A model generated the notes under the pieces. The model did not search any database and had not been told where the DNA came from. It was given only the letters and a program-made list of their open reading frames with translations. Positions 1-64,000 of a DNA stretch of 64,000 bases are shown piece after piece; position 1 is the first letter of the stretch, and each line of letters begins with the position of its first letter. This DNA is from Methylocaldum sp. 14B (GTDB lineage Bacteria; Pseudomonadota; Gammaproteobacteria; Methylococcales; Methylococcaceae). Location: NCBI RefSeq assembly GCF_002005105.1, contig NZ_MSCV01000009.1, forward strand, positions 62,001-126,000. The letters are read 5' to 3'. Position numbers and translations under genes: made by a program.

Positions 1-1310
1 GCCAGCGGGCATTTCTGGCAGCGCCGGGCGAAGCCAAGCCGGATTGGTGGATCGTCAGCCGGGTTGCCCAGCGTATGGGATACGAGGAAGGTTTTCGCTA
101 CGGGTCAGCTTGGGAAATTTTCCTGGAGCACGCCCATTTGTCCGGCCTTCGGAATGACGGCAAACGGGTGTTCGACATTTCCGGTCTCGCGGAACTCGAT
201 CGCGCCGGCTATGAAGCCTTGAAGCCGATCCAGTGGCCGGTAAATGGGCATCATCCGAACGGCGCGTCTCGCCTGTTCGACGCAGGCGGGCTTTCAAACT
301 TCGGCCGCCGCGCCGGAATGGTGCCGGTGGTCCCCAAAGCGCCGGCCAACCCGCCCGACGCGGCCTATCCGCTGGTGCTCAATACCGGGCGCGTCCGCGA
401 TCAATGGCACACCATGACCCGCACCGGCAAAACCGCCCGCTTGACCAACCATGTTCCCGAGCCTTACGCCGAGCTGAACCCCCACGATGCGGCCCGATTC
501 GCCATTCAGGACGGAACCCTGGTTCGCCTCGAGAGCCGGTTCGGCCAAGCCCTGGTCCGCGCCCGCGTCAGTAAAGACCAGCAGCCAGGATCGGTGTTCG
601 TGCCCATGCACTGGAGCGGACCCTATGCCAGCAAAGGCTTGATCAATGCCTTGGTCAACCCGGCAACCGATCCGATGTCCGGCGAACCCGAATCCAAGCA
701 TACGCCGCTCCGGATCGCGCCCTATCGGCCGGCGTGGCACGGCTTCTTGCTGTCGCGCGAACCGCTTGACGCTATCGAGGTCGAGTACCGCGTCACGATA
801 CGGGGAGACGGCCATTGGCTTTACGAGCTGGCACATTCCGAGTCACCTTCGGACTGGCCTGTCTGGATGCGCGGCTTGTTCACCCATCCCTCGGGTTCGC
901 GCGAATCCGCGTCCGCCGAGCCGGTGCCCGGCAGGGAAGAATGGCTGGAGTTCGCCGACATCCACTCGGGCCGGTACCGCTGCGCACGCCTCCTCGGCGG
1001 ACGTTTGCAGTTTTGCGCCTTCATAGACCGGAGCTTCGAGCTGCCGCCGCGCAGTTGGCTGGCCGGTCTATTCGCACTGGATGAAGTGCCCGATCGGGCA
1101 CGCATGAGCCTTTTGGCCGGAAAACCGGCTTCGGCCGAGGATGATCAGGGGCGTATCGTCTGCTCCTGTTTCGGGGTCGGCATCAATACCTTGAAACGCG
1201 CCATTCAGAAGCAAAATCTGTCGACAACGGAACAAATTGGTGCAGCACTCAAAGCGGGAACCAATTGCGGTTCCTGTATTCCCGAGCTCAAGTCCTTATT
1301 GCAGGGGTAA
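1..1310 (+). CDS. nasA: Assimilatory nitrate reductase, large catalytic subunit (C-terminal part)
   Basis: This is the 3' part of a molybdopterin nitrate reductase that reduces nitrate to nitrite in the cytoplasm; the reading frame is open from base 3 and enters from outside the window. The visible part begins with the family stretch APGEAKPDWW, followed by a molybdopterin-dinucleotide-binding domain (LNTGRVRDQWHTMTRTG through PMHWSGPY). It ends with a BFD-like [2Fe-2S] domain holding CSC and, about 35 residues later, CGSC. That C-terminal cluster is typical of NasA enzymes that take electrons from a reductase or ferredoxin-type partner. NasS and NasT follow 500 bases downstream, which supports an assimilatory rather than respiratory role. 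The length missing at the 5' end cannot be judged here. Confidence 0.93.
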   Translation, partial: QRAFLAAPGEAKPDWWIVSRVAQRMGYEEGFRYGSAWEIFLEHAHLSGLRNDGKRVFDISGLAELDRAGYEALKPIQWPVNGHHPNGASRLFDAGGLSNFGRRAGMVPVVPKAPANPPDAAYPLVLNTGRVRDQWHTMTRTGKTARLTNHVPEPYAELNPHDAARFAIQDGTLVRLESRFGQALVRARVSKDQQPGSVFVPMHWSGPYASKGLINALVNPATDPMSGEPESKHTPLRIAPYRPAWHGFLLSREPLDAIEVEYRVTIRGDGHWLYELAHSESPSDWPVWMRGLFTHPSGSRESASAEPVPGREEWLEFADIHSGRYRCARLLGGRLQFCAFIDRSFELPPRSWLAGLFALDEVPDRARMSLLAGKPASAEDDQGRIVCSCFGVGINTLKRAIQKQNLSTTEQIGAALKAGTNCGSCIPELKSLLQG

Positions 1311-1816
1311 AAACACCAGCGCCGCTGCGGCGGCACAAGGCGTCTAGCATTGCCTCGTATTTGTGCACTTCAACGGCCTATGTTCCTATTTAAGGCATCG
1401 CTTATCTCGGCCTAATTCAAAATCGCTTTTAATAAAGAATTCATGTTTGTAGGGTGGGTTAGGCCGGAGGCCGTAACCCACCGAGCGACCTCGAATCGGT
1501 GGGTTACGCGGAGCCTGTCGAAGGGCCTGTCCCGAGCGGAGACTAGGGGCTAACCCACCATCGATGGGTTTCGCTTCGCTCTACCCATCCTACGATGAAT
1601 GTTCACTCGAATGCCGAACGGAATGACGTAGGTCGGCAATCCCTTGCCGACTGTCTGGGCTACGGCCAAGCACTGGACCGTATGGCACGATCATTGCTGA
1701 AACCATAACGTCGTGGCAGGCTACTCGCGTCGTAACTGCTATCGGAGCCGATACGCTCTTGACGCTTCACAATCCAATCCATCCTGGAGAATTTTGGACA
1801 AGGAGACCCTTAACTC
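1311..1816. other. nasA-nasS intergenic region, no gene
   Basis: I see no credible gene in these 506 bases. Most of the middle is a REP-like repeat listed separately at 1420-1624, followed by a short inverted repeat of the GTAGGTCGGCAATCC...TTGCCGAC type around 1629-1652. A purine-rich ribosome site (AAGGAGA, about 1799-1805) precedes nasS. No convincing promoter or terminator was recognised. Confidence 0.6.
1420..1624. repeat. GTAGGGTGGGTTAGG-type palindromic repeat, copy 1
   Basis: A dispersed intergenic element begins AAATCGCTTTTAAT, runs through GTAGGGTGGGTTAGG and GTAACCCACC, and ends with CTACCCATCCTACGATGAAT and GTTCACTCGAATG. The copy at 19756-20033 is alignable over its whole length, including both flanking arms. 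GGTGGGTTA and TAACCCACC blocks form nested inverted repeats. No coding capacity is visible. It resembles REP/BIME-type chromosomal repeats. Confidence 0.8.
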
Positions 1817-3142
1817 ATGACCTCGGTTCCCCAATGGCTGCGCCCTGGCGTTCATGCGGCAGGCGGCGAAGGACTCGAGAAAACCCAGATCGACTTGGGT
1901 TTCATCCCGCTGACGGACTGCGCACCGCTCGTCATCGCCTACGAAAAAGGTTTTTTTCGAAAACACGGGCTGGAGGCGAGACTTTCCAGAGAGGTGTCCT
2001 GGGCCAATATCCGCGACAAGGTATTCGCCGGCTTGCTGGACGGCGGTCATATGCTGGCACCCATGCCCATCGCCACGACGCTCGGTCTCGGGGAACTGAA
2101 AAAACCGACCATCGCCGCTCTGTCCCTGGATCTCAACGGCAACGCCATTACCGTTTCCCTGGACTTGTACCGGCGCATGGCCGAACTCGATCCGGCGGCG
2201 GCAGCCGAGCGGTCCATGAGCGTCCGTGCACTGAAGAAAGTCATCGATACCGGCAAACACGCGGGGCGCGAGCCCTTGTGCTTCGCAACGGTATTTCCGT
2301 TCTCCCCCCATAACTACATGCTGCGCTACTGGCTGGCCGCCGGCGGCATCGATCCGGACCGCGACGTGCGCCTGGTCGTGATCCCGCCGCCGCACATGGT
2401 GAAGTACCTGAGCAGCGGAGAAATAGACGGTTACTGCGTCGGAGAACCGTGGAACGCGCAGGCCGTGGCCACCGGCGTCGGACGCACGCTGATCACCGAT
2501 TATGAAATCTGGAACAACAAGCCGGAAAAAGTGCTGGGCGTGAACCGGGAGTGGGCCGAACAACATCCCAACACTCACCGCGCCATGCTGATGGCGCTGC
2601 TGGAGGCGGCGCAATGGATCGATCAACCGGAAAACCGTATCGAAGTGGCCGATATTCTGGCTCGGGAGGAATACGTCAACGCACCGGCTGACGTGGTGAA
2701 AATGTCCATGGTCGGCTCGTTTCGCTACCAGGTCGACGCCGCGCCCGCGCCGCTTCCCGACTTCAACGTGTTCTTCCGTTATGCCGCGACGTTTCCCTGG
2801 CGCTCCCATGCCGTCTGGTTCATCACTCAGATGTACCGTTGGGGACAACTCCGCGATCCCGTAGACATGCGAAAGCTTGCCGAAGAGGTCTATCGGCCCG
2901 ATCTTTACCGCGAAGCCGCCCAGGCTCTGGGCCTGCCCTTCCCCACCGCGGACTACAAGACCGAGGGGCAGCACGGCGAACCGTGGACGCTTCGGGAAGC
3001 CACCGAGCCGATGATCCTGGGTACGGACCGGTTCCTGGACGGCGGCACCTTCGATGCGCTCCGTCCGGTGGATTATCTGGAGCGCTTCGAACTGCACAAT
3101 CGGCAGGTTTCACTGGACGAACTGGCCAAGGTCAATCCATGA
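1817..3142 (+). CDS. nasS: Nitrate/nitrite sensor of the NasS type (NrtA/CmpA-like binding protein)
   Basis: A 441-residue protein of the NrtA/CmpA solute-binding family without a signal peptide, so probably cytoplasmic. The typical N-terminal signature IDLGFIPLTDCAPLVIAYEKGFF and the ligand-lobe segment PMPIATTLGL are present. In characterised bacteria NasS sequesters the antiterminator NasT and releases it when nitrate or nitrite binds. The stop overlaps the nasT start by four bases (ATGA), which fits tight coupled expression of the two partners. An ABC-transporter NrtA would carry a Tat or Sec leader and be followed by permease genes; neither is seen. A purine-rich ribosome site lies about 12 bases upstream of the ATG. 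Confidence 0.88.
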   Translation: MTSVPQWLRPGVHAAGGEGLEKTQIDLGFIPLTDCAPLVIAYEKGFFRKHGLEARLSREVSWANIRDKVFAGLLDGGHMLAPMPIATTLGLGELKKPTIAALSLDLNGNAITVSLDLYRRMAELDPAAAAERSMSVRALKKVIDTGKHAGREPLCFATVFPFSPHNYMLRYWLAAGGIDPDRDVRLVVIPPPHMVKYLSSGEIDGYCVGEPWNAQAVATGVGRTLITDYEIWNNKPEKVLGVNREWAEQHPNTHRAMLMALLEAAQWIDQPENRIEVADILAREEYVNAPADVVKMSMVGSFRYQVDAAPAPLPDFNVFFRYAATFPWRSHAVWFITQMYRWGQLRDPVDMRKLAEEVYRPDLYREAAQALGLPFPTADYKTEGQHGEPWTLREATEPMILGTDRFLDGGTFDALRPVDYLERFELHNRQVSLDELAKVNP

Positions 3143-3717
3143 GCCTCAGAATCATGCTGGTCGATCAGGATTCGGCACGCAGCGCCATATTGGAGCAAGC
3201 GCTGCACGATGCCGGACATCAGGTCGTCGCCCGGATCAAGCACGGCCACAACCTGCTTCGGGAACTCAAGGAATGCCAGCCGGACATGGTGATCATGGAT
3301 CTGGAGGCGCCGGGCCGCGACACCTTGGAGCAAATGCGGGAGATCAGCCGCGACCAGCCGAGACCGATCATCCTGTTCTCGAACAAGCGCGACGGCGATT
3401 ACATCCGCCAGGCCGTGCAGGCCGGGGTAAGCGCCTATGTGGTGGACGGCCTCAGCCAGGAACGCATCATGCCCATCGTCGAGGTGGCCATGGCCCGTTT
3501 TCGCGAATTCGAGGCGCTCAAGCGCGAACTGCACGAAACCAAAACCCAGCTAGCCGACCGGAAAGTGGTGGACAAGGCCAAGGGCATTTTGATGCAGCGA
3601 AAAGGAATGAGCGAGGACGAAGCCTATCAGTTGCTGCGCAAAACGGCCATGAGCCGCAACATGCGCATCGCGGACGTCGCCAGGACCCTGCTTACCCTGG
3701 AAGGGCTGACGGACTGA
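3139..3717 (+). CDS. nasT: NasT-type ANTAR antiterminator response regulator
   Basis: A 192-residue protein with an N-terminal receiver domain (Asp54 in VIMDLEAPG) and a C-terminal ANTAR RNA-binding domain (about residues 125-188, with VVDKAKGILMQRKGMSEDEAY). ANTAR proteins bind paired hairpins in leader RNA and stop formation of an intrinsic terminator. The ATG overlaps the nasS stop. An open frame extends upstream, but the start at 3139 gives the expected NasT length and the canonical MSLRIMLVD opening. The next transcription unit carries a leader and terminator of the kind NasT acts on, so that is its probable target here. Confidence 0.92.
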   Translation: MSLRIMLVDQDSARSAILEQALHDAGHQVVARIKHGHNLLRELKECQPDMVIMDLEAPGRDTLEQMREISRDQPRPIILFSNKRDGDYIRQAVQAGVSAYVVDGLSQERIMPIVEVAMARFREFEALKRELHETKTQLADRKVVDKAKGILMQRKGMSEDEAYQLLRKTAMSRNMRIADVARTLLTLEGLTD

Positions 3718-3853
3718 CTTCGGGGCGAATTCCGCCCGCCTTTCGCGCATCGCGCACTCTTTTGTCGCACGCAATGTACCGGCCCACCCGCCCGGCGCCT
3801 CCGCACTGCGCCGCCAGCTGCTGTTTCAGAGCTGTTTAGCGCGTTAAACGAGC

Positions 3854-3870
3854 TTGGCACGCTTCCTGTT
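3854..3870 (+). promoter_or_regulatory. Candidate sigma-54 promoter for the porin leader
   Basis: TTGGCACGCTTCCTGTT matches the -24 half TGGCAC exactly, followed after ten bases by GT where the consensus has GC. Spacing is correct for the -24/-12 class. Sigma-54 promoters are common in front of nitrogen-assimilation genes. The -12 mismatch lowers certainty. Transcription would begin near 3880, just before the hairpin leader. Confidence 0.5.
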
Positions 3871-3887
3871 AGTCCTATGAAAGCTAG

Positions 3888-3915
3888 AGTCGCGCGCTGA
3901 CGGCGGCGCTCGACT
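3888..3915 (+). promoter_or_regulatory. Leader hairpin, candidate NasT (ANTAR) target
   Basis: AGTCG and GCGC pair with GCGC and CGACT across one mismatch (3888-3897 with 3906-3915). This leaves an eight-base apical loop, or six bases if the T-G closing pair forms. A small hexaloop hairpin just upstream of a terminator is what ANTAR proteins recognise. The second hairpin of the usual pair would have to lie near 3872-3890 and is not clear by eye. Confidence 0.4.
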
Positions 3916-3925
3916 TCCGGACAAA

Positions 3926-3968
3926 GGCGTCCTCCCGCAGATCTTCAACTGCGGGCGACGCCTTTTTT
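3926..3968 (+). terminator. Intrinsic terminator inside the porin leader
   Basis: GGCGTC (3926-3931) pairs with GACGCC (3957-3962), and an inner stem CCCGCAG/CTGCGGG (3934-3940 with 3949-3955) extends it. Six T residues follow at 3963-3968. It lies between the candidate sigma-54 promoter and the porin start at 4006. It therefore attenuates the porin transcript unless antitermination occurs. Confidence 0.75.
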
Positions 3969-4005
3969 ATTGCTTATCGGATCACAACAGAATGGGGGTA
4001 CAGTC

Positions 4006-5274
4006 ATGGGGATTATCAGGCAGCCGCTGAGTGGCGGCAGCTTAGCGCGGCTTCTGATGCTGGGGCTCGGCACGGCCAGCCCGGTTTTTGCGGAGGGTAT
4101 CGACGAGAGTATCGAAAAGGCGTTGAACGTCGGCGGCGGCAAGATCAACATCGATATCCGGTATCGGTTCGAATACGTGGATCAGGCCAATCTGCCCGAA
4201 ATCGCCAAGGCCGATATGATCCGGGCGCGCATCGGCTATTTGACTCCGGAATTTCACGGGCTCAAGGCCTTCGCCGAATACGAAGGCAACCAGGATATCT
4301 TCAGCAACGAGTACAACAGTACCTGGAACAACAAGACTCGACATCCCGTCATCGCCGATCCCCAGAAGAACGAGGTCAACCAGTTATGGCTGAATTACAG
4401 CGGTTTACCTCAGACCAACCTAAAAGTCGGCCGTCAACGCATCATCTTCGACAACCATCGTTTCATCGGCAACGTCATCTGGCGGCAGCTGGAACAGACT
4501 TATGACGCCGTGGCCATCACCAACGCCAGCCTGCCCGACACCACGATCACCGCCGGTTATATTTGGAAAGTGCAGGACGTCACCTCCCGCACCATCGGCA
4601 TGAATTCGCCGATCTTCAACATTGCCTACACCGGTCTCCCTTGGGGCAAACTCGTCGTCCACGGTGAGTGGCTGGATTACGACAATCAACACGAAAGCTT
4701 TCCGACGCGGACCTTCAATACCCTCACCAATTCCACCCAGACGGTAGGCGTTCGCTTTGACGGCGCGACACCCATCACCGACAAAATCAAGGCCCTCTAC
4801 ACGGCCGAATACGCCTGGCAGGAGGACTATGCGGAAAACCCGAAGGACTTCAAGGTCGATTACTGGCTGGCGGAAGGCGGGGTCGATCTGTGGGGCTTCG
4901 TCTTTAAAGGGTCCTTCGAGGAACTGGGCTCGGACAACGGCCAGGGCTTCCGTACGCCGCTCGCGACGCTGCACGCCTTTCAGGGCTGGGCGGACAAGTT
5001 CCTGGTGACGCCGCCCGACGGCGTCCGGGACGTGTACGGCACGTTCAAGACCAGCCTGTACGGCTTGGATTTATGGTTCGTCTACCACGATTTCCGGGAC
5101 GATACCGGCAGCATCCGCTATGGCGAGGAGTTCGACGTCCAGGTGGAAAAGAAATTCGGCAAGCATTATTCCCTGCTCTTCAAGTTCGCCGACTACAACT
5201 CGTCCAACCCGAGAGCGTTTGCCGGCAACGTCGATACCCAAAAATGGTGGCTGCAGGCGGGGATCAGTTTCTAA
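4006..5274 (+). CDS. Alginate-export-family outer-membrane porin, probably for nitrate/nitrite
   Basis: A 422-residue predicted beta-barrel with a signal peptide (LARLLMLGLGTASPVFAEG). It has many aromatic-rich alternating strands (VNQLWLNYSGLP, LKVGRQRIIFDNHRFIGNV) and ends in an aromatic residue (QAGISF), as outer-membrane proteins do. It resembles the alginate_exp porin family. I chose the ATG at 4006, which has a GGGGG ribosome site; the TTG at 3970 would lie right behind the terminator T-run. It is the only gene behind the NasT-type leader, so by inference it helps nitrate or nitrite cross the outer membrane. The true substrate is not shown by the sequence. Confidence 0.8.
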   Translation: MGIIRQPLSGGSLARLLMLGLGTASPVFAEGIDESIEKALNVGGGKINIDIRYRFEYVDQANLPEIAKADMIRARIGYLTPEFHGLKAFAEYEGNQDIFSNEYNSTWNNKTRHPVIADPQKNEVNQLWLNYSGLPQTNLKVGRQRIIFDNHRFIGNVIWRQLEQTYDAVAITNASLPDTTITAGYIWKVQDVTSRTIGMNSPIFNIAYTGLPWGKLVVHGEWLDYDNQHESFPTRTFNTLTNSTQTVGVRFDGATPITDKIKALYTAEYAWQEDYAENPKDFKVDYWLAEGGVDLWGFVFKGSFEELGSDNGQGFRTPLATLHAFQGWADKFLVTPPDGVRDVYGTFKTSLYGLDLWFVYHDFRDDTGSIRYGEEFDVQVEKKFGKHYSLLFKFADYNSSNPRAFAGNVDTQKWWLQAGISF

Positions 5275-5469
5275 AAGAAAGCTGGGAATTTAAGGCCGTA
5301 GGATGCGGTGAGTATTCGAACCGCATCGATCGCGACAGATGCGGCTCCTACGTCGCCACATCCTACGGTCATTTACGTTTATCCTTGCAAGTGCTTGAGC
5401 TTGCGTAGGGCGCATTAGCTTTAGCGTAATGCGCCGCATGGGAAATCCATTCTACGCAAACCGGTATTT
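5275..5469. repeat. Convergent intergenic region with palindromic repeats
   Basis: Between the convergent porin and pntB genes lie two inverted repeats. CCGTAGGATGCGG...CATCCTACGG is at roughly 5296-5368, and a GTAGGGCGCATTA...TAATGCGCC block is near 5405-5434. They resemble REP elements seen elsewhere in the window and may help end transcription. There is no gene. Confidence 0.55.
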
Positions 5470-6870
5470 CTACCCCTGCAAGTGCTTCAGCACCTCGTCC
5501 AGCATCTTCTTGGCGTCGCCGAACAGCATCCGATTGTTCTCCTTGTAGAACAGCGGATTGTCGACGCCGGCATAGCCGGACGCCATCGAGCGCTTCATGA
5601 CGATCGAGGTTTTCGCCTTCCAGACCTCCAGAACCGGCATGCCGGCGATGGGGCTGTTGGGGTCTTCCTGCGCCGCCGGGTTCACGATGTCGTTGGCACC
5701 GATGACCATGGCGACGTCGGTCTCCGGGAAGTCCTCGTTGATTTCGTCCATTTCCAGCACGATGTCGTAAGGAACCTTAGCCTCGGCCAAAAGCACGTTC
5801 ATATGGCCCGGCATGCGGCCCGCCACCGGGTGGATGGCGAAACGCACGTCGACGCCTTTTTCACGCAGCAGCCTGGTGATCTCGTACACCGTATGCTGGG
5901 CCTGAGCCACCGCCATGCCGTAGCCCGGCACCAGAATGGCGCGGCTGGCGTTGCGCAGGAGTTCGGCCGTTTCTTCCGGTGTGATCGGCTGCACCTCGCC
6001 TTGTGGCCCCGCCCCAGCCGCCGGCGCTACGCCGGTACCGGTACCGAACCCGCCGGCGATGACCGAGAGGAAATGGCGGTTCATGGCACGGCACATGATG
6101 TAGGACAGGATCGCACCGGAAGAACCCACCAGAGCGCCGGTCACGATCAGCAGATCGTTGGACAGCATGAAGCCGGTGGCCGAAGCCGCCCATCCCGAGT
6201 AGCTGTTGAGCATGGACACCACCACCGGCATATCGGCGCCGCCGATCGCCATGACCATGTGCACGCCGAAAGCTAGCGCAACGGCCGTCATCAGCAGCAA
6301 CGGAACGAACCCGCCCGCAGTGGACTGCGCGTTGACGAAGCCGGCCCCCAAGATGATGGCTAGAATCAAAAGGCCCAGATTGAGCCAGTGCCGGGCCGGA
6401 AGCAGCATGGGTTTGCCGTCGATCTTGCCCGACAGCTTACCGAATGCGATGACCGAACCGGAAAAGGTCACGGCGCCGATCAGAACGCCGAGATAGATTT
6501 CCACCTCATGAATGGTTCTCTCCACCCCGGTAAAGGCAGCGGTCGGATCGATGAAGTTCGCATAACCCACCAGCACCGCAGCCAACCCCACCAGGCTGTG
6601 CATCAGCGCGACGAGTTCCGGCATTTCGGTCATCTTGACCTTGATCGCGGCGTAGACCCCGACGCTGCCGCCGATAGCCATGGCGACGATGATCGGAACA
6701 TAGCTGGTCACCTTCGGCCCGAACACGGTTGCGAGGATGGCGATGGCCATGCCGAGGATGCCGTAGAAATTGCCGCGCCGCGCGGATTCAGGATGGGAAA
6801 GCCCCCCGAGGCTCAAGATAAACAGTATCGTCGAGCCGATATAGGAAACGGTAACTAATCCTTCTGACAT
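5470..6870 (-). CDS. pntB: NAD(P) transhydrogenase subunit beta
   Basis: A 466-residue membrane subunit of proton-translocating transhydrogenase, which moves hydride between NADH and NADP+ using the proton gradient. The N-terminal two thirds hold a run of membrane helices. The C-terminal domain III binds NADP(H) ([47 protein letters not shown]). Length matches E. coli PntB. It begins 15 bases after the pntA stop, in one operon. Confidence 0.97.
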
Positions 6871-6885
6871 TGTTATTCTCTCCGC

Positions 6886-8448
6886 TTATCTTCTGAACAT
6901 GCGCAGCATGCGCTGGGTGACCCAGAAACCGCCGGCCATGTTGACCGAGGTCAGAACGATGGCGAGCCCCGCCAAGATGGTGATCAACACACCGGGCGAG
7001 GAAATCTGGATCAAGGCGCCGATGGCGATGATGCTCGAAATGGCGTTGGTGACGCTCATGAGCGGAGTGTGCAGAGCCGGGGTGACGTTCCAGATCACCA
7101 TGTAGCCCACGAAACAGGCCAGCACGAAAACGGTGAAGTGGGACATGAACGCCGCCGGAGCCACAGAACCGAGGCCGTAGAACAGGAGACCCGCCACGCC
7201 CAGCGTGATGCCGGTTTGCGCCCAGGCGGGCAGCAGCGGCTTCTTTTCCGCCTTCTTGATTTCGACCGGCGGTGCCGGGGTGGCTCCTACCGGGGCTGCG
7301 GTGATTTTCGGCGGTGGCGGCGGCCAGGTGATTTCCCCCTCCTTGATCACCGTGGTTCCGCGTATGACCTCGTCCTCCATGTTGACGTCGATCGTGCCGT
7401 CCTTGTTCGGGCACAGCTCTTCCATCAGTCTCAGAAGGTTGGTGGCGTACAGCGTGCTGGACTGACGGGCAAGCCGGCTGGGCAGATCGGCATAGCCGAT
7501 GATGGTGACGCCGTGTCGGACGACGACTTCGCCCGGGACCGTCAGCTCGCAGTTGCCGCCCTGCTCGGCCGCCAGGTCGACGATGACGCTGCCGGGTTTC
7601 ATGGATTCCACCATTCCCGCGGTGATCAGTGTGGGCGCGGGCTTGCCCGGAATCAGCGCGGTCGTGATGACGATGTCCACGTCCATGCACTGGCGGGCGA
7701 TCATTTCCTTTTGGGCCTTTTGGTAGCCCTCGCTCATCACTTTGGCATAGCCGCCGACGCCGGTGCCCTCCTCCTGATAGTTGACTTCCACGAACTCTGC
7801 GCCCATGGATTTGACTTGGTCTTTGACTTCCGGGCGGGTATCCGTTGCCCGGACGATGGCGCCGAGACCGTTCGCCGCGCCGAGGGCGGCCAACCCGGCG
7901 ACGCCGCAGCCGATGACGAATACTTTCGCCGGCGGCACTTTGCCGGCGGCGGTCACCTGTCCCGTGAAGAACCGCCCGAAATGCTGGGCCGCCTCGATCA
8001 CTGCGCGGTAGCCGGCGATATTCGCCATGGAACTCAAGGCGTCCAGCTTCTGCGCGCGGGAAATGCGGGGCACGCTGTCCATCGCCAGCACGGTGGCTTT
8101 CTTGGCCGCGAGCCGTTCCATGAGATCGGGGTTCTGGGCCGGCCAGATAAAGCTGATGAGATTGCCGCCCTCGCGCAAATAGTCGACTTCATCCACGGCC
8201 AGTTCGGGATGGACTTGAGGACCACGCACCTTGAGCACGATGTCCGAGCCGGCCCATAAGGATTTAGCATCATCGGCGATGTCGCAGCCGACTTCGCGGT
8301 AGGCATCGTCGGAAAAGTTGGCGCTGTCGCCGGCCCCGGTTTCCACGGTCACCGAGAAACCGAGTTTCATGAGTTTTTCGGCCACCTCCGGCACGGTTGC
8401 AACACGCTTCTCTCCGGCGTGTATTTCTTTGGGAACCCCAATTCGCAT
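6886..8448 (-). CDS. pntA: NAD(P) transhydrogenase subunit alpha
   Basis: A 520-residue subunit carrying the NAD(H)-binding domain I (VIGCGVAGLAALGAANGLGA fold, followed by RATDTRPEV). A proline-rich linker (about residues 370-400) leads to four C-terminal membrane helices. The one-chain form is that of E. coli rather than the split alpha1/alpha2 form. I start at the ATG at 8448 (MRIGVPKEIH), which has an AGGAGG ribosome site; the frame is open 12 codons further upstream but without support. It works with PntB as the NADPH-generating proton pump. Confidence 0.96.
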   Translation of the reverse strand: MRIGVPKEIHAGEKRVATVPEVAEKLMKLGFSVTVETGAGDSANFSDDAYREVGCDIADDAKSLWAGSDIVLKVRGPQVHPELAVDEVDYLREGGNLISFIWPAQNPDLMERLAAKKATVLAMDSVPRISRAQKLDALSSMANIAGYRAVIEAAQHFGRFFTGQVTAAGKVPPAKVFVIGCGVAGLAALGAANGLGAIVRATDTRPEVKDQVKSMGAEFVEVNYQEEGTGVGGYAKVMSEGYQKAQKEMIARQCMDVDIVITTALIPGKPAPTLITAGMVESMKPGSVIVDLAAEQGGNCELTVPGEVVVRHGVTIIGYADLPSRLARQSSTLYATNLLRLMEELCPNKDGTIDVNMEDEVIRGTTVIKEGEITWPPPPPKITAAPVGATPAPPVEIKKAEKKPLLPAWAQTGITLGVAGLLFYGLGSVAPAAFMSHFTVFVLACFVGYMVIWNVTPALHTPLMSVTNAISSIIAIGALIQISSPGVLITILAGLAIVLTSVNMAGGFWVTQRMLRMFRR

Positions 8449-8735
8449 AAAACGTACTCCTCCTAGCGCTATCGAGCGCAACAATTACGAACGTTGTTTT
8501 TGTTCAAGAGGGCGAAAACAGGGCGCCAGAAGTCCCGTTCCTGGTGGGACGGAAATAGCTAACTTGCGTGCGACAATGAGAAATTCACAATCTATGTCTC
8601 GATAATTGACAAAATTTTCTGGCCCGGCGTAACGACCCCCGCACCTTCTTAAAGTAATTGCCGGGAGAGGTCAACTTATTTTGCCTCTGGCAACCCATCC
8701 GGATTGGGCTGCGGAACTCTTTGCAACGCCGCCGA

Positions 8736-9476
8736 TCAGCCGGATTTTTCGGCGACCAGCATGTAGTTGACGCTCATTCCGGGACTTAGCCTGAATTTCC
8801 GAGTAAAGGGATCGATCTTGACGCCGGTGCGATCGAAAACACGCATGCCGCTTTCGAGAAGCATGCCTTCCAATTCCTCCGGTTTCGGAAACTTCCGCCA
8901 ATGATGGGTTCCCTTGGGGAGCCAGCGCAGCACGTATTCGGCGCCGACGATCGCGGTAAGAAAGGATGCGGCCGTCCGGTTGAGCGTGCCGATGACCATC
9001 AGCCCTCCGGGCCGGACCAATCGGCCGCAGGCGCTCATGAAGAGCGGCAAATCGGCCACGTGCTCGACGACTTCGAGATTCAAGACGGCATCGTACGATT
9101 CGCCCTGTTCGGCCAAACCTTCCGCGGTGCCGCAGGTGTACCGGATCGCCAGACCGCTCGCTTCTGCATGCTGCTGCGCGATGCGGATATTCTTTTCCAC
9201 CATGTCGACGCCGTGCACCTCCGCGCCGAGCCGCGCCATCGCTTCGCTCAGCAACCCGCCGCCGCAGCCGATGTCCAAGAGACGAATCCCCTGAAGCGGC
9301 ACAGCTCGATTCGCGCTGCGACCGAAGCGTGCGCTCAAACGCTCGGAGATGTAACCGGCTCGAAGCCGATTGAGGCGATGCAAGGGCCAGAATGGGCCGT
9401 CGGGGTCCCACCAGGCATGGGCCAGCCGGTCGAAATGCGCCGCCTCGGCGGGATCGATTGTGGTTTTTGTGCTCAA
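8736..9476 (-). CDS. ubiG: Ubiquinone biosynthesis O-methyltransferase
   Basis: A 246-residue class I SAM methyltransferase with motif I LDIGCGGGLLSEAMARLG and the UbiG-specific opening AHFDRLAHAWWDPDGPFWPLHRLNRLR. UbiG carries out both O-methylations of ubiquinone synthesis. It stands alone here, divergent from purE. The 287 bases between it and pntA hold no gene. Confidence 0.95.
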   Translation of the reverse strand: MSTKTTIDPAEAAHFDRLAHAWWDPDGPFWPLHRLNRLRAGYISERLSARFGRSANRAVPLQGIRLLDIGCGGGLLSEAMARLGAEVHGVDMVEKNIRIAQQHAEASGLAIRYTCGTAEGLAEQGESYDAVLNLEVVEHVADLPLFMSACGRLVRPGGLMVIGTLNRTAASFLTAIVGAEYVLRWLPKGTHHWRKFPKPEELEGMLLESGMRVFDRTGVKIDPFTRKFRLSPGMSVNYMLVAEKSG

Positions 9477-9583
9477 GGTTTATTTTTCCAGAGGAAGGAA
9501 GCCCGATATGCGTGCCTTCGTCTTAGCGCGTGGCGAGGAATCGGGATAAAATCGCTTTTTTGATTGGAAAGACCGGATATTCA

Positions 9584-10072
9584 ATGGTTCACGTCGGCAT
9601 CATCATGGGCAGCAATAGCGACTGGGAGATCATGCAGCATGCCGCCCGTCAGTTGAAAGATTTCAATGTCCCGTTCGAAACGAAGGTGGTTTCCGCTCAC
9701 CGGACGCCGGATTTGTTGTTTCAATACGCCGAAACGGCGGCCGATCGCGGACTCAAATGCATCATCGCCGGGGCTGGAGGCGCGGCGCATCTGCCCGGCA
9801 TGATGGCGGCGAAAACCCACCTGCCCGTGCTGGGCGTTCCGGTGCCGACGACATACATGAAAGGCAAGGACTCCCTGTACTCCATCGTCCAGATGCCCAA
9901 GGGCATACCGGTCGCGACCTTCGCCATCGGCGAACCGGGCGCGGTGAATGCCGGTCTGTTCGCGGTGGCGCTGCTCGCCGTTCACGATTCGGACTTGGCC
10001 GCCAAACTCAAGGCTTATCGCCTTCGGCAAACGGAAGCCGTGCTGGGGCTGACGCTGCCGGAAATCGAATGA
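9584..10072 (+). CDS. purE: N5-carboxyaminoimidazole ribonucleotide mutase
   Basis: A 162-residue class I PurE that converts N5-CAIR to CAIR in purine synthesis. The phosphate/substrate motif GSNSDW, the VSAHRTP segment and the [13 protein letters not shown] loop are all present. The ATG at 9584 gives the normal length and [15 protein letters not shown] start; the frame is open 18 codons further up but that part looks non-coding. purK follows 113 bases downstream. Confidence 0.97.
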
Positions 10073-10185
10073 TGCCGAAAGCAGGCCGCTGATTTTCCGA
10101 AACAGGACGTCCTGAAGCTAACTAGAATAAGAACGGCTGTCGTCTATCGACCCGTTCCCGTAGTTCCACATTAACCCTATCGACG

Positions 10186-11316
10186 ATGAAACACATTCTA
10201 CCGAATGCCATGCTCGGCATCCTGGGCGGTGGTCAATTGGGCCGCATGTTCACCATGGCGGCGCGGGCCATGGGCTATCGCGTCACCGTACTGGATCCCG
10301 ACGGCGACAGTCCGGCCGGCGGACTGGCCGATGTGCACATCCGCGCTGCCTACGATGACCGGGCGGCTCTCGACAGACTCGCCGAAACCTGCGCCGCGGT
10401 CACCACGGAATTCGAGAATGTCCCGGCCGAAAGCCTCAGCTACCTGGCACAGCGCGTACGGGTAAGCCCTTCGGCGGAATGCGTTTCGATCGCTCAGGAC
10501 CGTATCGCGGAAAAGCGATACATTTCCGGGGCAGGGCTCGGAGTCGCTCCGTTTCTCGCGATCGAGACCGCCACCGACCTGGATCGGAATCTGGCGGACC
10601 ACTTGCCCGGCATTCTGAAGCTGGCGCGGCTCGGCTACGACGGCAAGGGCCAAATCCGGGTGAAGACCGTCGAGGAAGCGAAAGCCGCATTCGCCGAACT
10701 GGGCGGAAAGTCTTGCGTACTGGAGCGGCAACTGAATCTAAAAACCGAGATTTCGGTCATCATCGCCCGTTCTTCGCCGACCGAAGTAGTCTGCTTCCCC
10801 GTGGCGGAAAACCAGCACGAATCGGGAATTCTCGACGTCAGCATCGTGCCGGCCAGGGTTGCGCCGGCCGTCGCGACACACGCGCAAGACATGGCGCTTA
10901 AGCTCGCTCAAGCCATGGACTATATCGGCGTCCTGGCGGTGGAATTCTTCGTGCTGGACAACGACGACCTGGTCATCAATGAAATCGCCCCGCGCCCCCA
11001 CAACAGCGGCCACTATACGCTGGATGCCTGCGCCGCCAGCCAGTTCGAACAACAAGTCCGCACCTTGTGCGGATTGCCGCCCGCGGATACCCGCTTGCTG
11101 AGTCCGGTGGTGATGGTCAATCTTCTGGGCGATATCTGGCGAGACGACGAGCCGGCCTGGGACAAGCTCTTGAGCCAGCCCAACGTCAAGCTCCATCTTT
11201 ATGGAAAGAAGACCGCCCGCATCGGCCGTAAAATGGGACATTTCAACGTGCTGGCCGAAAACGTGGAAGCCGCTTTGTCGCAGGCACTGGAACTGAAACA
11301 GATGCTCCAGGCTTAG
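10186..11316 (+). CDS. purK: N5-carboxyaminoimidazole ribonucleotide synthase
   Basis: A 376-residue ATP-grasp enzyme that makes N5-CAIR from AIR, ATP and bicarbonate, the step before PurE. Seen are the N-terminal [12 protein letters not shown] loop, the ATP-grasp [12 protein letters not shown] segment and the [14 protein letters not shown] metal/phosphate motif. It lies directly downstream of purE, as usual in proteobacteria. Confidence 0.97.
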
Positions 11317-11351
11317 CCGGAAAAGCGGCGCTTCCGGCAAGCTGGCGGATC

Positions 11352-13505
11352 ATGCCGAAAGACCCCCTTCAGGTCCTGCGCAGCGTCTTTGGCTACGAAC
11401 GGTTTCGCGGCCAGCAGCGCGCCGTCATCGATCATCTGACGGCAGGGGGCGATGCGCTGGTGCTGATGCCCACCGGCGGCGGCAAGTCGCTCTGCTACCA
11501 GATTCCCGCGCTAATCCGCCCCGGTACGGGCGTCGTGGTCTCGCCCCTGATCGCCCTGATGCAGGATCAGGTCGAAACCCTGCTCCAACTCGGCGTTCGA
11601 GCCGCCTTTCTGAATTCCACCCTGGCTTACGACACACAGCGCCAGGTCGAGCGGAACTTTCTGGACGGCCAACTGGACCTCCTCTACGTCGCGCCCGAAC
11701 GTCTCTTGACCGAGCGCGTGCAGGCGCTCATCGGGCGGGCCGAAGTCAGCCTTTTCGCCATCGACGAAGCGCACTGCGTGTCCCAGTGGGGCCACGACTT
11801 CCGCGCCGATTACTGGCAGCTCTCCTTGCTGCACGAACGTTTTCCCGGCATTCCCAGAATCGGCTTGACCGCCACCGCCGACGAGCGGACCCGGCAGGAG
11901 ATCGTCGAGCGCCTCGGACTGCAGGAGGCCAGGGTCTTTTGCAGCGGTTTCGACCGGCCCAACATACGCTACCGGATATCGCCCAAGCAGGACGCGCGCC
12001 GGCAGCTGGTTCAGTTTCTCCGAAACGAACATCCGGGAGATGCCGGCATCGTTTACTGCCTGTCGCGAAAAAAGGTGGAATCGACCGCGGAATGGCTCCG
12101 CGCTCAAGGATTCTCCGCCCTGCCCTACCATGCCGGCCTTTCCGCCGAGGAACGCCAGAAAAACCAGCGGCGATTTCTGATGGAGGAAGGCGTGATCGTC
12201 GTGGCGACGATCGCCTTCGGCATGGGCATAGATAAACCCAATGTCCGTTTCGTCGCGCACCTCGACCTGCCCAAGAGCCTCGAGGCTTATTATCAGGAGA
12301 CCGGACGCGCGGGACGCGACGGCTTGCCGGCCAATGCCTGGATGATTTACGGCTTGCAGGATGTGATCACCTTGCGGCAAATGGTGGAGGCCTCCCAAGC
12401 GGATGAACTGCATAAACGGGTCGAGCGCCACAAACTCGATTCGATGCTCGGCTTCTGCGAGCTGACCGGTTGCCGTCGGCAAGCGTTGCTCCGCTACTTC
12501 GGCGAAATCTCCGACAAACCCTGCGGCAATTGCGACAACTGCCTCAACCCGCCGGACACCTGGGACGGCACCGACGCCGCCCGCAAGGCATTGTCCTGCG
12601 TCTACCGCACCGGCCAGCGCTTCGGCGTTCACCACATCATCGACGTACTGCGCGGCAAGTCCAACGAGAGAATACAGCGGCTGGGTCACGACAGGCTCAG
12701 CACCTTCGGCATCGGTCACGCCATGGACGAGAAACAGTGGCTCTCGGTATTCCGTCAGATCATCGCCCAAGGCTATTTGACGGTGGACTGGGAGGCTCAC
12801 GGCGCACTCCGTCTGACCGAGGAATGCCGCCCGGTACTGCGCAGCGAAGTCGACCTTCGGCTAAGGCGGGACAGTTACAAGGAGGCCTCGAGCGGCCGAC
12901 GCCAGGCCGTCGAGCGCTTTTCCAACCCGGAAGACGAGCGTCTCTGGCAAGCCTTGCGCGCCTTGCGGCGCACGCTGGCCGAGGAGCAGGACGTGCCTGC
13001 TTACGTGATTTTTCAGGACGCTGTTCTGATGGAAATGGTCCAGTCGAGACCGACCAGCCGCACCGAAATGAGCCGCCTGGCGGGCATCGGCGAACGCAAG
13101 CTGGAGCTCTACGGCGACGAGTTTCTGTCGGTCATCCTGGAGCACGGAAGCGGCGACGGTTCGGCCTCGACCGCCAGCACGACGGCAGACGAAAGCCTGG
13201 CGCTATTCCGGCTCGGCATGAACGCCGAACAGATCGCTTATCAGCGCGGATTGACGATTTCGACCGTCTACGGCCATCTGGCCAGGGCCATCGAAACCGG
13301 GGCCGTGGAACTCGGCGAGGTGGTGGGTTTGAGCGATTCGGAAATCGGAGAAATAGAAGCAGCGTGGCAGAGCCTGCCGGAAGACCAACGGCGCGCCCTC
13401 AAGCCGCTATACCAGGCGCTGAACGGCAAATACAGCTATGAAGTGCTTCGTTGCGTGCGGGCCTATTACGACAGGCTGCGTAACTCGCCTGACTCCGAGG
13501 CATAG
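11352..13505 (+). CDS. recQ: ATP-dependent DNA helicase RecQ
   Basis: A 717-residue 3'-5' helicase. In order: helicase core with Walker A MPTGGGKS (about residue 40) and DEAH box (about 139); motif VI region [10 protein letters not shown]; zinc-binding cysteines in CELTGC and CGNCDNC; a winged-helix RQC domain; and an HRDC domain ([13 protein letters not shown]). The end carries an additional helix-turn-helix-like segment ([17 protein letters not shown]) that is found in longer RecQ proteins and makes this one about 100 residues longer than E. coli RecQ. It starts 35 bases after purK. Confidence 0.96.
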
Positions 13506-13805
13506 AGTGAACGCCCCCTCGGTGGGTTACGGTGCGCGTCTAAACCTGCCGGCGCAAATCCGGTCTTTCAAGGCGCACCTAACCACCCTTCCATGGCCCT
13601 TTTCAATCGCAAACGGGCCGCGACAGGAGCCACCCAACTGACGTAGGTCGGGAATCCTTTCCCGACGTAACAGGTCGGCAAGCGGGTACGTCGGCAAAGG
13701 ATTGCCGACTTACTTCGCTGGGGAAATTCCGAAAAAGCCCTCCTCGGATCAGACGGCGTGCATGCTGTATCCGGCCCGAAGATCAAAAACTGGGCAGCGC
13801 TCCGC
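13506..13805. repeat. recQ downstream region with REP-like repeats
   Basis: No gene is visible in these 300 bases. They contain fragments of the GGTGGGTTAC repeat and a nested inverted repeat made of GTAGGTCGGGAATCC/GGATTGCCGACTTAC blocks at about 13640-13713. The same GTAGGTCGGNAATCC blocks recur near 1629, 29335-29440 and 44064-44215. Confidence 0.55.
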
Positions 13806-14945
13806 TTATTCCGCGTACCTCTCGTACAACCGCATCAGCATGGCGAGCTCTCCTTCCTGCGGCACGCACCAGCCGTCGAACTGGATGTCCTTTAGGATGC
13901 CCTTACCCTGCTCGTCGTCGCCCATGCCGGTAAAGACTTTCGCGACGGATTCCCCGAGGTCGGCGATTTGCGGGCTCGCGCAAAGAAGATGGAAGGCAAA
14001 CTGGGTGTCGCTTTCGTCCACGACACGGGTATTGTTTCGAGTGAGATTGGACAGGCCGTAATAGGTCTTCTTCAGCATGAACAAGACATCCGACTGTTCC
14101 TTTAGAAGCAATTGCAGCGCTTTGATTTCGTTGCCCGCGAAGTGATGCTGGAACTTGGACGAGTCCAGCCCGTTCTCGTCGCAGAGGAAACGACCCAGCA
14201 GGTAGACGAAACTGCCCTGCGAAGCCGTGACTGCGCGGACGTCTCCCATGTCGGCGAGTGACCGCTCGTCGTTGGCGCGCATGACGATCACTACTTCGTC
14301 GGCCTCCCCCAAGGGCCGCAGCAATGGCACGAACTGCTGCCGCCGAATCATGGCACAGGCTTCGAAAGGCTTGGCGAAGAAAATGTCCACCGTTTCGTGG
14401 CCGATCTCATGTCCCGCCGGCAGCTGCTCGAAATGGATCGCCCGCTGCAAGTGCCGTTGCAAATAGGTGTTGAGCAGGTACCAGCCGCTCAATTGAGCAC
14501 CGACCTGTAGACTGGCCACGAAATTCAGTTTGCCCCGGGGATGCGGCGAACCCGATTCGACGGGACGCTCGGGTGCGGCTCGTACGGCGCTGACCACGGA
14601 CGGCTGGGCCCGCTCCGACGGCAGGCTGACATCGGTGGTGAGGAAACGGCCTAGCCCCGTAATCTTGAACAGCATCGCCACCATGCGATTGGGGTTATTG
14701 ACTTCGATCTTGATACCCTGCCTTTCCCAGTGTTCGAACAGCTTGAGGAGCAGAGACAGGCCCATTGAATTGACCCGCTCAACCTGTTTGAAATCCAAAC
14801 TGACGCGGGCGTTGGCCGGAATGCCGTTCAACTGACCGAGGGTCTGCGCGGAATGGGCGTCTACCGAACCGGCAAAGGCGTAGCACAGCACGCCTTCCTC
14901 GCCGGACGGCAGGCTGTTAATGAAAAGTGAATCTGCCAGAGTCAT
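13806..14945 (-). CDS. STAS domain fused to a PhnD-like binding domain
   Basis: A 379-residue protein with two parts. Residues 1-105 form an anti-sigma-antagonist (STAS) domain with a phosphorylatable Ser60 in the VNSMGLSLLLKLF segment. After a linker, residues 125-379 resemble the phosphate/phosphonate PhnD-type periplasmic binding fold (LNFVASLQVGAQLSGW, DIFFAKPFEACAM, GDVRAVTASQGSF). There is no signal peptide, so the binding lobe must be cytoplasmic. The gene overlaps the end of the upstream PP2C gene by 29 bases, which implies translational coupling. By family knowledge the phosphatase/kinase partner should set its phosphorylation state. That the PhnD lobe binds a ligand is inference. 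Confidence 0.75.
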   Translation of the reverse strand: MTLADSLFINSLPSGEEGVLCYAFAGSVDAHSAQTLGQLNGIPANARVSLDFKQVERVNSMGLSLLLKLFEHWERQGIKIEVNNPNRMVAMLFKITGLGRFLTTDVSLPSERAQPSVVSAVRAAPERPVESGSPHPRGKLNFVASLQVGAQLSGWYLLNTYLQRHLQRAIHFEQLPAGHEIGHETVDIFFAKPFEACAMIRRQQFVPLLRPLGEADEVVIVMRANDERSLADMGDVRAVTASQGSFVYLLGRFLCDENGLDSSKFQHHFAGNEIKALQLLLKEQSDVLFMLKKTYYGLSNLTRNNTRVVDESDTQFAFHLLCASPQIADLGESVAKVFTGMGDDEQGKGILKDIQFDGWCVPQEGELAMLMRLYERYAE

Positions 14946-17679
14946 GGCTTACAACCTCATCGTGCTCGCTGTGGTAGAGGAACTGGAATCCGGTTTTCAA
15001 GCCGACCTGCAAGGGCCGGCTCAGATCCCACAGAGTGGTGATCTGGGTACGGCGATGCGGTGTGACGCGCACCTGCAAGTAATCCGACATACGCCACATC
15101 AGATATAACCCGGCTCCACCGATACCGGCTTCGACGCCTTTCGCAAGCGTGTGAGTCAGATGGTCCAGGAAGATTGCCGGGGTCAAGGTGCCCCAGTTAT
15201 CGGTAACCGACAAACCGATGGTGTCGGAACCTACCGCCAGGTGGATGCGCACGTGTTCGTTCTCGGACAGATTCCGCGTCGTTCCCTTCAGATAAAACGG
15301 GCGGCTTTGGCCGTCACGGGGCGCGCCGTACAACGAGTTCTCCACCATTTCGTCGAGGACCAACAGGATAGACTCGAGTTGGTCCGGCGCCATGACGCCC
15401 AGTTCCTCCAGCCAGGCGCGACCTTCCTCCATGAAGAACAGTTTGTCGTCGCTGTGGGTGAGCTGGAATTGCCGCTCTGCGACGCGCCCCGGGACGAGAC
15501 AGTAAATATCATCATCCGGCGATGCTTGATGCTGACTGAGCAAATGTTCCCAACCGAGCCGATGGTAAAAGGCATCGTCGCGGGGCAATACCCGGCGGAT
15601 ACCGTCCACGCTGAGGCGCGGCAAGAGGTCGTGAAACTCGCCTTCGGACAGGAAAACCACCAGCTGGCGCGAGGTCGGCGAGGTAAAGTGATCGCTTTGG
15701 CCTCGGTAAAATCCCTCGGTGATGCGGATGAGCTGAGCCGAGTCCTCGTCGCGCGCGGCCTGGACCTCCACGCGATCGGTATGCTCCAGCACGGCCACGG
15801 TCACATCGTCGTCGAAATGGTCGCGTCCGCCGTAAGCCTTGAGTGCAGCGAGAATTTTTTCTTCCAGCACGCGCGGCTCGGCCTCGGCGTTTTCGTTCAG
15901 AATGGCTTCTAGCCGCTCGTAGCCGAAGGGTTCGCCGCGCGCCGATTCCTGTTCCACCACGCCATCGGTGTAGAGGAATATCCGGTCGCCGATATCGAGT
16001 TGCAGATCCAGTTCTACCGAGAGGTAATCGGAATCGCGGCTCTTTCCCAAGGGCAAGCCGCCCCCCTCGATCATGGTCCAGTGCTTATCCCCGCGCCGCT
16101 TGAGGTAAGGCAGCACGTGTCCGGCGTTGGCGAAGCGCAAGTGACCGGTGCGGCTGTCCAGACTCAGACAGCCCATGGTCATCAGCAACGACTGGTGCGC
16201 CGTTGCCAACATGGTTTCGTTGAGGGAACGAAGGATCTCCGCGGGGCGGGTCACCCCTTCATTCGCCAGCGGATAGAGACCTGCCTTGGCGGCGCTCACC
16301 ATGGTGCCCGCCGCCACGCCGTGCCCGCTCACGTCGCCGATCACCATAACGGCGTAATAGCCGCCGACCTTGTAATAGTCGTAGTAGTCGCCGCCCACCT
16401 CGCTGGAAGTAGTCAAGGAGGCGACGCCGTGTACGCCCGGCAGAACGATGTCGGGGCTCGGCAGAATGGAATGCTGCAAGGCGGCGGCGAGGTTGATTTC
16501 TTCCTGCAGTCGGCTGCTCAGCTTTTCCAGTTCCACCAGGGTGGCTTGCAGACGATCTTCCGCCCGCTTGCGCTCGGTAATGTCGTCGCCGGTGATGAGG
16601 AACAGGACCGGCTGCTTGCTGTCCTGATCGCGGACCACCGTGGCATGCCAGATGATGTCCACCAGTTCCTCGCTACGGATTCGCATGGGAACTTCCGTCC
16701 CGGTCTCGCCGGACAGACCGCCCTGCACGACATCGTCGAACAAAACCCGCATTTGGCCCTGCTGTTCGGGCGTAAAGAGCATGGCAAAGAACTCGCTACC
16801 GCGCACCTCGTCCTCGGTCCAGCCGGAGATTTCCTGGGCATAGCGGTTGAACAAGATGATCTTGCCTCGGGTGTCCAAACCGATGATCAGCGCTTGAGCC
16901 GTATTGATGATGTTTTCGTTGAAGTCCCTCTGGGCCTGTAGGTTCGCCATGCTGTCCTTGAGGCGCTTGACCAGAGGATTCAAGAGGCCCATGCCGCCGA
17001 AAGCCAAGGCAAACAGGAACAGCGCCAGCATCACGCCTTGTAGGTCTTGGGTATTTTGCAGGCGGAAGTCGGCATTTTGCTGGTAATACGCCACCACCTT
17101 GTCGAGGCCGGAGAGGATCTTTTCGGGGGCGTCGGAAGTGAGATACTGAAAATACGGATCGTCCGAATTGACGGCATCCACCGGCCGCGACAATAGCTTA
17201 CGTATCGCCTCGATGTAAGCATTGATCTGTTGATCGAGTTTGATCGGATCTTCGAAGTAGATGAGGCGCAGTTCCGGAGCCAGTTCGCCCGGCTCGGCCA
17301 GTAGACGCGGCCCCTGGCGCACCAGGCGATCGCCGTTCCTGAGATAACCGTGCATGTTCTCGAACAGGCTGATGGTATCCACCATCTGCTGTCGGATGGC
17401 CTGGCGCTCGACATGGCTTTCGGTGGCTGTCATTTTCATCGCCAGAACCACGCCGCGCTCCACCAACATGCGCTCGTGGCCGGCCAGGTTCAAGGCAGCG
17501 GCGCTGCCCTCCTGACTGCGAAGGTCGGCGATCAGAACGGCGTAGCTCACGACGGCCGTCATCGCCAGAAGGCCCAGCACGGTGCCGTACTGGTCCAATG
17601 CCCAGCCGAGAGACTCTCGAAAAAAACCTTGCATTTTCGAGGGTGTTTGCTGGGACAAGGGAAACTTTCCGGGCTCCAT
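14917..17679 (-). CDS. Membrane PP2C phosphatase/anti-sigma kinase with PilJ-like sensor and PAS
   Basis: A 920-residue signalling protein. In order: membrane helix (about 31-50); extracytoplasmic PilJ/NarX-type helical sensor (LNLAGHERMLVERG); second helix (about 215-235); PAS domain (about 255-370); coiled coil; SpoIIE-type PP2C phosphatase (about 425-635); and a C-terminal GHKL ATPase of the anti-sigma-kinase type. The phosphatase keeps its metal ligands (GGDYYDYY, IGDVSGHG, TDGVVE, DDDVTVAVL). The ATPase has an N-box DEMVENSLYG, DNWG and GGAGLYLM. Having both phosphatase and kinase on one chain lets it set the state of the STAS partner encoded immediately downstream. The signal sensed is unknown. 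Confidence 0.88.
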   Translation of the reverse strand: MEPGKFPLSQQTPSKMQGFFRESLGWALDQYGTVLGLLAMTAVVSYAVLIADLRSQEGSAAALNLAGHERMLVERGVVLAMKMTATESHVERQAIRQQMVDTISLFENMHGYLRNGDRLVRQGPRLLAEPGELAPELRLIYFEDPIKLDQQINAYIEAIRKLLSRPVDAVNSDDPYFQYLTSDAPEKILSGLDKVVAYYQQNADFRLQNTQDLQGVMLALFLFALAFGGMGLLNPLVKRLKDSMANLQAQRDFNENIINTAQALIIGLDTRGKIILFNRYAQEISGWTEDEVRGSEFFAMLFTPEQQGQMRVLFDDVVQGGLSGETGTEVPMRIRSEELVDIIWHATVVRDQDSKQPVLFLITGDDITERKRAEDRLQATLVELEKLSSRLQEEINLAAALQHSILPSPDIVLPGVHGVASLTTSSEVGGDYYDYYKVGGYYAVMVIGDVSGHGVAAGTMVSAAKAGLYPLANEGVTRPAEILRSLNETMLATAHQSLLMTMGCLSLDSRTGHLRFANAGHVLPYLKRRGDKHWTMIEGGGLPLGKSRDSDYLSVELDLQLDIGDRIFLYTDGVVEQESARGEPFGYERLEAILNENAEAEPRVLEEKILAALKAYGGRDHFDDDVTVAVLEHTDRVEVQAARDEDSAQLIRITEGFYRGQSDHFTSPTSRQLVVFLSEGEFHDLLPRLSVDGIRRVLPRDDAFYHRLGWEHLLSQHQASPDDDIYCLVPGRVAERQFQLTHSDDKLFFMEEGRAWLEELGVMAPDQLESILLVLDEMVENSLYGAPRDGQSRPFYLKGTTRNLSENEHVRIHLAVGSDTIGLSVTDNWGTLTPAIFLDHLTHTLAKGVEAGIGGAGLYLMWRMSDYLQVRVTPHRRTQITTLWDLSRPLQVGLKTGFQFLYHSEHDEVVSHDSGRFTFH

Positions 17680-17702
17680 AAGTTCTCCTTCCTCTTTCCG
17701 TT

Positions 17703-17741
17703 CTATTAATGAATGCCCCCTTGTAGGGCATTCATTAATAG
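17703..17741. promoter_or_regulatory. Perfect 16-bp hairpin in the 5' leader of the PP2C gene
   Basis: CTATTAATGAATGCCC (17703-17718) and GGGCATTCATTAATAG (17726-17741) are perfect inverted repeats around a seven-base loop. The hairpin ends 24 bases before the start codon of the minus-strand PP2C gene. It could be a regulatory mRNA structure, a protein-binding palindrome or a bidirectional terminator; no T-run supports the last on either strand. Confidence 0.6.
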
Positions 17742-17771
17742 TAGATGGATTTGTAAACTTCGCCCGAAATG

Positions 17772-17785
17772 TTGATCTAGATCAG
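17772..17785. promoter_or_regulatory. FNR/ANR-like box upstream of the PP2C-STAS operon
   Basis: TTGATCTAGATCAG differs from the FNR/ANR consensus TTGAT-N4-ATCAA by one base. It lies about 95 bases upstream of the PP2C start codon, a reasonable position for an oxygen-responsive activator site. No matching sigma-70 boxes were firmly identified. Confidence 0.45.
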
Positions 17786-18269
17786 TAACTGATGCTCACA
17801 GCTCCAATATATTTGAGAATTTTTGCGTCAGAATGGCGCCTCATGGGACCACGGCGCCGGTGTCGAGGAGCGTAGCGGAAGCACAGCGCGGTGAACGGGA
17901 ATATGGGGAGGTTGCAGGATCTTATTGCTAGTCTTCGGTCTTAGTATGGATAACCCTCACCTCCTAAAAAGGCCGGAATGATCCGACATCGAAAGCCAAT
18001 CACGGAACCCTGGCCCGGATAGTCGATTGGGCATCGGCCGACGGTCACTCGGCGGGAAACCAACTTCGCCACAGCGCTTCCTACGCGGACCGGCTTGTTT
18101 GCCCATCACGTACTTTTTGCCGATTTGTCTGACGTTCCCGCAGAATTAGCATCCAATTGCCAGAGACCGCTCGGCCACGTTCGCGAATCCGTGAAAAACG
18201 GAGTATGCGCTCTTGGCATCAGCGAACGACTCGCGCACAAGGCCAAGATAGTTCCATTGTCAAGCAGTC
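17786..18269. other. Long intergenic region without a recognisable gene
   Basis: Open frames here are short and have no recognisable motif. The stretch may be decayed sequence linked to the broken cheB gene that follows at 18270. I can assign no function to it. Confidence 0.5.
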
Positions 18270-18425
18270 ATGGCAAAGAAACGCACTCAAAAAACACGGG
18301 ACGAATCACAGTCCAAGAAAACCTCACCGGCAACGCATGTCGCCTTGTCCCCAAAGCACCCGCTCATGATCGTCGGCACCGGTGCCTCTGCCGGCGGCTT
18401 CGAAGCTTTCAAGGAGCAGCAAAAC
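18270..18425 (+). pseudogene. Truncated CheB-type methylesterase, N-terminal fragment
   Basis: A frame beginning MAKKRTQKTRDE reaches the CheB nucleophile-loop signature IVGTGASAGGFEAFKE and then loses all similarity. The continuation (VLVPKLQLGNP) is a translation of a hairpin repeat. A lysine-rich start before IVGTGASAGG is typical of large CheB-CheR fusion proteins, so this is probably the 5' remnant of one. The intact, differently organised cheB gene lies just downstream on the other strand. Confidence 0.6.
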
Positions 18426-18443
18426 CTTCTCAGAATTGTGCTG

Positions 18444-18467
18444 GTTCCCAAACTCCAGCTTGGGAAC
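18444..18467. repeat. GTTCCCAA hairpin repeat
   Basis: GTTCCCAA (18444-18451) pairs with TTGGGAAC (18460-18467). Related hairpins with changed stem bases lie at 41298-41321 and 41376-41405. It marks the point where cheB homology ends. Confidence 0.6.
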
Positions 18468-18611
18468 CCAGTGCCAACTCGGGCGTCTCGGATATGGCTT
18501 CCAAGCGGGAGCCTGGAAGCCAGCGAAAGCCCTGTTAGAAGCATCCCGATTAAAACGACCCCTTGCTATTGAAATGAGAAGTGGGCCGTAACGCACGGGC
18601 AAACGCCCGAC

Positions 18612-19637
18612 TCACTCGTTGCCGGCTTCTTCGTCGAGACTGGCTATGTTTTTTCTGCCGTTGAGCAATACGGTACGGATCACGTCGGCGTTTTGTTCGG
18701 TTTCCTTCGCCTGATCCGAAAACCTTTGCTCCGAAAAGACGCTGCCGTGCTCGTGGCATTGCGCGGCCATGCGCTTTAGCAGGGCTGCCCGTTCCTCCAG
18801 GGAACGGATTGCGGACCAAAGGGCGACCTCAAGCGTTTCGGCCTGTTCATTGAGCAGGCTTTCCGTGGAAAACGCATGTCCGACATGGCAGCGGTACTTA
18901 ACCATTTCGCCGTGGCCGAGTTCCCACATCACCCCGCCGCATTCCGGACAGGTCAGAACGCTGGCAAGGCGCGGGTTTCCCCCCGTTTCGAACTGTCTTA
19001 TGTCCTTTTTGACCATCTCACGCTCTTTTTCTGTTTCATCCGGCATGGGGGCACCTCTTCGTTGTCGCACGGGCTGTTCGGCGAGCTGCTTGATGGTGGC
19101 GGTAATGCCCGCGACGGGCAGGATGTAGTCGACCGCGACGCTTTCGATGGCGTTCAGCGGCATCTCGGAGAAAATGGCTTCCTGTGGGTCCTGGACTATC
19201 GCTATCCCGCCGGCGTTCTTGATGGATTTGAGTCCGAAACTGCCGTCGCCGAGCGTGCCCGATAAAATGACTCCTATCACGCGAGAGTCGTAAATCCTTG
19301 CCGCCGAGTGGAAAAGCGGATCGATCGCGGGGCGGAAGCCGTTCTCTCTGGGGCCGCCCGAAAGATGAATCTTCCCGTCTCTCAGCACCAGATGCCGGTT
19401 AGGCGGGGCGACGTAGATATGCCCCCGCCGAATCGTCTCGCCGTCATCCGGGTGGGTGGCCGGGAGCGGTCCATTTCGCTGGAGAATATTCGGCAGAAAG
19501 CTCGTACTATGACTTGGGACATGAAGGACAACGAGAAGGGTCGCCTCAAGATCGGAAGACAGATCGCCGACCAGATTTTTCAACGCTTCCACGCCTCCCG
19601 CCGAGGCGCCGATGACGATCATGTCGCGGGTATGCAT
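18612..19637 (-). CDS. CheB-type protein-glutamate methylesterase lacking a receiver domain
   Basis: A 341-residue protein. The CheB catalytic domain is at the N-terminus with the triad Ser12 (GASAGG), His39 (VVLHVP) and Asp131 (SGTLGDGSFGL). The C-terminal part carries a zinc-ribbon-like motif (TCPECGG ... CHVGH) and a helical tail. It lacks the usual N-terminal receiver domain and has no CheR or receptor gene beside it. It belongs to stand-alone CheB proteins whose targets are often unknown. Demethylation or deamidation of a receptor-like protein is the family expectation. Confidence 0.88.
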   Translation of the reverse strand: MHTRDMIVIGASAGGVEALKNLVGDLSSDLEATLLVVLHVPSHSTSFLPNILQRNGPLPATHPDDGETIRRGHIYVAPPNRHLVLRDGKIHLSGGPRENGFRPAIDPLFHSAARIYDSRVIGVILSGTLGDGSFGLKSIKNAGGIAIVQDPQEAIFSEMPLNAIESVAVDYILPVAGITATIKQLAEQPVRQRRGAPMPDETEKEREMVKKDIRQFETGGNPRLASVLTCPECGGVMWELGHGEMVKYRCHVGHAFSTESLLNEQAETLEVALWSAIRSLEERAALLKRMAAQCHEHGSVFSEQRFSDQAKETEQNADVIRTVLLNGRKNIASLDEEAGNE

Positions 19638-19755
19638 CGTACGGGTTTTTATTCCAAATACTTACTTAGACCCGAAGGACGCCGAATGGTTGATCAAGGG
19701 CGAAATTGGATCGACGTTCGGGTACAACGGATAGGAGTAACTCGACCACCCCTCC
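19638..19755. other. cheB upstream region
   Basis: Short spacer between the start of cheB (minus strand) and the repeat at 19756. It contains no gene and no motif I can name. Confidence 0.4.
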
Positions 19756-20033
19756 AAATCGCTTTCAATCAGGAATCGTTTTTCGTAGGGTGGGTTAGGC
19801 GCACATTAGCACCGGCCGACTGCCGATCACTGCGCTTCGCGTGCGCCGTAACCCGCCGAGCGACCTTCCATCGGCGGGTTACGCGGGGCCTGTCCTGAGC
19901 CCTTCGACGATGCTCGGGACAGGCTTGTCGAAGGGCCTGTCCTGAGCGGAGACTAGGGCTAACCCGCCATCGATGGGTTTCGCTTCGCTCTACCCATCCT
20001 ACGATGAATGTTCACTCGAATGTCGAATGGAAT
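19756..20033. repeat. GTAGGGTGGGTTAGG-type palindromic repeat, copy 2
   Basis: Second full copy of the element at 1420-1624, with the same AAATCGCTTT arm and the same CTACCCATCCTACGATGAAT/GTTCACTCGAATG end. It differs by an inserted block with further hairpins (GCCTGTCCTGAGC...GCTCGGGACAGGC). Its right end touches the stop codon of the minus-strand DUF1249 gene. Confidence 0.8.
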
Positions 20034-20482
20034 TAGACCGTGGCGAATTCTTCCCGCGAATAACGGGCGGTTCCGAATCGGTAGTCGCTTTGGAGGCAGT
20101 GATCCAGCCAGCGGGTGAGGAAGTAGTTCAGCGACCATTTGTAATCGAGCACGCTCTTGGCGCTGGACCGGTCCCTCACCGCATCGAGGACCACCGGTCG
20201 GCAGTGGTCGCTGAGCGCTTCGGCGGTCTTGGCGTCCAGACTGACGCGGATTCTCACCGCCGGCTCGAAACCCCGCACGAAATCGTGGGTAAGCTCCAGC
20301 GTCAGGGTATAAGGCGACCTTTCGAGCAACCTCAGATGCAGGGACGGCTTGCCGTTGACTTGGGCGACGGCGGTCTCGTCGATGCGGTCCAAGTCGGGAA
20401 TCAGGTGCGCCAGTTTCTCGTAGTTCGATTCGCAGACTTTTTGCAGCCAGAAGGATTTTTCTGCGGGCTGGAAAATGCTCAT
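20033..20482 (-). CDS. DUF1249 family protein
   Basis: A 149-residue protein of the DUF1249 family found in gammaproteobacteria (SNYEKLAHLIPDLDRI, KPSLHLRLLERSPYTLTLELTHDF, LNYFLTRWLDHCLQ). The family function is unknown. It has no signal peptide or membrane helix. I start at the ATG at 20482; a GTG at 20512 overlapping the queD stop is an alternative. It is the last gene of a PilZ-queD-DUF1249 run on the minus strand. Confidence 0.8.
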   Translation of the reverse strand: MSIFQPAEKSFWLQKVCESNYEKLAHLIPDLDRIDETAVAQVNGKPSLHLRLLERSPYTLTLELTHDFVRGFEPAVRIRVSLDAKTAEALSDHCRPVVLDAVRDRSSAKSVLDYKWSLNYFLTRWLDHCLQSDYRFGTARYSREEFATV

Positions 20483-20501
20483 TACCGGTAAAAACGATCT
20501 C

Positions 20502-20906
20502 TCAAAATTCACTGTAGGTAGCGCAGGCGCTGGATGTCTCCCATAAGGTCACGCTCCTGACGTTGTATCCTCGGCTCGCGACGTGTCCGAATATCAGCTT
20601 GGCCAGATACTCGGCCGTAGGATGCTCGTCGAGCGCCAGAAAACGTTCTCCGGCCGAAACTAGCGCCGGCAGGAGTGGGTCATCCTTGTGCAGAAGCAGA
20701 TTGTGATCGAGCTGCCGGTCGATATACTCCGACGCGACGGCGCTGATCTCCGCGAAATCGCAGACCATGCCCTGTTCGTTCAAACTTTCGGCAATCACGG
20801 TAATTGCTGCCTTGACACTATGACCATGGAGATGACGGCACTTGCCCGTATGTTCCATTAGACGGTGTCCATAGCAAAAATACACTTCTTTGGTAATCGT
20901 AAACAT
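20502..20906 (-). CDS. queD: 6-pyruvoyl-tetrahydropterin synthase / QueD family protein
   Basis: A 134-residue protein of the PTPS fold. The zinc ligands are visible as His in YGHRL and the pair in CRHLHGHS, and a catalytic CDF segment (GMVCDFAEI) and a late Glu (TLWETSSACATY) are present. QueD makes 6-carboxy-tetrahydropterin on the way to queuosine; a folate- or pterin-linked PTPS role cannot be excluded. A TTG at 20918 would add four residues. No preQ1 riboswitch is seen upstream, where a PilZ gene lies 30 bases away. Confidence 0.85.
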   Translation of the reverse strand: MFTITKEVYFCYGHRLMEHTGKCRHLHGHSVKAAITVIAESLNEQGMVCDFAEISAVASEYIDRQLDHNLLLHKDDPLLPALVSAGERFLALDEHPTAEYLAKLIFGHVASRGYNVRSVTLWETSSACATYSEF

Positions 20907-20936
20907 GAATTGCGACAAGGATATTGACCAGCGATT

Positions 20937-21236
20937 TCACTCGCTCTTGATGCCTTTGATGGCGCCGGCAATTCGGTAACCGCCCGCTTCGCTCTCCGCG
21001 CACCGGATCGTTTCGATATAGGCGGTCAAAGGCGGGGTGATTTTGTTCTGCGGAACGAGGCGCACTTCGACGGCTTTGCCGACATCTAAAGGAATATCGG
21101 CCTCGAACAAGATGCCGGAGCCGCTGATATTTACACATACCCCCTCATGTACAATATCGCTGTCGGCCAGCCGGAAGGTCATCTTGCAATCGGCCTGCAT
21201 GCGGATGAAATCCCGCTTTTCGTCGTACTCCAGCAT
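20937..21236 (-). CDS. PilZ domain protein
   Basis: A 99-residue single-domain PilZ protein. The c-di-GMP-binding signatures are present in modified form: KRDFIRMQ near the N-terminus for RxxxR, and NISGSGILFE for (D/N)xSxxG. Such proteins act as small c-di-GMP effectors on motility or exopolysaccharide machinery. It is the first gene of the run to queD and is divergent from trpS; no partner is suggested by the neighbours. Confidence 0.85.
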   Translation of the reverse strand: MLEYDEKRDFIRMQADCKMTFRLADSDIVHEGVCVNISGSGILFEADIPLDVGKAVEVRLVPQNKITPPLTAYIETIRCAESEAGGYRIAGAIKGIKSE

Positions 21237-21410
21237 AGCTGTGCATCTCCCCCTTTAGGTTTCCCGGTATTCTAACCGATAGATCATAGCCGAAGTCGTT
21301 CGGACGATTCCGATTTCGGGTTTGGCAATGCGCGCCCTTTTATGCCATAGTGCCGCGCCTAAATCGACACAACTTGTTGGAACGACGCAGTAATCCGACA
21401 CCTTGAACCT

Positions 21411-22427
21411 ATGAGCACGAAATCCATCGTCCTAACTGGAATAACCACGACCGGTACACCTCATCTCGGCAATTACGTGGGCGCCATACGCCCTGCCATC
21501 GAAGCCAGCCGCGATCATAACGTCCTACCTTTCTATTTTCTGGCGGACTACCATGCCTTGATCAAATGCCAGGACCCGGAACGCGTCCGCCAATCGACAC
21601 TGGAAATCGCCGCCGCCTGGCTGGCCTTGGGTTTGGATACGGAAAACGCCGTGTTTTACCGCCAGTCGGACGTCCCCGAGATCACGGAGCTGGCCTGGAT
21701 ACTCAGTTGCGTCACTGCAAAAGGACTGATGAATCGCGCCCATGCCTATAAGGCCGCGGTCCAAGCTAATGAAGAAAGTGGCGAAAGCGACCCCGATAAG
21801 GGCGTCACCATGGGATTGTTCAATTATCCCATCCTGATGGCGGCCGATATTCTGATCTTCAACGCCAATAAAGTTCCCGTCGGAAAGGATCAGGTTCAGC
21901 ATATCGAAATGGCACGCGATATCGCCGGACGCTTCAATCATATTTACGGCGAGCATTTCGTGCTTCCCGAAGCGGACGTCAGCGAGGATACCGCTGTGCT
22001 ATGCGGATTGGACGGGCGTAAGATGAGCAAGAGCTACGACAACACCGTCCCGCTGTTCGCACCCGAAAAACAGCTGCGCAAGCTGATCATGAAGATCAAG
22101 ACCAACTCTCTGTTGCCGGGCGAACCCAAAGATCCGGACACCTGCACCCTGTTCGGCATCTATAGGGCGTTCGCGACAAAGGAGGAGACTACGGCGATAA
22201 GGCGCCGCTACGCGGAAGGCATTGCGTGGGGAGAAATGAAAAACATTTTGTTCGAGTATCTGGACGATCATCTGAAAGCCGCGAGGGAACGTTATGAAGC
22301 ACTGCTACAAGCACCCGACAAAATCGAGGAAGCATTGCAGGACGGCGCCCGCAAGGCCCGAAGCTACAGCGCCCCGCTGATACGGAAGGTCCGCCACAGC
22401 ATCGGAATCCGAAGCCTGAGTCTCTGA
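21411..22427 (+). CDS. trpS: Tryptophanyl-tRNA synthetase
   Basis: A 338-residue class Ic synthetase that charges tRNA-Trp. The HIGH-equivalent motif is TPHLGNYVG, and the KMSKS loop is [10 protein letters not shown]. The substrate pocket [18 protein letters not shown] is intact. Length is normal for the family. No leader peptide or T-box is seen upstream. Confidence 0.97.
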
Positions 22428-22492
22428 CCTTTGCGCGCCGTTCGGATGCGGCGTCGCCGCCGCTTATCCCGCGCCTTACCGTCGGGAATGAC

Positions 22493-23209
22493 ATGTCGCA
22501 CGATCCCAGATACTGGGCAAAAGGATATCTCGAGGCAGCCGGCCCATTAAGATTGTTCCGGCTGCTGGTCCTGCTGGCGCTGCTCGCCGGCTGTGCGCCG
22601 AACCGACTGGACGAGGCGCTGGCCATGGAAGAGGCCGGCGCCGAACGCACTATCTATTTGGTCGATCTGGGCTGGCACACCGGCCTAGCCGTCAAACGAG
22701 CCGATATCCCGCCCGGGTTGTGGCCGGAAAGCCAAGACTTTCCGAAAGCGGAGTATCTCGAAGTAGGCTGGGGAGACCGCGATTTTTATCAGGCCGCCGG
22801 CTTCAACCTCTGGTACGGGTTCAAAGCCGTCGTGGCCCCCACCGCCAGCGTTCTGCACGTTGTCGGAGTCCCCGTTCATCCGACCGCTTATTTCCCCGCC
22901 GCCGAGATCGTTGAGGTCCCCTTGTCGGAACAGCAGCTCAGGCAACTCATCGTATCCATTCACAACACCTACGCCCGCGAGAATACGGCCAGAGCGCAAG
23001 CCATCGGCCCGGGTCTATATCCCGACAGCCGCTTTTACGCAGCCGAGGGCAAATTCCATCTGTTCAATACCTGCAATGTCTGGGTTGCGCGAATCCTGCG
23101 CGATGCGGGCCTGCCCGTCGTGCCGTTTTTCGCGGTCACGTCGCGGGGGCTCTTGTCCCAGGTGCGAGAGTTCGGCAAGATCGTTCGGCCGGAGTCGGAA
23201 GGTCGCTAA
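22493..23209 (+). CDS. DUF2459 family lipoprotein
   Basis: A 238-residue protein of the DUF2459 (TIGR02117-type) family of unknown function. The N-terminus has a lipoprotein signal with lipobox LAGC (Cys34), so it is probably a membrane-anchored lipoprotein. Conserved blocks include YLVDLGWHTGLAV, YLEVGWGDRDFYQ and FNTCNVWVARILRDAG; the late Cys and the early His are candidate active residues. It follows trpS by 65 bases on the same strand. Confidence 0.8.
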   Translation: MSHDPRYWAKGYLEAAGPLRLFRLLVLLALLAGCAPNRLDEALAMEEAGAERTIYLVDLGWHTGLAVKRADIPPGLWPESQDFPKAEYLEVGWGDRDFYQAAGFNLWYGFKAVVAPTASVLHVVGVPVHPTAYFPAAEIVEVPLSEQQLRQLIVSIHNTYARENTARAQAIGPGLYPDSRFYAAEGKFHLFNTCNVWVARILRDAGLPVVPFFAVTSRGLLSQVREFGKIVRPESEGR

Positions 23210-23280
23210 GTATCGGCGTAAGAATCGCTTCAAGGCTCTTTTTGATATTTCACGCTTACCGGTTATCGCGAGGAAACTCC

Positions 23281-24300
23281 ATGCACGTCGTCATCATTGG
23301 TTCAGGTATCGCGGGCATCACTTTCGCGGAGGAACTTCGGAAACTCGCGCCGGAATGCCGAATTTCCGTCGTAACTCAGGAAGGCCACGGCTATTATTCG
23401 CGGCCTATGCTATCCCACGGCTTTTCGAGGGACGACATCGAAACCAAGATCATTCTGAAGCCGTTCGATGCACTGCACGATGCCGGCATCGCGATCTATC
23501 GCGAAACCAGCGTATTGACACTCAACCGCGACGACAAAACCATTGTCTGCCGGAACAGTTCGGGCGAATTTACCCTGAATTACGACAAGGCGGTGCTCGC
23601 GCCCGGCTCGGATGCGCTGATTCCGCCCCCGTTTCAGGCGAGCCGCGATTTGTTCTTTGTCGTCAACAGCCTCGACGACTTGATCGAACTCCGGCGGCAT
23701 CGGGAAAAAATCGTCGAGACCTCGGCAAAGCCCCTGTGGGCGGTGATCGGTGGCGGGCTGATCGGCTGCGAAGTCGCTTCCGATCTGGCCAAGGCCGGCG
23801 ATCGGATGGTCTTGTTTCATGCCTTGGCAAGACTCATGGAACGTCAGTTGATCGAGGAAGATTCGGCAACTCTGTTGCAGGTATTGCAGGGCCACGGGAT
23901 AGAGGTTCGCTTGAATGCCTCGGTCCAGGGCTTCGAAAAAATCGGCAGCCTTTACGCGGTGAAGTTGCAGGACGAAACGGCGAGCGGTTTCCACGGCGTC
24001 ATCGTCGCCTGCGGTTTCAAGCCGCGAACCGAACTGGCGCGGCGCATCGGGTTAAATGCCAATCGGGGCATATTGGTCGATGAGTTCCTGCGCACCAACG
24101 ACCCCGACATCCACGCCATAGGCGATGCCGCCGAATTCGTGGACGGCCGCTTGTACGCCTATATCATGCCGATACGGCATCAAGCCTTCTGGCTGGCCCG
24201 TTTTCTTGCCGGGCAAACCAACGAGCCATGGCAGCCGCCCGATTTCAAACCGCGCGCCAAAGTGCACGGTTTCAATGCAGTGCACCCTTATATTTTTTGA
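23281..24300 (+). CDS. FAD-dependent NAD(P)H oxidoreductase, rubredoxin-reductase-like
   Basis: A 339-residue flavoprotein of the rubredoxin/nitric-oxide reductase-reductase family. The FAD-binding IIGSGIAG opens the protein, a second GGGLIGCEVASDLAKAG binds NAD(P)H, and IHAIGDAAEF closes the FAD site. The RPMLSHGFSRDD segment is typical of rubredoxin reductases. The ATG at 23281 is preceded by a GAGGAAA ribosome site. No rubredoxin gene lies next to it, so the electron acceptor is not known. Confidence 0.85.
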   Translation: MHVVIIGSGIAGITFAEELRKLAPECRISVVTQEGHGYYSRPMLSHGFSRDDIETKIILKPFDALHDAGIAIYRETSVLTLNRDDKTIVCRNSSGEFTLNYDKAVLAPGSDALIPPPFQASRDLFFVVNSLDDLIELRRHREKIVETSAKPLWAVIGGGLIGCEVASDLAKAGDRMVLFHALARLMERQLIEEDSATLLQVLQGHGIEVRLNASVQGFEKIGSLYAVKLQDETASGFHGVIVACGFKPRTELARRIGLNANRGILVDEFLRTNDPDIHAIGDAAEFVDGRLYAYIMPIRHQAFWLARFLAGQTNEPWQPPDFKPRAKVHGFNAVHPYIF

Positions 24301-24326
24301 TGGGGCACGGGTCGAGAAACCGAAGG

Positions 24327-25076
24327 TCACATCCGCCAAACCAACAGCTTGCCGGAGCGGCCATCTCGCGGGATCAAGGTCTGATCCGGTTCGACACCCG
24401 GTACCTCGAACGTGTTGCTGATGAAAAGCGACCCCGGCTTCATTTCCTTCCGCGCCTTGCGCCACAGGCGAGGCATGGGTGCCGGCGATAGAAAGGCGTA
24501 AACCACATCGAAACGGCCGAGATCCTCGATCCAAAAATCGCCGAAACGGATACGGCAGTTCTTTTCGTTCCGCAATCGAAACCGGCCGAGCAGGGCCGGC
24601 AGAGGCGCCGATTCGACGCCCCGGAATTCGCCGGATTTGCATTGCCCGGCTAAAACCGCCAGGCCGCCGCCCCAGCCGCAACCGAGGTCGATGAATTTGA
24701 ACGCGGCGTTCCGCGGCAACAACTCGGAAACGGCAAGCCAGGTTTCGCGATCGGTCAAATAAAAAGGAACCCGCTCGCGAAGATTACTGCGAAAAACCAG
24801 CCACATCAGGACGAAACCGGCCAAATACAGGACCGGCGGGAGATTCAGCCGCCAGCTGATAACGATTGCGGGAACGAACAGCGCCTGGATCGGCAGCCAC
24901 CAATAAGGAAGTCTCAGCATCCAGCCGAAGGCCATGGCGAGAAGTCCTTCAAATGCCACGGCGAAGCCGAGGGATGCCCAGAACAGGCCGCCGCTCTTTA
25001 GAAGCAGGAATGTGCCTAAGATGGCCAAGAGTTGGCTCAGGACGGCCCTGAACCAAACCGGCAGCGCTTCGACCAT
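24327..25076 (-). CDS. Membrane-anchored class I SAM-dependent methyltransferase
   Basis: A 249-residue protein with three or four N-terminal membrane helices (about residues 10-95), followed by a cytoplasmic methyltransferase domain (FIDLGCGWGGGLAVLAG). The YAFLSPAPMPRLW segment follows motif III. The substrate is unknown. It reads away from the flavoprotein gene and is followed upstream by motB, only 12 bases from its start. It could thus be cotranscribed with motAB. Confidence 0.75.
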   Translation of the reverse strand: MVEALPVWFRAVLSQLLAILGTFLLLKSGGLFWASLGFAVAFEGLLAMAFGWMLRLPYWWLPIQALFVPAIVISWRLNLPPVLYLAGFVLMWLVFRSNLRERVPFYLTDRETWLAVSELLPRNAAFKFIDLGCGWGGGLAVLAGQCKSGEFRGVESAPLPALLGRFRLRNEKNCRIRFGDFWIEDLGRFDVVYAFLSPAPMPRLWRKARKEMKPGSLFISNTFEVPGVEPDQTLIPRDGRSGKLLVWRM

Positions 25077-25088
25077 GAATATGGTGCC

Positions 25089-26033
25089 CTAGAGTGCGGA
25101 CGCGGCCTTGTTGACGGCCGGCACCATGCCTTGGCCCGTAATCGCCCCTTTGTCCAGCGGCTTTTGCATAGATATATCTATCCCGGAACCGCCGGTAATG
25201 ATTTCTTCGGCCGTATGCTTGTTCATCACGATGATGGAAATGCGCCGATTGGTGGCGGCCAAGGGGTCTTCCCTGACATAAGGAACGCTCGAAGAGAGCC
25301 CCACCACCCGCATCATTTTTTCTTCCTTGAGGCCGCTCTTGATCAGCTCCTTGCGGGCGGAATTGGCACGGTCGGCGGATAATTCCCAATTCGTATAACC
25401 CTGTCCTTTGCCCGGAAACGGCTTTGCATCCGTATGTCCGGCGATGCTGATCTTGTTCGGCAACTCGTTGATGACCGGCGCGATTTGGCGAAGTATCTCC
25501 GATGCATAGCCTTCCATTTTGGCGCTCGCCGAATTGAACATGGGCCGGCCTTCCGAATCGATGATCTGGATACGTAGCCCCTCCTGAGTGATGTCGATCT
25601 TCAGTTGATTCTGGAACTGTGTGAGCAAAGGGCTGGTTTCGATCATCCGCTCGATCTTTTCCTTCAGCGCCTCGAGTTGTTCCATCTCCTTTTCCGATTC
25701 GGCGGCTTCTCCGACGATATCTTCCTTCCCTTGGTCGGTCAGTTTGACTTGACCCTCGGATTGAGTGATGTCCTCCCCTCCTCCCTTGATCACGCTGGTT
25801 GCATCGCCCGTGTTGGGACCGCCTTGCCGGGAAGGTTTCCAGGGATCCTTGAAATACTCGGCGATGCCTTGCCTGAAAGCGGGTTCGGTCGTACCTAAAA
25901 GCCACATCAGCAAAAAGAACGCCATCATCGCGGTGACGAAATCGGCGTAGGCCAGCTTCCAGGCTCCTCCATGATGGCCGTGACCGCCTTTCTTGATTTT
26001 CTTGATGACGATTTGGTTCGAATTATCGGCCAT
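25089..26033 (-). CDS. motB: Flagellar stator protein MotB
   Basis: A 314-residue stator subunit. The single membrane helix carries the proton-binding Asp31 (WKLAYADFVTAMMAFFLLMW). A linker (about 60-140) leads to the OmpA-like peptidoglycan-binding domain (ISIAGHTDAKPF, NWELSADRANSARKEL). It follows motA by 21 bases. No other flagellar gene lies in the window. Confidence 0.94.
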   Translation of the reverse strand: MADNSNQIVIKKIKKGGHGHHGGAWKLAYADFVTAMMAFFLLMWLLGTTEPAFRQGIAEYFKDPWKPSRQGGPNTGDATSVIKGGGEDITQSEGQVKLTDQGKEDIVGEAAESEKEMEQLEALKEKIERMIETSPLLTQFQNQLKIDITQEGLRIQIIDSEGRPMFNSASAKMEGYASEILRQIAPVINELPNKISIAGHTDAKPFPGKGQGYTNWELSADRANSARKELIKSGLKEEKMMRVVGLSSSVPYVREDPLAATNRRISIIVMNKHTAEEIITGGSGIDISMQKPLDKGAITGQGMVPAVNKAASAL

Positions 26034-26054
26034 GGTCTTATCCGGATAAGCTCG

Positions 26055-26909
26055 TTAACGGCTTTCTTTGAGATGCTTCTCCAATTCGGAGAATTCCGGA
26101 CGCTCCGCGGAAAACATCGCTTTGCGGGCGAATTCCACGGCGGTGGATGGGGCGTAACCGTTTATCGAGGCGATCAGCCCGGCTTTGATGCTTTGATAAT
26201 ACTTCGTCGATTCCGCCAAACGTTGTTCCAACAGACCCGCCAGGGGACTGATGAAACCATAGGCAACCAAAATACCCAGAAATGTGCCGACCAGTGCCGC
26301 GGCGATCAGCTTGCCGAGTTCCGCCGGCGGCAAACCCACCGACTCCATGGTATGCACCACGCCCATGACCGCGGCGACGATGCCGAACGCCGGCATGCCG
26401 TCCGCGAGGCGCTGCAGCGCCTGTATGGGCAGGTGGCCTTCCTCGTGATGGGTTTCGATGTCGATGTCCATCAGATTGTCGATTTGATGGACGTCCAAAC
26501 TGCCGCTCGTCATCAAGCGCAAATAATCGGTGATGAACTCGACCGCGTGATGGTCGGCCAGCACCTTGGGCGCGGATTTGAACAATTCGCTTTGATCCGG
26601 CGTCTCGATATCCCCTTCGATGGACAACAGCCCATTTTGACGGATCTTGTTGAAGATCCGATACAAGAGCGTCAAGGTTTCAAGATAAAGCGCCTGGTTG
26701 TATTTGGAACCCTTCAGGGAGCTCATCAACGCGCCGAAAACGGCTTTCAAGACCTTGGGATTGTTCGACACGACGAATGCGCCGAGCGCGCCGCCGAAAA
26801 TGATGATGACCTCGTTCGGTTGAATAAGAACGCCGATATGGCCTCCCGCCATCACAAACCCGCCCAGAATGGCGCCCACGACGATGATGTAACCGATGAT
26901 GACGAACAT
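26055..26909 (-). CDS. motA: Flagellar stator protein MotA
   Basis: A 284-residue membrane protein with four helices and the cytoplasmic loop between helices 2 and 3. The conserved channel segments (FGIVAAVMGVVHTMESVGLPP, ALVGTFLGILVAYGFISPLA) match proton-driven stators. Together with MotB it forms the torque-generating complex. No sigma-28 promoter was recognised upstream. Confidence 0.95.
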   Translation of the reverse strand: MFVIIGYIIVVGAILGGFVMAGGHIGVLIQPNEVIIIFGGALGAFVVSNNPKVLKAVFGALMSSLKGSKYNQALYLETLTLLYRIFNKIRQNGLLSIEGDIETPDQSELFKSAPKVLADHHAVEFITDYLRLMTSGSLDVHQIDNLMDIDIETHHEEGHLPIQALQRLADGMPAFGIVAAVMGVVHTMESVGLPPAELGKLIAAALVGTFLGILVAYGFISPLAGLLEQRLAESTKYYQSIKAGLIASINGYAPSTAVEFARKAMFSAERPEFSELEKHLKESR

Positions 26910-27050
26910 GCTTTAACTCTTTGGAGATACTTGACTGAAGGGCGGCACGGATAGCCGGTCGAAGTTTGGTGCTGGTTGTCCGAGCCACAGCAGGCTCGAA
27001 AAAAGTCTAGACGAAAAAAACGTGGCGCTCGTCTCAAAAAACGAAACAGA
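26910..27050. other. motA-htpG divergent spacer
   Basis: The spacer contains a small hairpin CGAGCC/GGCTCG at 26981-26998, followed by A rather than T residues on the plus strand, so it is not an intrinsic terminator. The htpG promoter starts at 27051. Confidence 0.4.
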
Positions 27051-27078
27051 CTTGAAAACGGGAAGGATCGCCCCAAAT
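27051..27078 (+). promoter_or_regulatory. Sigma-32 heat-shock promoter of htpG
   Basis: CTTGAAA (27051-27057), a 13-base spacer and CCCCAAAT (27071-27078) match the sigma-32 consensus (CTTGAAA, CCCCATNT) in all but one defined base. Transcription would begin near 27085. That is just before the palindromic element at 27093, which is therefore entirely inside the htpG 5' UTR. Confidence 0.7.
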
Positions 27079-27092
27079 TCTCATCGTCATCT

Positions 27093-27214
27093 TATTAACC
27101 CAGGGCAGGGATGTTCCGGCGCGGCGACAAGCCGCGTGAGCCAAGGCGGGACGTGTAACCGGCCTTGGCGGTGGTCCGTAAATACCAGGAGGGTATTTAC
27201 GGGCCTGATTAATA
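27093..27214 (+). mobile_element. TA-flanked MITE-like palindromic element, copy 3 (htpG 5' UTR)
   Basis: A 118-base element (27095-27212) starts TTAACCC, ends CTGATTAA and is flanked by TA on both sides. It contains a row of hairpins: GGGCA/TGTTC, CGCGGC/GCCGCG, GCCAAGG/CCTTGGC and a perfect 11-bp CCGTAAATACC/GGGTATTTACGG stem with AGGA loop. It lacks the 27-base terminal palindrome of the two longer copies at 29150 and 30083. It encodes no transposase, so it would be a non-autonomous element. Confidence 0.75.
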
Positions 27215-27253
27215 GAGTCGATCCACTTAAACCTCCGGAGGAAAGTCACTGCC

Positions 27254-29155
27254 ATGACCGTAGCAGAAAGCAAGGTAACTTTTGGGTTCGAAGCTGAGGT
27301 AAAACAGCTTCTGCACCTGATGATTCACTCCTTGTACAGCAACAAGGAAATCTTCTTGCGCGAGCTCATCTCGAACGGATCCGACGCTGCCGACAAGCTC
27401 CGCTTTATGGCACTGGGAAACGATGCGCTGTACGAGGGCGACAGCGAGCTGAAGATTCGGATCGAACACGACAAAACGAACCGGACTTTGACCATTACCG
27501 ACAACGGCATCGGCATGACCCGCGACGAGGTCCGCGAGAACATCGGGACCATCGCCCGCTCCGGCACCCGCCAGTTCTTCGAGTCGCTGACCGGGGACGA
27601 GGCGAAGGACAGCCAGCTCATCGGCCAGTTCGGCGTGGGCTTTTATTCCGCATTCATCGTTGCCGACAAAGTCACCCTGGAAACCCGCAAGGCTGGTCTG
27701 GACGCGGCCCAAGGGGTACGCTGGGAATCCAAGGGCGAAGGCGATTACACGCTGGAAACCATCGAAAAACCCGAGCACGGAACGAAGATTACGCTGCACC
27801 TCCGCGAAGGCGAGGACGAGTTCCTGGACGGTTGGAAACTCCGGTCGATCATACGCAAATTCTCCGATCACATTTCCTTGCCGATCCTGATGAAGAAGGA
27901 AGGGTACGGAGACGAAAAGCCGGCAGCGGACGAGTGGGAAACCGTCAACAGCGCTTCCGCCTTATGGGCAAAGAACAGGGATGAGATTTCGGACGAGCAA
28001 TACAACGAATTCTACAAGCACGTTTCCCACGACTTTCAGGAGCCTCTGGCTCGCCTCCACAGCCGCGTGGAGGGCACCAACGAATACACCCTTCTGCTCT
28101 ACATTCCGTCGCATGCGCCGTTCGATCTGTGGGACCGCGACGCGAAGCACGGCGTAAAGCTTTACGTGCGGAAGGTTTTCATCATGGAAGGATCGGAGAA
28201 GCTGATGCCCCGTTATCTCCGCTTCGTCCGCGGCGTGATCGACTCCGATTCGCTCCCCTTGAACGTTTCGCGGGAAATTCTTCAGGAAAACGCGCTGCTC
28301 GAAAAAATCCGCTCCGGCGCGGTCAAGAAGGTTCTCGGTCTGTTGGAGGACGTGGCCAGGAACGAGCGGGAAAAATACCAAGCTTTCTGGAAGGAATTCG
28401 GCCAGGTCATCAAGGAAGGTCCGATCGAAGACTTCAAGAACCGCGACCGCATCGCCAAACTGCTGCGCTTCGCCTCCACTCATAACGATTCCGATGTCCA
28501 GAACGTTTCCCTGGAGGATTACGTCGGCCGCATGAAGGAGGGGCAGGACAAGATTTACTATATTACCGCCGAGAATTACGCCGCGGCCAAAAACAGTCCG
28601 CACCTGGAAATCTTCCGTCGCAAGGGATTGGAAGTACTCCTGCTGCACGATCGGGTCGACGACTGGCTGGTCAGCTATCTCACCGATTTCGAAGGAAAGC
28701 ATCTGCAATCGGTGGCCAAGGGGGATCTGGACCTGGGCACCCTTGCCGACGAAGCGGACAAGAAGCATACCGAAGAAGCCAGCAAGGCGTTCCAGCCCAT
28801 TATCGACAAAATCAGGCAAACGCTGGGCGACAAGATCAGCGATGTGAAAATCAGCGCTCGCCTGACCGACTCTCCGGCTTGCCTGGTCAGCGAAACCTAC
28901 GGGCTAAGCCGTACCATGGAACGCATCATGAAATCGGCCGGGCAAGACGTACCGGCCAGCAAACCGATTTTCGAGATCAATCCCGATCATCCCCTAGTGA
29001 CAAGGCTCAAGGACGAGGCGGACGAATCGCGCTTCGCCGATCTGACCCATATTCTTTATGACCAGGCGGTCCTCAGCGAAGGCGGCCAGCTGGACGATAC
29101 CGCCGCCTTCGTCCGCCGCTTGAACGGCTTGCTTCAAGCTGTCATGCACTATTAA
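27254..29155 (+). CDS. htpG: Molecular chaperone HtpG (Hsp90)
   Basis: A 633-residue bacterial Hsp90. The N-terminal ATPase domain shows [26 protein letters not shown] and [11 protein letters not shown]. The middle domain ([12 protein letters not shown]) and C-terminal dimerisation domain follow, at normal length. The ribosome site GGAGGAAAG precedes the ATG by 12 bases and forms a CCTCCGGAGG palindrome. The message begins at a sigma-32 promoter and carries a palindromic element in its leader. Another copy of that element starts inside the stop codon region. The last codon and the TAA lie at the element edge. Confidence 0.98.
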
Positions 29156-29298
29156 CCCGGCCTATAAATATAGGCCGGGTTAATCCGGGGCAGGGATGCC
29201 CCGGCGCGGCGACAAGCCGCGTGAGCCCAGGCCGGGCGTGTACCGGGCCTGGGCGGCGGCCCGAAATACCAGGAGGGTATTGACGGGCCTGATTAATA
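29150..29298 (+). mobile_element. TA-flanked MITE-like palindromic element, copy 1 (htpG 3' end)
   Basis: The 145-base core (29152-29296) begins TTAACCCGGCC, ends GGGCCTGATTAA and is flanked by TA dinucleotides. A perfect 16-bp palindrome around AA occupies 29151-29184. Hairpins CCGGGGCA/TGCCCCGG, CGCGGC/GCCGCG, GCCCAGGCC/GGCCTGGGC and AATACC/GGGTATT follow. It is nearly identical to copy 2 at 30083, and it contains the htpG stop codon. Confidence 0.8.
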
Positions 29299-29482
29299 AT
29301 CCATAAGGCGGCGCTGACCGCGACGATGGATTTAGCCGTTCGGCGATCCTCTGCCGACTCAGCGAATCGCCGAACGGCTGCGTCGGGAAAGGATTCCCGA
29401 CCTATTCGCAACGCTCTTGTAGGTCGGCAATCCCTTGCGGACGAACCGGAAAACGCTTTAAAAACCCGTACTAGGAGTTATT
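29299..29482. other. Spacer between repeat copy 1 and the DUF423 gene
   Basis: Contains GTAGGTCGGCAATCC-type and CGGCGATC...GATTCGCCG inverted repeats around 29338-29440 and an AGGAG ribosome site at 29473. No gene is seen. Confidence 0.45.
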
Positions 29483-29863
29483 GTGCACAGGACCTTTCTT
29501 CTTCTCGGCGCTGCTGCCGGATTCCTCGGCGTTGCCATGGGCGCATTCGGAGCTCACGGATTACGAGCGGTTCTGGACGAATACCACCTCGCGATTTACC
29601 GCACCGGCGTGGAATATCAGATGTGGCATGCGCTGGGTCTTGCCTTGATCGGCATAACGGCCAAACAACTCCCCGATACGCGCCTTCTTGTCAAGGCCGG
29701 CTGGTTCATGTTCGCGGGAATCGTACTTTTTTCCGGAAGCCTTTATGTCTTGAGTATCACCGGAGTTCGCTGGCTGGGCTGGATTACCCCCTTCGGGGGC
29801 TTGTCGTTTCTCACCGGCTGGTTCCTGCTAGGGCTTTCAGCCTGGCGGCTCGGACGGGAATAA
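29483..29863 (+). CDS. DUF423 family membrane protein
   Basis: A 126-residue protein with four membrane helices of the DUF423 (YgdD-like) family. The conserved MGAFGAHGL, YQMWHALGLALIG and GVRWLGWITPFGGLSFLTGW blocks are present. The function is unknown. It starts at GTG with AGGAG ten bases upstream. It is convergent with the small membrane protein gene at 29872-30060. Confidence 0.88.
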   Translation: MHRTFLLLGAAAGFLGVAMGAFGAHGLRAVLDEYHLAIYRTGVEYQMWHALGLALIGITAKQLPDTRLLVKAGWFMFAGIVLFSGSLYVLSITGVRWLGWITPFGGLSFLTGWFLLGLSAWRLGRE

Positions 29864-29871
29864 CCGACCCT

Positions 29872-30060
29872 TCAGATCTCCTCGTCGGCGCTCACGGTGG
29901 TTTTGCCTCGCTCGTCGTACAATCGGTTGACCGTTTCGAGGAACCATCGCGGGCGGTTGATGATGACGTACAATCCGATCAGCCCGACGACCGGTATCGG
30001 AAAAATATCCAATATCATCAAGCCTATCAGCGTGATGAAGCATTTCGCTCTGGTGCTCAT
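29872..30060 (-). CDS. Small membrane protein, function unknown
   Basis: A 62-residue protein with one or two hydrophobic segments (CFITLIGLMILDIFPIPVVG, LIGLYVIINRPRWF) and a charged C-terminal tail. I do not recognise a named family. The ATG is clean, the composition is that of a real membrane protein, and it packs tightly against DUF423 with only eight bases between the stops. Palindromic element copy 2 begins 24 bases upstream of its start, so its promoter must lie in or beyond that element. Confidence 0.6.
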   Translation of the reverse strand: MSTRAKCFITLIGLMILDIFPIPVVGLIGLYVIINRPRWFLETVNRLYDERGKTTVSADEEI

Positions 30061-30082
30061 AATCTCGGATCCAGACGCTTAC

Positions 30083-30231
30083 TATTAACCCGGCCTATAA
30101 ATATAGGCCGGGTTAATCCGGGGCAGGGATGCCCCGGCGCGGCGACAAGCCGCGTGAGCCCAGGCCGGGCGTGTACCGGGCCTGGGCGGCGGCCCGAAAT
30201 ACCAGGAGGGTATTTACGGGCCTGATTAATA
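30083..30231 (+). mobile_element. TA-flanked MITE-like palindromic element, copy 2
   Basis: The 145-base core (30085-30229) is almost identical to copy 1. The clearest change is TATTTACGGG instead of TATTGACGGG near the right end. TA dinucleotides flank both ends. It lies between the starts and stops of two minus-strand genes, in the upstream region of the small membrane protein gene. Confidence 0.8.
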
Positions 30232-30255
30232 AGATCGATAGTCTGACCAAGGACT

Positions 30256-30585
30256 CTAGTGCGCTTTGGGCGGTCGACTCTCTTGCACCAACACCCACGG
30301 CGCAACGACCACGGCCCAAAAGGTGCACTTCGAATCGACCCATCGCCTGGCGTGATCGTCGGTCGCCCGCGCAACCTGCCCTCTTTGGATCCACTCTTGC
30401 AAAGCGCTTTTATCGTCTTCGGCTATCTTTGCCGCAGCCTCGACCAAGTTCAATTCCGGTCCAATAACGATTAAGACGCCTCTGGCGAAATGGCGCTCCA
30501 GCTCCTGCCAGCCGATTTGTCCGGTTTCCGCCGCAAGTTTCTGGCGCAGTTCGGTATCGTGCATTTTGGCTGTTTTTAAAATCAT
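30256..30585 (-). CDS. DUF2288 family protein
   Basis: A 109-residue protein of the DUF2288 family (ETGQIGWQELERHFARGVLIVIG, LVEAAAKIAEDDK, FWAVVVAPWVLVQES). The family is small and cytoplasmic, with no known function. An ATG at 30564 is an alternative start, and neither has a strong ribosome site. A hairpin GAGGATAAAA/TTTTATCC(C)TC at 30688-30719 lies in its leader. Confidence 0.82.
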   Translation of the reverse strand: MILKTAKMHDTELRQKLAAETGQIGWQELERHFARGVLIVIGPELNLVEAAAKIAEDDKSALQEWIQRGQVARATDDHARRWVDSKCTFWAVVVAPWVLVQESRPPKAH

Positions 30586-30737
30586 CAAATAAAGGATTGG
30601 AATCGAGAAACGCTCGCGAATTCACTGAACCGGCAGCCGCCAAGCTTCGCCTATCGGTCGAATCGCTCGATTATGATCGCAGAAATGGAGGGATAAAAGA
30701 GAGTCCTGTTTTTATCCTCATCACATGCGGTGGGGAT

Positions 30738-30792
30738 AAAAAAAGAAGAAGGCAGAAACGGTATATTTGGGTGGGGGATATTTCTGCCTTCT
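30738..30792 (-). terminator. Intrinsic terminator of the DUF2934 gene
   Basis: Read on the minus strand, AGAAGGCAGAAA pairs perfectly with TTTCTGCCTTCT (30781-30792 with 30747-30758) across a 22-base loop. It is followed by TC and seven T residues (30744-30738). It begins 35 bases after the DUF2934 stop codon. Confidence 0.75.
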
Positions 30793-30826
30793 GGGGAAAC
30801 CGAATCTAGAGAGTCGAAAAACCTGC

Positions 30827-31039
30827 TTAAAGGGAACCCGCTCTGATTTCCTTTTCAGCCTCTAGCCAATCTTCGACTTCGTAACCTGGAACAAAGCCCC
30901 GCTTTTCAGCACGGTAATACGCGGCTTCGGCAATCTTTTGGTTTATCTCGTCATCGGGAAATGGAACCGGATTGCTCGGAGCATCCGACATCAAATCTTC
31001 CGACATGTCATCCACGGCTTTCAGCGCTTTCCTAGCCAT
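30827..31039 (-). CDS. DUF2934 domain protein
   Basis: A 70-residue protein with a DUF2934 domain (KIAEAAYYRAEKRGFVPGYEVEDWLEAEKEI), a short helical module of unknown function common in methylotrophs and other proteobacteria. A GGAGG ribosome site precedes the ATG (GGTTCTCTTGC follows it on the opposite strand). A strong terminator lies downstream. The 20-bp repeat array begins 60 bases upstream, on the other side of its promoter region. Confidence 0.85.
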   Translation of the reverse strand: MARKALKAVDDMSEDLMSDAPSNPVPFPDDEINQKIAEAAYYRAEKRGFVPGYEVEDWLEAEKEIRAGSL

Positions 31040-31078
31040 AGCAAGAGAACCTCCTAATTTCTAATTTCTTTTTCCTTA

Positions 31079-31430
31079 AAGACAGAAGGGAAACGAGAAC
31101 CTCCCTGTTCGAAATTGCATCCCAGCCGAACTCGGATTGTCCGGTCACATAGGATCAATTCAAATCCATTGCAACCATCCCGGTTGGATTAAGAATTGTC
31201 TCAATCTCCTACGGAACATCCCGGATCCGTCAAGAACGTCCTGTCCTTCGGCAAAAATCCCTCTGCTTCTAAGCCGTATTGCGGTCCTTGTTGGAACGTT
31301 CCGGTTCCGAACTCGACGTCATCCTTCGGAGGTTTTGCCAGCCTACGGCTGTCGTTCGAGTGGGTGTATTTAACCGTCGTGGTTTCGTGTGGAGAATACG
31401 TAAGAGTTCGTATCCTGCCGGATTAGATTG
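31079..31430 (+). repeat. Degenerate 20-bp tandem repeat array, copy B
   Basis: From about 31099 to 31337 the sequence breaks into about a dozen units starting every 19-21 bases (31119, 31139, 31177, 31198, 31218, 31238, 31257, 31298, 31318). A rough consensus is RTCCCGGTTCCG-N4-GAAC. Unit joints read GAAC-ATCC, GAAC-GTCC or GAAC-GTTCC. Beyond the array, TGGGTGTATTTAA and ATACGTA match the end of the related array at 44797-45110. No open frame here resembles a protein. Confidence 0.65.
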
Positions 31431-31483
31431 CTACGATTCGCGGTCGTGGGCTTCCGCTCGCAGGAGGACAGCCGGACTACCCT

Positions 31484-32644
31484 TTACTCCTGGCTCGCAT
31501 GGCGCAGCTTCTCGAGATCCCACACCTTGGCGGCATCCCAACCGACGGTTACCACCTTGCCCTGCCTCGAGCATGCGATCTGCTCGATGGAACCCTCGTG
31601 TGCGAGCACACTTCCCAGCTTTTTGGCCTCCGCAATATCCCAAAGGTATAGATTGCCGCTTTTCGTACCCACCGCTATCCAGCCTTTCCGGCTTTCGCGG
31701 CAGAAACCCGCAATCTCGCTGTCATGATCTCCCAAGCTGGCGATGAGTGTGCCTGATCGCGTATCCCAGAGTTCGAGAACAGGCCCCTCGCGAAACGCCA
31801 CCAAGAAACCGTCCTGACTCAAACCCAGAAGGGATCGGTCGGTATTGAGCTCGGATTGCTTGGCGATCTCCATGGACGCCGCATCCCAAAACCAAACTTC
31901 CCTGCCCGAGGCAGTGACCAAAAGGGGCTTGCCGTCGTCCCTGCGAACGAACGCCAAAGCGTCCGATCCCTCATGCGTAGCGCGCAAGAATTTTCCGCTG
32001 CCCGGTTCCCAGATTCCGGCCGGTCCACGGGCGATCCACCCCACGGATTTGCCGTCCGGCGAAAATGCGACGGACTTCACGTCGTACCACTCCACGGCGT
32101 AGTCCGCCAGCAGCTCTCCGGTTTTTTGATCCCACAACACGAGATACCCGCCTTCGTGCCCGGACATTCCGGCCGCGATCCGGAGGCCGTCCGGAGAATA
32201 TGCCAAAGCCTCCAAATAGCGACCGCCGCGGGTCTGAAAGCCGTTCTTGTCCCGGATCAACCGCCGTCCCGTGGTCGAATCCCAAAAATATAGGCTGGTT
32301 CCGCCCACCGCCAGAATGTCCCGTCCGTCAGGCGAAAAAATGGGAAGGGCGATGCCGGCGCGTGGCGGCAAGTGCGTGCGCTCGAGCCGGGCGACCAATC
32401 CCCGCTGGCGCTGAAGCTGATCCAATGCTTTTTCCGCATCCTGCTCGTGTGGACACGCTTGGCAATCCCGCAGATAGTCCAAGTATCCCTCGATGGTATT
32501 CTGGGTTTTGGCCTGCTTCCAGGATTTTCGATCCTCACCTTCATCGCTCTGGTAACGAATCAGCGCGACCAGTACCAGCACCGCAAGGCCTAGTACGAAC
32601 AATCCGATGAGCAGTTTTTGGATAAACGACAACAACGCGTTCAT
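31484..32644 (-). CDS. Membrane-anchored WD40/beta-propeller protein
   Basis: A 386-residue protein with one N-terminal membrane helix (LLIGLFVLGLAVLVLVALI) and a propeller of WD40-like repeats. Repeat landmarks are IFSPDGRDILAVG, AYSPDGLRIAAG, AFSPDGKSVGW and the closing W-D dipeptides (YFWD, LWD, KVWD). A pair of cysteines (CQAC) lies just after the helix. It should be a scaffold on the outer face or in the periplasm, but no enzymatic domain or partner is seen. Confidence 0.8.
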   Translation of the reverse strand: MNALLSFIQKLLIGLFVLGLAVLVLVALIRYQSDEGEDRKSWKQAKTQNTIEGYLDYLRDCQACPHEQDAEKALDQLQRQRGLVARLERTHLPPRAGIALPIFSPDGRDILAVGGTSLYFWDSTTGRRLIRDKNGFQTRGGRYLEALAYSPDGLRIAAGMSGHEGGYLVLWDQKTGELLADYAVEWYDVKSVAFSPDGKSVGWIARGPAGIWEPGSGKFLRATHEGSDALAFVRRDDGKPLLVTASGREVWFWDAASMEIAKQSELNTDRSLLGLSQDGFLVAFREGPVLELWDTRSGTLIASLGDHDSEIAGFCRESRKGWIAVGTKSGNLYLWDIAEAKKLGSVLAHEGSIEQIACSRQGKVVTVGWDAAKVWDLEKLRHASQE

Positions 32645-32848
32645 GATTGAAACAGAATTCCTGAGCGTTTCGATGCAATACCGATGACAAGCTTATTCTT
32701 TAAATAACCCTACCGCTACCGGGGTTCATGGAAAGGAATGCTAGCGAACCGATTGCGCCAACGGCAAGCTTGTCCCCTTTCGACGCATTGGCCGATGCGA
32801 CGCAAGAAATCCGATATCGCTCGTCGACGAGTCGATGGCTCCGGAGCG
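32645..32848. other. Spacer between the WD40 and tamB genes
   Basis: About 200 bases without a credible gene. It probably holds the promoter of the WD40 gene, but I recognise no clear boxes. Confidence 0.4.
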
Positions 32849-35800
32849 TTATCTCTCCCATTCGAAAAGAATGTCCGCCCCGCTCTGCTCTCCGGTCTCC
32901 GATTGAAGCCGCCAATGCTCATTGAGCTTATAGCGCAGCTTGAACACGTTGCTCGACTGGAATATGCCGAGACCGTATTGCAGGTAAAGCCGCGGCGTTA
33001 GGTATTTCCCCAAGAATAGCGATGTGGTTTCGGTGCCGTTCGGTGTTCCGACTCCGATCTCGTCCAATAGTCCCCCCAGTCCGAACCGGCTGCTGATTTC
33101 TCTCGCGAGCAGGCTTCCGGCCGCCCCGCCCAGGGAAGAAGCGGCATTTCTCAGCCTGTCGCCTTCCTCGCGCGGCGCAAAGTCCATGGGTTTTCCGGCG
33201 ATCAGGTAGGCGAGAATGTCCGCTTCGGGCAACGGCGGTATGGAGTACAAGGAAACGTTGGGGTTCTTGAGGGAGCCGAGCACGCGCACGCCGGCGACTA
33301 CCTGGTCCAGCCTGCGGGTGACGGTAACGTCCAATCCGGGGTTGTCCACCGGCGTGTCCGTGAAAATCAAACGCCCATCGTCTATGGTCAAGTCAACCCC
33401 ATAGAAGGAATAGGTGCCGTCCTGAACCACGATCTGCCCGGTTCCGCGCGCCTCTTCGTTCGGCTCCTGAACGATTCTTACCCTGCCGCCGATTTCGCCT
33501 TGGAAGCCGGCGGCCTTTACTTGAATCTTGTCGCCGAGGACGACTTGAACGTCGCTATGCAGTCGAAACTCTGTTTCCTCCTCGCCCGGTTCGCCGTTGA
33601 CCAGCACGACGTCCTCGGACGGGGTCACGGCCTGTTCCTTCTTGGGAACGTTGATAAACGCTTCCGGAACATCTACCCGTCCCCGCATATCGATCCGCTG
33701 CCGTTCGGTCATGATGTTGATATCCGGCGACAAGTAGACCTTGGCTTCCGGCGTGTCGACGCCGAGAAACCGGGTTCCGTCCAGATTCAAGTTCAAGGGC
33801 CAGCCCGCCGTACCGTCAAGCCGCCAGAGGCCGCTCATCCGTACGGTTCCGCCACCCGACATCGCGCTCCCTTCGAGCCGGATTTGTCGTTGGTCTACCG
33901 AATTCGCCCGCAGCGTCAGATGTTCGATACCGATGCCCAATTGAGGTACGCGAAAACCGGCATCCGGCACGCTGGCCTCGAGATCCAACAAAGGCGCTCT
34001 CGCTGTGCCTTCGATCCCTAAATCCGCCCGGAACGAGCCGCTCAAGCCTTCGATTTGCGCCAGCCAGGGTTCGAACACCGCCAAGGTTTCCAAATCGACG
34101 GTCAGACGTCCCGACACCGGCAGATCCTGAAGCTCGGCCAATCGGAAGGTTCCCCGGCTCTCCAGCGCCCCTTGGATGTCCAGGAGTCCCGCCTGACGTA
34201 TTCCGACTTGCATCGTCAATATTTGGCCGGAAAGATCCGCGTATATCGATGCCGTTTCCGGTCTTATCCGAACCTTCTTCGACTCGTTAACGGTAAGATC
34301 GAACGCTAAGCCTTCCGCATCGAGATCCAGAATGCCTTGATCTATCAGATCGTCTTTGCCGCGAAGTACGGCGCTGCCTTCCAGCATGCCCGAGATAGGC
34401 ATCGGCTCCGGCAATTCAGCCCCGAATAGCTTTAAGGGAACACCCGACACGCGGGCGGCGGCCCACCATTCGCCGCCTTCGGCGATCTCTCCTTCGAAAC
34501 ACCAGCGTGCGTCCCGGTTGGTCAAACAGATTTCCTCGATCTCGCTTCGGGTTCGCCCGAGCTTCAATCTTGCGGGCTCGCGCAGGGTCCAGGAACCCGA
34601 TCGAGGTTCCTTGAGATCGAACCTGCTCAGTACGCCGCTCCAGGCATCTTCGCGCAACCCGCCTTCCGCTTCGAAGGCTAGCGCATAGGGCGGGCTGTCG
34701 ATCCGTCCGGTCAATTCATGTCTTTCCCGGCTGCCGCGTCCGGAAAGTCCGATATCCATGGTATAGGTGTCGAAGCGGACCGAATTCCCTTGTAGATCGA
34801 AGGTCAACGGCGCGTTGGGAGCGGCGCCCGCATTGAGCGTCAGGCTCAAATCCCGTACGCCGTACTCCTGGTATTTCAAGCCGGCGGCATTGAGCTCCGC
34901 TTCGACGGCAGGCGCCGATCGGGCTCCTTCCAGCTTTCCGCTGCTCGTCATCCGGCCTTTGGCGCCCGGCAGCCAGATTCCCAAATCGTCGGACCTCAGT
35001 GTCCAGCGGAGATTCAACTGCGGCCCCCAAGCGCCGTCCACCACCAGGGCCGTGGACACGCTGTTCACGCGAAAATCCCGGAACACGACGGCGTCTTCCG
35101 GAAATCCGATGTTTCCTTTCGCCTGAACCCGCTGATCCCTTATTAGCCCGTCAAGTTCGACCCGGACATCCGAGCGGGTTCCGGCAACGGTCAACCTTCC
35201 TTCGGGACTCCGCCATGCGCCATCCGCTTGCGGCGGCCAGAGCAGGTTCTTCCATCGGGCCTCCAGATCGATTTCCGGTGTTTCCTGAAGACCGCGAACC
35301 TGCCCCGAGATAGCGATCTCCGTTCCGGTCTCGGGGAGCCTCAGGATGAGCGCTTCGAGCGCAAGTTCGCCGGGGCCCCGGTAGCTTAGGTCCAAGCGCC
35401 CTCGCGCTTGGCCCACGTCCGGCACGGTCAACGCGAAATCTCCGGAAACCTTGGCTGTGCGGCTGGTGCCCTCGCCTTTCAACTGTGCGGAGAACCGCCA
35501 CGCCTTCCAGTCCCGATCGAGCCGGTCCAACGGAAATTCGGGAAGATCGACCTCGGCATTCCAAGCGCGGGAATTTTCTCGGATCAAGACCTCCGCCGTC
35601 ACGCGCATTGCCGTCGGAGCCGTAATCCGCTGGACCGTCGAAATCCGCTCCAGGTCTCCTGTAATCCTTCCGCCCCCGGCGATTTTCGGCCGGTCCGGCA
35701 GCTCGACGTTCCATGCGGTATCGAGGTCGATAGGTCGTTCTTCGCCGGGAGCGATGGTTCCGCCGAGCGATGCGTTGACCTTGGGCGTTTTCACCGTGAA

Positions 35801-36298
35801 CCGTTCGACCATCATGCGGCCTTCGCGAAGTTTCAGGCCCGCATCGATCCGTTCCAGACGGATCGGCTCCGCCGATTCGGACGATTGCCAGCTTGCATCG
35901 CGAATCTCGATCTCGTCGATCGCTATATCCAGCGGCAGACGTAAATCGGGCAACCGGGCGGCTTTCGGCTCCGGCGCGGCTTCGGCGATCTGCAAGACGC
36001 GGACATCCCTCAAGCGAACCGCGTCAAGATGCAAGGTTCGATGCAGCAAGGCCCTCGGCCGCCATTCGATCTCGAGTTCCCGGAGGTCTATGCTCAATCG
36101 CTCATCCCGGTAACTCAGATCCTTAAGCGAAAATCCGCCCAGCACCGAGCCTGAGGCAGGGCCGATTTTCAAACCGCCGACCCCACGCTCCACCCCGCGA
36201 ACCAGCCATGTTAGGCCGATCTCGGTCGCGAGCAGCACGTAGCCGACGGCGGCGAGAACAAGAAATACGACCAGTACGGCTGCCGTCAGGCGCTTCAT
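32849..36298 (-). CDS. tamB: Translocation and assembly module subunit TamB
   Basis: A 1149-residue AsmA-like/DUF490 protein with an N-terminal membrane anchor (MKRLTAAVLVVFLVLAAVGYV). A long beta-rich body spans the periplasm, and a conserved C-terminal DUF490 domain ends with the TamA-docking region (LRYKLNEHWRLQSETGEQSGADILFEWER). The ATG overlaps the tamA stop by four bases. An open frame continues about 217 codons upstream but lies antisense or out of frame to tamA, so the start at 36298 is right. TamAB carries lipids or autotransporters to the outer membrane. Confidence 0.93.
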   Translation of the reverse strand: MKRLTAAVLVVFLVLAAVGYVLLATEIGLTWLVRGVERGVGGLKIGPASGSVLGGFSLKDLSYRDERLSIDLRELEIEWRPRALLHRTLHLDAVRLRDVRVLQIAEAAPEPKAARLPDLRLPLDIAIDEIEIRDASWQSSESAEPIRLERIDAGLKLREGRMMVERFTVKTPKVNASLGGTIAPGEERPIDLDTAWNVELPDRPKIAGGGRITGDLERISTVQRITAPTAMRVTAEVLIRENSRAWNAEVDLPEFPLDRLDRDWKAWRFSAQLKGEGTSRTAKVSGDFALTVPDVGQARGRLDLSYRGPGELALEALILRLPETGTEIAISGQVRGLQETPEIDLEARWKNLLWPPQADGAWRSPEGRLTVAGTRSDVRVELDGLIRDQRVQAKGNIGFPEDAVVFRDFRVNSVSTALVVDGAWGPQLNLRWTLRSDDLGIWLPGAKGRMTSSGKLEGARSAPAVEAELNAAGLKYQEYGVRDLSLTLNAGAAPNAPLTFDLQGNSVRFDTYTMDIGLSGRGSRERHELTGRIDSPPYALAFEAEGGLREDAWSGVLSRFDLKEPRSGSWTLREPARLKLGRTRSEIEEICLTNRDARWCFEGEIAEGGEWWAAARVSGVPLKLFGAELPEPMPISGMLEGSAVLRGKDDLIDQGILDLDAEGLAFDLTVNESKKVRIRPETASIYADLSGQILTMQVGIRQAGLLDIQGALESRGTFRLAELQDLPVSGRLTVDLETLAVFEPWLAQIEGLSGSFRADLGIEGTARAPLLDLEASVPDAGFRVPQLGIGIEHLTLRANSVDQRQIRLEGSAMSGGGTVRMSGLWRLDGTAGWPLNLNLDGTRFLGVDTPEAKVYLSPDINIMTERQRIDMRGRVDVPEAFINVPKKEQAVTPSEDVVLVNGEPGEEETEFRLHSDVQVVLGDKIQVKAAGFQGEIGGRVRIVQEPNEEARGTGQIVVQDGTYSFYGVDLTIDDGRLIFTDTPVDNPGLDVTVTRRLDQVVAGVRVLGSLKNPNVSLYSIPPLPEADILAYLIAGKPMDFAPREEGDRLRNAASSLGGAAGSLLAREISSRFGLGGLLDEIGVGTPNGTETTSLFLGKYLTPRLYLQYGLGIFQSSNVFKLRYKLNEHWRLQSETGEQSGADILFEWER

Positions 36299-38013
36299 AA
36301 ATCGGGACCCAGAATCAGATGCACCTGAAACGAGTCCTCCGCCCTCGACAGGGGCACGGCAAAATCGAGCCGAACCGGACCTATGGGCGAACGCCAGCGG
36401 GCTCCCAGGCCGACACCATGACTGAACGGTTCGTCGAAATGATTGGCGGCACGTCCGACATCGTAAAAGACGGCCACGCCCCAAGGGCCGAACAGCGTCC
36501 GCTCGTATTCGATGCTGCCGACGGTCAGGTAGCGCCCGCCTATGCGGTCCCCGTCCGCATTCCTCGCGCTGATCTCGTTCAGACGATAACCGCGCACGGA
36601 CCTGTCGCCGCCGGCATAAAAGCGTTGCGTAAGCGGCAGCTCGCTGAATTCGTCGGTCGCGATATAGCCGAGCTGGGCGCGCGCGATCAGCCGGTTGCGC
36701 TCCCCCAGGCTGTAGATCCCCTTGGCGTTGAGCCGCAGCTTGAAAAACGAAACATCGGATAGCAGGTCTTTCGAAGCTCCGTTCCCGATCAGGTCGATAC
36801 GCGCCCCGCGCTCGGGATTCAGCACGTTTTCCGAGCTCAACCAGGTATAACCCAGGCTCGGAAGCAACAAAACCGCGGTCTGCGGACCCTCGCCCACATC
36901 GAAACGCTCGCGCTGCAGATCCAGCGACAATACTTCCCGCAAACCCCAACGGGCGGTCGAATGCCTGATGCCGATGCGTGCGACTTCGGCTGTACCGGCC
37001 AGGGTATCCTCGGTGCCGATTTGCGCGGCAAAGCCGAGCTGATCCTTTTCCGGACGCTTCAAGGGAATGGCGTATAGCGCGTCGAGTTCGGTACGGATGA
37101 GCGACAGCCGCAGGTCGGCGTAGAAGCTATGTCCATGGCGATTCAGGTAACGATTGCGATAGCCCAGGGTTAAGCGCGGGCCAGTGTCAGTGCCGTATCC
37201 CGCACCGGCCTGAAACCGGTTTTTCGGCTGCATCGCCAATGAAACCGAAACCGGGACCTGTCGAGCATCCGCCTGCTCGGGGTGCGGGATGACGTCGGCC
37301 TTGCTGAAATAACTGCTGTCGAGCAGGTTCTTCTGAAGCCTGACCAGGGTCGAAGAACGAAAAGGTTCGCCCGCGTGGAAATTCACGAAGCGTTCGAGCA
37401 GCGACGGCTTGAGCGGTGTCTCCGAGAACGAGACTTCGCCGAAGTGGTAACGTTTGCCGGTATCGAAATGCAGATGGATCTCGGATCGGTAATCCGAAAG
37501 ATGCACCAAAATTTCAGCACGGCTGAAGCTGGCGTCGAAAAACCCGAACTCGGTCGCGGCTTCCGAGAACGCCTCCTTTCCCTTTTCGTAACGGGTATGG
37601 TCGAGAACATCACCCTCCTTCAGCGGAAAGCGTGCAATCAAGGTTTTGAATTCCCGCAGTTCGAGACCTTCGCCCGTCAAGCGGACATCCACTTCGCTCA
37701 GCTTGATCGGATCTCCCGGATCGATTCGGTAGACCGCCAGCCAGCCCGGCCCTTCGCGCGTCAACGCCGCGTCGATTTTCGGGCGGTAGTACCCGAACGG
37801 TTCCAGCGCTCTTCGGATCTCGTCCGGCGCGCGCTCGTGAGCGATGCGAATCCTGTGCGGGTCGCTCATGCTTTCCGCCTGGGCGATGGTCAGCAGCGCA
37901 CGGACGTTTCTTTCCAGCCTCTCGTCGAGCCCCTCGATTCTGATCGCAACCTGTTCGGCGCTCCATGCGGATGCGAAACATAGCAAGCAACTGAGCAATA
38001 AGATCCACCGCAC
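36295..38013 (-). CDS. tamA: Translocation and assembly module subunit TamA
   Basis: A 572-residue Omp85-family outer-membrane protein. A signal peptide (WILLLSCLLCFASAWSAEQ) is followed by three POTRA domains (residues about 20-250) and a 16-stranded barrel with the Omp85 motif region FYAGGDRSVRGY. It ends VPLSRAEDSFQVHLILGPDL. I chose the GTG at 38013, which places the signal peptide at the N-terminus; the upstream open frame adds 33 unlikely residues. Confidence 0.92.
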   Translation of the reverse strand: MRWILLLSCLLCFASAWSAEQVAIRIEGLDERLERNVRALLTIAQAESMSDPHRIRIAHERAPDEIRRALEPFGYYRPKIDAALTREGPGWLAVYRIDPGDPIKLSEVDVRLTGEGLELREFKTLIARFPLKEGDVLDHTRYEKGKEAFSEAATEFGFFDASFSRAEILVHLSDYRSEIHLHFDTGKRYHFGEVSFSETPLKPSLLERFVNFHAGEPFRSSTLVRLQKNLLDSSYFSKADVIPHPEQADARQVPVSVSLAMQPKNRFQAGAGYGTDTGPRLTLGYRNRYLNRHGHSFYADLRLSLIRTELDALYAIPLKRPEKDQLGFAAQIGTEDTLAGTAEVARIGIRHSTARWGLREVLSLDLQRERFDVGEGPQTAVLLLPSLGYTWLSSENVLNPERGARIDLIGNGASKDLLSDVSFFKLRLNAKGIYSLGERNRLIARAQLGYIATDEFSELPLTQRFYAGGDRSVRGYRLNEISARNADGDRIGGRYLTVGSIEYERTLFGPWGVAVFYDVGRAANHFDEPFSHGVGLGARWRSPIGPVRLDFAVPLSRAEDSFQVHLILGPDL

Positions 38014-38114
38014 CCCTGTTCCCCGTAATCCCGTTTGCGCCGAATAAACTCGCAGCACAGATGGTCTAATGATCGCAGAGGCTACAAACACGGAAAAGCA
38101 AAGGAGTAACAATC

Positions 38115-38576
38115 ATGGGACTTTTCGATTTTGCAAAGGACATCGGACATCGGCTCTTCAGCGAGGAAGGCCAGGCCGCCCGAAAAATAGAAGAGCACAT
38201 CAACGAAAACAATCCCGGCATCAAGAACCTGAAGGTGGATTACCGTGATTCCGTCGCCTATCTCTCCGGCGAGGCGGACTCGGCGGAGGCTTTGCAGAAA
38301 GCCGCACTGATGGCCGGCAACATCAAGGGCGTCGAAGCGGTGAAGGTGGAAGGCGTCAAGCTGCCGGCAGGCGTAGCTAGCCCCCAGGCGGCGGAGACCT
38401 ACGGCGACACGCAGTACTACGTCATCCAGTCCGGCGACACCCTTTCCAAAATCGCGCAGCAGTTCTACAAGGATCCCAACAAGTATTCGAAGATTTTCGA
38501 AGCGAACCGCGAGGTCATCAAGAACCCCGACCTGATCTTTCCGGGGCAGAAGATACGGATTCCGACCGAGCATTAG
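38115..38576 (+). CDS. BON-LysM protein (YgaU/Kbp-like)
   Basis: A 153-residue cytoplasmic-type protein. A BON domain (about 20-85, IKNLKVDYRDSVAYLSGEAD) is followed by a C-terminal LysM domain (YYVIQSGDTLSKIAQQFYKDPNKY, PDLIFPGQKIRIP). This matches the E. coli potassium-binding protein Kbp/YgaU. It lacks a signal peptide, as that protein does. AAGGAG lies just before the ATG. It is divergent from tamA. Confidence 0.9.
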   Translation: MGLFDFAKDIGHRLFSEEGQAARKIEEHINENNPGIKNLKVDYRDSVAYLSGEADSAEALQKAALMAGNIKGVEAVKVEGVKLPAGVASPQAAETYGDTQYYVIQSGDTLSKIAQQFYKDPNKYSKIFEANREVIKNPDLIFPGQKIRIPTEH

Positions 38577-38618
38577 AGAGCTGGCGACCGATAACGCCTC
38601 GTTCTCCTCGAAACCGAT

Positions 38619-38784
38619 TGTGGGGTGGGTTAGGCACGCATCGCACGGAATCCACAAAGTTCCAGCGGAGTTTCCGCGCGCCGTAACCCACCGGACAAGG
38701 CCGCGGTGTCGGTGGGTTACGGCGCGCTGAGAGTCCTGCGATCACGGCATCGTTCGTGGTCATGCGCGCCTAACCCACCCTACA
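38619..38784. repeat. Inverted-repeat element of the GGGTGGGTTAGG family
   Basis: Terminal inverted repeats TGTGGGGTGGGTTAGGC (38619-38635) and GCCTAACCCACCCTACA (38768-38784) match at 16 of 17 bases. Inside, an 18-bp perfect inverted repeat (38676-38693 with 38710-38727) is built on GTAACCCACC. It relates to the copies at 1420 and 19756 but has a different interior. Confidence 0.75.
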
Positions 38785-38824
38785 CCAGGAGCGCCAATCG
38801 GAACCTTGTTTCCGGCCACGTCCC

Positions 38825-41059
38825 TCAGACTAGGAGCGTCAGTTGCTCCACCCGCTGAAAGCCTTTCGGCAGCGGATTTCCGCGCCGCGCGCGCGATCCT
38901 TGGTAATGGGCCAGATCCTTGGCCGTCACGCTCAGGCTACGCTTGCCGCAGTGAACCTTCAGACCGGCGTCGGGGGGCACGGCAGTCATGGCTACTACGT
39001 AATCCTGCCGCGCGGCCAGATCCGCCGGTTGAATCTGGATCAGCTTATTGCCTTTGCCCTTGTTGAGGACCGGGATCTCGCTGATGGGGAATACCAGAAA
39101 CCGGCCTTGCGCGGTGGCGATCGCCACCAGATCGGACTCGGGTTGACCGACCAGTACCGGCGTCAGGACCTTCGCATGTTCCGGTACCGTCAGCAGGGCT
39201 TTGCCCGCCCGGTTCTTGGTGTGGAGCTCCTTGAGCTGGGTAATGAAACCATAGCCGCTGTCGGTCGCGAACAGATACCAGTCGTCGTCCGCACCTGCCA
39301 GCACTGCCTTGAACAGCGCACCCGGCGGCGGGTTGAGCCGTCCGGTCAGGGGTTCTCCCTGGGAGCGGGCGGATGGGAACTCATGGGCCGGCACGGCGTA
39401 ACTTCGGCCCGTTGAATCGAGGAAATAGGCCGGCTGGTTGCTGCGCCCGAGCGCGGCAGAGAGAAAGCTGTCGCCGGAACGAAAGGCGAGCGTGGTCGGA
39501 TCGATATCATGCCCTTTGGCGGCGCGAATCCAGCCTTTTTCGGAAAGAATGAGCGTGACCGGCTCGCTGCCGATCACCACGGTAATGTCCAGGGCTTGGG
39601 ACGCCTGGCGAGCGACGATGGGGGAACGGCGCGCATCGCCGTATTTTTCGGCGTCCTGTTTCAGCTCGTTCTTGATCAGAGCGTTCAGCTTTTTCTGCGA
39701 CCCTAGCGTGGCTTCGAGGCTGGCCCGTTCCTTTTCCAGCTCGTCCTGTTCGCCGCGAATCTTGATTTCCTCGAGCTTGGCCAGATGACGCAGCTTCAGT
39801 TCCAGAATGGCCTCGGCCTGCACGTCGCTCAGCCCGAAACGCTCCATCAGCACGGGCTTAGGTTCGTCTTCGTTCCGGATGATCGCGATCACCTCGTCGA
39901 TATTGAGGTAGGCGATCAGCAAGCCTTCGAGGATGTGCAAACGCGCGATGACCTTGTCCAGCCGGTACTGAAGCCGCCGGCGCACGGTCTCGGTGCGGTA
40001 GCTCAGCCATTCCAGCAGGATTTCCTGAAGATTCTTGACCTGCGGCTTGCCGTTCAGCCCGATCATGTTGAGATTGACCCGGTAGGTCTTCTCCAGATCG
40101 GTGGTCGCGAACAGATGCGACATCAGTTGATCCGCGTCGATGCGCCGCCCGCGCGGCATGATGACCAGCCGGGTCGGGTTCTCGTGATCGGATTCGTCGC
40201 GGAGATCCTCCACCATGGGGAGCTTCTTCGCCTGCATCTGGGCGGCGATCTGTTCCATGATCGCGTTGCCGGACACCTGGTGGGGCAATGCGGTGACGAC
40301 GATATTCCCTTCTTCCAGCTCCCACCGCGCCCGCAAGCGGATCGAACCGTTCCCGGTCTGGTACATGCGGACGATATCTTGGCGCGGGGTGATGATCTCG
40401 GCTTCAGTCGTGAAATCCGGACCCTTGATCGAGTCGCATAGCTCTTCGACGCTGAGCCGGGAGTCGTCCAACAAACGAATGCAGGCTCCGACCACCTCGC
40501 GCAGGTTATGCGGCGGAATATCCGTCGCCATGCCTACCGCGATGCCGGTCGAGCCGTTCAGCAGCACGTTCGGCAAGCGCGCCGGCAGCAGGGCCGGTTC
40601 GTCGAGGGTGCCGTCGAAGTTCGGCAACCAGTCGACCGTACCCTGCTCCAGCTCCGACAACAGGGTCTGCGCGTACGGCGTCAGGCGCGCCTCGGTATAG
40701 CGCATGGCTGCGAAGGATTTGGGATCGTCCGGCGAGCCCCAGTTCCCCTGTCCGTCGATCAAGGGATAGCGGTAGGAAAACGGCTGGGCCATCAACACCA
40801 TGGCCTCGTAACAGGCCGAATCCCCGTGGGGATGGTATTTACCCAATACGTCGCCGACCGTGCGGGCGGATTTTTTATATTTGGCCTGGGCCGATAAACC
40901 CAGCTCGGACATGGCGTAGACGATGCGTCTTTGCACCGGCTTGAGTCCGTCGGCGATATTGGGCAAGGCACGGTCGAGAATGACGTACATGGAATAATCC
41001 AGGTACGCCTTCTCGGTGAAATCTTTCAATGGTATGCGTTCGTGGGAAACGGAATTCAC
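38825..41059 (-). CDS. parC: DNA topoisomerase IV subunit A
   Basis: A 744-residue type II topoisomerase subunit that decatenates chromosomes. The catalytic Tyr lies in [11 protein letters not shown]. The quinolone-resistance region ([19 protein letters not shown]) and [19 protein letters not shown] are intact, and the C-terminal pinwheel repeats follow. [13 protein letters not shown] opens the breakage-reunion domain. The parE partner is not in the window. Confidence 0.97.
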
Positions 41060-41130
41060 GGTTTTTTCGGTAGAGAGTGAGCGATTGATAAACAGAAGAG
41101 CCTGGGCGGTTGCATCTCCGCCGATGTGTT

Positions 41131-41246
41131 AAGGAAGCTCTGAGTAAGTGGATTTCGATTATGGTTCGACAAGCTCACCACGAGCGGAATCAATACCTTA
41201 CCGTTCGTCCTGAGCCCGTCGAAGGACTTAATCAGAGCTTCCTTAA
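41131..41246. repeat. Small element with perfect 15-bp terminal inverted repeats
   Basis: TTAAGGAAGCTCTGA (41131-41145) and TCAGAGCTTCCTTAA (41232-41246) are perfect inverted repeats. The interior contains TTCGACAAGCTCACCACGAGC and CGTCCTGAGCCCGTCGAAGG blocks, which form a further inverted pair typical of dispersed genomic repeats. It encodes no protein. Confidence 0.7.
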
Positions 41247-41297
41247 CTGATCATTTTAAGTCCTTTCGCAGCCGCCTGCCTTATCACGGTTACGCTC

Positions 41298-41405
41298 GTT
41301 CCCAATCTCCGGATTGGGAACGCTGCCTTGGAAGCTCCGGCTTCGCGAAATACGGCAAGCAGGAGCTTGCAAAACCCGGTTCCCAAACCGGAGCTCGGGA
41401 ACCGG
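41298..41405. repeat. Two GTTCCC hairpin repeats upstream of pyrC
   Basis: GTTCCCAATC/GATTGGGAAC (41298-41307 with 41312-41321) is a 10-bp stem, and CCGGTTCCC/GGGAACCGG (41376-41384 with 41397-41405) is a 9-bp stem. Both share the GTTCCC core with the hairpin at 18444, while other stem bases differ in a paired way. Confidence 0.65.
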
Positions 41406-41488
41406 CACATCGTGGGTTTGTGCTGCCCGTCAAACCACGGCAGCGCCGAATCTTGTAAGATTGCGTCTTTAAACATCCACTGCCATCC

Positions 41489-42532
41489 ATGCAACGACTG
41501 ACCATCACCTGCCCTGACGACTGGCATTTGCACCTCCGCGACGGCGCCGCCATGCGCGACGTGCTGCCGGACAGCGCACGGCAATTCAGCCGAGCCGTCA
41601 TCATGCCCAATCTGAAGCCGCCGGTCACCACCGTGGCGGACGCCCTCGCCTACCGCCGCCGCATTCTGGAAGCCTTGCCCGGCGGGCTCGAATTCGATCC
41701 GCTGATGACGCTCTATCTCACCGAGGGAACCTCGCCCGAGGAAATTCGGCGGGTTGCCGAGGAACCCGAGATCGTGGCGCTGAAACTTTATCCCGCCGGC
41801 GCGACGACGCATTCGGAAGCCGGGGTCGCCACCCTCGAAAAGATCTATCCGGTGTTCGAAGCCATGGAGCGATACGATGTGCCCTTGCTGGTGCATGGCG
41901 AAGTGACGGATGCCGAGGTCGATATCTTCGACCGCGAAAAAGCGTTCATCGACAGGCATCTGACCGCCATCGCAAGCCGATTTCCGGCGCTCCGCATCGT
42001 TCTGGAGCACGTCACCACACGGGACGGCGTCCAATTCGTGCAGGATGGCGGGCCGAACATCGCGGCTACCATTACCGCCCATCATCTGCTTTATAATCGC
42101 AACGCCCTGCTGGCCGGAGGCGTTCGTCCCCATTTTTACTGCCTGCCGGTATTGAAACGCGAAACTCATCGCCTGGCCTTGGTCGAGGCGGCAACCAGCG
42201 GCAACCCAAATTTTTTCCTGGGAACCGACAGCGCGCCTCATCCACGCAGTCAAAAGGAATCGGTCTGCGGCTGTGCCGGGTGTTATACCGCCCGCGGGGC
42301 GCTCGAGCTCTATGCGACGGTTTTCGAATCCGCCGGTGCCCTGGACAAGCTCGAAGCGTTTGCGAGCTTCAACGGCCCGGATTTTTACCGTCTGCCGCGC
42401 AATCAGGCAAAAATCGCGATCGAGAAATCCGAGTGGAAGATGCCCGAGGCCATCCCATTCGGTGACGATACCCTGGTGCCGCTCAGGGCGGGCGAGACGA
42501 TAGGCTGGCGTGTTGTCGAGCGGCTACGATAA
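41489..42532 (+). CDS. pyrC: Dihydroorotase
   Basis: A 347-residue homodimeric-type dihydroorotase for pyrimidine synthesis, of normal length. Metal ligands are His13 and His15 (DDWHLHLRD) and Lys99, which would be carboxylated (VALKLYPAG). The remaining His residues lie in LLVHGEVTD and LEHVTT, and the Asp in LGTDSAPHPR. Confidence 0.97.
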   Translation: MQRLTITCPDDWHLHLRDGAAMRDVLPDSARQFSRAVIMPNLKPPVTTVADALAYRRRILEALPGGLEFDPLMTLYLTEGTSPEEIRRVAEEPEIVALKLYPAGATTHSEAGVATLEKIYPVFEAMERYDVPLLVHGEVTDAEVDIFDREKAFIDRHLTAIASRFPALRIVLEHVTTRDGVQFVQDGGPNIAATITAHHLLYNRNALLAGGVRPHFYCLPVLKRETHRLALVEAATSGNPNFFLGTDSAPHPRSQKESVCGCAGCYTARGALELYATVFESAGALDKLEAFASFNGPDFYRLPRNQAKIAIEKSEWKMPEAIPFGDDTLVPLRAGETIGWRVVERLR

Positions 42533-42617
42533 ACGATAAATCACGCGTCAGACACTCCATTGCTGGAATCGAGGCAGTCCATGGACGGAATTCGGAACTT
42601 CCACTAACAGGTGATTC

Positions 42618-43856
42618 GTGTCCGGTCCCAAGTCGATCTCCAAAGAGAAATCTTCGATGCCTCCTGCTTCGTCCTCCGATTCATTCCTGGCGGCGCCGAG
42701 CAAGCCACTCAAGCCCGTACAAGGCGAGCTGGACTTGGTCCCTCCTGCCTCATCCCCTCCCAAAAAGCGGCGATCCAATAACGCGGCCAAGCCGAAAAAG
42801 AAACGGACACAGGCCAAGAAAGGCGCCGAGCCCGCGGCAAAACTGAACCCGTGGCGATGGGTCGCCGTTATCGGCACCGAAATCCTGGCATTGGCTGCGT
42901 CCGCCCTCATCGGAATCATCGCGGTATTCGGACGCTCGGTGGATTGGTTTGCCGGAACCGGATTATGGTCCAATCTGCTTCCGTTCGCCGCAATGGTACT
43001 CGCCGTAGGGATCGCGAATGCGGTGCTGTTGCGCCTCTGGCTGGGCATGCGCGCCAAGCTGGTGCTCAAAGGCATGATTCTGCCTGCGATCCTGGCGGTT
43101 TTCGTCGCCGTCGCAGCCGGCTGGTTCGCCGCCCAGGAAGAATTCGGCCGCGATCTCGGCAAGCTTCGCAGCCTGGTCGGCGGCATGCAGGAGGCCGAGC
43201 GGAACACGATTGCGCATCAGGTGTTTGCCGCCTATCGGCGTTCCGATCTGACTCAAATGCAGCGCATCATCGAGCGAGCCCAAATCTATCTGCCGACGAT
43301 CCACGAAGCTGCCAAGGCCTTCGATGTCGACCCCGAAGTCATGGTCGGCATCGGCGCTACGGAATCGTCATTCTATCCGCGGGACAGCAAAGACGGAGGC
43401 CGCGGACTCTTCCAGATCACCGCTGCCCCGAAGTCGGCGGTCAGCGTCGTCAAGAAACATCTGGATGTCGACCATCTGGACATGCTCAACCAGCGCCACA
43501 ATACCTTCGTAGCCGCGGCGACCCTGCGTCTTTATCTGGCGGAGATGCGCGGCGATTTGTTCCTCGGTCTTCTCGCCTACAATATCGGGCCGGCCAACGG
43601 CGGTTTGCGCTCGATCATGACGCAGTACGGCGCGCGCGACTTCGTGACGATCCAGCCCTATCTGCAAAACCTTCCGCGCGATTATCCGATCCGGGTTTTG
43701 ACGGCCGCCCTGGCTTATCGGTTGTGGCACACCGAAGGGCGGCTCCCGCGTTATGAGGAAGGCAGCAACGCCATGCACATCCAGAGCGTCGGCATACCCG
43801 GCTTGAATCAGGGATTCTCGCCGAAAATAAGCATCGGCAAGGACAAAGCAGCCTAA
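42618..43856 (+). CDS. Lytic transglycosylase with three N-terminal membrane helices
   Basis: A 412-residue protein starting at GTG. Residues 1-75 are a basic, proline/serine-rich cytoplasmic tail, and three membrane helices span about 78-175. A C-terminal SLT domain carries the catalytic Glu in GIGATESSFYPRDS, then GRGLFQITAAP, FVAAATLRLYLAEM and LLAYNIGPANGGL. It should cut peptidoglycan glycan strands from a membrane-bound position. A multi-helix anchor is unusual for this family, which is mostly lipoproteins or secreted enzymes. Confidence 0.85.
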   Translation: MSGPKSISKEKSSMPPASSSDSFLAAPSKPLKPVQGELDLVPPASSPPKKRRSNNAAKPKKKRTQAKKGAEPAAKLNPWRWVAVIGTEILALAASALIGIIAVFGRSVDWFAGTGLWSNLLPFAAMVLAVGIANAVLLRLWLGMRAKLVLKGMILPAILAVFVAVAAGWFAAQEEFGRDLGKLRSLVGGMQEAERNTIAHQVFAAYRRSDLTQMQRIIERAQIYLPTIHEAAKAFDVDPEVMVGIGATESSFYPRDSKDGGRGLFQITAAPKSAVSVVKKHLDVDHLDMLNQRHNTFVAAATLRLYLAEMRGDLFLGLLAYNIGPANGGLRSIMTQYGARDFVTIQPYLQNLPRDYPIRVLTAALAYRLWHTEGRLPRYEEGSNAMHIQSVGIPGLNQGFSPKISIGKDKAA

Positions 43857-44280
43857 AAAGTGGCGAAACCGGCTAAGTACATTCAGGGAAGTCTTGCGGC
43901 ATAGGCAACCTGCCGGACAACCCCGCCAATCAAGCCAATCTGTCGAGATTCCGCAAATATTTGCGGAATGTACTTCGAGCGTTTTCATCTCGCTCGTACG
44001 GCAAAACCGGCTCGGCGGGCGTCATTGGCGCCTTCGGCGACGGTAAATTGATTCAAGCATTCGTAGGTCGGCAATCCTTTGCCGACGAACCCGTTACCCC
44101 AACGGCACCGTCGGGAAGGGCGGCTTCGGCGCTCCCGAAGACGCCGTTTGCGATTGGAAGGGTCGCGACTAAAGCGACCGTTTGCGATTGGGAGGGATTC
44201 CCGACCTACGCGCGAGTGCCCGTACAGTAGGCATGAAAATGCTCGAATCGATCGTCCGCTCCCGGAAGCAAAGCCGGGCA
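43857..44280. repeat. Convergent intergenic region with nested palindromes
   Basis: No gene. A perfect 22-bp palindrome ATTCCGCAAAT/ATTTGCGGAAT sits at 43948-43969. Its right half overlaps GAATGTACTT (43966-43975), which pairs with AAGTACATTC at 43875-43884. Further on, GTAGGTCGGCAATCC (44064 onward) and GGGATTCCCGACCTAC (to about 44215) bound another inverted-repeat element of the type seen near 1629, 13640 and 29335. Confidence 0.6.
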
Positions 44281-44604
44281 TCAGTTTTCCGTGTAGAGCA
44301 GCTTCAAGCCTACGACGCCCAAGACGATTAGCAGAATGCAGACGATCCGGACCAGGTCCGTGGATTCGTTGAACAGTATGATGCCGATAATCGCGGTCCC
44401 GGCGGCGCCTATTCCAGTCCAAACGGCGTAACCGGTGCCTAACGGTATCGTCCTCAGCGCCAGGGACAAGAACACCAGACTGATTATCATGGCGGCGCCT
44501 ACGCCTAAACTCGGCCACCAACGCGTAAAGCCCTCGGTGAATTTCAATCCCACCGCCCAGACGATCTCGAATATCCCCGCAACAAGTAAATATGTCCAAC
44601 CCAT
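44281..44604 (-). CDS. sugE: SMR family transporter, SugE/Gdx type
   Basis: A 107-residue four-helix small multidrug-resistance protein. The membrane Glu essential for transport is in [15 protein letters not shown], and the [10 protein letters not shown] and [10 protein letters not shown] segments match SugE. Family members of this subtype export guanidinium rather than broad drugs. I start at 44604 ([10 protein letters not shown]); the frame stays open 11 codons further up. I looked for a guanidine riboswitch upstream and did not see one. Confidence 0.85.
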
Positions 44605-45299
44605 GCTTAAAAGAATGTCGCTACGCAGCGAAGCCATAGCCTAGTTTAGACAGACGATATTACCCGATCTTTCTGCCGAGTCGGTTTGCGAGATTTGATT
44701 TTCCACAAGACTCGCATACGTTGATTCCCGATCTTCGAGCCAGCTGATCTTCCGTTCCGCTGATTCGGTTAACTGCTCCCAAGTCCTTTCAAAAGGTACG
44801 GAAATGTACGTATGTTTAATTTGGGGGTGGTGAGCTTAAATACATCCACCTGAGCTGATCTCGGGTCCGGAACATGGATGCTCCCGCAGGACGGGATTAC
44901 GGCGAATGGACTTAAGGATGTCGCCAAGAACAGGACGTTCCCAAACGCAACCAGGATGTTGCGAAGGGAGTTGGAGTGTTTCAACGGATTCTGGACGCTC
45001 CCTATCCTCGGGCCAGGATGCTCGACACGGAAATGGAATGCTCCGCATGTAACTGGACTGATCCGAATTTGGCTGGGATGTATTTTTGGGAACACGGAAG
45101 TTCCATTTTTCTTTCTCCCGTCGTTCACACACTTGCTCATCCAGCTTCACGGCCGGCAAAGTCGCCAGGCGCCCTGCCGTTCCGTCAAAAACGTATCCTC
45201 GTTTTCGATGTTGCGTCCGGCGCCATCCAAGGTCGGAAATCCCTTTCTGACATAGCTGCCTGAAATCCTTGGCCGTTCATCGAAGGAGTGAACAGCGTG
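44605..45299. other. Intergenic region holding the second 20-bp repeat array
   Basis: No convincing gene lies in these 695 bases. About half is the degenerate repeat array listed at 44797-45110. An open frame at 44769-45140 on the minus strand is just the translated array. A GAAGGAG ribosome site for the next gene lies at about 45282. Confidence 0.55.
44797..45110 (-). repeat. Degenerate 20-bp tandem repeat array, copy A
   Basis: Plus-strand units begin at 44880, 44898, 44920, 44937, 44958, 44978, 44997, 45020, 45040, 45060 and 45080. They start GNTCC or GTT and end GGAT or GGAC, with a mean near 20 bases. Read on the minus strand the units run RTCC...GGARC, as in copy B. Its first units and its far end (GGATGTATTTAA, then ATACGTA) align with the ends of copy B, whereas the middle units have diverged. 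Confidence 0.65.
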
Positions 45300-45602
45300 A
45301 TGAAAAGAAGACAGTTTCTCGCCCTGGCCGCAGCCGCAATGGTCGTCGGGTGCGCCGGTTCGAAGACCCGCGAGAGCACCGGCGAATATCTCGATGACAC
45401 GGCCGTTACCACCAAGGTCAAATCGGCTCTGCTGCGCGATGAAGTGGTCAAAGGGCTGGACATCCAGGTCGAAACGTTCAAAGGTACCGTGCAACTCAGC
45501 GGCTTCGTCAACACGGCCTCGGAAAAGCAGCGCGCCGAAGCGATCGCGAGAGACGTCGCCGGCGTTCGATCCGTCAAGAACGATATCCGCGTGATGCAAT
45601 AA
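45300..45602 (+). CDS. BON domain lipoprotein
   Basis: A 100-residue lipoprotein: signal MKRRQFLALAAAAMVVGC with lipobox Cys18, then one BON domain (DDTAVTTKVKSALL, VQLSGFVNTASEKQRAEAIARDVAGV). Such proteins bind membranes or pores under envelope stress. The ATG at 45300 has GAAGGAG upstream; a GTG at 45297 or a frame start at 45288 would only add a few residues. Confidence 0.88.
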   Translation: MKRRQFLALAAAAMVVGCAGSKTRESTGEYLDDTAVTTKVKSALLRDEVVKGLDIQVETFKGTVQLSGFVNTASEKQRAEAIARDVAGVRSVKNDIRVMQ

Positions 45603-45672
45603 CCGCTACCGTAAGCCGTGGCCGACTCACATTCAACGGCCGACGCAACATCGTCTCAAACTCGATCCAGTG

Positions 45673-46515
45673 TCAGGAGCGCCGGCACGGCCCGGCGGCA
45701 TCATCCTTCATACGCATCCAACCATCCGCGCGGCGCTCGAAATACTCCGCGGCAGAGGGAACGAAACGCGCATTTTCGGATTCCCATGTGCAACGCTCCA
45801 GGACAACCTTCGGATGCTCGATCCGGAGCACGTTAAACGCGTTTTTTTCCTTTCGCGTGCGGACCGAAAGCGCGGTTCCGGCGCTGATCACGAGCGCCTT
45901 GTAACCGGCGATGCGATACCGTTCTCCCGTGTGCCCCGAATGGCTGACATGGAGATGCCCGGCTAAGAACATATCGACTCCGCAGCTCGCCAGCGCTTCC
46001 ATGGCCATCCGCGCCCGGCCGACAAGATCGCCCTCACGGAAGCCCTCGGGCAGGTCGAAAGGGTGATGGGTCACCACGATCTTGATGACCGCACCGGGGT
46101 AATCACACAAGCGTTCCCGAATGCGGTCCAGCTGCCTTCGATTGACCCGCCCGTTCTTGACGGTCAGCGAGCGCGCCGTATTGACGCCGACCACGGCGAT
46201 CTGCTCATCGGCATAGAAGGGCTCGATGTTTTCACCGATATAGCGCCGGTATTTGACCAGCGGCCGGAAAAAACGGGCCAGCGGATTATAGAGGGGTACG
46301 TCATGATTGCCGGGCACCACGATTTGCGGCTTCGGCAGCGCATCGAGAAAGCGCCGGGCTTCGAGAAATTGAGCGGTTCGTGCGCGTTGGGTCAGATCGC
46401 CAGAGATCGCGACCAGATCGGGCCCTATCTCCCGAACCGATTGGATCAGCGGATCGACCAAGGAGCTGTCGACGCGGCCGAAGTGCAGATCCGAAAGATG
46501 GACGATGGTTCGCAT
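45673..46515 (-). CDS. Calcineurin-like metallophosphoesterase
   Basis: A 280-residue enzyme with the full set of metal motifs: SDLHFG, SGDLTQRA, VPGNHDVP, THHPFD and GHLHVSHSGH. It resembles cyclic-nucleotide-type phosphodiesterases (CpdA-like) and other class III enzymes; the substrate is not shown by the sequence. It is the last of a run with the lipid kinase gene upstream, 39 bases apart. Confidence 0.85.
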   Translation of the reverse strand: MRTIVHLSDLHFGRVDSSLVDPLIQSVREIGPDLVAISGDLTQRARTAQFLEARRFLDALPKPQIVVPGNHDVPLYNPLARFFRPLVKYRRYIGENIEPFYADEQIAVVGVNTARSLTVKNGRVNRRQLDRIRERLCDYPGAVIKIVVTHHPFDLPEGFREGDLVGRARMAMEALASCGVDMFLAGHLHVSHSGHTGERYRIAGYKALVISAGTALSVRTRKEKNAFNVLRIEHPKVVLERCTWESENARFVPSAAEYFERRADGWMRMKDDAAGPCRRS

Positions 46516-46554
46516 GCGCCGCGTTACGCCTCGCCGACCGATCGGCAGCCGGAC

Positions 46555-47487
46555 CTAGCTCGCAATGGCGCTTCCGCGAGACTCGACCTTCGTGTTCGGC
46601 ACTATCACCCGTAGAGCGCCCGGCCGAATTCGATAATGCAGCGGAGTCTGCATGACGATCACCTCGCCGTCGGTAGCGACCCGAAGGCGGCTGCTGTGCC
46701 TAGCCTCGATAACGATCTCCTTGGTCCGCATCATGTCGAAGTCCTTGTCTTTACGCAAACTCCGCAAGAGCGCGCGGAGCCCGAATCGCAAAAGGCCGAG
46801 CCGGCCGATTTCTCGAGTGGTATACAGCCACAACCAGCCCGAATCGAGGGTGGTCCGCGCTCCGATATTGAATCCTTCGACCTGGTACCGATTGTTCCCG
46901 ACGAAAATGAAAGGCGTGTGCCGCACGAGTTCCCGGTCGTCGACACGCAATCGGGCTTCCAGAATGGCATACCGGCGCAAGACGGACAGAGATGCCCAGA
47001 GAAACGCCGGCCATTTGCCGTATTCCAGGCGGTCCTGCAGGGTCTCCCGACCGTGTACGATGCTGGGATACAGCCCCAGGCTGGAATTGTTGACGAAAAT
47101 CCTGCCGTTGACCTCTCCGACATCGATCCGGGCGGGCGTGCCGTCGACAAGAATTTGCGCGGCTTGCTCCAAATCCAGGGGAATCCCGAGATCCTTGGCG
47201 AAGTGGTTGAGCGTGCCGAGCGGCAGTACGCCCAGTATCTTGCCGGTTTCGGCGAGCACCGAGGCAACCGCATTGATGGTGCCGTCTCCGCCGCCTGCCG
47301 CTATCAGATCGGCGTTCTCGGCCAGGGCTCGCCGCGCGAGGTCCGGAACTTCATCGCCGCTGTTCGCAACCCATATCCGGGCATCCCGGTTGCGTGAGAC
47401 GAAGAACTCTTCGAGCCGCTTTTCCAGTCCCTTTTTTTCGTCACTACCCGCAGAAGTGCTAACGATAATCGCCAAACGGGCGGCCAT
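46555..47487 (-). CDS. Diacylglycerol-kinase-family lipid kinase
   Basis: A 310-residue protein with the catalytic-domain signature AAGGGDGTINAVASVL and LGVLPLGTLNHFAKDLGIP, followed by the beta-sandwich domain (VNNSSLGLYPSIV). It belongs with YegS/DgkB-like lipid kinases. The neighbouring phosphoesterase gene may act in the same pathway, but that is only suggested by proximity. Confidence 0.86.
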   Translation of the reverse strand: MAARLAIIVSTSAGSDEKKGLEKRLEEFFVSRNRDARIWVANSGDEVPDLARRALAENADLIAAGGGDGTINAVASVLAETGKILGVLPLGTLNHFAKDLGIPLDLEQAAQILVDGTPARIDVGEVNGRIFVNNSSLGLYPSIVHGRETLQDRLEYGKWPAFLWASLSVLRRYAILEARLRVDDRELVRHTPFIFVGNNRYQVEGFNIGARTTLDSGWLWLYTTREIGRLGLLRFGLRALLRSLRKDKDFDMMRTKEIVIEARHSSRLRVATDGEVIVMQTPLHYRIRPGALRVIVPNTKVESRGSAIAS

Positions 47488-47508
47488 AAGCTGATTTTAC
47501 CGGGGGAA

Positions 47509-49026
47509 TTACATGGGATAGATCACCAAATGCCGGTGTGGTTCACAGCCAATGCTTTCGGCGACCAAGCCGTGGCGGGTAACGATGCGATGTTGCATCT
47601 GGCGCAAGGCGGCCGAACGCGGCGAGAGTTCCGCCATGACGCCTTCGGCCTTGACCTGCTGCACGGCACGCTCGGTCTCGCGCACCATTTCCCCGACCTC
47701 GTCCTGTTTGTCGCCGGGAACGATGTGAAACAGACTGCGCAGGAGCTGCCGAATCTGAGCGGTCGTGTTCTTCTTGACGGCATGCACCGGCAATTGACCG
47801 CCTTGAACGATGCGTTGCAGGCTTGCATCGTCTTCCCGCGCGCGCAGCGTCACGACAAGATCGGCCTGGTCCGGATATCTCACCGTGCGGGCCTCCAAGT
47901 GGAGGTCGCGGATCACGCGTTCCACCGAGTCCCGGCTGAGCGCATAAGCATAGATGCGAACCGGACGCTGCCGGTCGGAGCGGACGAATAAGACCTCTCT
48001 CGCGATTTCCACGGCCGACTCGGGTTCGCTCGCCGTCACCGGCGACTGAACGGCAACCGGGCCTTGGCGGCGTATGCCTTTGGGCTGTATGCCGCTCAGG
48101 ATGGCATCGACCGCCTGCGCGGTGTCCAGGTGCACGACCACCTCGTCCCTGGCGGTAATCTCTACGACGATATCGAAGGTGGGCGGAGCCTTCCGCTCGC
48201 TTACGGTTTTTTGCGTGCCCCGAAGCCGGGCCTCTTCGTCGCTGAGAGTCACCGTTTGCACGCCGCCGACCAGATCGCACAGCGTGGGATTCAGAACTAA
48301 ATTCTCCAGCGTGTTGCCGTGAGCCGTGCCGATCAGCTGAACGCCACGCTCGGCGATGGTGCGCGCGGCCATTGCCTCCGTGGCCGTGCCGATTTCGTCG
48401 ACGATGATCGCTTCGGGCATATGGTTTTCCACCGCCTCGATCATCACTGCATGTTGTCGATCCGGATGCGCGACCATCATTCGCCGGGCGCTGCCGATGG
48501 CCGGGTGCGGGACATCGCCGTCGCCGGCAATCTCATTGGATGTATCGATCACGACGACGCGCTTGCCGAAATCGTCGGCCAGTACGCGCGCCACCTCTCT
48601 CAATTTGGTCGTCTTTCCGACGCCGGGCCGGCCGAGCAATACGAGGCTCTTGCCGCTCTCGACGAGATCACGTATCAGATCGATGGTTCCGAATACCGCG
48701 CGCCCCACGCGCAAGGTCAAACCGATGATCTCGCCCCGCCGGTTGCGAATGGCGGAAATGCGGTGCAAAGTCCCCTCGATGCCGGCGCGGTTGTCCGCGC
48801 CGAATTCACCCAAGGCGCCGATTACGGCATCAAGGTCTTCGCGGGTAACCGGTTGATTCGATAAGTTCAGGGCGGCGTGGGGATAGCGTGCCTGGGGCAG
48901 GCGCCCTAAGTCCAAGATGATTTCGAGCAATTCCCCCTGGCCTTGCAGCGCTAGGGATTTCTGGAGCTCCGGTGGAAGGAGCTTTATGAGCAGGTGGAGA
49001 TCATCGAGATGGGTCTTGGCGGTCAC
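47509..49026 (-). CDS. AAA ATPase with R3H domain (SpoIIIAA/Ycf45-like)
   Basis: A 505-residue protein. The ATPase core has Walker A GRPGVGKTT (about 134-142), Walker B AIIVDEIGT and RGVQLIGTAHG. A middle region follows, and the C-terminus is an R3H single-stranded nucleic-acid-binding module (LRQMQHRIVTRHGLVAESIGCEPHRHLVIYP). Homologues are found in cyanobacteria, plastids and some proteobacteria and are not characterised. It stands between the lipid kinase and the spoVR operon, 21 bases before the former. Confidence 0.85.
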   Translation of the reverse strand: MTAKTHLDDLHLLIKLLPPELQKSLALQGQGELLEIILDLGRLPQARYPHAALNLSNQPVTREDLDAVIGALGEFGADNRAGIEGTLHRISAIRNRRGEIIGLTLRVGRAVFGTIDLIRDLVESGKSLVLLGRPGVGKTTKLREVARVLADDFGKRVVVIDTSNEIAGDGDVPHPAIGSARRMMVAHPDRQHAVMIEAVENHMPEAIIVDEIGTATEAMAARTIAERGVQLIGTAHGNTLENLVLNPTLCDLVGGVQTVTLSDEEARLRGTQKTVSERKAPPTFDIVVEITARDEVVVHLDTAQAVDAILSGIQPKGIRRQGPVAVQSPVTASEPESAVEIAREVLFVRSDRQRPVRIYAYALSRDSVERVIRDLHLEARTVRYPDQADLVVTLRAREDDASLQRIVQGGQLPVHAVKKNTTAQIRQLLRSLFHIVPGDKQDEVGEMVRETERAVQQVKAEGVMAELSPRSAALRQMQHRIVTRHGLVAESIGCEPHRHLVIYPM

Positions 49027-49180
49027 ATCTTTGCACGGGGTGTTCTTTCAAGCCCTGTCCGACGCCGTAACGGCATCCAATCGCGTGTCCGCAGCTCCGC
49101 CGAGCCGTCAGGTCGATGATTCGAGAACATCTCTATCGACCATTACCTTCCCCGCCCGTCCGGCCGCGGACGCCTCCTGG

Positions 49181-50671
49181 TCAGTCGCATTCGTACGATT
49201 TCTGGATCCGTCCGTTCTCGTCCACCGTTTCGAGTCTCGCCTTGAATCCCCACAGCCGGCGCACATGCCGCAGCATCTCGTTGGTGCTCTCTCCTAAGGG
49301 GCGGCGATGATGCTGATAATGCCGCAGGGTCAACGACCGGTCTCCTCGGGTGTCCACCCGGTAGACCTGAATGCTGGGTTCCAGGTTGCCGAGGTTGTAC
49401 TGATCCGAAAGCACGTGGCGAACGGCTCGATAGCCGTCCTCGTCGTGAATGTGGGTGATTTCCAGTTCGTCGTTCAAATCGTCGTCCAGCACGCTGAACA
49501 GCTTGAAATCCCGAATGACCTTGGGCGAGAGGTATTGGGCGATGAAACTCTCGTCCTTGAAATTGCGCATGGCGAAGTCCAGCGTCTTGGTCCAATCGGT
49601 ATCCACAAGATCGGGGAACCATTTCCGATCTTCGTCGGCGGGATGTTCGCAGATCCGCCGAATGTCGCTCATCATGGCGAATCCCAAGGCATAAGGATTG
49701 AGTCCCGAAAAGTGATTGCTGTAATACGGCGGCTGGCTGATGACGTTGGTATGCGATTGCAGGAATTCCAGCATGAATCCGTCGGTCACCAAGCCTTCGT
49801 CATAGAGCCTGTTCAGAAGGGTGTAGTGCCAGAAGGTCGCCCAACCCTCGTTCATTACCTTGGTTTGACGCTGGGGATAGAGATATTGCGCGATCTTGCG
49901 GACGATTCGAATGATTTCCCGCTGCCAAGACTCCAGCAGCGGCGCGTTCTTCTCGAAGAAATAAAGGAGATTTTCCTCGGGTTCGGCCGGAAACTGATGG
50001 GCTTGCTCCTGGAAGTATCTTTCCTTCTTTGGAACGGTGCGCAGCCATAAATCGTTAATCTGCGACTGAAGATATTCCTCCCGCTCTTTCTGCCTATGCT
50101 TCTCCTCGGTTATCGAAAGCGCCGGCGGCCGGCGGTAACGGTCCACGCCGTAGTTCATCAAGGCATGACAGGAATCCAGCAGCTCCTCTACGGCCGAGAC
50201 GCCGTAACGTTCTTCGCATTCCGCGATGTAGTTCCGGGCGAACACCAGGTAATCGATGATGGCGTCGGCATTGGTCCAGGTCTTGAACAAATAATTGTTT
50301 TTGAAGAAGGAGTTATGGCCATAACAGGCATGCGCGATGACCAGCGCCTGCATGGTCATGCTGTTCTCCTCCATGAGATAGGCGATACACGGGTTGGAAT
50401 TGATGACCAGCTCGTAGGCCAGCCCCATGTATCCGCGCCGATAGCTTTTCTCGACGGTCAGAAACTGCTTGCCGAAGGACCAATGCGGGTAGAACACCGG
50501 CATGCCCGTGCTCGAATAGCAGTCCATCATCTGTTCCGAGGTGATGATCTCGATTTGGTTGGGATAAGTGTCCAGGCCGAAACCAGCCGCGATTCGGGCG
50601 ATCTCGGTGTCATAGCTCTGAAGGAGTTCGAAAGTCCATTCGGAGCCTTCTGAAAGGGGTTTGCGGCTCAT
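49181..50671 (-). CDS. spoVR: SpoVR/YcgB family protein
   Basis: A 496-residue protein of the SpoVR family (YPHWSFGKQFLTVEKSYRRG, AHACYGHNSFFKNNYLF, NEGWATFWHYTLLNRLYDEG). The HACYGH and EGWATFWHY blocks suggest a metal-binding site by analogy to zincin-like folds. It overlaps the yeaH stop by four bases. It belongs to the PrkA-YeaH-YcgB group, which is induced in enterobacteria by nitrogen starvation and stationary phase; the biochemical role is unresolved. Confidence 0.94.
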   Translation of the reverse strand: MSRKPLSEGSEWTFELLQSYDTEIARIAAGFGLDTYPNQIEIITSEQMMDCYSSTGMPVFYPHWSFGKQFLTVEKSYRRGYMGLAYELVINSNPCIAYLMEENSMTMQALVIAHACYGHNSFFKNNYLFKTWTNADAIIDYLVFARNYIAECEERYGVSAVEELLDSCHALMNYGVDRYRRPPALSITEEKHRQKEREEYLQSQINDLWLRTVPKKERYFQEQAHQFPAEPEENLLYFFEKNAPLLESWQREIIRIVRKIAQYLYPQRQTKVMNEGWATFWHYTLLNRLYDEGLVTDGFMLEFLQSHTNVISQPPYYSNHFSGLNPYALGFAMMSDIRRICEHPADEDRKWFPDLVDTDWTKTLDFAMRNFKDESFIAQYLSPKVIRDFKLFSVLDDDLNDELEITHIHDEDGYRAVRHVLSDQYNLGNLEPSIQVYRVDTRGDRSLTLRHYQHHRRPLGESTNEMLRHVRRLWGFKARLETVDENGRIQKSYECD

Positions 50672-51930
50672 GCCTGCTGCTTCTTGAAGAGTTCTCTAAA
50701 GACCGGATAAATGTCCGCCGCGCTATAAATCGGCTGCATGGCAAAGTTGGGCCAGTATTCCGCCACTTTTTCGTATTCCATCCACAGGCTGTGGGGCTCG
50801 TGGTTGTTGATCTCGATATAGGCGTAATACTGCACGCTCGCCATGATGTCTTCGATCAGCAAGCGCGAACAATTCGTCGAGTCCTCGGGCCAGTTGTCGC
50901 CGTCCGACGCCTGGGCGCCGTAGATGTTCCAGTCGCCCGAGGGGTAGCGGTCGCGGATGATGTCCTTCATCAACTCGAGTGCGCTCGACACAACGGTCCC
51001 ACCGGTTTCCCGCGAATAGAAGAAATCCTGTTCATCCACCTCCAGCGCCACCGTATGATGACGAATGAAAACCACGTCCGTCTTTTCGTAATTTCGCGTA
51101 AGAAACAAGTAAAGCAACAAGAAAAAACGTTTCGCAAGATTCTTTTTCACCTCGTCCATGGAACCGGAGACGTCCATGAGGCAAAACATCACGGCCTGGG
51201 TGCTGGGCTTCGGAACTTGAATGCGGTTTCGGTAACGGAGATCGATGGTGTCGAGGAACGGCACTGCCCGAATCCTGCGCTCCAGCAGGGCGATCTCCTC
51301 GCTCAATGCGGCGATACGCTCCTCGTCAGGCTCACCGCCAGTTAGCAAAGCCGCGAGTTCGACTTCCAGCTCCCGCTTCCGGTCCGCCGATGGCGCGCGC
51401 AAGGCCGTGCGGCGCGCCAAGGCCTCCCGCATCGAGCGGATGACGTGCAGGTTCGAGGGCGATCCGTCGCTGGTAAAACCCGCGTGCTGACTCTTGAAAG
51501 TGGCTTCTCTCGCCAGTTGCCGCTTCACCATGTTCGGCAGCTCGAGATCTTCGAAGATGAATTCCAAAAACTCTTCGCGCGACAATTCGAAAACGAATTC
51601 GTCCATGCCCTCGCCGGTATCGCTGGCACGGTTGCCCGAACCGCCCTCCTCGCCTTCCGGACGGGGTACCTTGTCGCCCGCTATAAACTCCTTATTGCCG
51701 GGTTGAACGACCTCCCGCCGCCCGCCTTGGCCATGCCGAAACGTCGGTTCCGAAATATCCTTGGTCGGAATCTGAATCTTTTCGCCACGGTCTACGTCCG
51801 TTACCGACCGCTTCGCGACGGCATCGGCAACGGCCTTGCGAATCTGACCGCGGAAGCGTTGGAGAAAGCGCTGCCGATTGACAGCGCTCTTGTTCTTGGG
51901 GTTTAAGCGGCGGTCTATAAATTGACTCAT
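50668..51930 (-). CDS. yeaH: YeaH/YhbH (DUF444) von Willebrand-like protein
   Basis: A 420-residue DUF444 protein. The N-terminal half is basic and disordered, and the C-terminal half contains a von Willebrand A-like domain with a MIDAS motif (FCLMDVSGSMDE, ETGGTVVSSALE). It is translationally coupled to spoVR and starts 23 bases after prkA. Family genes are nearly always linked to prkA. Confidence 0.94.
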   Translation of the reverse strand: MSQFIDRRLNPKNKSAVNRQRFLQRFRGQIRKAVADAVAKRSVTDVDRGEKIQIPTKDISEPTFRHGQGGRREVVQPGNKEFIAGDKVPRPEGEEGGSGNRASDTGEGMDEFVFELSREEFLEFIFEDLELPNMVKRQLAREATFKSQHAGFTSDGSPSNLHVIRSMREALARRTALRAPSADRKRELEVELAALLTGGEPDEERIAALSEEIALLERRIRAVPFLDTIDLRYRNRIQVPKPSTQAVMFCLMDVSGSMDEVKKNLAKRFFLLLYLFLTRNYEKTDVVFIRHHTVALEVDEQDFFYSRETGGTVVSSALELMKDIIRDRYPSGDWNIYGAQASDGDNWPEDSTNCSRLLIEDIMASVQYYAYIEINNHEPHSLWMEYEKVAEYWPNFAMQPIYSAADIYPVFRELFKKQQA

Positions 51931-51953
51931 GGGCTTGAATACCTATCGCTCGG

Positions 51954-53876
51954 TTAAGAGGACTTGCGCACCCTGAGATACCATTCGCACAACAGCCGCA
52001 CCTGCTTGGGCGTGTACCCTTTGTGAACCATGCGGTTCACGAATTCCTCGTGTTTCTTCTGATCGTCCAGCGACGCCTTGGCGTTGAAGGAGATCACCGG
52101 CAGCAGTTCTTCCGTATTGGCGAACATCTTCTTCTCGATGACCGCACGCAGCTTTTCATAGCTGGTCCAGGCCGGATTCTTGCCGGCGTTCTTGGCGCGG
52201 GCACGCAGCACGAAGTTCACCACTTCATTGCGGAAATCCTTGGGATTGCTGATGCCTGCCGGTTTTTCGATCTTTTCGAGTTCCTCGTTGAGCGCCCTGC
52301 GGTCGAAACTCTCGCCGGTATCCGGATCGCGGTATTCCTGATCCTGTATCCAGTAGTCGGCGTACGTAACATACCGGTCGAAGATGTTCTGTCCGTACTC
52401 GGAATACGATTCCAGGTAAGCGGTCTGGATTTCCTTGCCGATGAAATCCACATAGCGCGGCACCAGGAATTCCTTGATGAAGCGCAGATAACGCTCCTGC
52501 ACCTCCGGCGGGAATTGCTCCTGCGTGATCTGCTGTTCCAGCGTATACAGCAAGTGAACGGGATTCGCCGCGACTTCGGAATGGTCGAAGTTGAACACTT
52601 TCGACAGGATCTTGAACGCGAAGCGCGTGGAAAGACCGGTCATCCCTTCGTCCACGCCCGCGAAGTCCCGGTATTCCTGATAGGATTTCGCCTTGGGATC
52701 GGTGTCCTTCAGGTTCTCGCCGTCGTAAACCCGCATTTTCGAGTAAACATTGGAGTTCTCCGGTTCTTTAAGCCTCGACAGCACCGCGAACTGCGCCAGC
52801 ATTTTCAGTGTGTGGGGTGCGCAGGGCGAATCGGACAGCGAACTGTGGATCAAGAGTTTCTCGTAAATCTTGATCTCTTCTGAAACCCTTAGGCAATAAG
52901 GCACTTTGACCACATAGACACGGTCCAGAAACGCCTCGTTGTTCTTGTTGTTCTTGAACTGCAACCACTCGGACTCGTTCGAATGGGCCATGATGATGCC
53001 CTCGAACGGAATGGCCGAAAGCCCTTCGGTACCTTTGTAATTGCCCTCCTGGGTCGCCGTCAGGAGAGGATGCAGCACCTTGATCGGCGCCTTGAACATC
53101 TCCACGAATTCCATGATACCTCGGTTGCCGAGGCAAAGGCCGCCCGAGAAGCTGTAGGCATCCGGATCGTCCTGGCTGAAGCGCTCCAGCTTCCGGATGT
53201 CGACCTTGCCGACCAGGGACGAGATGTCCTGGTTGTTTTCGTCGCCCGGTTCGGTCTTCGACACCGCCCGCTGATCCAACATGGACGGGCGCACCTTGAC
53301 GACGCGGAATTTGGTGATATCGCCGTTGTACTCGTGCAGGCGTTTCACCGCCCAAGGCGACATGATCGTATTGAAGTAACGGCGCGGGATACCGTATTCG
53401 TTTTCGAGAATCGGACCGTCCTCTTCGGGGTCGAACAGTCCCAGCGGCGATTCGTTGATGGGCGAACCCTTGATGGCGTAAAACGGCACCTGCTCCATGA
53501 GGTGCTTCAACTTCTCGGCCAGCGAAGACTTGCCGCCTCCGACCGGGCCCAGCAAGTACAGAATCTGTTTGCGCTCTTCCAGCCCCTGAGCGGCGTGGCG
53601 GAAAAATGCCACCATCTGCTCAATGGTTTCCTCCATGCCGTAAAAATCGGCAAAAGCCGGATAGCGCTTGATGACTTTATTGGCGAAAATGCGTGAAAGG
53701 CGCGGATCGAGCCGGGTGTCGACCAGTTCGGGTTCGCCGATGGCGATCAGCATACGCTCGGCTGGACTGGCGTAGGCCGTCGGATCCTTACGGCAAATTT
53801 CTAGATATTCCTGAAGCGAATACTCTTCTTCGCGCGCTTTTTCATAGCGGGATTGATAGTGATCGAAGATACCCAT
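51954..53876 (-). CDS. prkA: PrkA family AAA protein / serine kinase
   Basis: A 640-residue protein. An N-terminal AAA module (LLGPVGGGKSSLAEKLK Walker A, GIIMAHSNESEWLQFKNN) precedes a C-terminal PrkA kinase-like domain (FLVPRYVDFIGKEIQTAYLESY). It is the first gene of prkA-yeaH-spoVR. In Bacillus and E. coli PrkA homologues act as kinase or protease in starvation responses. No sigma-54 site was found upstream on this strand. Confidence 0.96.
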   Translation of the reverse strand: MGIFDHYQSRYEKAREEEYSLQEYLEICRKDPTAYASPAERMLIAIGEPELVDTRLDPRLSRIFANKVIKRYPAFADFYGMEETIEQMVAFFRHAAQGLEERKQILYLLGPVGGGKSSLAEKLKHLMEQVPFYAIKGSPINESPLGLFDPEEDGPILENEYGIPRRYFNTIMSPWAVKRLHEYNGDITKFRVVKVRPSMLDQRAVSKTEPGDENNQDISSLVGKVDIRKLERFSQDDPDAYSFSGGLCLGNRGIMEFVEMFKAPIKVLHPLLTATQEGNYKGTEGLSAIPFEGIIMAHSNESEWLQFKNNKNNEAFLDRVYVVKVPYCLRVSEEIKIYEKLLIHSSLSDSPCAPHTLKMLAQFAVLSRLKEPENSNVYSKMRVYDGENLKDTDPKAKSYQEYRDFAGVDEGMTGLSTRFAFKILSKVFNFDHSEVAANPVHLLYTLEQQITQEQFPPEVQERYLRFIKEFLVPRYVDFIGKEIQTAYLESYSEYGQNIFDRYVTYADYWIQDQEYRDPDTGESFDRRALNEELEKIEKPAGISNPKDFRNEVVNFVLRARAKNAGKNPAWTSYEKLRAVIEKKMFANTEELLPVISFNAKASLDDQKKHEEFVNRMVHKGYTPKQVRLLCEWYLRVRKSS

Positions 53877-54426
53877 AGATGCGAGGTCTCCTCTGCAATC
53901 AGCAGATGCTCAAAAAGGTCTTAACGTCTCCGGCGAGAGGACCGCAAGCTGCCTCGTTCGATATTTTGCTGGTTGAGACAACGAGCGTATTAACTGTCCC
54001 TATCATAGCGAACGTGGCTTTCTCATCCATCCGCACTATGCAATAAATGCGGCGCTCGCGGCTCTTACCGCTAAGACGTAGCCTAACATATTTCGGTTCC
54101 TCGGCTGCGAGACACCCAAGAAAAACTTTATGCCAAAGAGAACCTCATCGAGCATGTAACAAAACTGTTTCGCACTGCTTGCCGAGCGATACACAATACT
54201 TAGCGATGGCCGAACTCGAGCCCACTCCGCTGTATTGTCCTCTTATTAGTTTAGAATTAATCGTCGGCCATACGTTCGACGCTAAACACCCGAGTTTATG
54301 CCGGGAAGCGTATTTCCAATAAACGGCACCATCTTCTCGATCATTTGCAATGCTCAGCCACACTTGACACGAAACCTGTGCCGATGTTCCACTTCGGGCC
54401 ACAAGCACGTTTGAACTCCGAGGAGA
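53877..54426. other. prkA-sugar ABC divergent region, no gene
   Basis: These 550 bases separate two divergent operons. The section 54045-54345 is AT-richer than the neighbours and contains no recognisable protein; a minus-strand open frame at 54145-54477 has no family features. Promoters for both operons should lie here. A CTCGTT...AACGAG inverted repeat near 53953-53984 is the only clear structure. Confidence 0.5.
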
Positions 54427-55758
54427 ATGGACTTCCGGATGGGCGTCTACCGCCTGAGAGCGGGACGGTTTTTTCAAGTCAACAAGTGGCCGGCCCGCAT
54501 CTCGTCGCGGTGCTCGATCGCGCTACTGCGCCTGCTGTTTCTTCTGTCCCTCGGTTTGCCGGTGTGGTCCTGCCGCAATCCGGAACCCGTCGGACCGCCT
54601 CATTTGACCTGGTATGTGTTCGACGAACCTTCCGGCGCCTTCCGAGAAGCCGCCCGGCGCTGCACCGAATTCGCAAAAGACCGCTATCGCATCGATGTCG
54701 TCTCTCTGCCGGCCGATGCCGATCAGCAAAGGGAGCAATTGACGCGCCGCCTGGCTGCAGGCGACGAATCTATCGACATCATCGGGATGGACGTGATCTG
54801 GACCGCCGAATTCGCCGAAGCGGGCTGGATACGGGAATGGCCGATGAGATCGACCCGCCGGGCTTCAGCCGGTCGGTTTCCGATAACGGTTCAAACCGCT
54901 ACTTATAAGAATGTGTTCTGGGCGACGCCTTTCACGACCAATGTCCAATTGCTCTGGTATCGAACCGACCGTGTCCCGACACCGCCGGATACCTGGGACG
55001 AGATGATCGATTCGGCCGAGAAGTTGGGCAGGAATGGCCGGATTCAGGTTCAGGGCGAACGCTATGAGGGGCTGACCGTCCTTTTTGTATCCCTGCTCGC
55101 CTCGGCCGGGGGCACGGTCCTGGATGCTGGGGGACAGCAGGTCTCCCTGGAGCCCGAACCCACCCGTAAAGCTCTTCAGGTGATGAAGCGGTTGGCGACT
55201 TCTCCCGCGGCCGATCCGGGGCTGTCCACCAGCCGCGAAGACCAGGCGCGGCTGGCTTTCGAAACCGGCAATTCGGCATTCATGCTCAACTATACCTTCG
55301 TCTGGCCCAGCGCTCGGCAGAACGCGCCCGACGTCGCGGCGAACATGGGCTGGGCACGCTGGCCCGCGGTTCTGCCCGGCCGGCCCAGCCGGGTGACGGT
55401 CGGAGGCATCGATCTCGCCGTCAGCACCTACTCGCGTTATCCCGAACTCGCCTTCAACGCGGCCGAATGCCTAGCAAGCAGGGATAATCAGCGGATCGCC
55501 GCACAACGCGGGGGACTTCCACCCACCGTGTCCGCCCTTTATAACGATCCGGCCGTGCGTCGCCGGCTGCCGTTCGCGGATGTGCTGCGAGCGGCCTTGA
55601 ACGATGCGGTGGAACGTCCTCAAACGCCGCTCTACGCCGACGTGTCCCTCGCCATCAGCCGCACCCTTCATCCCATGCGCGACATCGAGCCGGACCGGGA
55701 TACGACTCGCTTGCGGAAAGCCGTGCAACGAGCATTGCGTTCGGAAGGCTTGCTATGA
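54427..55758 (+). CDS. ABC transporter sugar-binding lipoprotein
   Basis: A 443-residue solute-binding protein of the maltose/trehalose type (LpqY-like). A signal segment (IALLRLLFLLSLGLPVWSC, Cys49) suggests lipoprotein anchoring, although the lipobox has Trp at -2. Family blocks IDIIGMDVIWTAEFAEAGW, FWATPFTTNVQLLWYR and WDEMIDSAEKL are present. The ATG at 54442 is an alternative start, which places the GAGGAG site at more usual distance. It overlaps the first permease gene by four bases. Confidence 0.86.
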   Translation: MDFRMGVYRLRAGRFFQVNKWPARISSRCSIALLRLLFLLSLGLPVWSCRNPEPVGPPHLTWYVFDEPSGAFREAARRCTEFAKDRYRIDVVSLPADADQQREQLTRRLAAGDESIDIIGMDVIWTAEFAEAGWIREWPMRSTRRASAGRFPITVQTATYKNVFWATPFTTNVQLLWYRTDRVPTPPDTWDEMIDSAEKLGRNGRIQVQGERYEGLTVLFVSLLASAGGTVLDAGGQQVSLEPEPTRKALQVMKRLATSPAADPGLSTSREDQARLAFETGNSAFMLNYTFVWPSARQNAPDVAANMGWARWPAVLPGRPSRVTVGGIDLAVSTYSRYPELAFNAAECLASRDNQRIAAQRGGLPPTVSALYNDPAVRRRLPFADVLRAALNDAVERPQTPLYADVSLAISRTLHPMRDIEPDRDTTRLRKAVQRALRSEGLL

Positions 55759-56618
55759 GGCGTGCCCAGAACGTCAAAGGATGGCTTTTTTGCACCCCGG
55801 CTCTAGCCGCGATGGCTTTGGTTACGGCCTATCCCATTCTCGATGCCGTCCGGCTCTCGCTTTACCGCTACGACCTACGCCACGCGGCTCCGCCCGATTT
55901 CATAGGCATCGGCAACTACTTCAGCGTATTAAGTTCGGAAGTATGGTGGCAGGCGCTTGGAAATACGCTTCTGATCACGACCATTTCGGTTTTTTTCGAG
56001 CTGGTGCTCGGCTTCGCTCTCGCACTGCTCATGCATAAAGCCGTGTTCGGACGCCGAACGGTCCGTTCGGCGGCTTTGGTGCCTTACGCCATCATCACCG
56101 TGGTAGCAGCTCTCGCCTGGAAGTTCGCATTCGATCCGACCACCGGATTCGTCAACAGCCTGCTCGGCGTCGATCGAGCCTGGCTCAACGAACGCTGGTC
56201 GGCATTCGGCGTCATCATACTCAGCGAGATCTGGAAAACCACACCGTTCATGGCTCTTTTGCTGCTGGCCGGCCTGAGCCTCATTCCGGATGATGTGCTC
56301 AGGGCGGCTCGGGTCGACGGAGCATCCGCCTTACAGCGCTTCCGTCTCATTACCCTGCCCTTGATGAAACCGTCCATCTTGGTGGCGCTGCTGTTCCGGA
56401 CCTTGGATGCTTTTCGCATCTTCGATTCGGTCTATGTTCTGACACGCGGCGCGCATGGCACCGAATCGGTATCGGTGATTGGATACAACACGCTGATTGC
56501 CCGTCTCAACCTGGGTTTGGGTTCGGCGGTATCGGTGCTGATTTTTCTGTGCACGCTCGCGATCGCTCTGCTCTTCACCAAGAGCTTCGGAACGCCCTTG
56601 CTCCGCACGGGACGGTGA
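55755..56618 (+). CDS. Sugar ABC transporter permease (MalF/SugA type)
   Basis: A 287-residue six-helix permease with the EAA coupling loop ([23 protein letters not shown]). The first segment [18 protein letters not shown] matches the short MalF/UgpA class. It is coupled to the binding protein by overlap and to the second permease by one intervening base. Confidence 0.92.
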
Positions 56619-56619
56619 C

Positions 56620-57456
56620 ATGCGAATACGATTCGCAGGTATGGACGGATTCCTCGGTGCCTTGGGAAGTCTCCTCGTTGTTACTTACGCCTTGTTGCCC
56701 GTGATTTGGATCATATCGCTGTCGCTCAAGCCTGGGCGCGAACTCGGCAATGCGCGTTTTTTCCCGGACACGCTCAGTCTCGAGCACTACCGAACGGTCT
56801 TTAACGACCCGCAATTTCCGGCGGCGCTCTTGAACTCCGTGGGCATCGCTTCGATCGCCACCGGGTTGTCCATAACAATCGCCATTTTTGCGGCGTACGC
56901 CATCGTTCGGCTCGACTTTCGCGGCAAACACTGGATTTTTTACGGCACGCTCGCGGTAGCCATGTTTCCGCCGATATCCGTGGTCGGTCCCTTGTTCGAA
57001 CTCTGGCGCACGCTGCGTCTTTTCGACACCTGGCCGGGCTTGATCCTTCCCTATCTGAGCTTCACCTTGCCGCTCGCCATTTGGACCTTGACCGCTTTTT
57101 TCCGCGAAATCCCGTGGGACCTGGAGCGAGCCGCACGAGTCGACGGCGCCACCCCGTCGCAAGCCTTTCGGCTGGTCATCTTGCCGCTGGTGGCGCCGGG
57201 AATCGTCGCTTCGGCCATCTTGGTCTTCATTTTCGCGTGGAACGATTTTTTGTTCGCCGCATCCCTCACGTCCACGGATCGGGCCCGCACCGTGCCGGTC
57301 GCCATCGCGTTTTTTACGGGAAGTTCCCAATTCGAGCTGCCTACCGGTTCCATCGCCGCCGCTTCCGTAGTGGTCACGATACCGATCATCGCACTGGTCC
57401 TGATGTTCCAGCGCCGCATCATTGCCGGACTCACGGCCGGTGCCGTCAAAGGATGA
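56620..57456 (+). CDS. Sugar ABC transporter permease (MalG/SugB type)
   Basis: A 278-residue permease with the EAA loop ([24 protein letters not shown]) and MalG-like helices ([15 protein letters not shown] at the start, [14 protein letters not shown] late). It forms the membrane channel together with the preceding permease. Confidence 0.92.
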
Positions 57457-57471
57457 CCGGGAGAAGCAAGA

Positions 57472-58620
57472 ATGGCCGAAATCGTCTTCGATCACGTGAG
57501 CAAACGCTTTGCCGGCGGGGCCTGGGCGGTCAGAAAGGCAAATTTCACCGTCAAGGACGGCGAGTTTTTCATTCTCGTGGGGCCGTCAGGCTGCGGCAAG
57601 TCGACCCTGCTGAACATGATCGTCGGTCTGGAAGACATCACCGAGGGCGAAATCCGGGTCGACGGCAACAGGATCAATGAACTCGACCCCAAGGACCGCA
57701 ACATGGCGATGGTATTCCAAAGCTATGCGCTCTACCCCCATATGACGGTCAGGGAAAACATTTCGTTTCCGCTCAAATTGGCCAAACTGGCGCGGGACGA
57801 AATCAAGCGGCGGGTGGACGAGGTCGCGGCCATCCTCCAACTGGACCCGCTGCTCGACCGCAAACCTTCGGACCTGTCCGGAGGACAGCGCCAGCGGGTA
57901 GCCATGGGACGAGCGATCGTGCGAAGACCCCAGGTGTTCTTGTTGGACGAGCCCCTATCGAATCTCGATGCTCGGCTGCGCGTTCAAATGCGCACCGAGA
58001 TCGCGGCCCTCCAGGAAAGGCTGGGCATCACGACCGTTTACGTCACTCACGACCAAACCGAAGCCATGGTGCTGGGCGATCGTGTGGCGATATTGCGAAG
58101 CGGAGAAGTCCAGCAGATCGGAACGCCGAAGGAACTGTACGAGACGCCCCGTAACGAATTCGTGGCGGGCTTCATCGGATCGCCGTCGATGAACTTCCTG
58201 AATGCCGAGATCGGCGATACCGGCGTGCTGCTGCCTATGGGGCCTTGCCCCCTGCCGCCTTCCTTTCCGTTAGAGCGCCTGAGCAACCGCTACGTCGTCG
58301 CCGGCATCCGTCCGGAACATTTTTGTTTGCCGGGAACGTCGCGTAAAGCCGGCCCCGTTTTTCCGGCTGAAATCATTTCGGTCGAATGGCTGGGCGCGGA
58401 TCTTTATCTTCATGTTCAGCCGGCCCCGTCACTCCGGCCATCCAGGGACAAATCGGCGGTTGTCGAGCCGGGAACTCATCCAGCTGGACTGGTTCTGATT
58501 GTCCGAGTGCCTCCCGACCTCCGGCTGAAACGCGGCGATAGGATCGAGCTGACTTACGACGCCACGAAGATTCAACTGTTCGACGCCGATACCGGCGAAA
58601 ATTTTTTGCGGAACCATTGA
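57472..58620 (+). CDS. Sugar ABC transporter ATPase (UgpC/MsmK/SugC type)
   Basis: A 382-residue ATPase with Walker A GPSGCGKST, signature LSGGQRQRVAMGRAI and Walker B VFLLDEPLSNLD. The C-terminal TOBE/MalK-like regulatory domain is present (VAGIRPEHFCLPG). All parts of one CUT1 importer are thus encoded in one operon. Trehalose, maltose or other oligosaccharides are possible substrates. Confidence 0.94.
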   Translation: MAEIVFDHVSKRFAGGAWAVRKANFTVKDGEFFILVGPSGCGKSTLLNMIVGLEDITEGEIRVDGNRINELDPKDRNMAMVFQSYALYPHMTVRENISFPLKLAKLARDEIKRRVDEVAAILQLDPLLDRKPSDLSGGQRQRVAMGRAIVRRPQVFLLDEPLSNLDARLRVQMRTEIAALQERLGITTVYVTHDQTEAMVLGDRVAILRSGEVQQIGTPKELYETPRNEFVAGFIGSPSMNFLNAEIGDTGVLLPMGPCPLPPSFPLERLSNRYVVAGIRPEHFCLPGTSRKAGPVFPAEIISVEWLGADLYLHVQPAPSLRPSRDKSAVVEPGTHPAGLVLIVRVPPDLRLKRGDRIELTYDATKIQLFDADTGENFLRNH

Positions 58621-58704
58621 AACGACAGTCTGTCGAAGCGCCTTCGGTGATGTGGCGCCCGCGACGGGCATGTTTGAAACGATCAAAACGTATAGGGAAC
58701 CGCT

Positions 58705-60492
58705 ATGAGCAACCTCGAACTCGGCATTATCGGCAACTGCATGTACAGCGCACTGATCGACCGCAAGGGGCGTGTCGTCTGGTGCTGCTTGCCCCGTTTC
58801 GACGGCGATCCGATTTTTTGCAGCCTGATCAACGGCGATGAGGACGAGGTGCAGGAAGGGTTCTTCGACATCGTGATCGATGATTTCTCCCATAGCGAAC
58901 AGCACTACGAGCACAACACCGCTATCCTGGTAACCACGCTTTACGATCAGCACGGCGCTGCGGTGCAAATTACCGACTTTGCCCCGCGTTTCCGACGGTA
59001 CGGCCATATGCATCGTTCGCAACGGCTGATCAGAAGGCTTCAGCCGATCAACGGCACGCCGCGGATTTCCGTCAGAGTGCGGCCGACCTACGACTACGGC
59101 GTCAAACCCATGCAAACCATCCAGGGGTCCAACTATATCCAGTTCGTCGCTCCCGGTATGTGTTTCCGCATGAGCACCGACATGCCGGTTTCCTACATAT
59201 TGGACGAGACGCCCTTTCTGCTGGAGGAACCTTCGGCGATCACCTTCGGTCCCGACGAACCGCTGCGTTATACGGTGGCCGAAGCAACCCGCGAAAGCTA
59301 CGAGCAAACCCTGCTGTATTGGCGCGAATGGACCCGATCGCTGTCCATTCCTTTCGAATGGCAGAAGGCCGTGATCCGCGCCGCCATCACCCTCAAGCTG
59401 TGCTGTTTCGAGGAAACCGGCGCCGTCATTGCCGCCATGACCACATCCATCCCCGAAGCGGCCGGCACGGAACGCAATTGGGATTATCGCTATTGCTGGC
59501 TGCGCGACGCCTATTTCGTCGTGAGCGCCCTAAACCGGCTTGGCGCGACCGGAACCATGGAGGAATATCTGGACTATATCTCGAATATCGCGGCCGAGGC
59601 CGACGATAGCCTGCTTCAGCCAGTCTACGGCATCGCCCTGGAGAAAAAATTGATCGAATGCCGGATCAGCTCTCTCAGGGGCTATCGGAATCACAGGCCG
59701 GTACGGGTCGGGAATCAGGCCTATGAGCACATCCAGAACGACATCTACGGCAGCGTGATCATGGCCGCCACCCAGGCCTTCTTCGACCGCCGCCTCGCGC
59801 ATCCCGGAGATCAGCGTCTTTTCGAACGCCTGGAAAATCTCGGCCGCCAATGCACCCGGCTGTATAACGTACCGGATGCGAGTCTCTGGGAGTTCCGCGG
59901 GTTCGCCCGCATCCATACCTTTTCGGCAGTGATGTGCTGGGCCGGCTGCGATCGTTTGGCCCGCATCGCCGATCACATGGAGCTGCACGACCGCGCTCAA
60001 TATTGGCGCTCCCAGGCCGAGCGGATTCGGACCGAAATCATGGAGCATGCCTACGATCCCGGACGCAATACCTTCGTCGGAAGCTTCGGCGGCTCCGAAC
60101 TCGATGCGAGCCTTTTGCTTCTCCACGACCTTCAGTTCCTCGCTGCGAATGATCCCCGCTTCATCGGTACCGTCGAGGCGGTGGAAAAGGAATTGCGGCG
60201 CGGCAATCACATGATGCGGTATGTGGAACCGGACGACTTCGGCGCACCGCAAAACGCCTTCAATATCTGCACCTTTTGGATGATCGGCGCTTTGGCGGCC
60301 ATCGGCAGAAAGGAAGACGCCCGCGCCATATTCGAGGAAATGCTCAACTGCCGGAACCATCTTGGGCTCTTGTCCGAAGACACCGATCCGCAAACCGGCG
60401 AAATGTGGGGCAATTTCCCGCAGACCTATTCCATGGTCGGGATCATTCACTCGGCCATGGTTCTGTCCAAGTCATGGGAGGAAGCGTTTTAA
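58705..60492 (+). CDS. GH15 family glycoside hydrolase (glucoamylase/trehalase-like)
   Basis: A 595-residue cytoplasmic enzyme. The N-terminal beta-sandwich (IGNCMYSALIDRKGRVVWCCLP) is followed by an (alpha/alpha)6 catalytic barrel with the substrate-site segments RNWDYRYCWLRDA and LGLLSEDTDPQTGEMWGNFPQ. This is the bacterial GH15 group that includes glucoamylases and actinobacterial trehalases. Its position 84 bases after the ABC ATPase suggests it cleaves the imported sugar. Which sugar is not settled by sequence. Confidence 0.9.
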   Translation: MSNLELGIIGNCMYSALIDRKGRVVWCCLPRFDGDPIFCSLINGDEDEVQEGFFDIVIDDFSHSEQHYEHNTAILVTTLYDQHGAAVQITDFAPRFRRYGHMHRSQRLIRRLQPINGTPRISVRVRPTYDYGVKPMQTIQGSNYIQFVAPGMCFRMSTDMPVSYILDETPFLLEEPSAITFGPDEPLRYTVAEATRESYEQTLLYWREWTRSLSIPFEWQKAVIRAAITLKLCCFEETGAVIAAMTTSIPEAAGTERNWDYRYCWLRDAYFVVSALNRLGATGTMEEYLDYISNIAAEADDSLLQPVYGIALEKKLIECRISSLRGYRNHRPVRVGNQAYEHIQNDIYGSVIMAATQAFFDRRLAHPGDQRLFERLENLGRQCTRLYNVPDASLWEFRGFARIHTFSAVMCWAGCDRLARIADHMELHDRAQYWRSQAERIRTEIMEHAYDPGRNTFVGSFGGSELDASLLLLHDLQFLAANDPRFIGTVEAVEKELRRGNHMMRYVEPDDFGAPQNAFNICTFWMIGALAAIGRKEDARAIFEEMLNCRNHLGLLSEDTDPQTGEMWGNFPQTYSMVGIIHSAMVLSKSWEEAF

Positions 60493-60535
60493 CAAGGCTT
60501 CTTAATGAAAGCGTTCTCCCGGAACTCGTGCATGA

Positions 60536-62096
60536 TCAGTTGTCGTCTTCGACCCACGTCGCCTGTGTTGGCGATGCCGGGTCAAGAGAAACGACGTATG
60601 CTCCGGCCACCCCGAGCCACCGACGGTCCCCAAATGAAATTGGCGGGAGCAAACCGGTATCGTAGCCGTTCAGGTTTTTCAGTGCGGACATGAAGCTATC
60701 TCTTCCCAAGCGCCGGCCGGCACGCCGCAGCCCTTCTTCGAATAAGCGGGCCATAACATAGGTGACGACCTCCGAATGCTCAGGCGACTGCGTACCGGCG
60801 AGGACCGCAAGTTCGGCGATCTTCTCGGGCGCACGGTCGCGGGGAAGTGTCGGATAACCGATCAGCAGACGTTGACGAAAATCCGGTGGTGCCTGAAGCA
60901 CCGACGTCCCGGCCAGGGCACCGGGCAGTAACACCCATGGTCTCCAGGTCGTTTTCAGTGCACTCCGGTAAAACTCCCCGAGTTCATCGTCCGTACCGAA
61001 AAAAAATGACGGCCCGCACGCGACGCTGGCGAAGGGCGTTGACAGTCTCCTCGGCGTGCCCGCGGGTTCCGACATATTCGATAGGTTCCAGAGTTCCGAG
61101 GTTTTTGCTTCGAATGCGTTTAAGAATGCGCTGAGTCAGCATACTCGATGCTGCTCCCGGACCGTGAACGATCGCAAGAACGAAGCCGCGCTTGGCGAGA
61201 ACGCGAGCCGTGTAATCAGCCAACAGTAGACTCTGCTCGCTTATCCCGGACAGCAGATAAAACGTAAACGGATTGACTGCGCGCTCGGGATCCGGAAACT
61301 CCGGAGAAGGCTCGATTACCGGGATGCGCAACGCTTTTGCTATATCGGCAAGATCGGCTTGTGCTCGAGGGGAAGCGAATCCGAAAATGGCGAACACATC
61401 CTTCTCCTCGATCGATGTTCTTAACCCGGAGCCAGATTTTTCGCCGTCAAGAAACACCGGCTCTACGGTTCGGCCGAAATAGCCGCCCTCGTTATTTCGC
61501 GCTCGGAAATAGGCGGTAATGACCCGCCGTATTCTCTCGCCCTTTTGATCGGCCGGAATCAACACTCCTACACGGATGATGCTGTCGCTCAGCCCAGAAT
61601 CGTGGTCGCCCTCGATGCGCTTGATATAAGCGATCAAATCCGCGAGATCCCGAGCCGACATTCGGTACCGCGGCATTCCCTTATCAAGCTTGTTGCGCGC
61701 CGGGTCGAGGCCTTGCGTAATAGCCCGTGCAAGTGTTTCGTCGGTGAACGGCGGATGTGTTCTCCCGTAGGAATGGGCGTGGCCGTAAGGTTTGGCGAGA
61801 TTGGTCCAGGTGATGTTGGACGGTGTCAGGCCACCTTCGGCCCGCCCGAGTCCGTCTTTGCCATGGCAGCTGGCACAAGGAAGCGCGCGTCCGTTCAGTT
61901 CCGCATCGTCGTCGCCCATCAGCGCTGTAACAGGCGTTCCGGACAGACTTTCGCCTCGGAGATAAATGTGCGTTCCGCGCGTTTCCGCCGGCGTCAGTTG
62001 CTGCGCGCCGGCAGCCGATTCGAAAAGGAACAGGGATATAGTTGCCAGGTACGCCCTGATGCTGATTCGGAGCCTATCCCTTTGCATGCTGCTCAC
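60536..62096 (-). pseudogene. Cytochrome c-fused periplasmic binding protein, frameshifted at a T8 run
   Basis: One protein of about 520 residues split between two frames. The first part (from 62096) has a signal peptide, a cytochrome c domain with haem site CASCH at residues 74-78, then a type I periplasmic binding domain (IIRVGVLIPADQKGERI). It stops soon after VRAVIFFRYGR. The second frame continues without a gap as FFFGTDDELGEFYRSALK and runs to 60536. Removing one T from the run of eight (plus-strand A's at 60999-61006) restores VRAVIFFFGTDDEL. It is a recent mutation, a sequencing error or a slippage site. The ligand is unknown. Confidence 0.75.
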
Positions 62097-62410
62097 AAGG
62101 CTTAATCACGACGCCAGCCAAATCGCGTCCTCTTATATCTTTATTGCGATAGTCGGTCCGCTAATGTATCGGGCTTCACCTCAACCCGCGCTAGCGAACC
62201 TGACCTCGCGAGCATGTCGATCTGGCCATGACTTTTTTCACGCCTTGAAAGCCATAGAGACGAGTCCACAGCCGTCGGCGCCCGTCGCCGATCAAGAGTA
62301 AACGCCGCTTATCGATCCATCTCATCGATAAGGTCCGCATTTTCGAGCCTATCCCATTGATGCTCTCCTTTGAGGGGGCAATGGAATAGCTGCCGGCTGC
62401 CGGGCAGCCG
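62097..62410. other. Upstream region of the cytochrome-binding protein gene
   Basis: No gene is seen in these 314 bases. A GGCTGC/GCAGCC hairpin at about 62394-62408 follows the minus-strand response regulator but lacks a T-run. It is at most a weak terminator. Confidence 0.4.
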
Positions 62411-62806
62411 TTAGTAGAGCTGTGAGAAAACAATAAGACTAGAACCCGACAAAAACGACTGGGTCAACGAGAAGACTTCAGCGCCGCTTGCCGCATCCTT
62501 GGCCAGGAAATAATCGGCGCCGCATGCCGAAGCGGCTTCACGATACTCGACCGCGTCGTAGCTGGTCAGAATGACGATGGCGGGAGAATAAATTGTCTTT
62601 ATCTTGCGGGTCAGTACGAGACCGTTTTCGCCGGGCAGCTTGAGATCCATGAAAATCAGGTCGGGCCTGACTCCGTCGATTATTCTCATCGCTGCTGCAC
62701 CGTTCTCGGCTTCGACAATGCCGAGGTGAGCGAACTGATCGCTGAGAAACGCTTTAAGAAAGCGCCGAAAAGACGCGTTGTCATCGACGATTAATATTTT
62801 GCACAC
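62411..62806 (-). CDS. Single-domain response regulator
   Basis: A 131-residue receiver-only protein: acidic pair in LIVDDNASF, phospho-acceptor Asp54 (LIFMDLKLPGENG), Thr/Ser switch VILTSYD and Lys in FLAKDAAS. There is no output domain, so it probably works in a phosphorelay or by protein contact. I chose GTG at 62806 (AAGGAAC ribosome site eight bases upstream); the frame extends 23 codons further up. It is divergent from the LuxR-type regulator gene. Confidence 0.85.
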   Translation of the reverse strand: MCKILIVDDNASFRRFLKAFLSDQFAHLGIVEAENGAAAMRIIDGVRPDLIFMDLKLPGENGLVLTRKIKTIYSPAIVILTSYDAVEYREAASACGADYFLAKDAASGAEVFSLTQSFLSGSSLIVFSQLY

Positions 62807-63006
62807 GACCGCGAGTTCCTTGAAAAATGCGGAAAGCACATATCCCTTTGTGCGTCGAAAAGAAATCCTGTTCAAGCATCCAACGCGCTGCTTATCCGAT
62901 CATTTGACCGTACACGCTCGCTTTGTTTCCGGCACTAAGGAGTTTTGCTTATTTGGTTCGGCTTCTTCGCCGTAGAAGATGAGCGAAAACAAAGTAGCGT
63001 TTTGCC

Positions 63007-63663
63007 ATGGAAGAAAAAAAACGAATCTGCATAGCCGAAGACCATACGATTTTGCGGGAAGGATTACGGATGCTCTTGTCGCAAGATCGGGATCTGGAAG
63101 TCGTCTGCGAAGTCCATAACGGCATCGAACTCATCCGGCGGTGTCGCGAAATCATTGCGGATCTCATCTTGCTGGACCTGTCCATGCCCAAGCTAGGGGG
63201 CTTGGAGGCCATCCAAGAAATCAAAAAACGAGCGCCGCAATCGAAGATCCTGGTACTGACCGTGCACGATGTCGAAGAATACATCCTTGCGGCCCTGAGA
63301 TCCGGCGCAGATGGCTATGTTCTAAAGGATGCCACTCATGCGGAACTACGCATCGCCATCCGCAGTGTATTGATCGGGAAGACCTACTTAAGTCCGAGCG
63401 TCTCAGGGAAAATCATAAAGGGGTATCTGCAAGTCAAGAGCGCGGAAGAGCCTCGGTCAGCATGGGACAGCTTGACCCATCGGGAGCGAGAGCTTTTGAA
63501 ATTGATCGGCGAGGGCCATAAAAACAAGGAAATCGCGCAATATCTGCACCTCAGCGTGAAGACCGTGGAGACCCACCGCGCGAACTTAATGAAAAAGCTG
63601 GATCTTCATAGCGCGGCGGCACTGACTGCATATGCTATAGAGAAAGGGTTAGTTCTGAGATAG
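63007..63663 (+). CDS. NarL/FixJ family response regulator
   Basis: A 218-residue two-domain regulator. The receiver has phospho-acceptor Asp57 (LILLDLSMPKLGG), and a LuxR-type helix-turn-helix is at about 150-212 (LTHRERELLKLIGEGHKNKEIAQYLHLSVKTVETHRANLMKKL). It should bind DNA when phosphorylated. The converging histidine kinase fragment at 63776 is a likely partner. Confidence 0.93.
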   Translation: MEEKKRICIAEDHTILREGLRMLLSQDRDLEVVCEVHNGIELIRRCREIIADLILLDLSMPKLGGLEAIQEIKKRAPQSKILVLTVHDVEEYILAALRSGADGYVLKDATHAELRIAIRSVLIGKTYLSPSVSGKIIKGYLQVKSAEEPRSAWDSLTHRERELLKLIGEGHKNKEIAQYLHLSVKTVETHRANLMKKLDLHSAAALTAYAIEKGLVLR

Positions 63664-63775
63664 GGACTGCATCCGGGAGCGTTTCCGGCTTATGGTTGCG
63701 CCCTCGGCAGCGAGCGCTACACGTCCGGGCGGTTTCGCCCCCAAGCGTCGCCGACCGGAAACGGAGAAGAAGATT

Positions 63776-64000
63776 CTACCCGGTCCACACCGCGCGAATG
63801 GTCGTTCCGATGCCTGGAGCGGATTCGATGTAAAAGGACCCGCCCGAGCTTTCGCTCCGCTGACGCATGCTTGCGAGCCCCAGACCGCGTTGTCGTATTT
63901 CCCTTTCCAGCGCCTCGCTCACCTCGAATCCGCAACCGTTATCGGTGACGGTCAGTTCGATCGCAGAGTCGGTTTTTATCAAACGAAGAACGACGCGATC
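63776..64000 (-). CDS. Sensor histidine kinase, C-terminal ATPase part
   Basis: The frame is open to the window edge, and only the last 74 codons are visible. They contain the GHKL ATPase end: TVTDNGCGF (N-terminal Gly box), RQRGLGLASMRQRSESSGG and FYIESAPGIGTTIRAVW. The GLASMRQR form is that of NarX/DegS-type kinases, which pair with NarL/FixJ regulators such as the one 112 bases away on the opposite strand. The start lies beyond the window. Confidence 0.85.
   Translation of the reverse strand, partial: DRVVLRLIKTDSAIELTVTDNGCGFEVSEALEREIRQRGLGLASMRQRSESSGGSFYIESAPGIGTTIRAVWTG

Follow-up and report, generated by a model that had tools for sequence, protein, structure and literature searches.

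The window, that is, the whole stretch of DNA that was analysed, covers 64 kb of a 5.62-Mb genome and contains htpG, a gene for an Hsp90 protein whose closest relatives are Methylococcaceae records. The genes upstream of htpG were read as motA and motB. Between a sigma-32-like promoter and the start codon, the htpG leader holds a MITE-like repeat and a short palindrome that includes the Shine-Dalgarno (SD) sequence, and two further copies of the repeat follow downstream (Table 1). An earlier note on this DNA had placed the parts of the promoter (CTTGAAA at 27051-27057, a 13-nt spacer and CCCCAAAT at 27071-27078), the ACCTCC (27231-27236) and GGAGG (27237-27241) of the leader, the AGGAGGG of the element (27187-27193) and the ATG at 27254. 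All these positions were confirmed, as was its description of a mobile-like element lying entirely between the promoter and the htpG start.

Table 1. Features of the htpG locus, in coordinates of the window.
Feature	Position	Strand	Basis or remark
Sigma-32-like promoter	27051..27078	+	CTTGAAA-N13-CCCCAAAT; same site in the same-genus leaders L139 and L140
MITE-like element copy in the htpG 5' UTR, 122 bp, without hairpin 1	27093..27214	+	Sequence comparison with the family
Decayed hairpin 2	27100..27119	+	Loop AGGGAT at 27107-27112, of ANGGAX form; three non-consensus positions (27102, 27114, 27115)
Element arm, predicted partner of SD and spacer	27104..27117	+	Pair probabilities at 37 C
Hairpin 3	27120..27136	+	CGCGGC-GACAA-GCCGCG
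Hairpin 4	27140..27169	+	Helix covaries across the family
Hairpin 5	27173..27205	+	Pentaloop AGGAG at 27187-27191
ACCTCC-GGAGG, leader palindrome including the SD	27231..27241	+	Ancestral, older than the element
3' part of SD and spacer, where the element arm is predicted to pair	27240..27253	+	Pair probabilities
htpG (Hsp90), 633 aa	27254..29155	+	Pfam HSP90, E 1.4e-138
Second element copy	29150..29298	+	At the htpG 3' end
Third element copy	30083..30231	+	3' of the DUF423 gene

The strict promoter pattern CTTGAAA-N11-16-CCCCA has one match in the window against 0.12 expected, and at least one match was obtained in 11 of 100 shuffles. A looser pattern, to which this shuffle control does not extend, occurs upstream of 22 of 30 htpG genes of the family (the window's own counted) and at 62 of 80 htpG loci in genome_contigs. 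In these comparisons the sigma-32-like promoter is conserved at htpG. Transcription would start near it and, since the promoter lies upstream of the element, the latter would be transcribed within the htpG leader. The promoter-to-ATG distance of 177 bases is the maximum of the family set, where the other 21 span 54 to 123 bases, and it also exceeds the genome_contigs maximum of 151 bases. The SD-containing 10-base palindrome CCTCCGGAGG (27231-27241) recurs in each of the three htpG leaders seen from the genus, with looser forms in some further leaders of the family. The same-genus genome G002, which is 93% complete, has no HtpG match at E 1e-100, and the gene may be lost there or missing from the assembly.

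At full length, the element measures 148-149 bp, has a G+C content of 0.59-0.64 and consists of five hairpins framed by imperfect terminal repeats (TATTAAYCMGGCC) at TA targets. It starts with TATTAACCCGGCC and ends with GGCCTGATTAATA, the inverted repeats being recognized as TATTAACCCGGCC versus TATTAATCAGGCC. The other two copies in the window are 149 bp each, and the leader copy lacks the first hairpin, a loss that slippage at a flanking 9-base direct repeat (TTAAyCCGG) would explain. Hairpin 1 is also missing from a copy in G002 (L114). The region 27085-27225 folds much better than its shuffled versions (z -4.98), none of 200 equalling it. Since the RNAalifold consensus of 111 distinct rows was poor (-9.7 kcal/mol), covariation was counted on the named helices instead, using 109 of the 131 rows of the collection described below after removal of duplicates, of rows with more than 15 gaps and of the one copy each from G012 and G031. 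Covariation exceeded every one of 200 shuffles in helices 1 and 4, and it did not in helices 2, 3 and 5. In one copy (L181:1883-2033) the hairpin-5 loop reads CCCTCCTGG in place of CCAGGAGGG, so that the tip is inverted.

The repeat belongs to a large dispersed family. BLAST of this genome with the element returned at least 41 matches, and the terminal-repeat pattern has 102 exact matches in the genome against none for the reversed pattern. The copies or fragments collected number 131, of which 53 come from this genome and 78 from nine related genomes. The search covered 61 genomes at the levels of genus, family and order, and three other genomes belong to the genus of the window. Matches at E 0.01 or better occur in 13, ten of them strong (E 1.4e-10 or better) and three marginal; the finds of the family all lie within the order that was searched. 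No exact match of the 26-base element pattern occurs in viral_contigs, and plasmids gave no element match. A literature search returned no report of this Methylococcaceae repeat family.

Several traits point to a non-autonomous mobile element of the MITE kind, as the repeat is short, non-coding and dispersed in many copies. Of the 111 copies with both ends, most carry a terminal TA on each side, and the base outside TATTAA...TTAATA is a pyrimidine on the left in 107 and a purine on the right in 106; these outer neighbours suggest a TA-specific transposase as the mobilizer. Duplication of the TA agrees with one relative's site, in the leader of a lon gene, where G003 reads GGCT-TA-ATTT with a single TA and this genome GGCT-TA...TA-GTTT; the htpG site is too diverged for an exact reading. 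Mobilization may thus have been provided by a transposase of the IS630/Tc1 type, as far as the ends allow us to infer. An IS630-type parent was rejected for the three DDE_3 loci that the genome contains, as no autonomous element with the same ends and no plausible end pair within 3 mismatches is present there. According to the description in PMC2229807, similarity of MITEs to an insertion sequence is rarely found and is not a defining requirement. Singleton matches of the terminal repeat were also considered as ends of a longer autonomous element, and those fetched turned out to be ordinary or worn copies.

Known repeats offer parallels by description. Correia/NEMIS and RUP, the TA-flanked MITEs of Neisseria and Streptococcus, share with the element a length below 200 bp, dispersed intergenic positions, terminal inverted repeats, a TA at each end and a foldable RNA when transcribed (PMC2229807). 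Unlike them, the element has five hairpins, has no parent insertion sequence at the DDE_3 loci and is rich in G+C, where the MITEs described in PMC2229807 are rich in A+T. The ERIC/IRU sequences of enterobacteria, 127-bp palindromic intergenic repeats that reportedly affect mRNA stability when transcribed (PMC2229807), resemble it, again by description, in another host group.

The distribution of the copies around genes, whose positions were taken from a simple codon-model gene caller, is unbiased in strand upstream. In particular, among the 53 copies of this genome, 14 sense and 14 antisense copies lie within 200 bp upstream of a gene, and 16 and 9, respectively, lie downstream. This even upstream split makes the position at htpG look like an occasional outcome of unbiased intergenic insertion. 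A heat-shock regulon of element-bearing leaders was rejected, since the proteostasis genes among the 14 sense upstream copies are htpG and one lon paralogue (Pfam), the remaining 12 look mixed by sequence reading, and the pair was taken as chance. A worn fragment of the element (L168:1972-2069) lies 18 bp upstream of the start of a lon paralogue (Pfam), and it is missing at the orthologous site of G003, the single-TA site given above.

Comparison with relatives establishes that the element is an insertion at htpG. Both recovered same-genus htpG leaders (G003 and G001) keep the promoter and ACCTCCGGAGG but have no element. The insertion is accordingly specific to this lineage, and it is younger than the "anti-SD" bases. 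None of the other 29 htpG leaders examined in the family contains the element, and a 12-base element motif is absent at the 80 htpG loci of genome_contigs. A co-evolution of the "anti-SD" bases with the element is thus not supported, given the presence of ACCTCCGGAGG in both element-free leaders. Likewise, the AGGAGG loop is a family-wide trait of the element, with CAGGAGG in 106 of 131 copies.

The predicted fold of the leader hides the ribosome-binding site by a route that differs from the one first suggested. The SD is predicted to be hidden when the element is present, and the pairings of ACCTCC that the earlier note named are not the ones predicted. For ACCTCC, the probability of contact with the SD does not exceed 0.04, and at 37 C these bases are 74-99% unpaired. 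The bases of the AGGAG loop are free as well (99-100% unpaired), although a loop-leader pseudoknot is a structure that the program cannot score. Instead, the fold pairs 27104-27117 with 27240-27253 and, in addition, 27222-27224 with the SD. With the element, opening the SD would cost 7.3 and 4.5 kcal/mol at 30 and 55 C, compared to 2.3 and 1.5 without it and to 3.0 and 1.5 with a full consensus element in the leader. None of 49 other copies occludes the SD as strongly as the real one. Equal occlusion was reached by 2 of 150 randomly mutated elements and by 5 (30 C) or 7 (55 C) of 150 shuffled ones. Occlusion of the htpG ribosome-binding site by chance is therefore uncommon, not extraordinary, in these models, and its rarity would allow for selection and thereby for regulation.

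The calculations also point to the origin of the pairing. The three changes in hairpin 2, when introduced into the consensus, raise the cost of opening to 7.4 and 4.5 kcal/mol at 30 and 55 C, while their removal from the real copy lowers it to 2.4 and 1.5. Single reversions at 30 C bring it to 4.9 (27102) and 5.4 (27115), and to 7.9, a rise, for 27114. The SD-covering pairing would thus exist because substitutions broke hairpin 2, mainly those at 27102 and 27115. Loss of hairpin 1 was rejected as a cause, as its restoration brings no change (7.2 and 4.5).

Taken together, a single decayed and lineage-specific MITE-like insertion in the htpG leader is the explanation that we consider likely, with an effect, if any, that would be a steady lowering of translation and not a heat switch. 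A non-autonomous repeat would have inserted between the promoter and the SD in this lineage; the inserted copy would then have decayed, with substitutions destroying hairpin 2, and the arm thereby freed would pair with the SD and spacer. The result, if any, would be a steadily reduced translation of htpG, perhaps accompanied by processing of the leader at its long hairpins. The insertion, its absence from two same-genus relatives, the repeat family and the conservation of the promoter are established by comparison of sequences, the occlusion of the ribosome-binding site is a computed property, and any effect of the element on htpG expression would probably be little or mildly repressive. As an event, a MITE in a 5' UTR is of an already known kind; here it offers a clear example of such an element making the leader of a heat-shock gene longer in one lineage. 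Both the corrected pairing and the CsrA-type loops discussed below are testable.

Another reading, which we regard as unlikely, is that RNase III cuts the hairpins once they are transcribed, or that they protect or destabilize the mRNA, as reported for Correia/NEMIS and ERIC. The transcript would indeed hold long G+C-rich hairpins, and processing of such repeats has precedent (PMC2229807, PMC10969869).

A further possibility concerns the loops of hairpins 2 and 5, by which the element may be a mobile carrier of sites for CsrA/RsmA, with sense insertions bringing genes under CsrA control or titrating the protein; we hold this to be rather improbable. In the family, hairpin 2 reads CCGGGGC-AGGGAU-GCCCCGG and the tip of hairpin 5 CC-AGGAG-GG, and both present an A(N)GGAX loop directly on the stem. 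In particular, hairpin 2 has an ANGGAX hexaloop on a C-G-closed stem, the form described as bound with high affinity by CsrA/RsmE, and hairpin 5 fits the N-less pentaloop bound in RsmZ (PMC4005645, PMC7652899). In the SELEX consensus RUACARGGAUGU, which includes CARGGAUG, the core is CAGGGAUG, and the element loop contains it (PMC7652899). Intact loops are found in 99 (CANGGANG) and 106 (CAGGAGG) of the 131 copies, and in 83 both are kept; within the hexaloop, two of the six positions vary most, namely N and X. Such loops are absent from the 80 other hairpins of the window with a perfect 6-bp stem and a 5-6-nt loop, and csrA is present as a single copy in the genome. However, the motif was spotted post hoc, and in conservation the two loops come 38th of 144 and 41st of 145 windows and are thus not the best-conserved parts. 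The lack of covariation above shuffles in helices 2 and 5 and the lack of a sense-strand bias of the copies speak against the reading as well, and only 4 and 6 of the ten most diverged copies of this genome keep the two loops. Moreover, SELEX hairpins mostly have at most 4 contiguous pairs, so that poor binding may be expected of a 7-bp G+C stem (PMC7652899). The models of CsrB and RsmZ gave no match in the genome, a weak result as the RsmZ model scored above its cut-off in none of 14 controls, and a literature search on CsrA with MITEs or REP elements returned nothing relevant. In common with the hairpins of RsmZ, CsrB and hcnA, the element has C-G-closed stems that carry an ANGGAX hexaloop or an A(N)GGAX pentaloop; unlike them, its two hairpins of this type are part of a mobile repeat that is dispersed, and the stem is longer than in most SELEX ligands.

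At htpG itself, CsrA bound to hairpin 2 would compete with the fold that covers the ribosome-binding site, which we consider less probable still than binding to the family. In the real leader at 37 C, holding hairpin 2 would cost about 7 kcal/mol and bring the opening of the SD down to 2.7; against this, the fold predicted for htpG occludes the hairpin-2 motif. The widest form of the idea would have a transposable element spreading CsrA/RsmA-type sites among methanotrophs, with the htpG copy as a two-state leader in which CsrA, perhaps with heat, decides the translation of Hsp90, and to this scenario we give little credence. If the CsrA reading were true, the targets of a global RNA-binding regulator would have been dispersed by transposition and the origin of post-transcriptional regulons would become directly testable.

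The recruitment of the element as an RNA thermometer or switch, the idea of the earlier note with the pairing corrected, is very unlikely. Here the arm 27104-27117 would cover the ribosome-binding site in the cold and melt on heat shock, as a second layer over the sigma-32 promoter. The SD is indeed predicted to be occluded at low temperature, the cost of opening falling with temperature (7.9, 4.5 and 3.7 kcal/mol at 25, 55 and 65 C) whatever start and end points are assumed, and equal occlusion is uncommon in mutated or shuffled elements. For the leader of E. coli ibpA, a known ROSE thermometer used as a positive control, the cost on one span is 7.8 at 25 C and 4.4 at 55 C. However, a fall with temperature of the same size occurred among control elements, in 7 of 150 that were mutated and in 6 of 150 that were shuffled, and without any element the leader of G001 has a comparable drop (6.9 to 3.4, on one span). 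The predicted mean exposure of the SD rises only from 0.09 at 25 C through 0.28 at 55 C to 0.29 at 65 C, where the spacer arm is still fully paired, in calculations that leave the ibpA control unmelted too. The value for ibpA at 25 C ranges from 3.9 to 7.8 depending on the span; since this control does not melt in silico, the folding calculation cannot discriminate thermometers. The temperature response of the htpG leader is thus unremarkable in these models, and the structure is not kept among related genes, the insertion being confined to one lineage. Like ROSE-type leaders (ibpA), the htpG leader has a predicted occlusion of the SD from upstream, at a similar cost on one span; unlike them, its spacer arm has no predicted melting up to 65 C and its element is not conserved among relatives. 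None of 4227 Rfam families matches the window at its gathering score, and a literature search joining MITEs with RNA thermometers found none. As the spacer arm is paired at 65 C, a constitutive block or neutral decay fits better than a thermometer.

The downstream sites differ in relatives as well. In G003 and G001 no element follows htpG or the DUF423 gene, and the intergenic DNA there differs too; in G001 the site of the third copy is filled by other sequence and is not cleanly empty, and at the 3' end of htpG the differences extend past the element. The TATTAA of the second copy forms the last codon of htpG (Tyr) and its stop codon, and HtpG of G003 and G001 ends otherwise.
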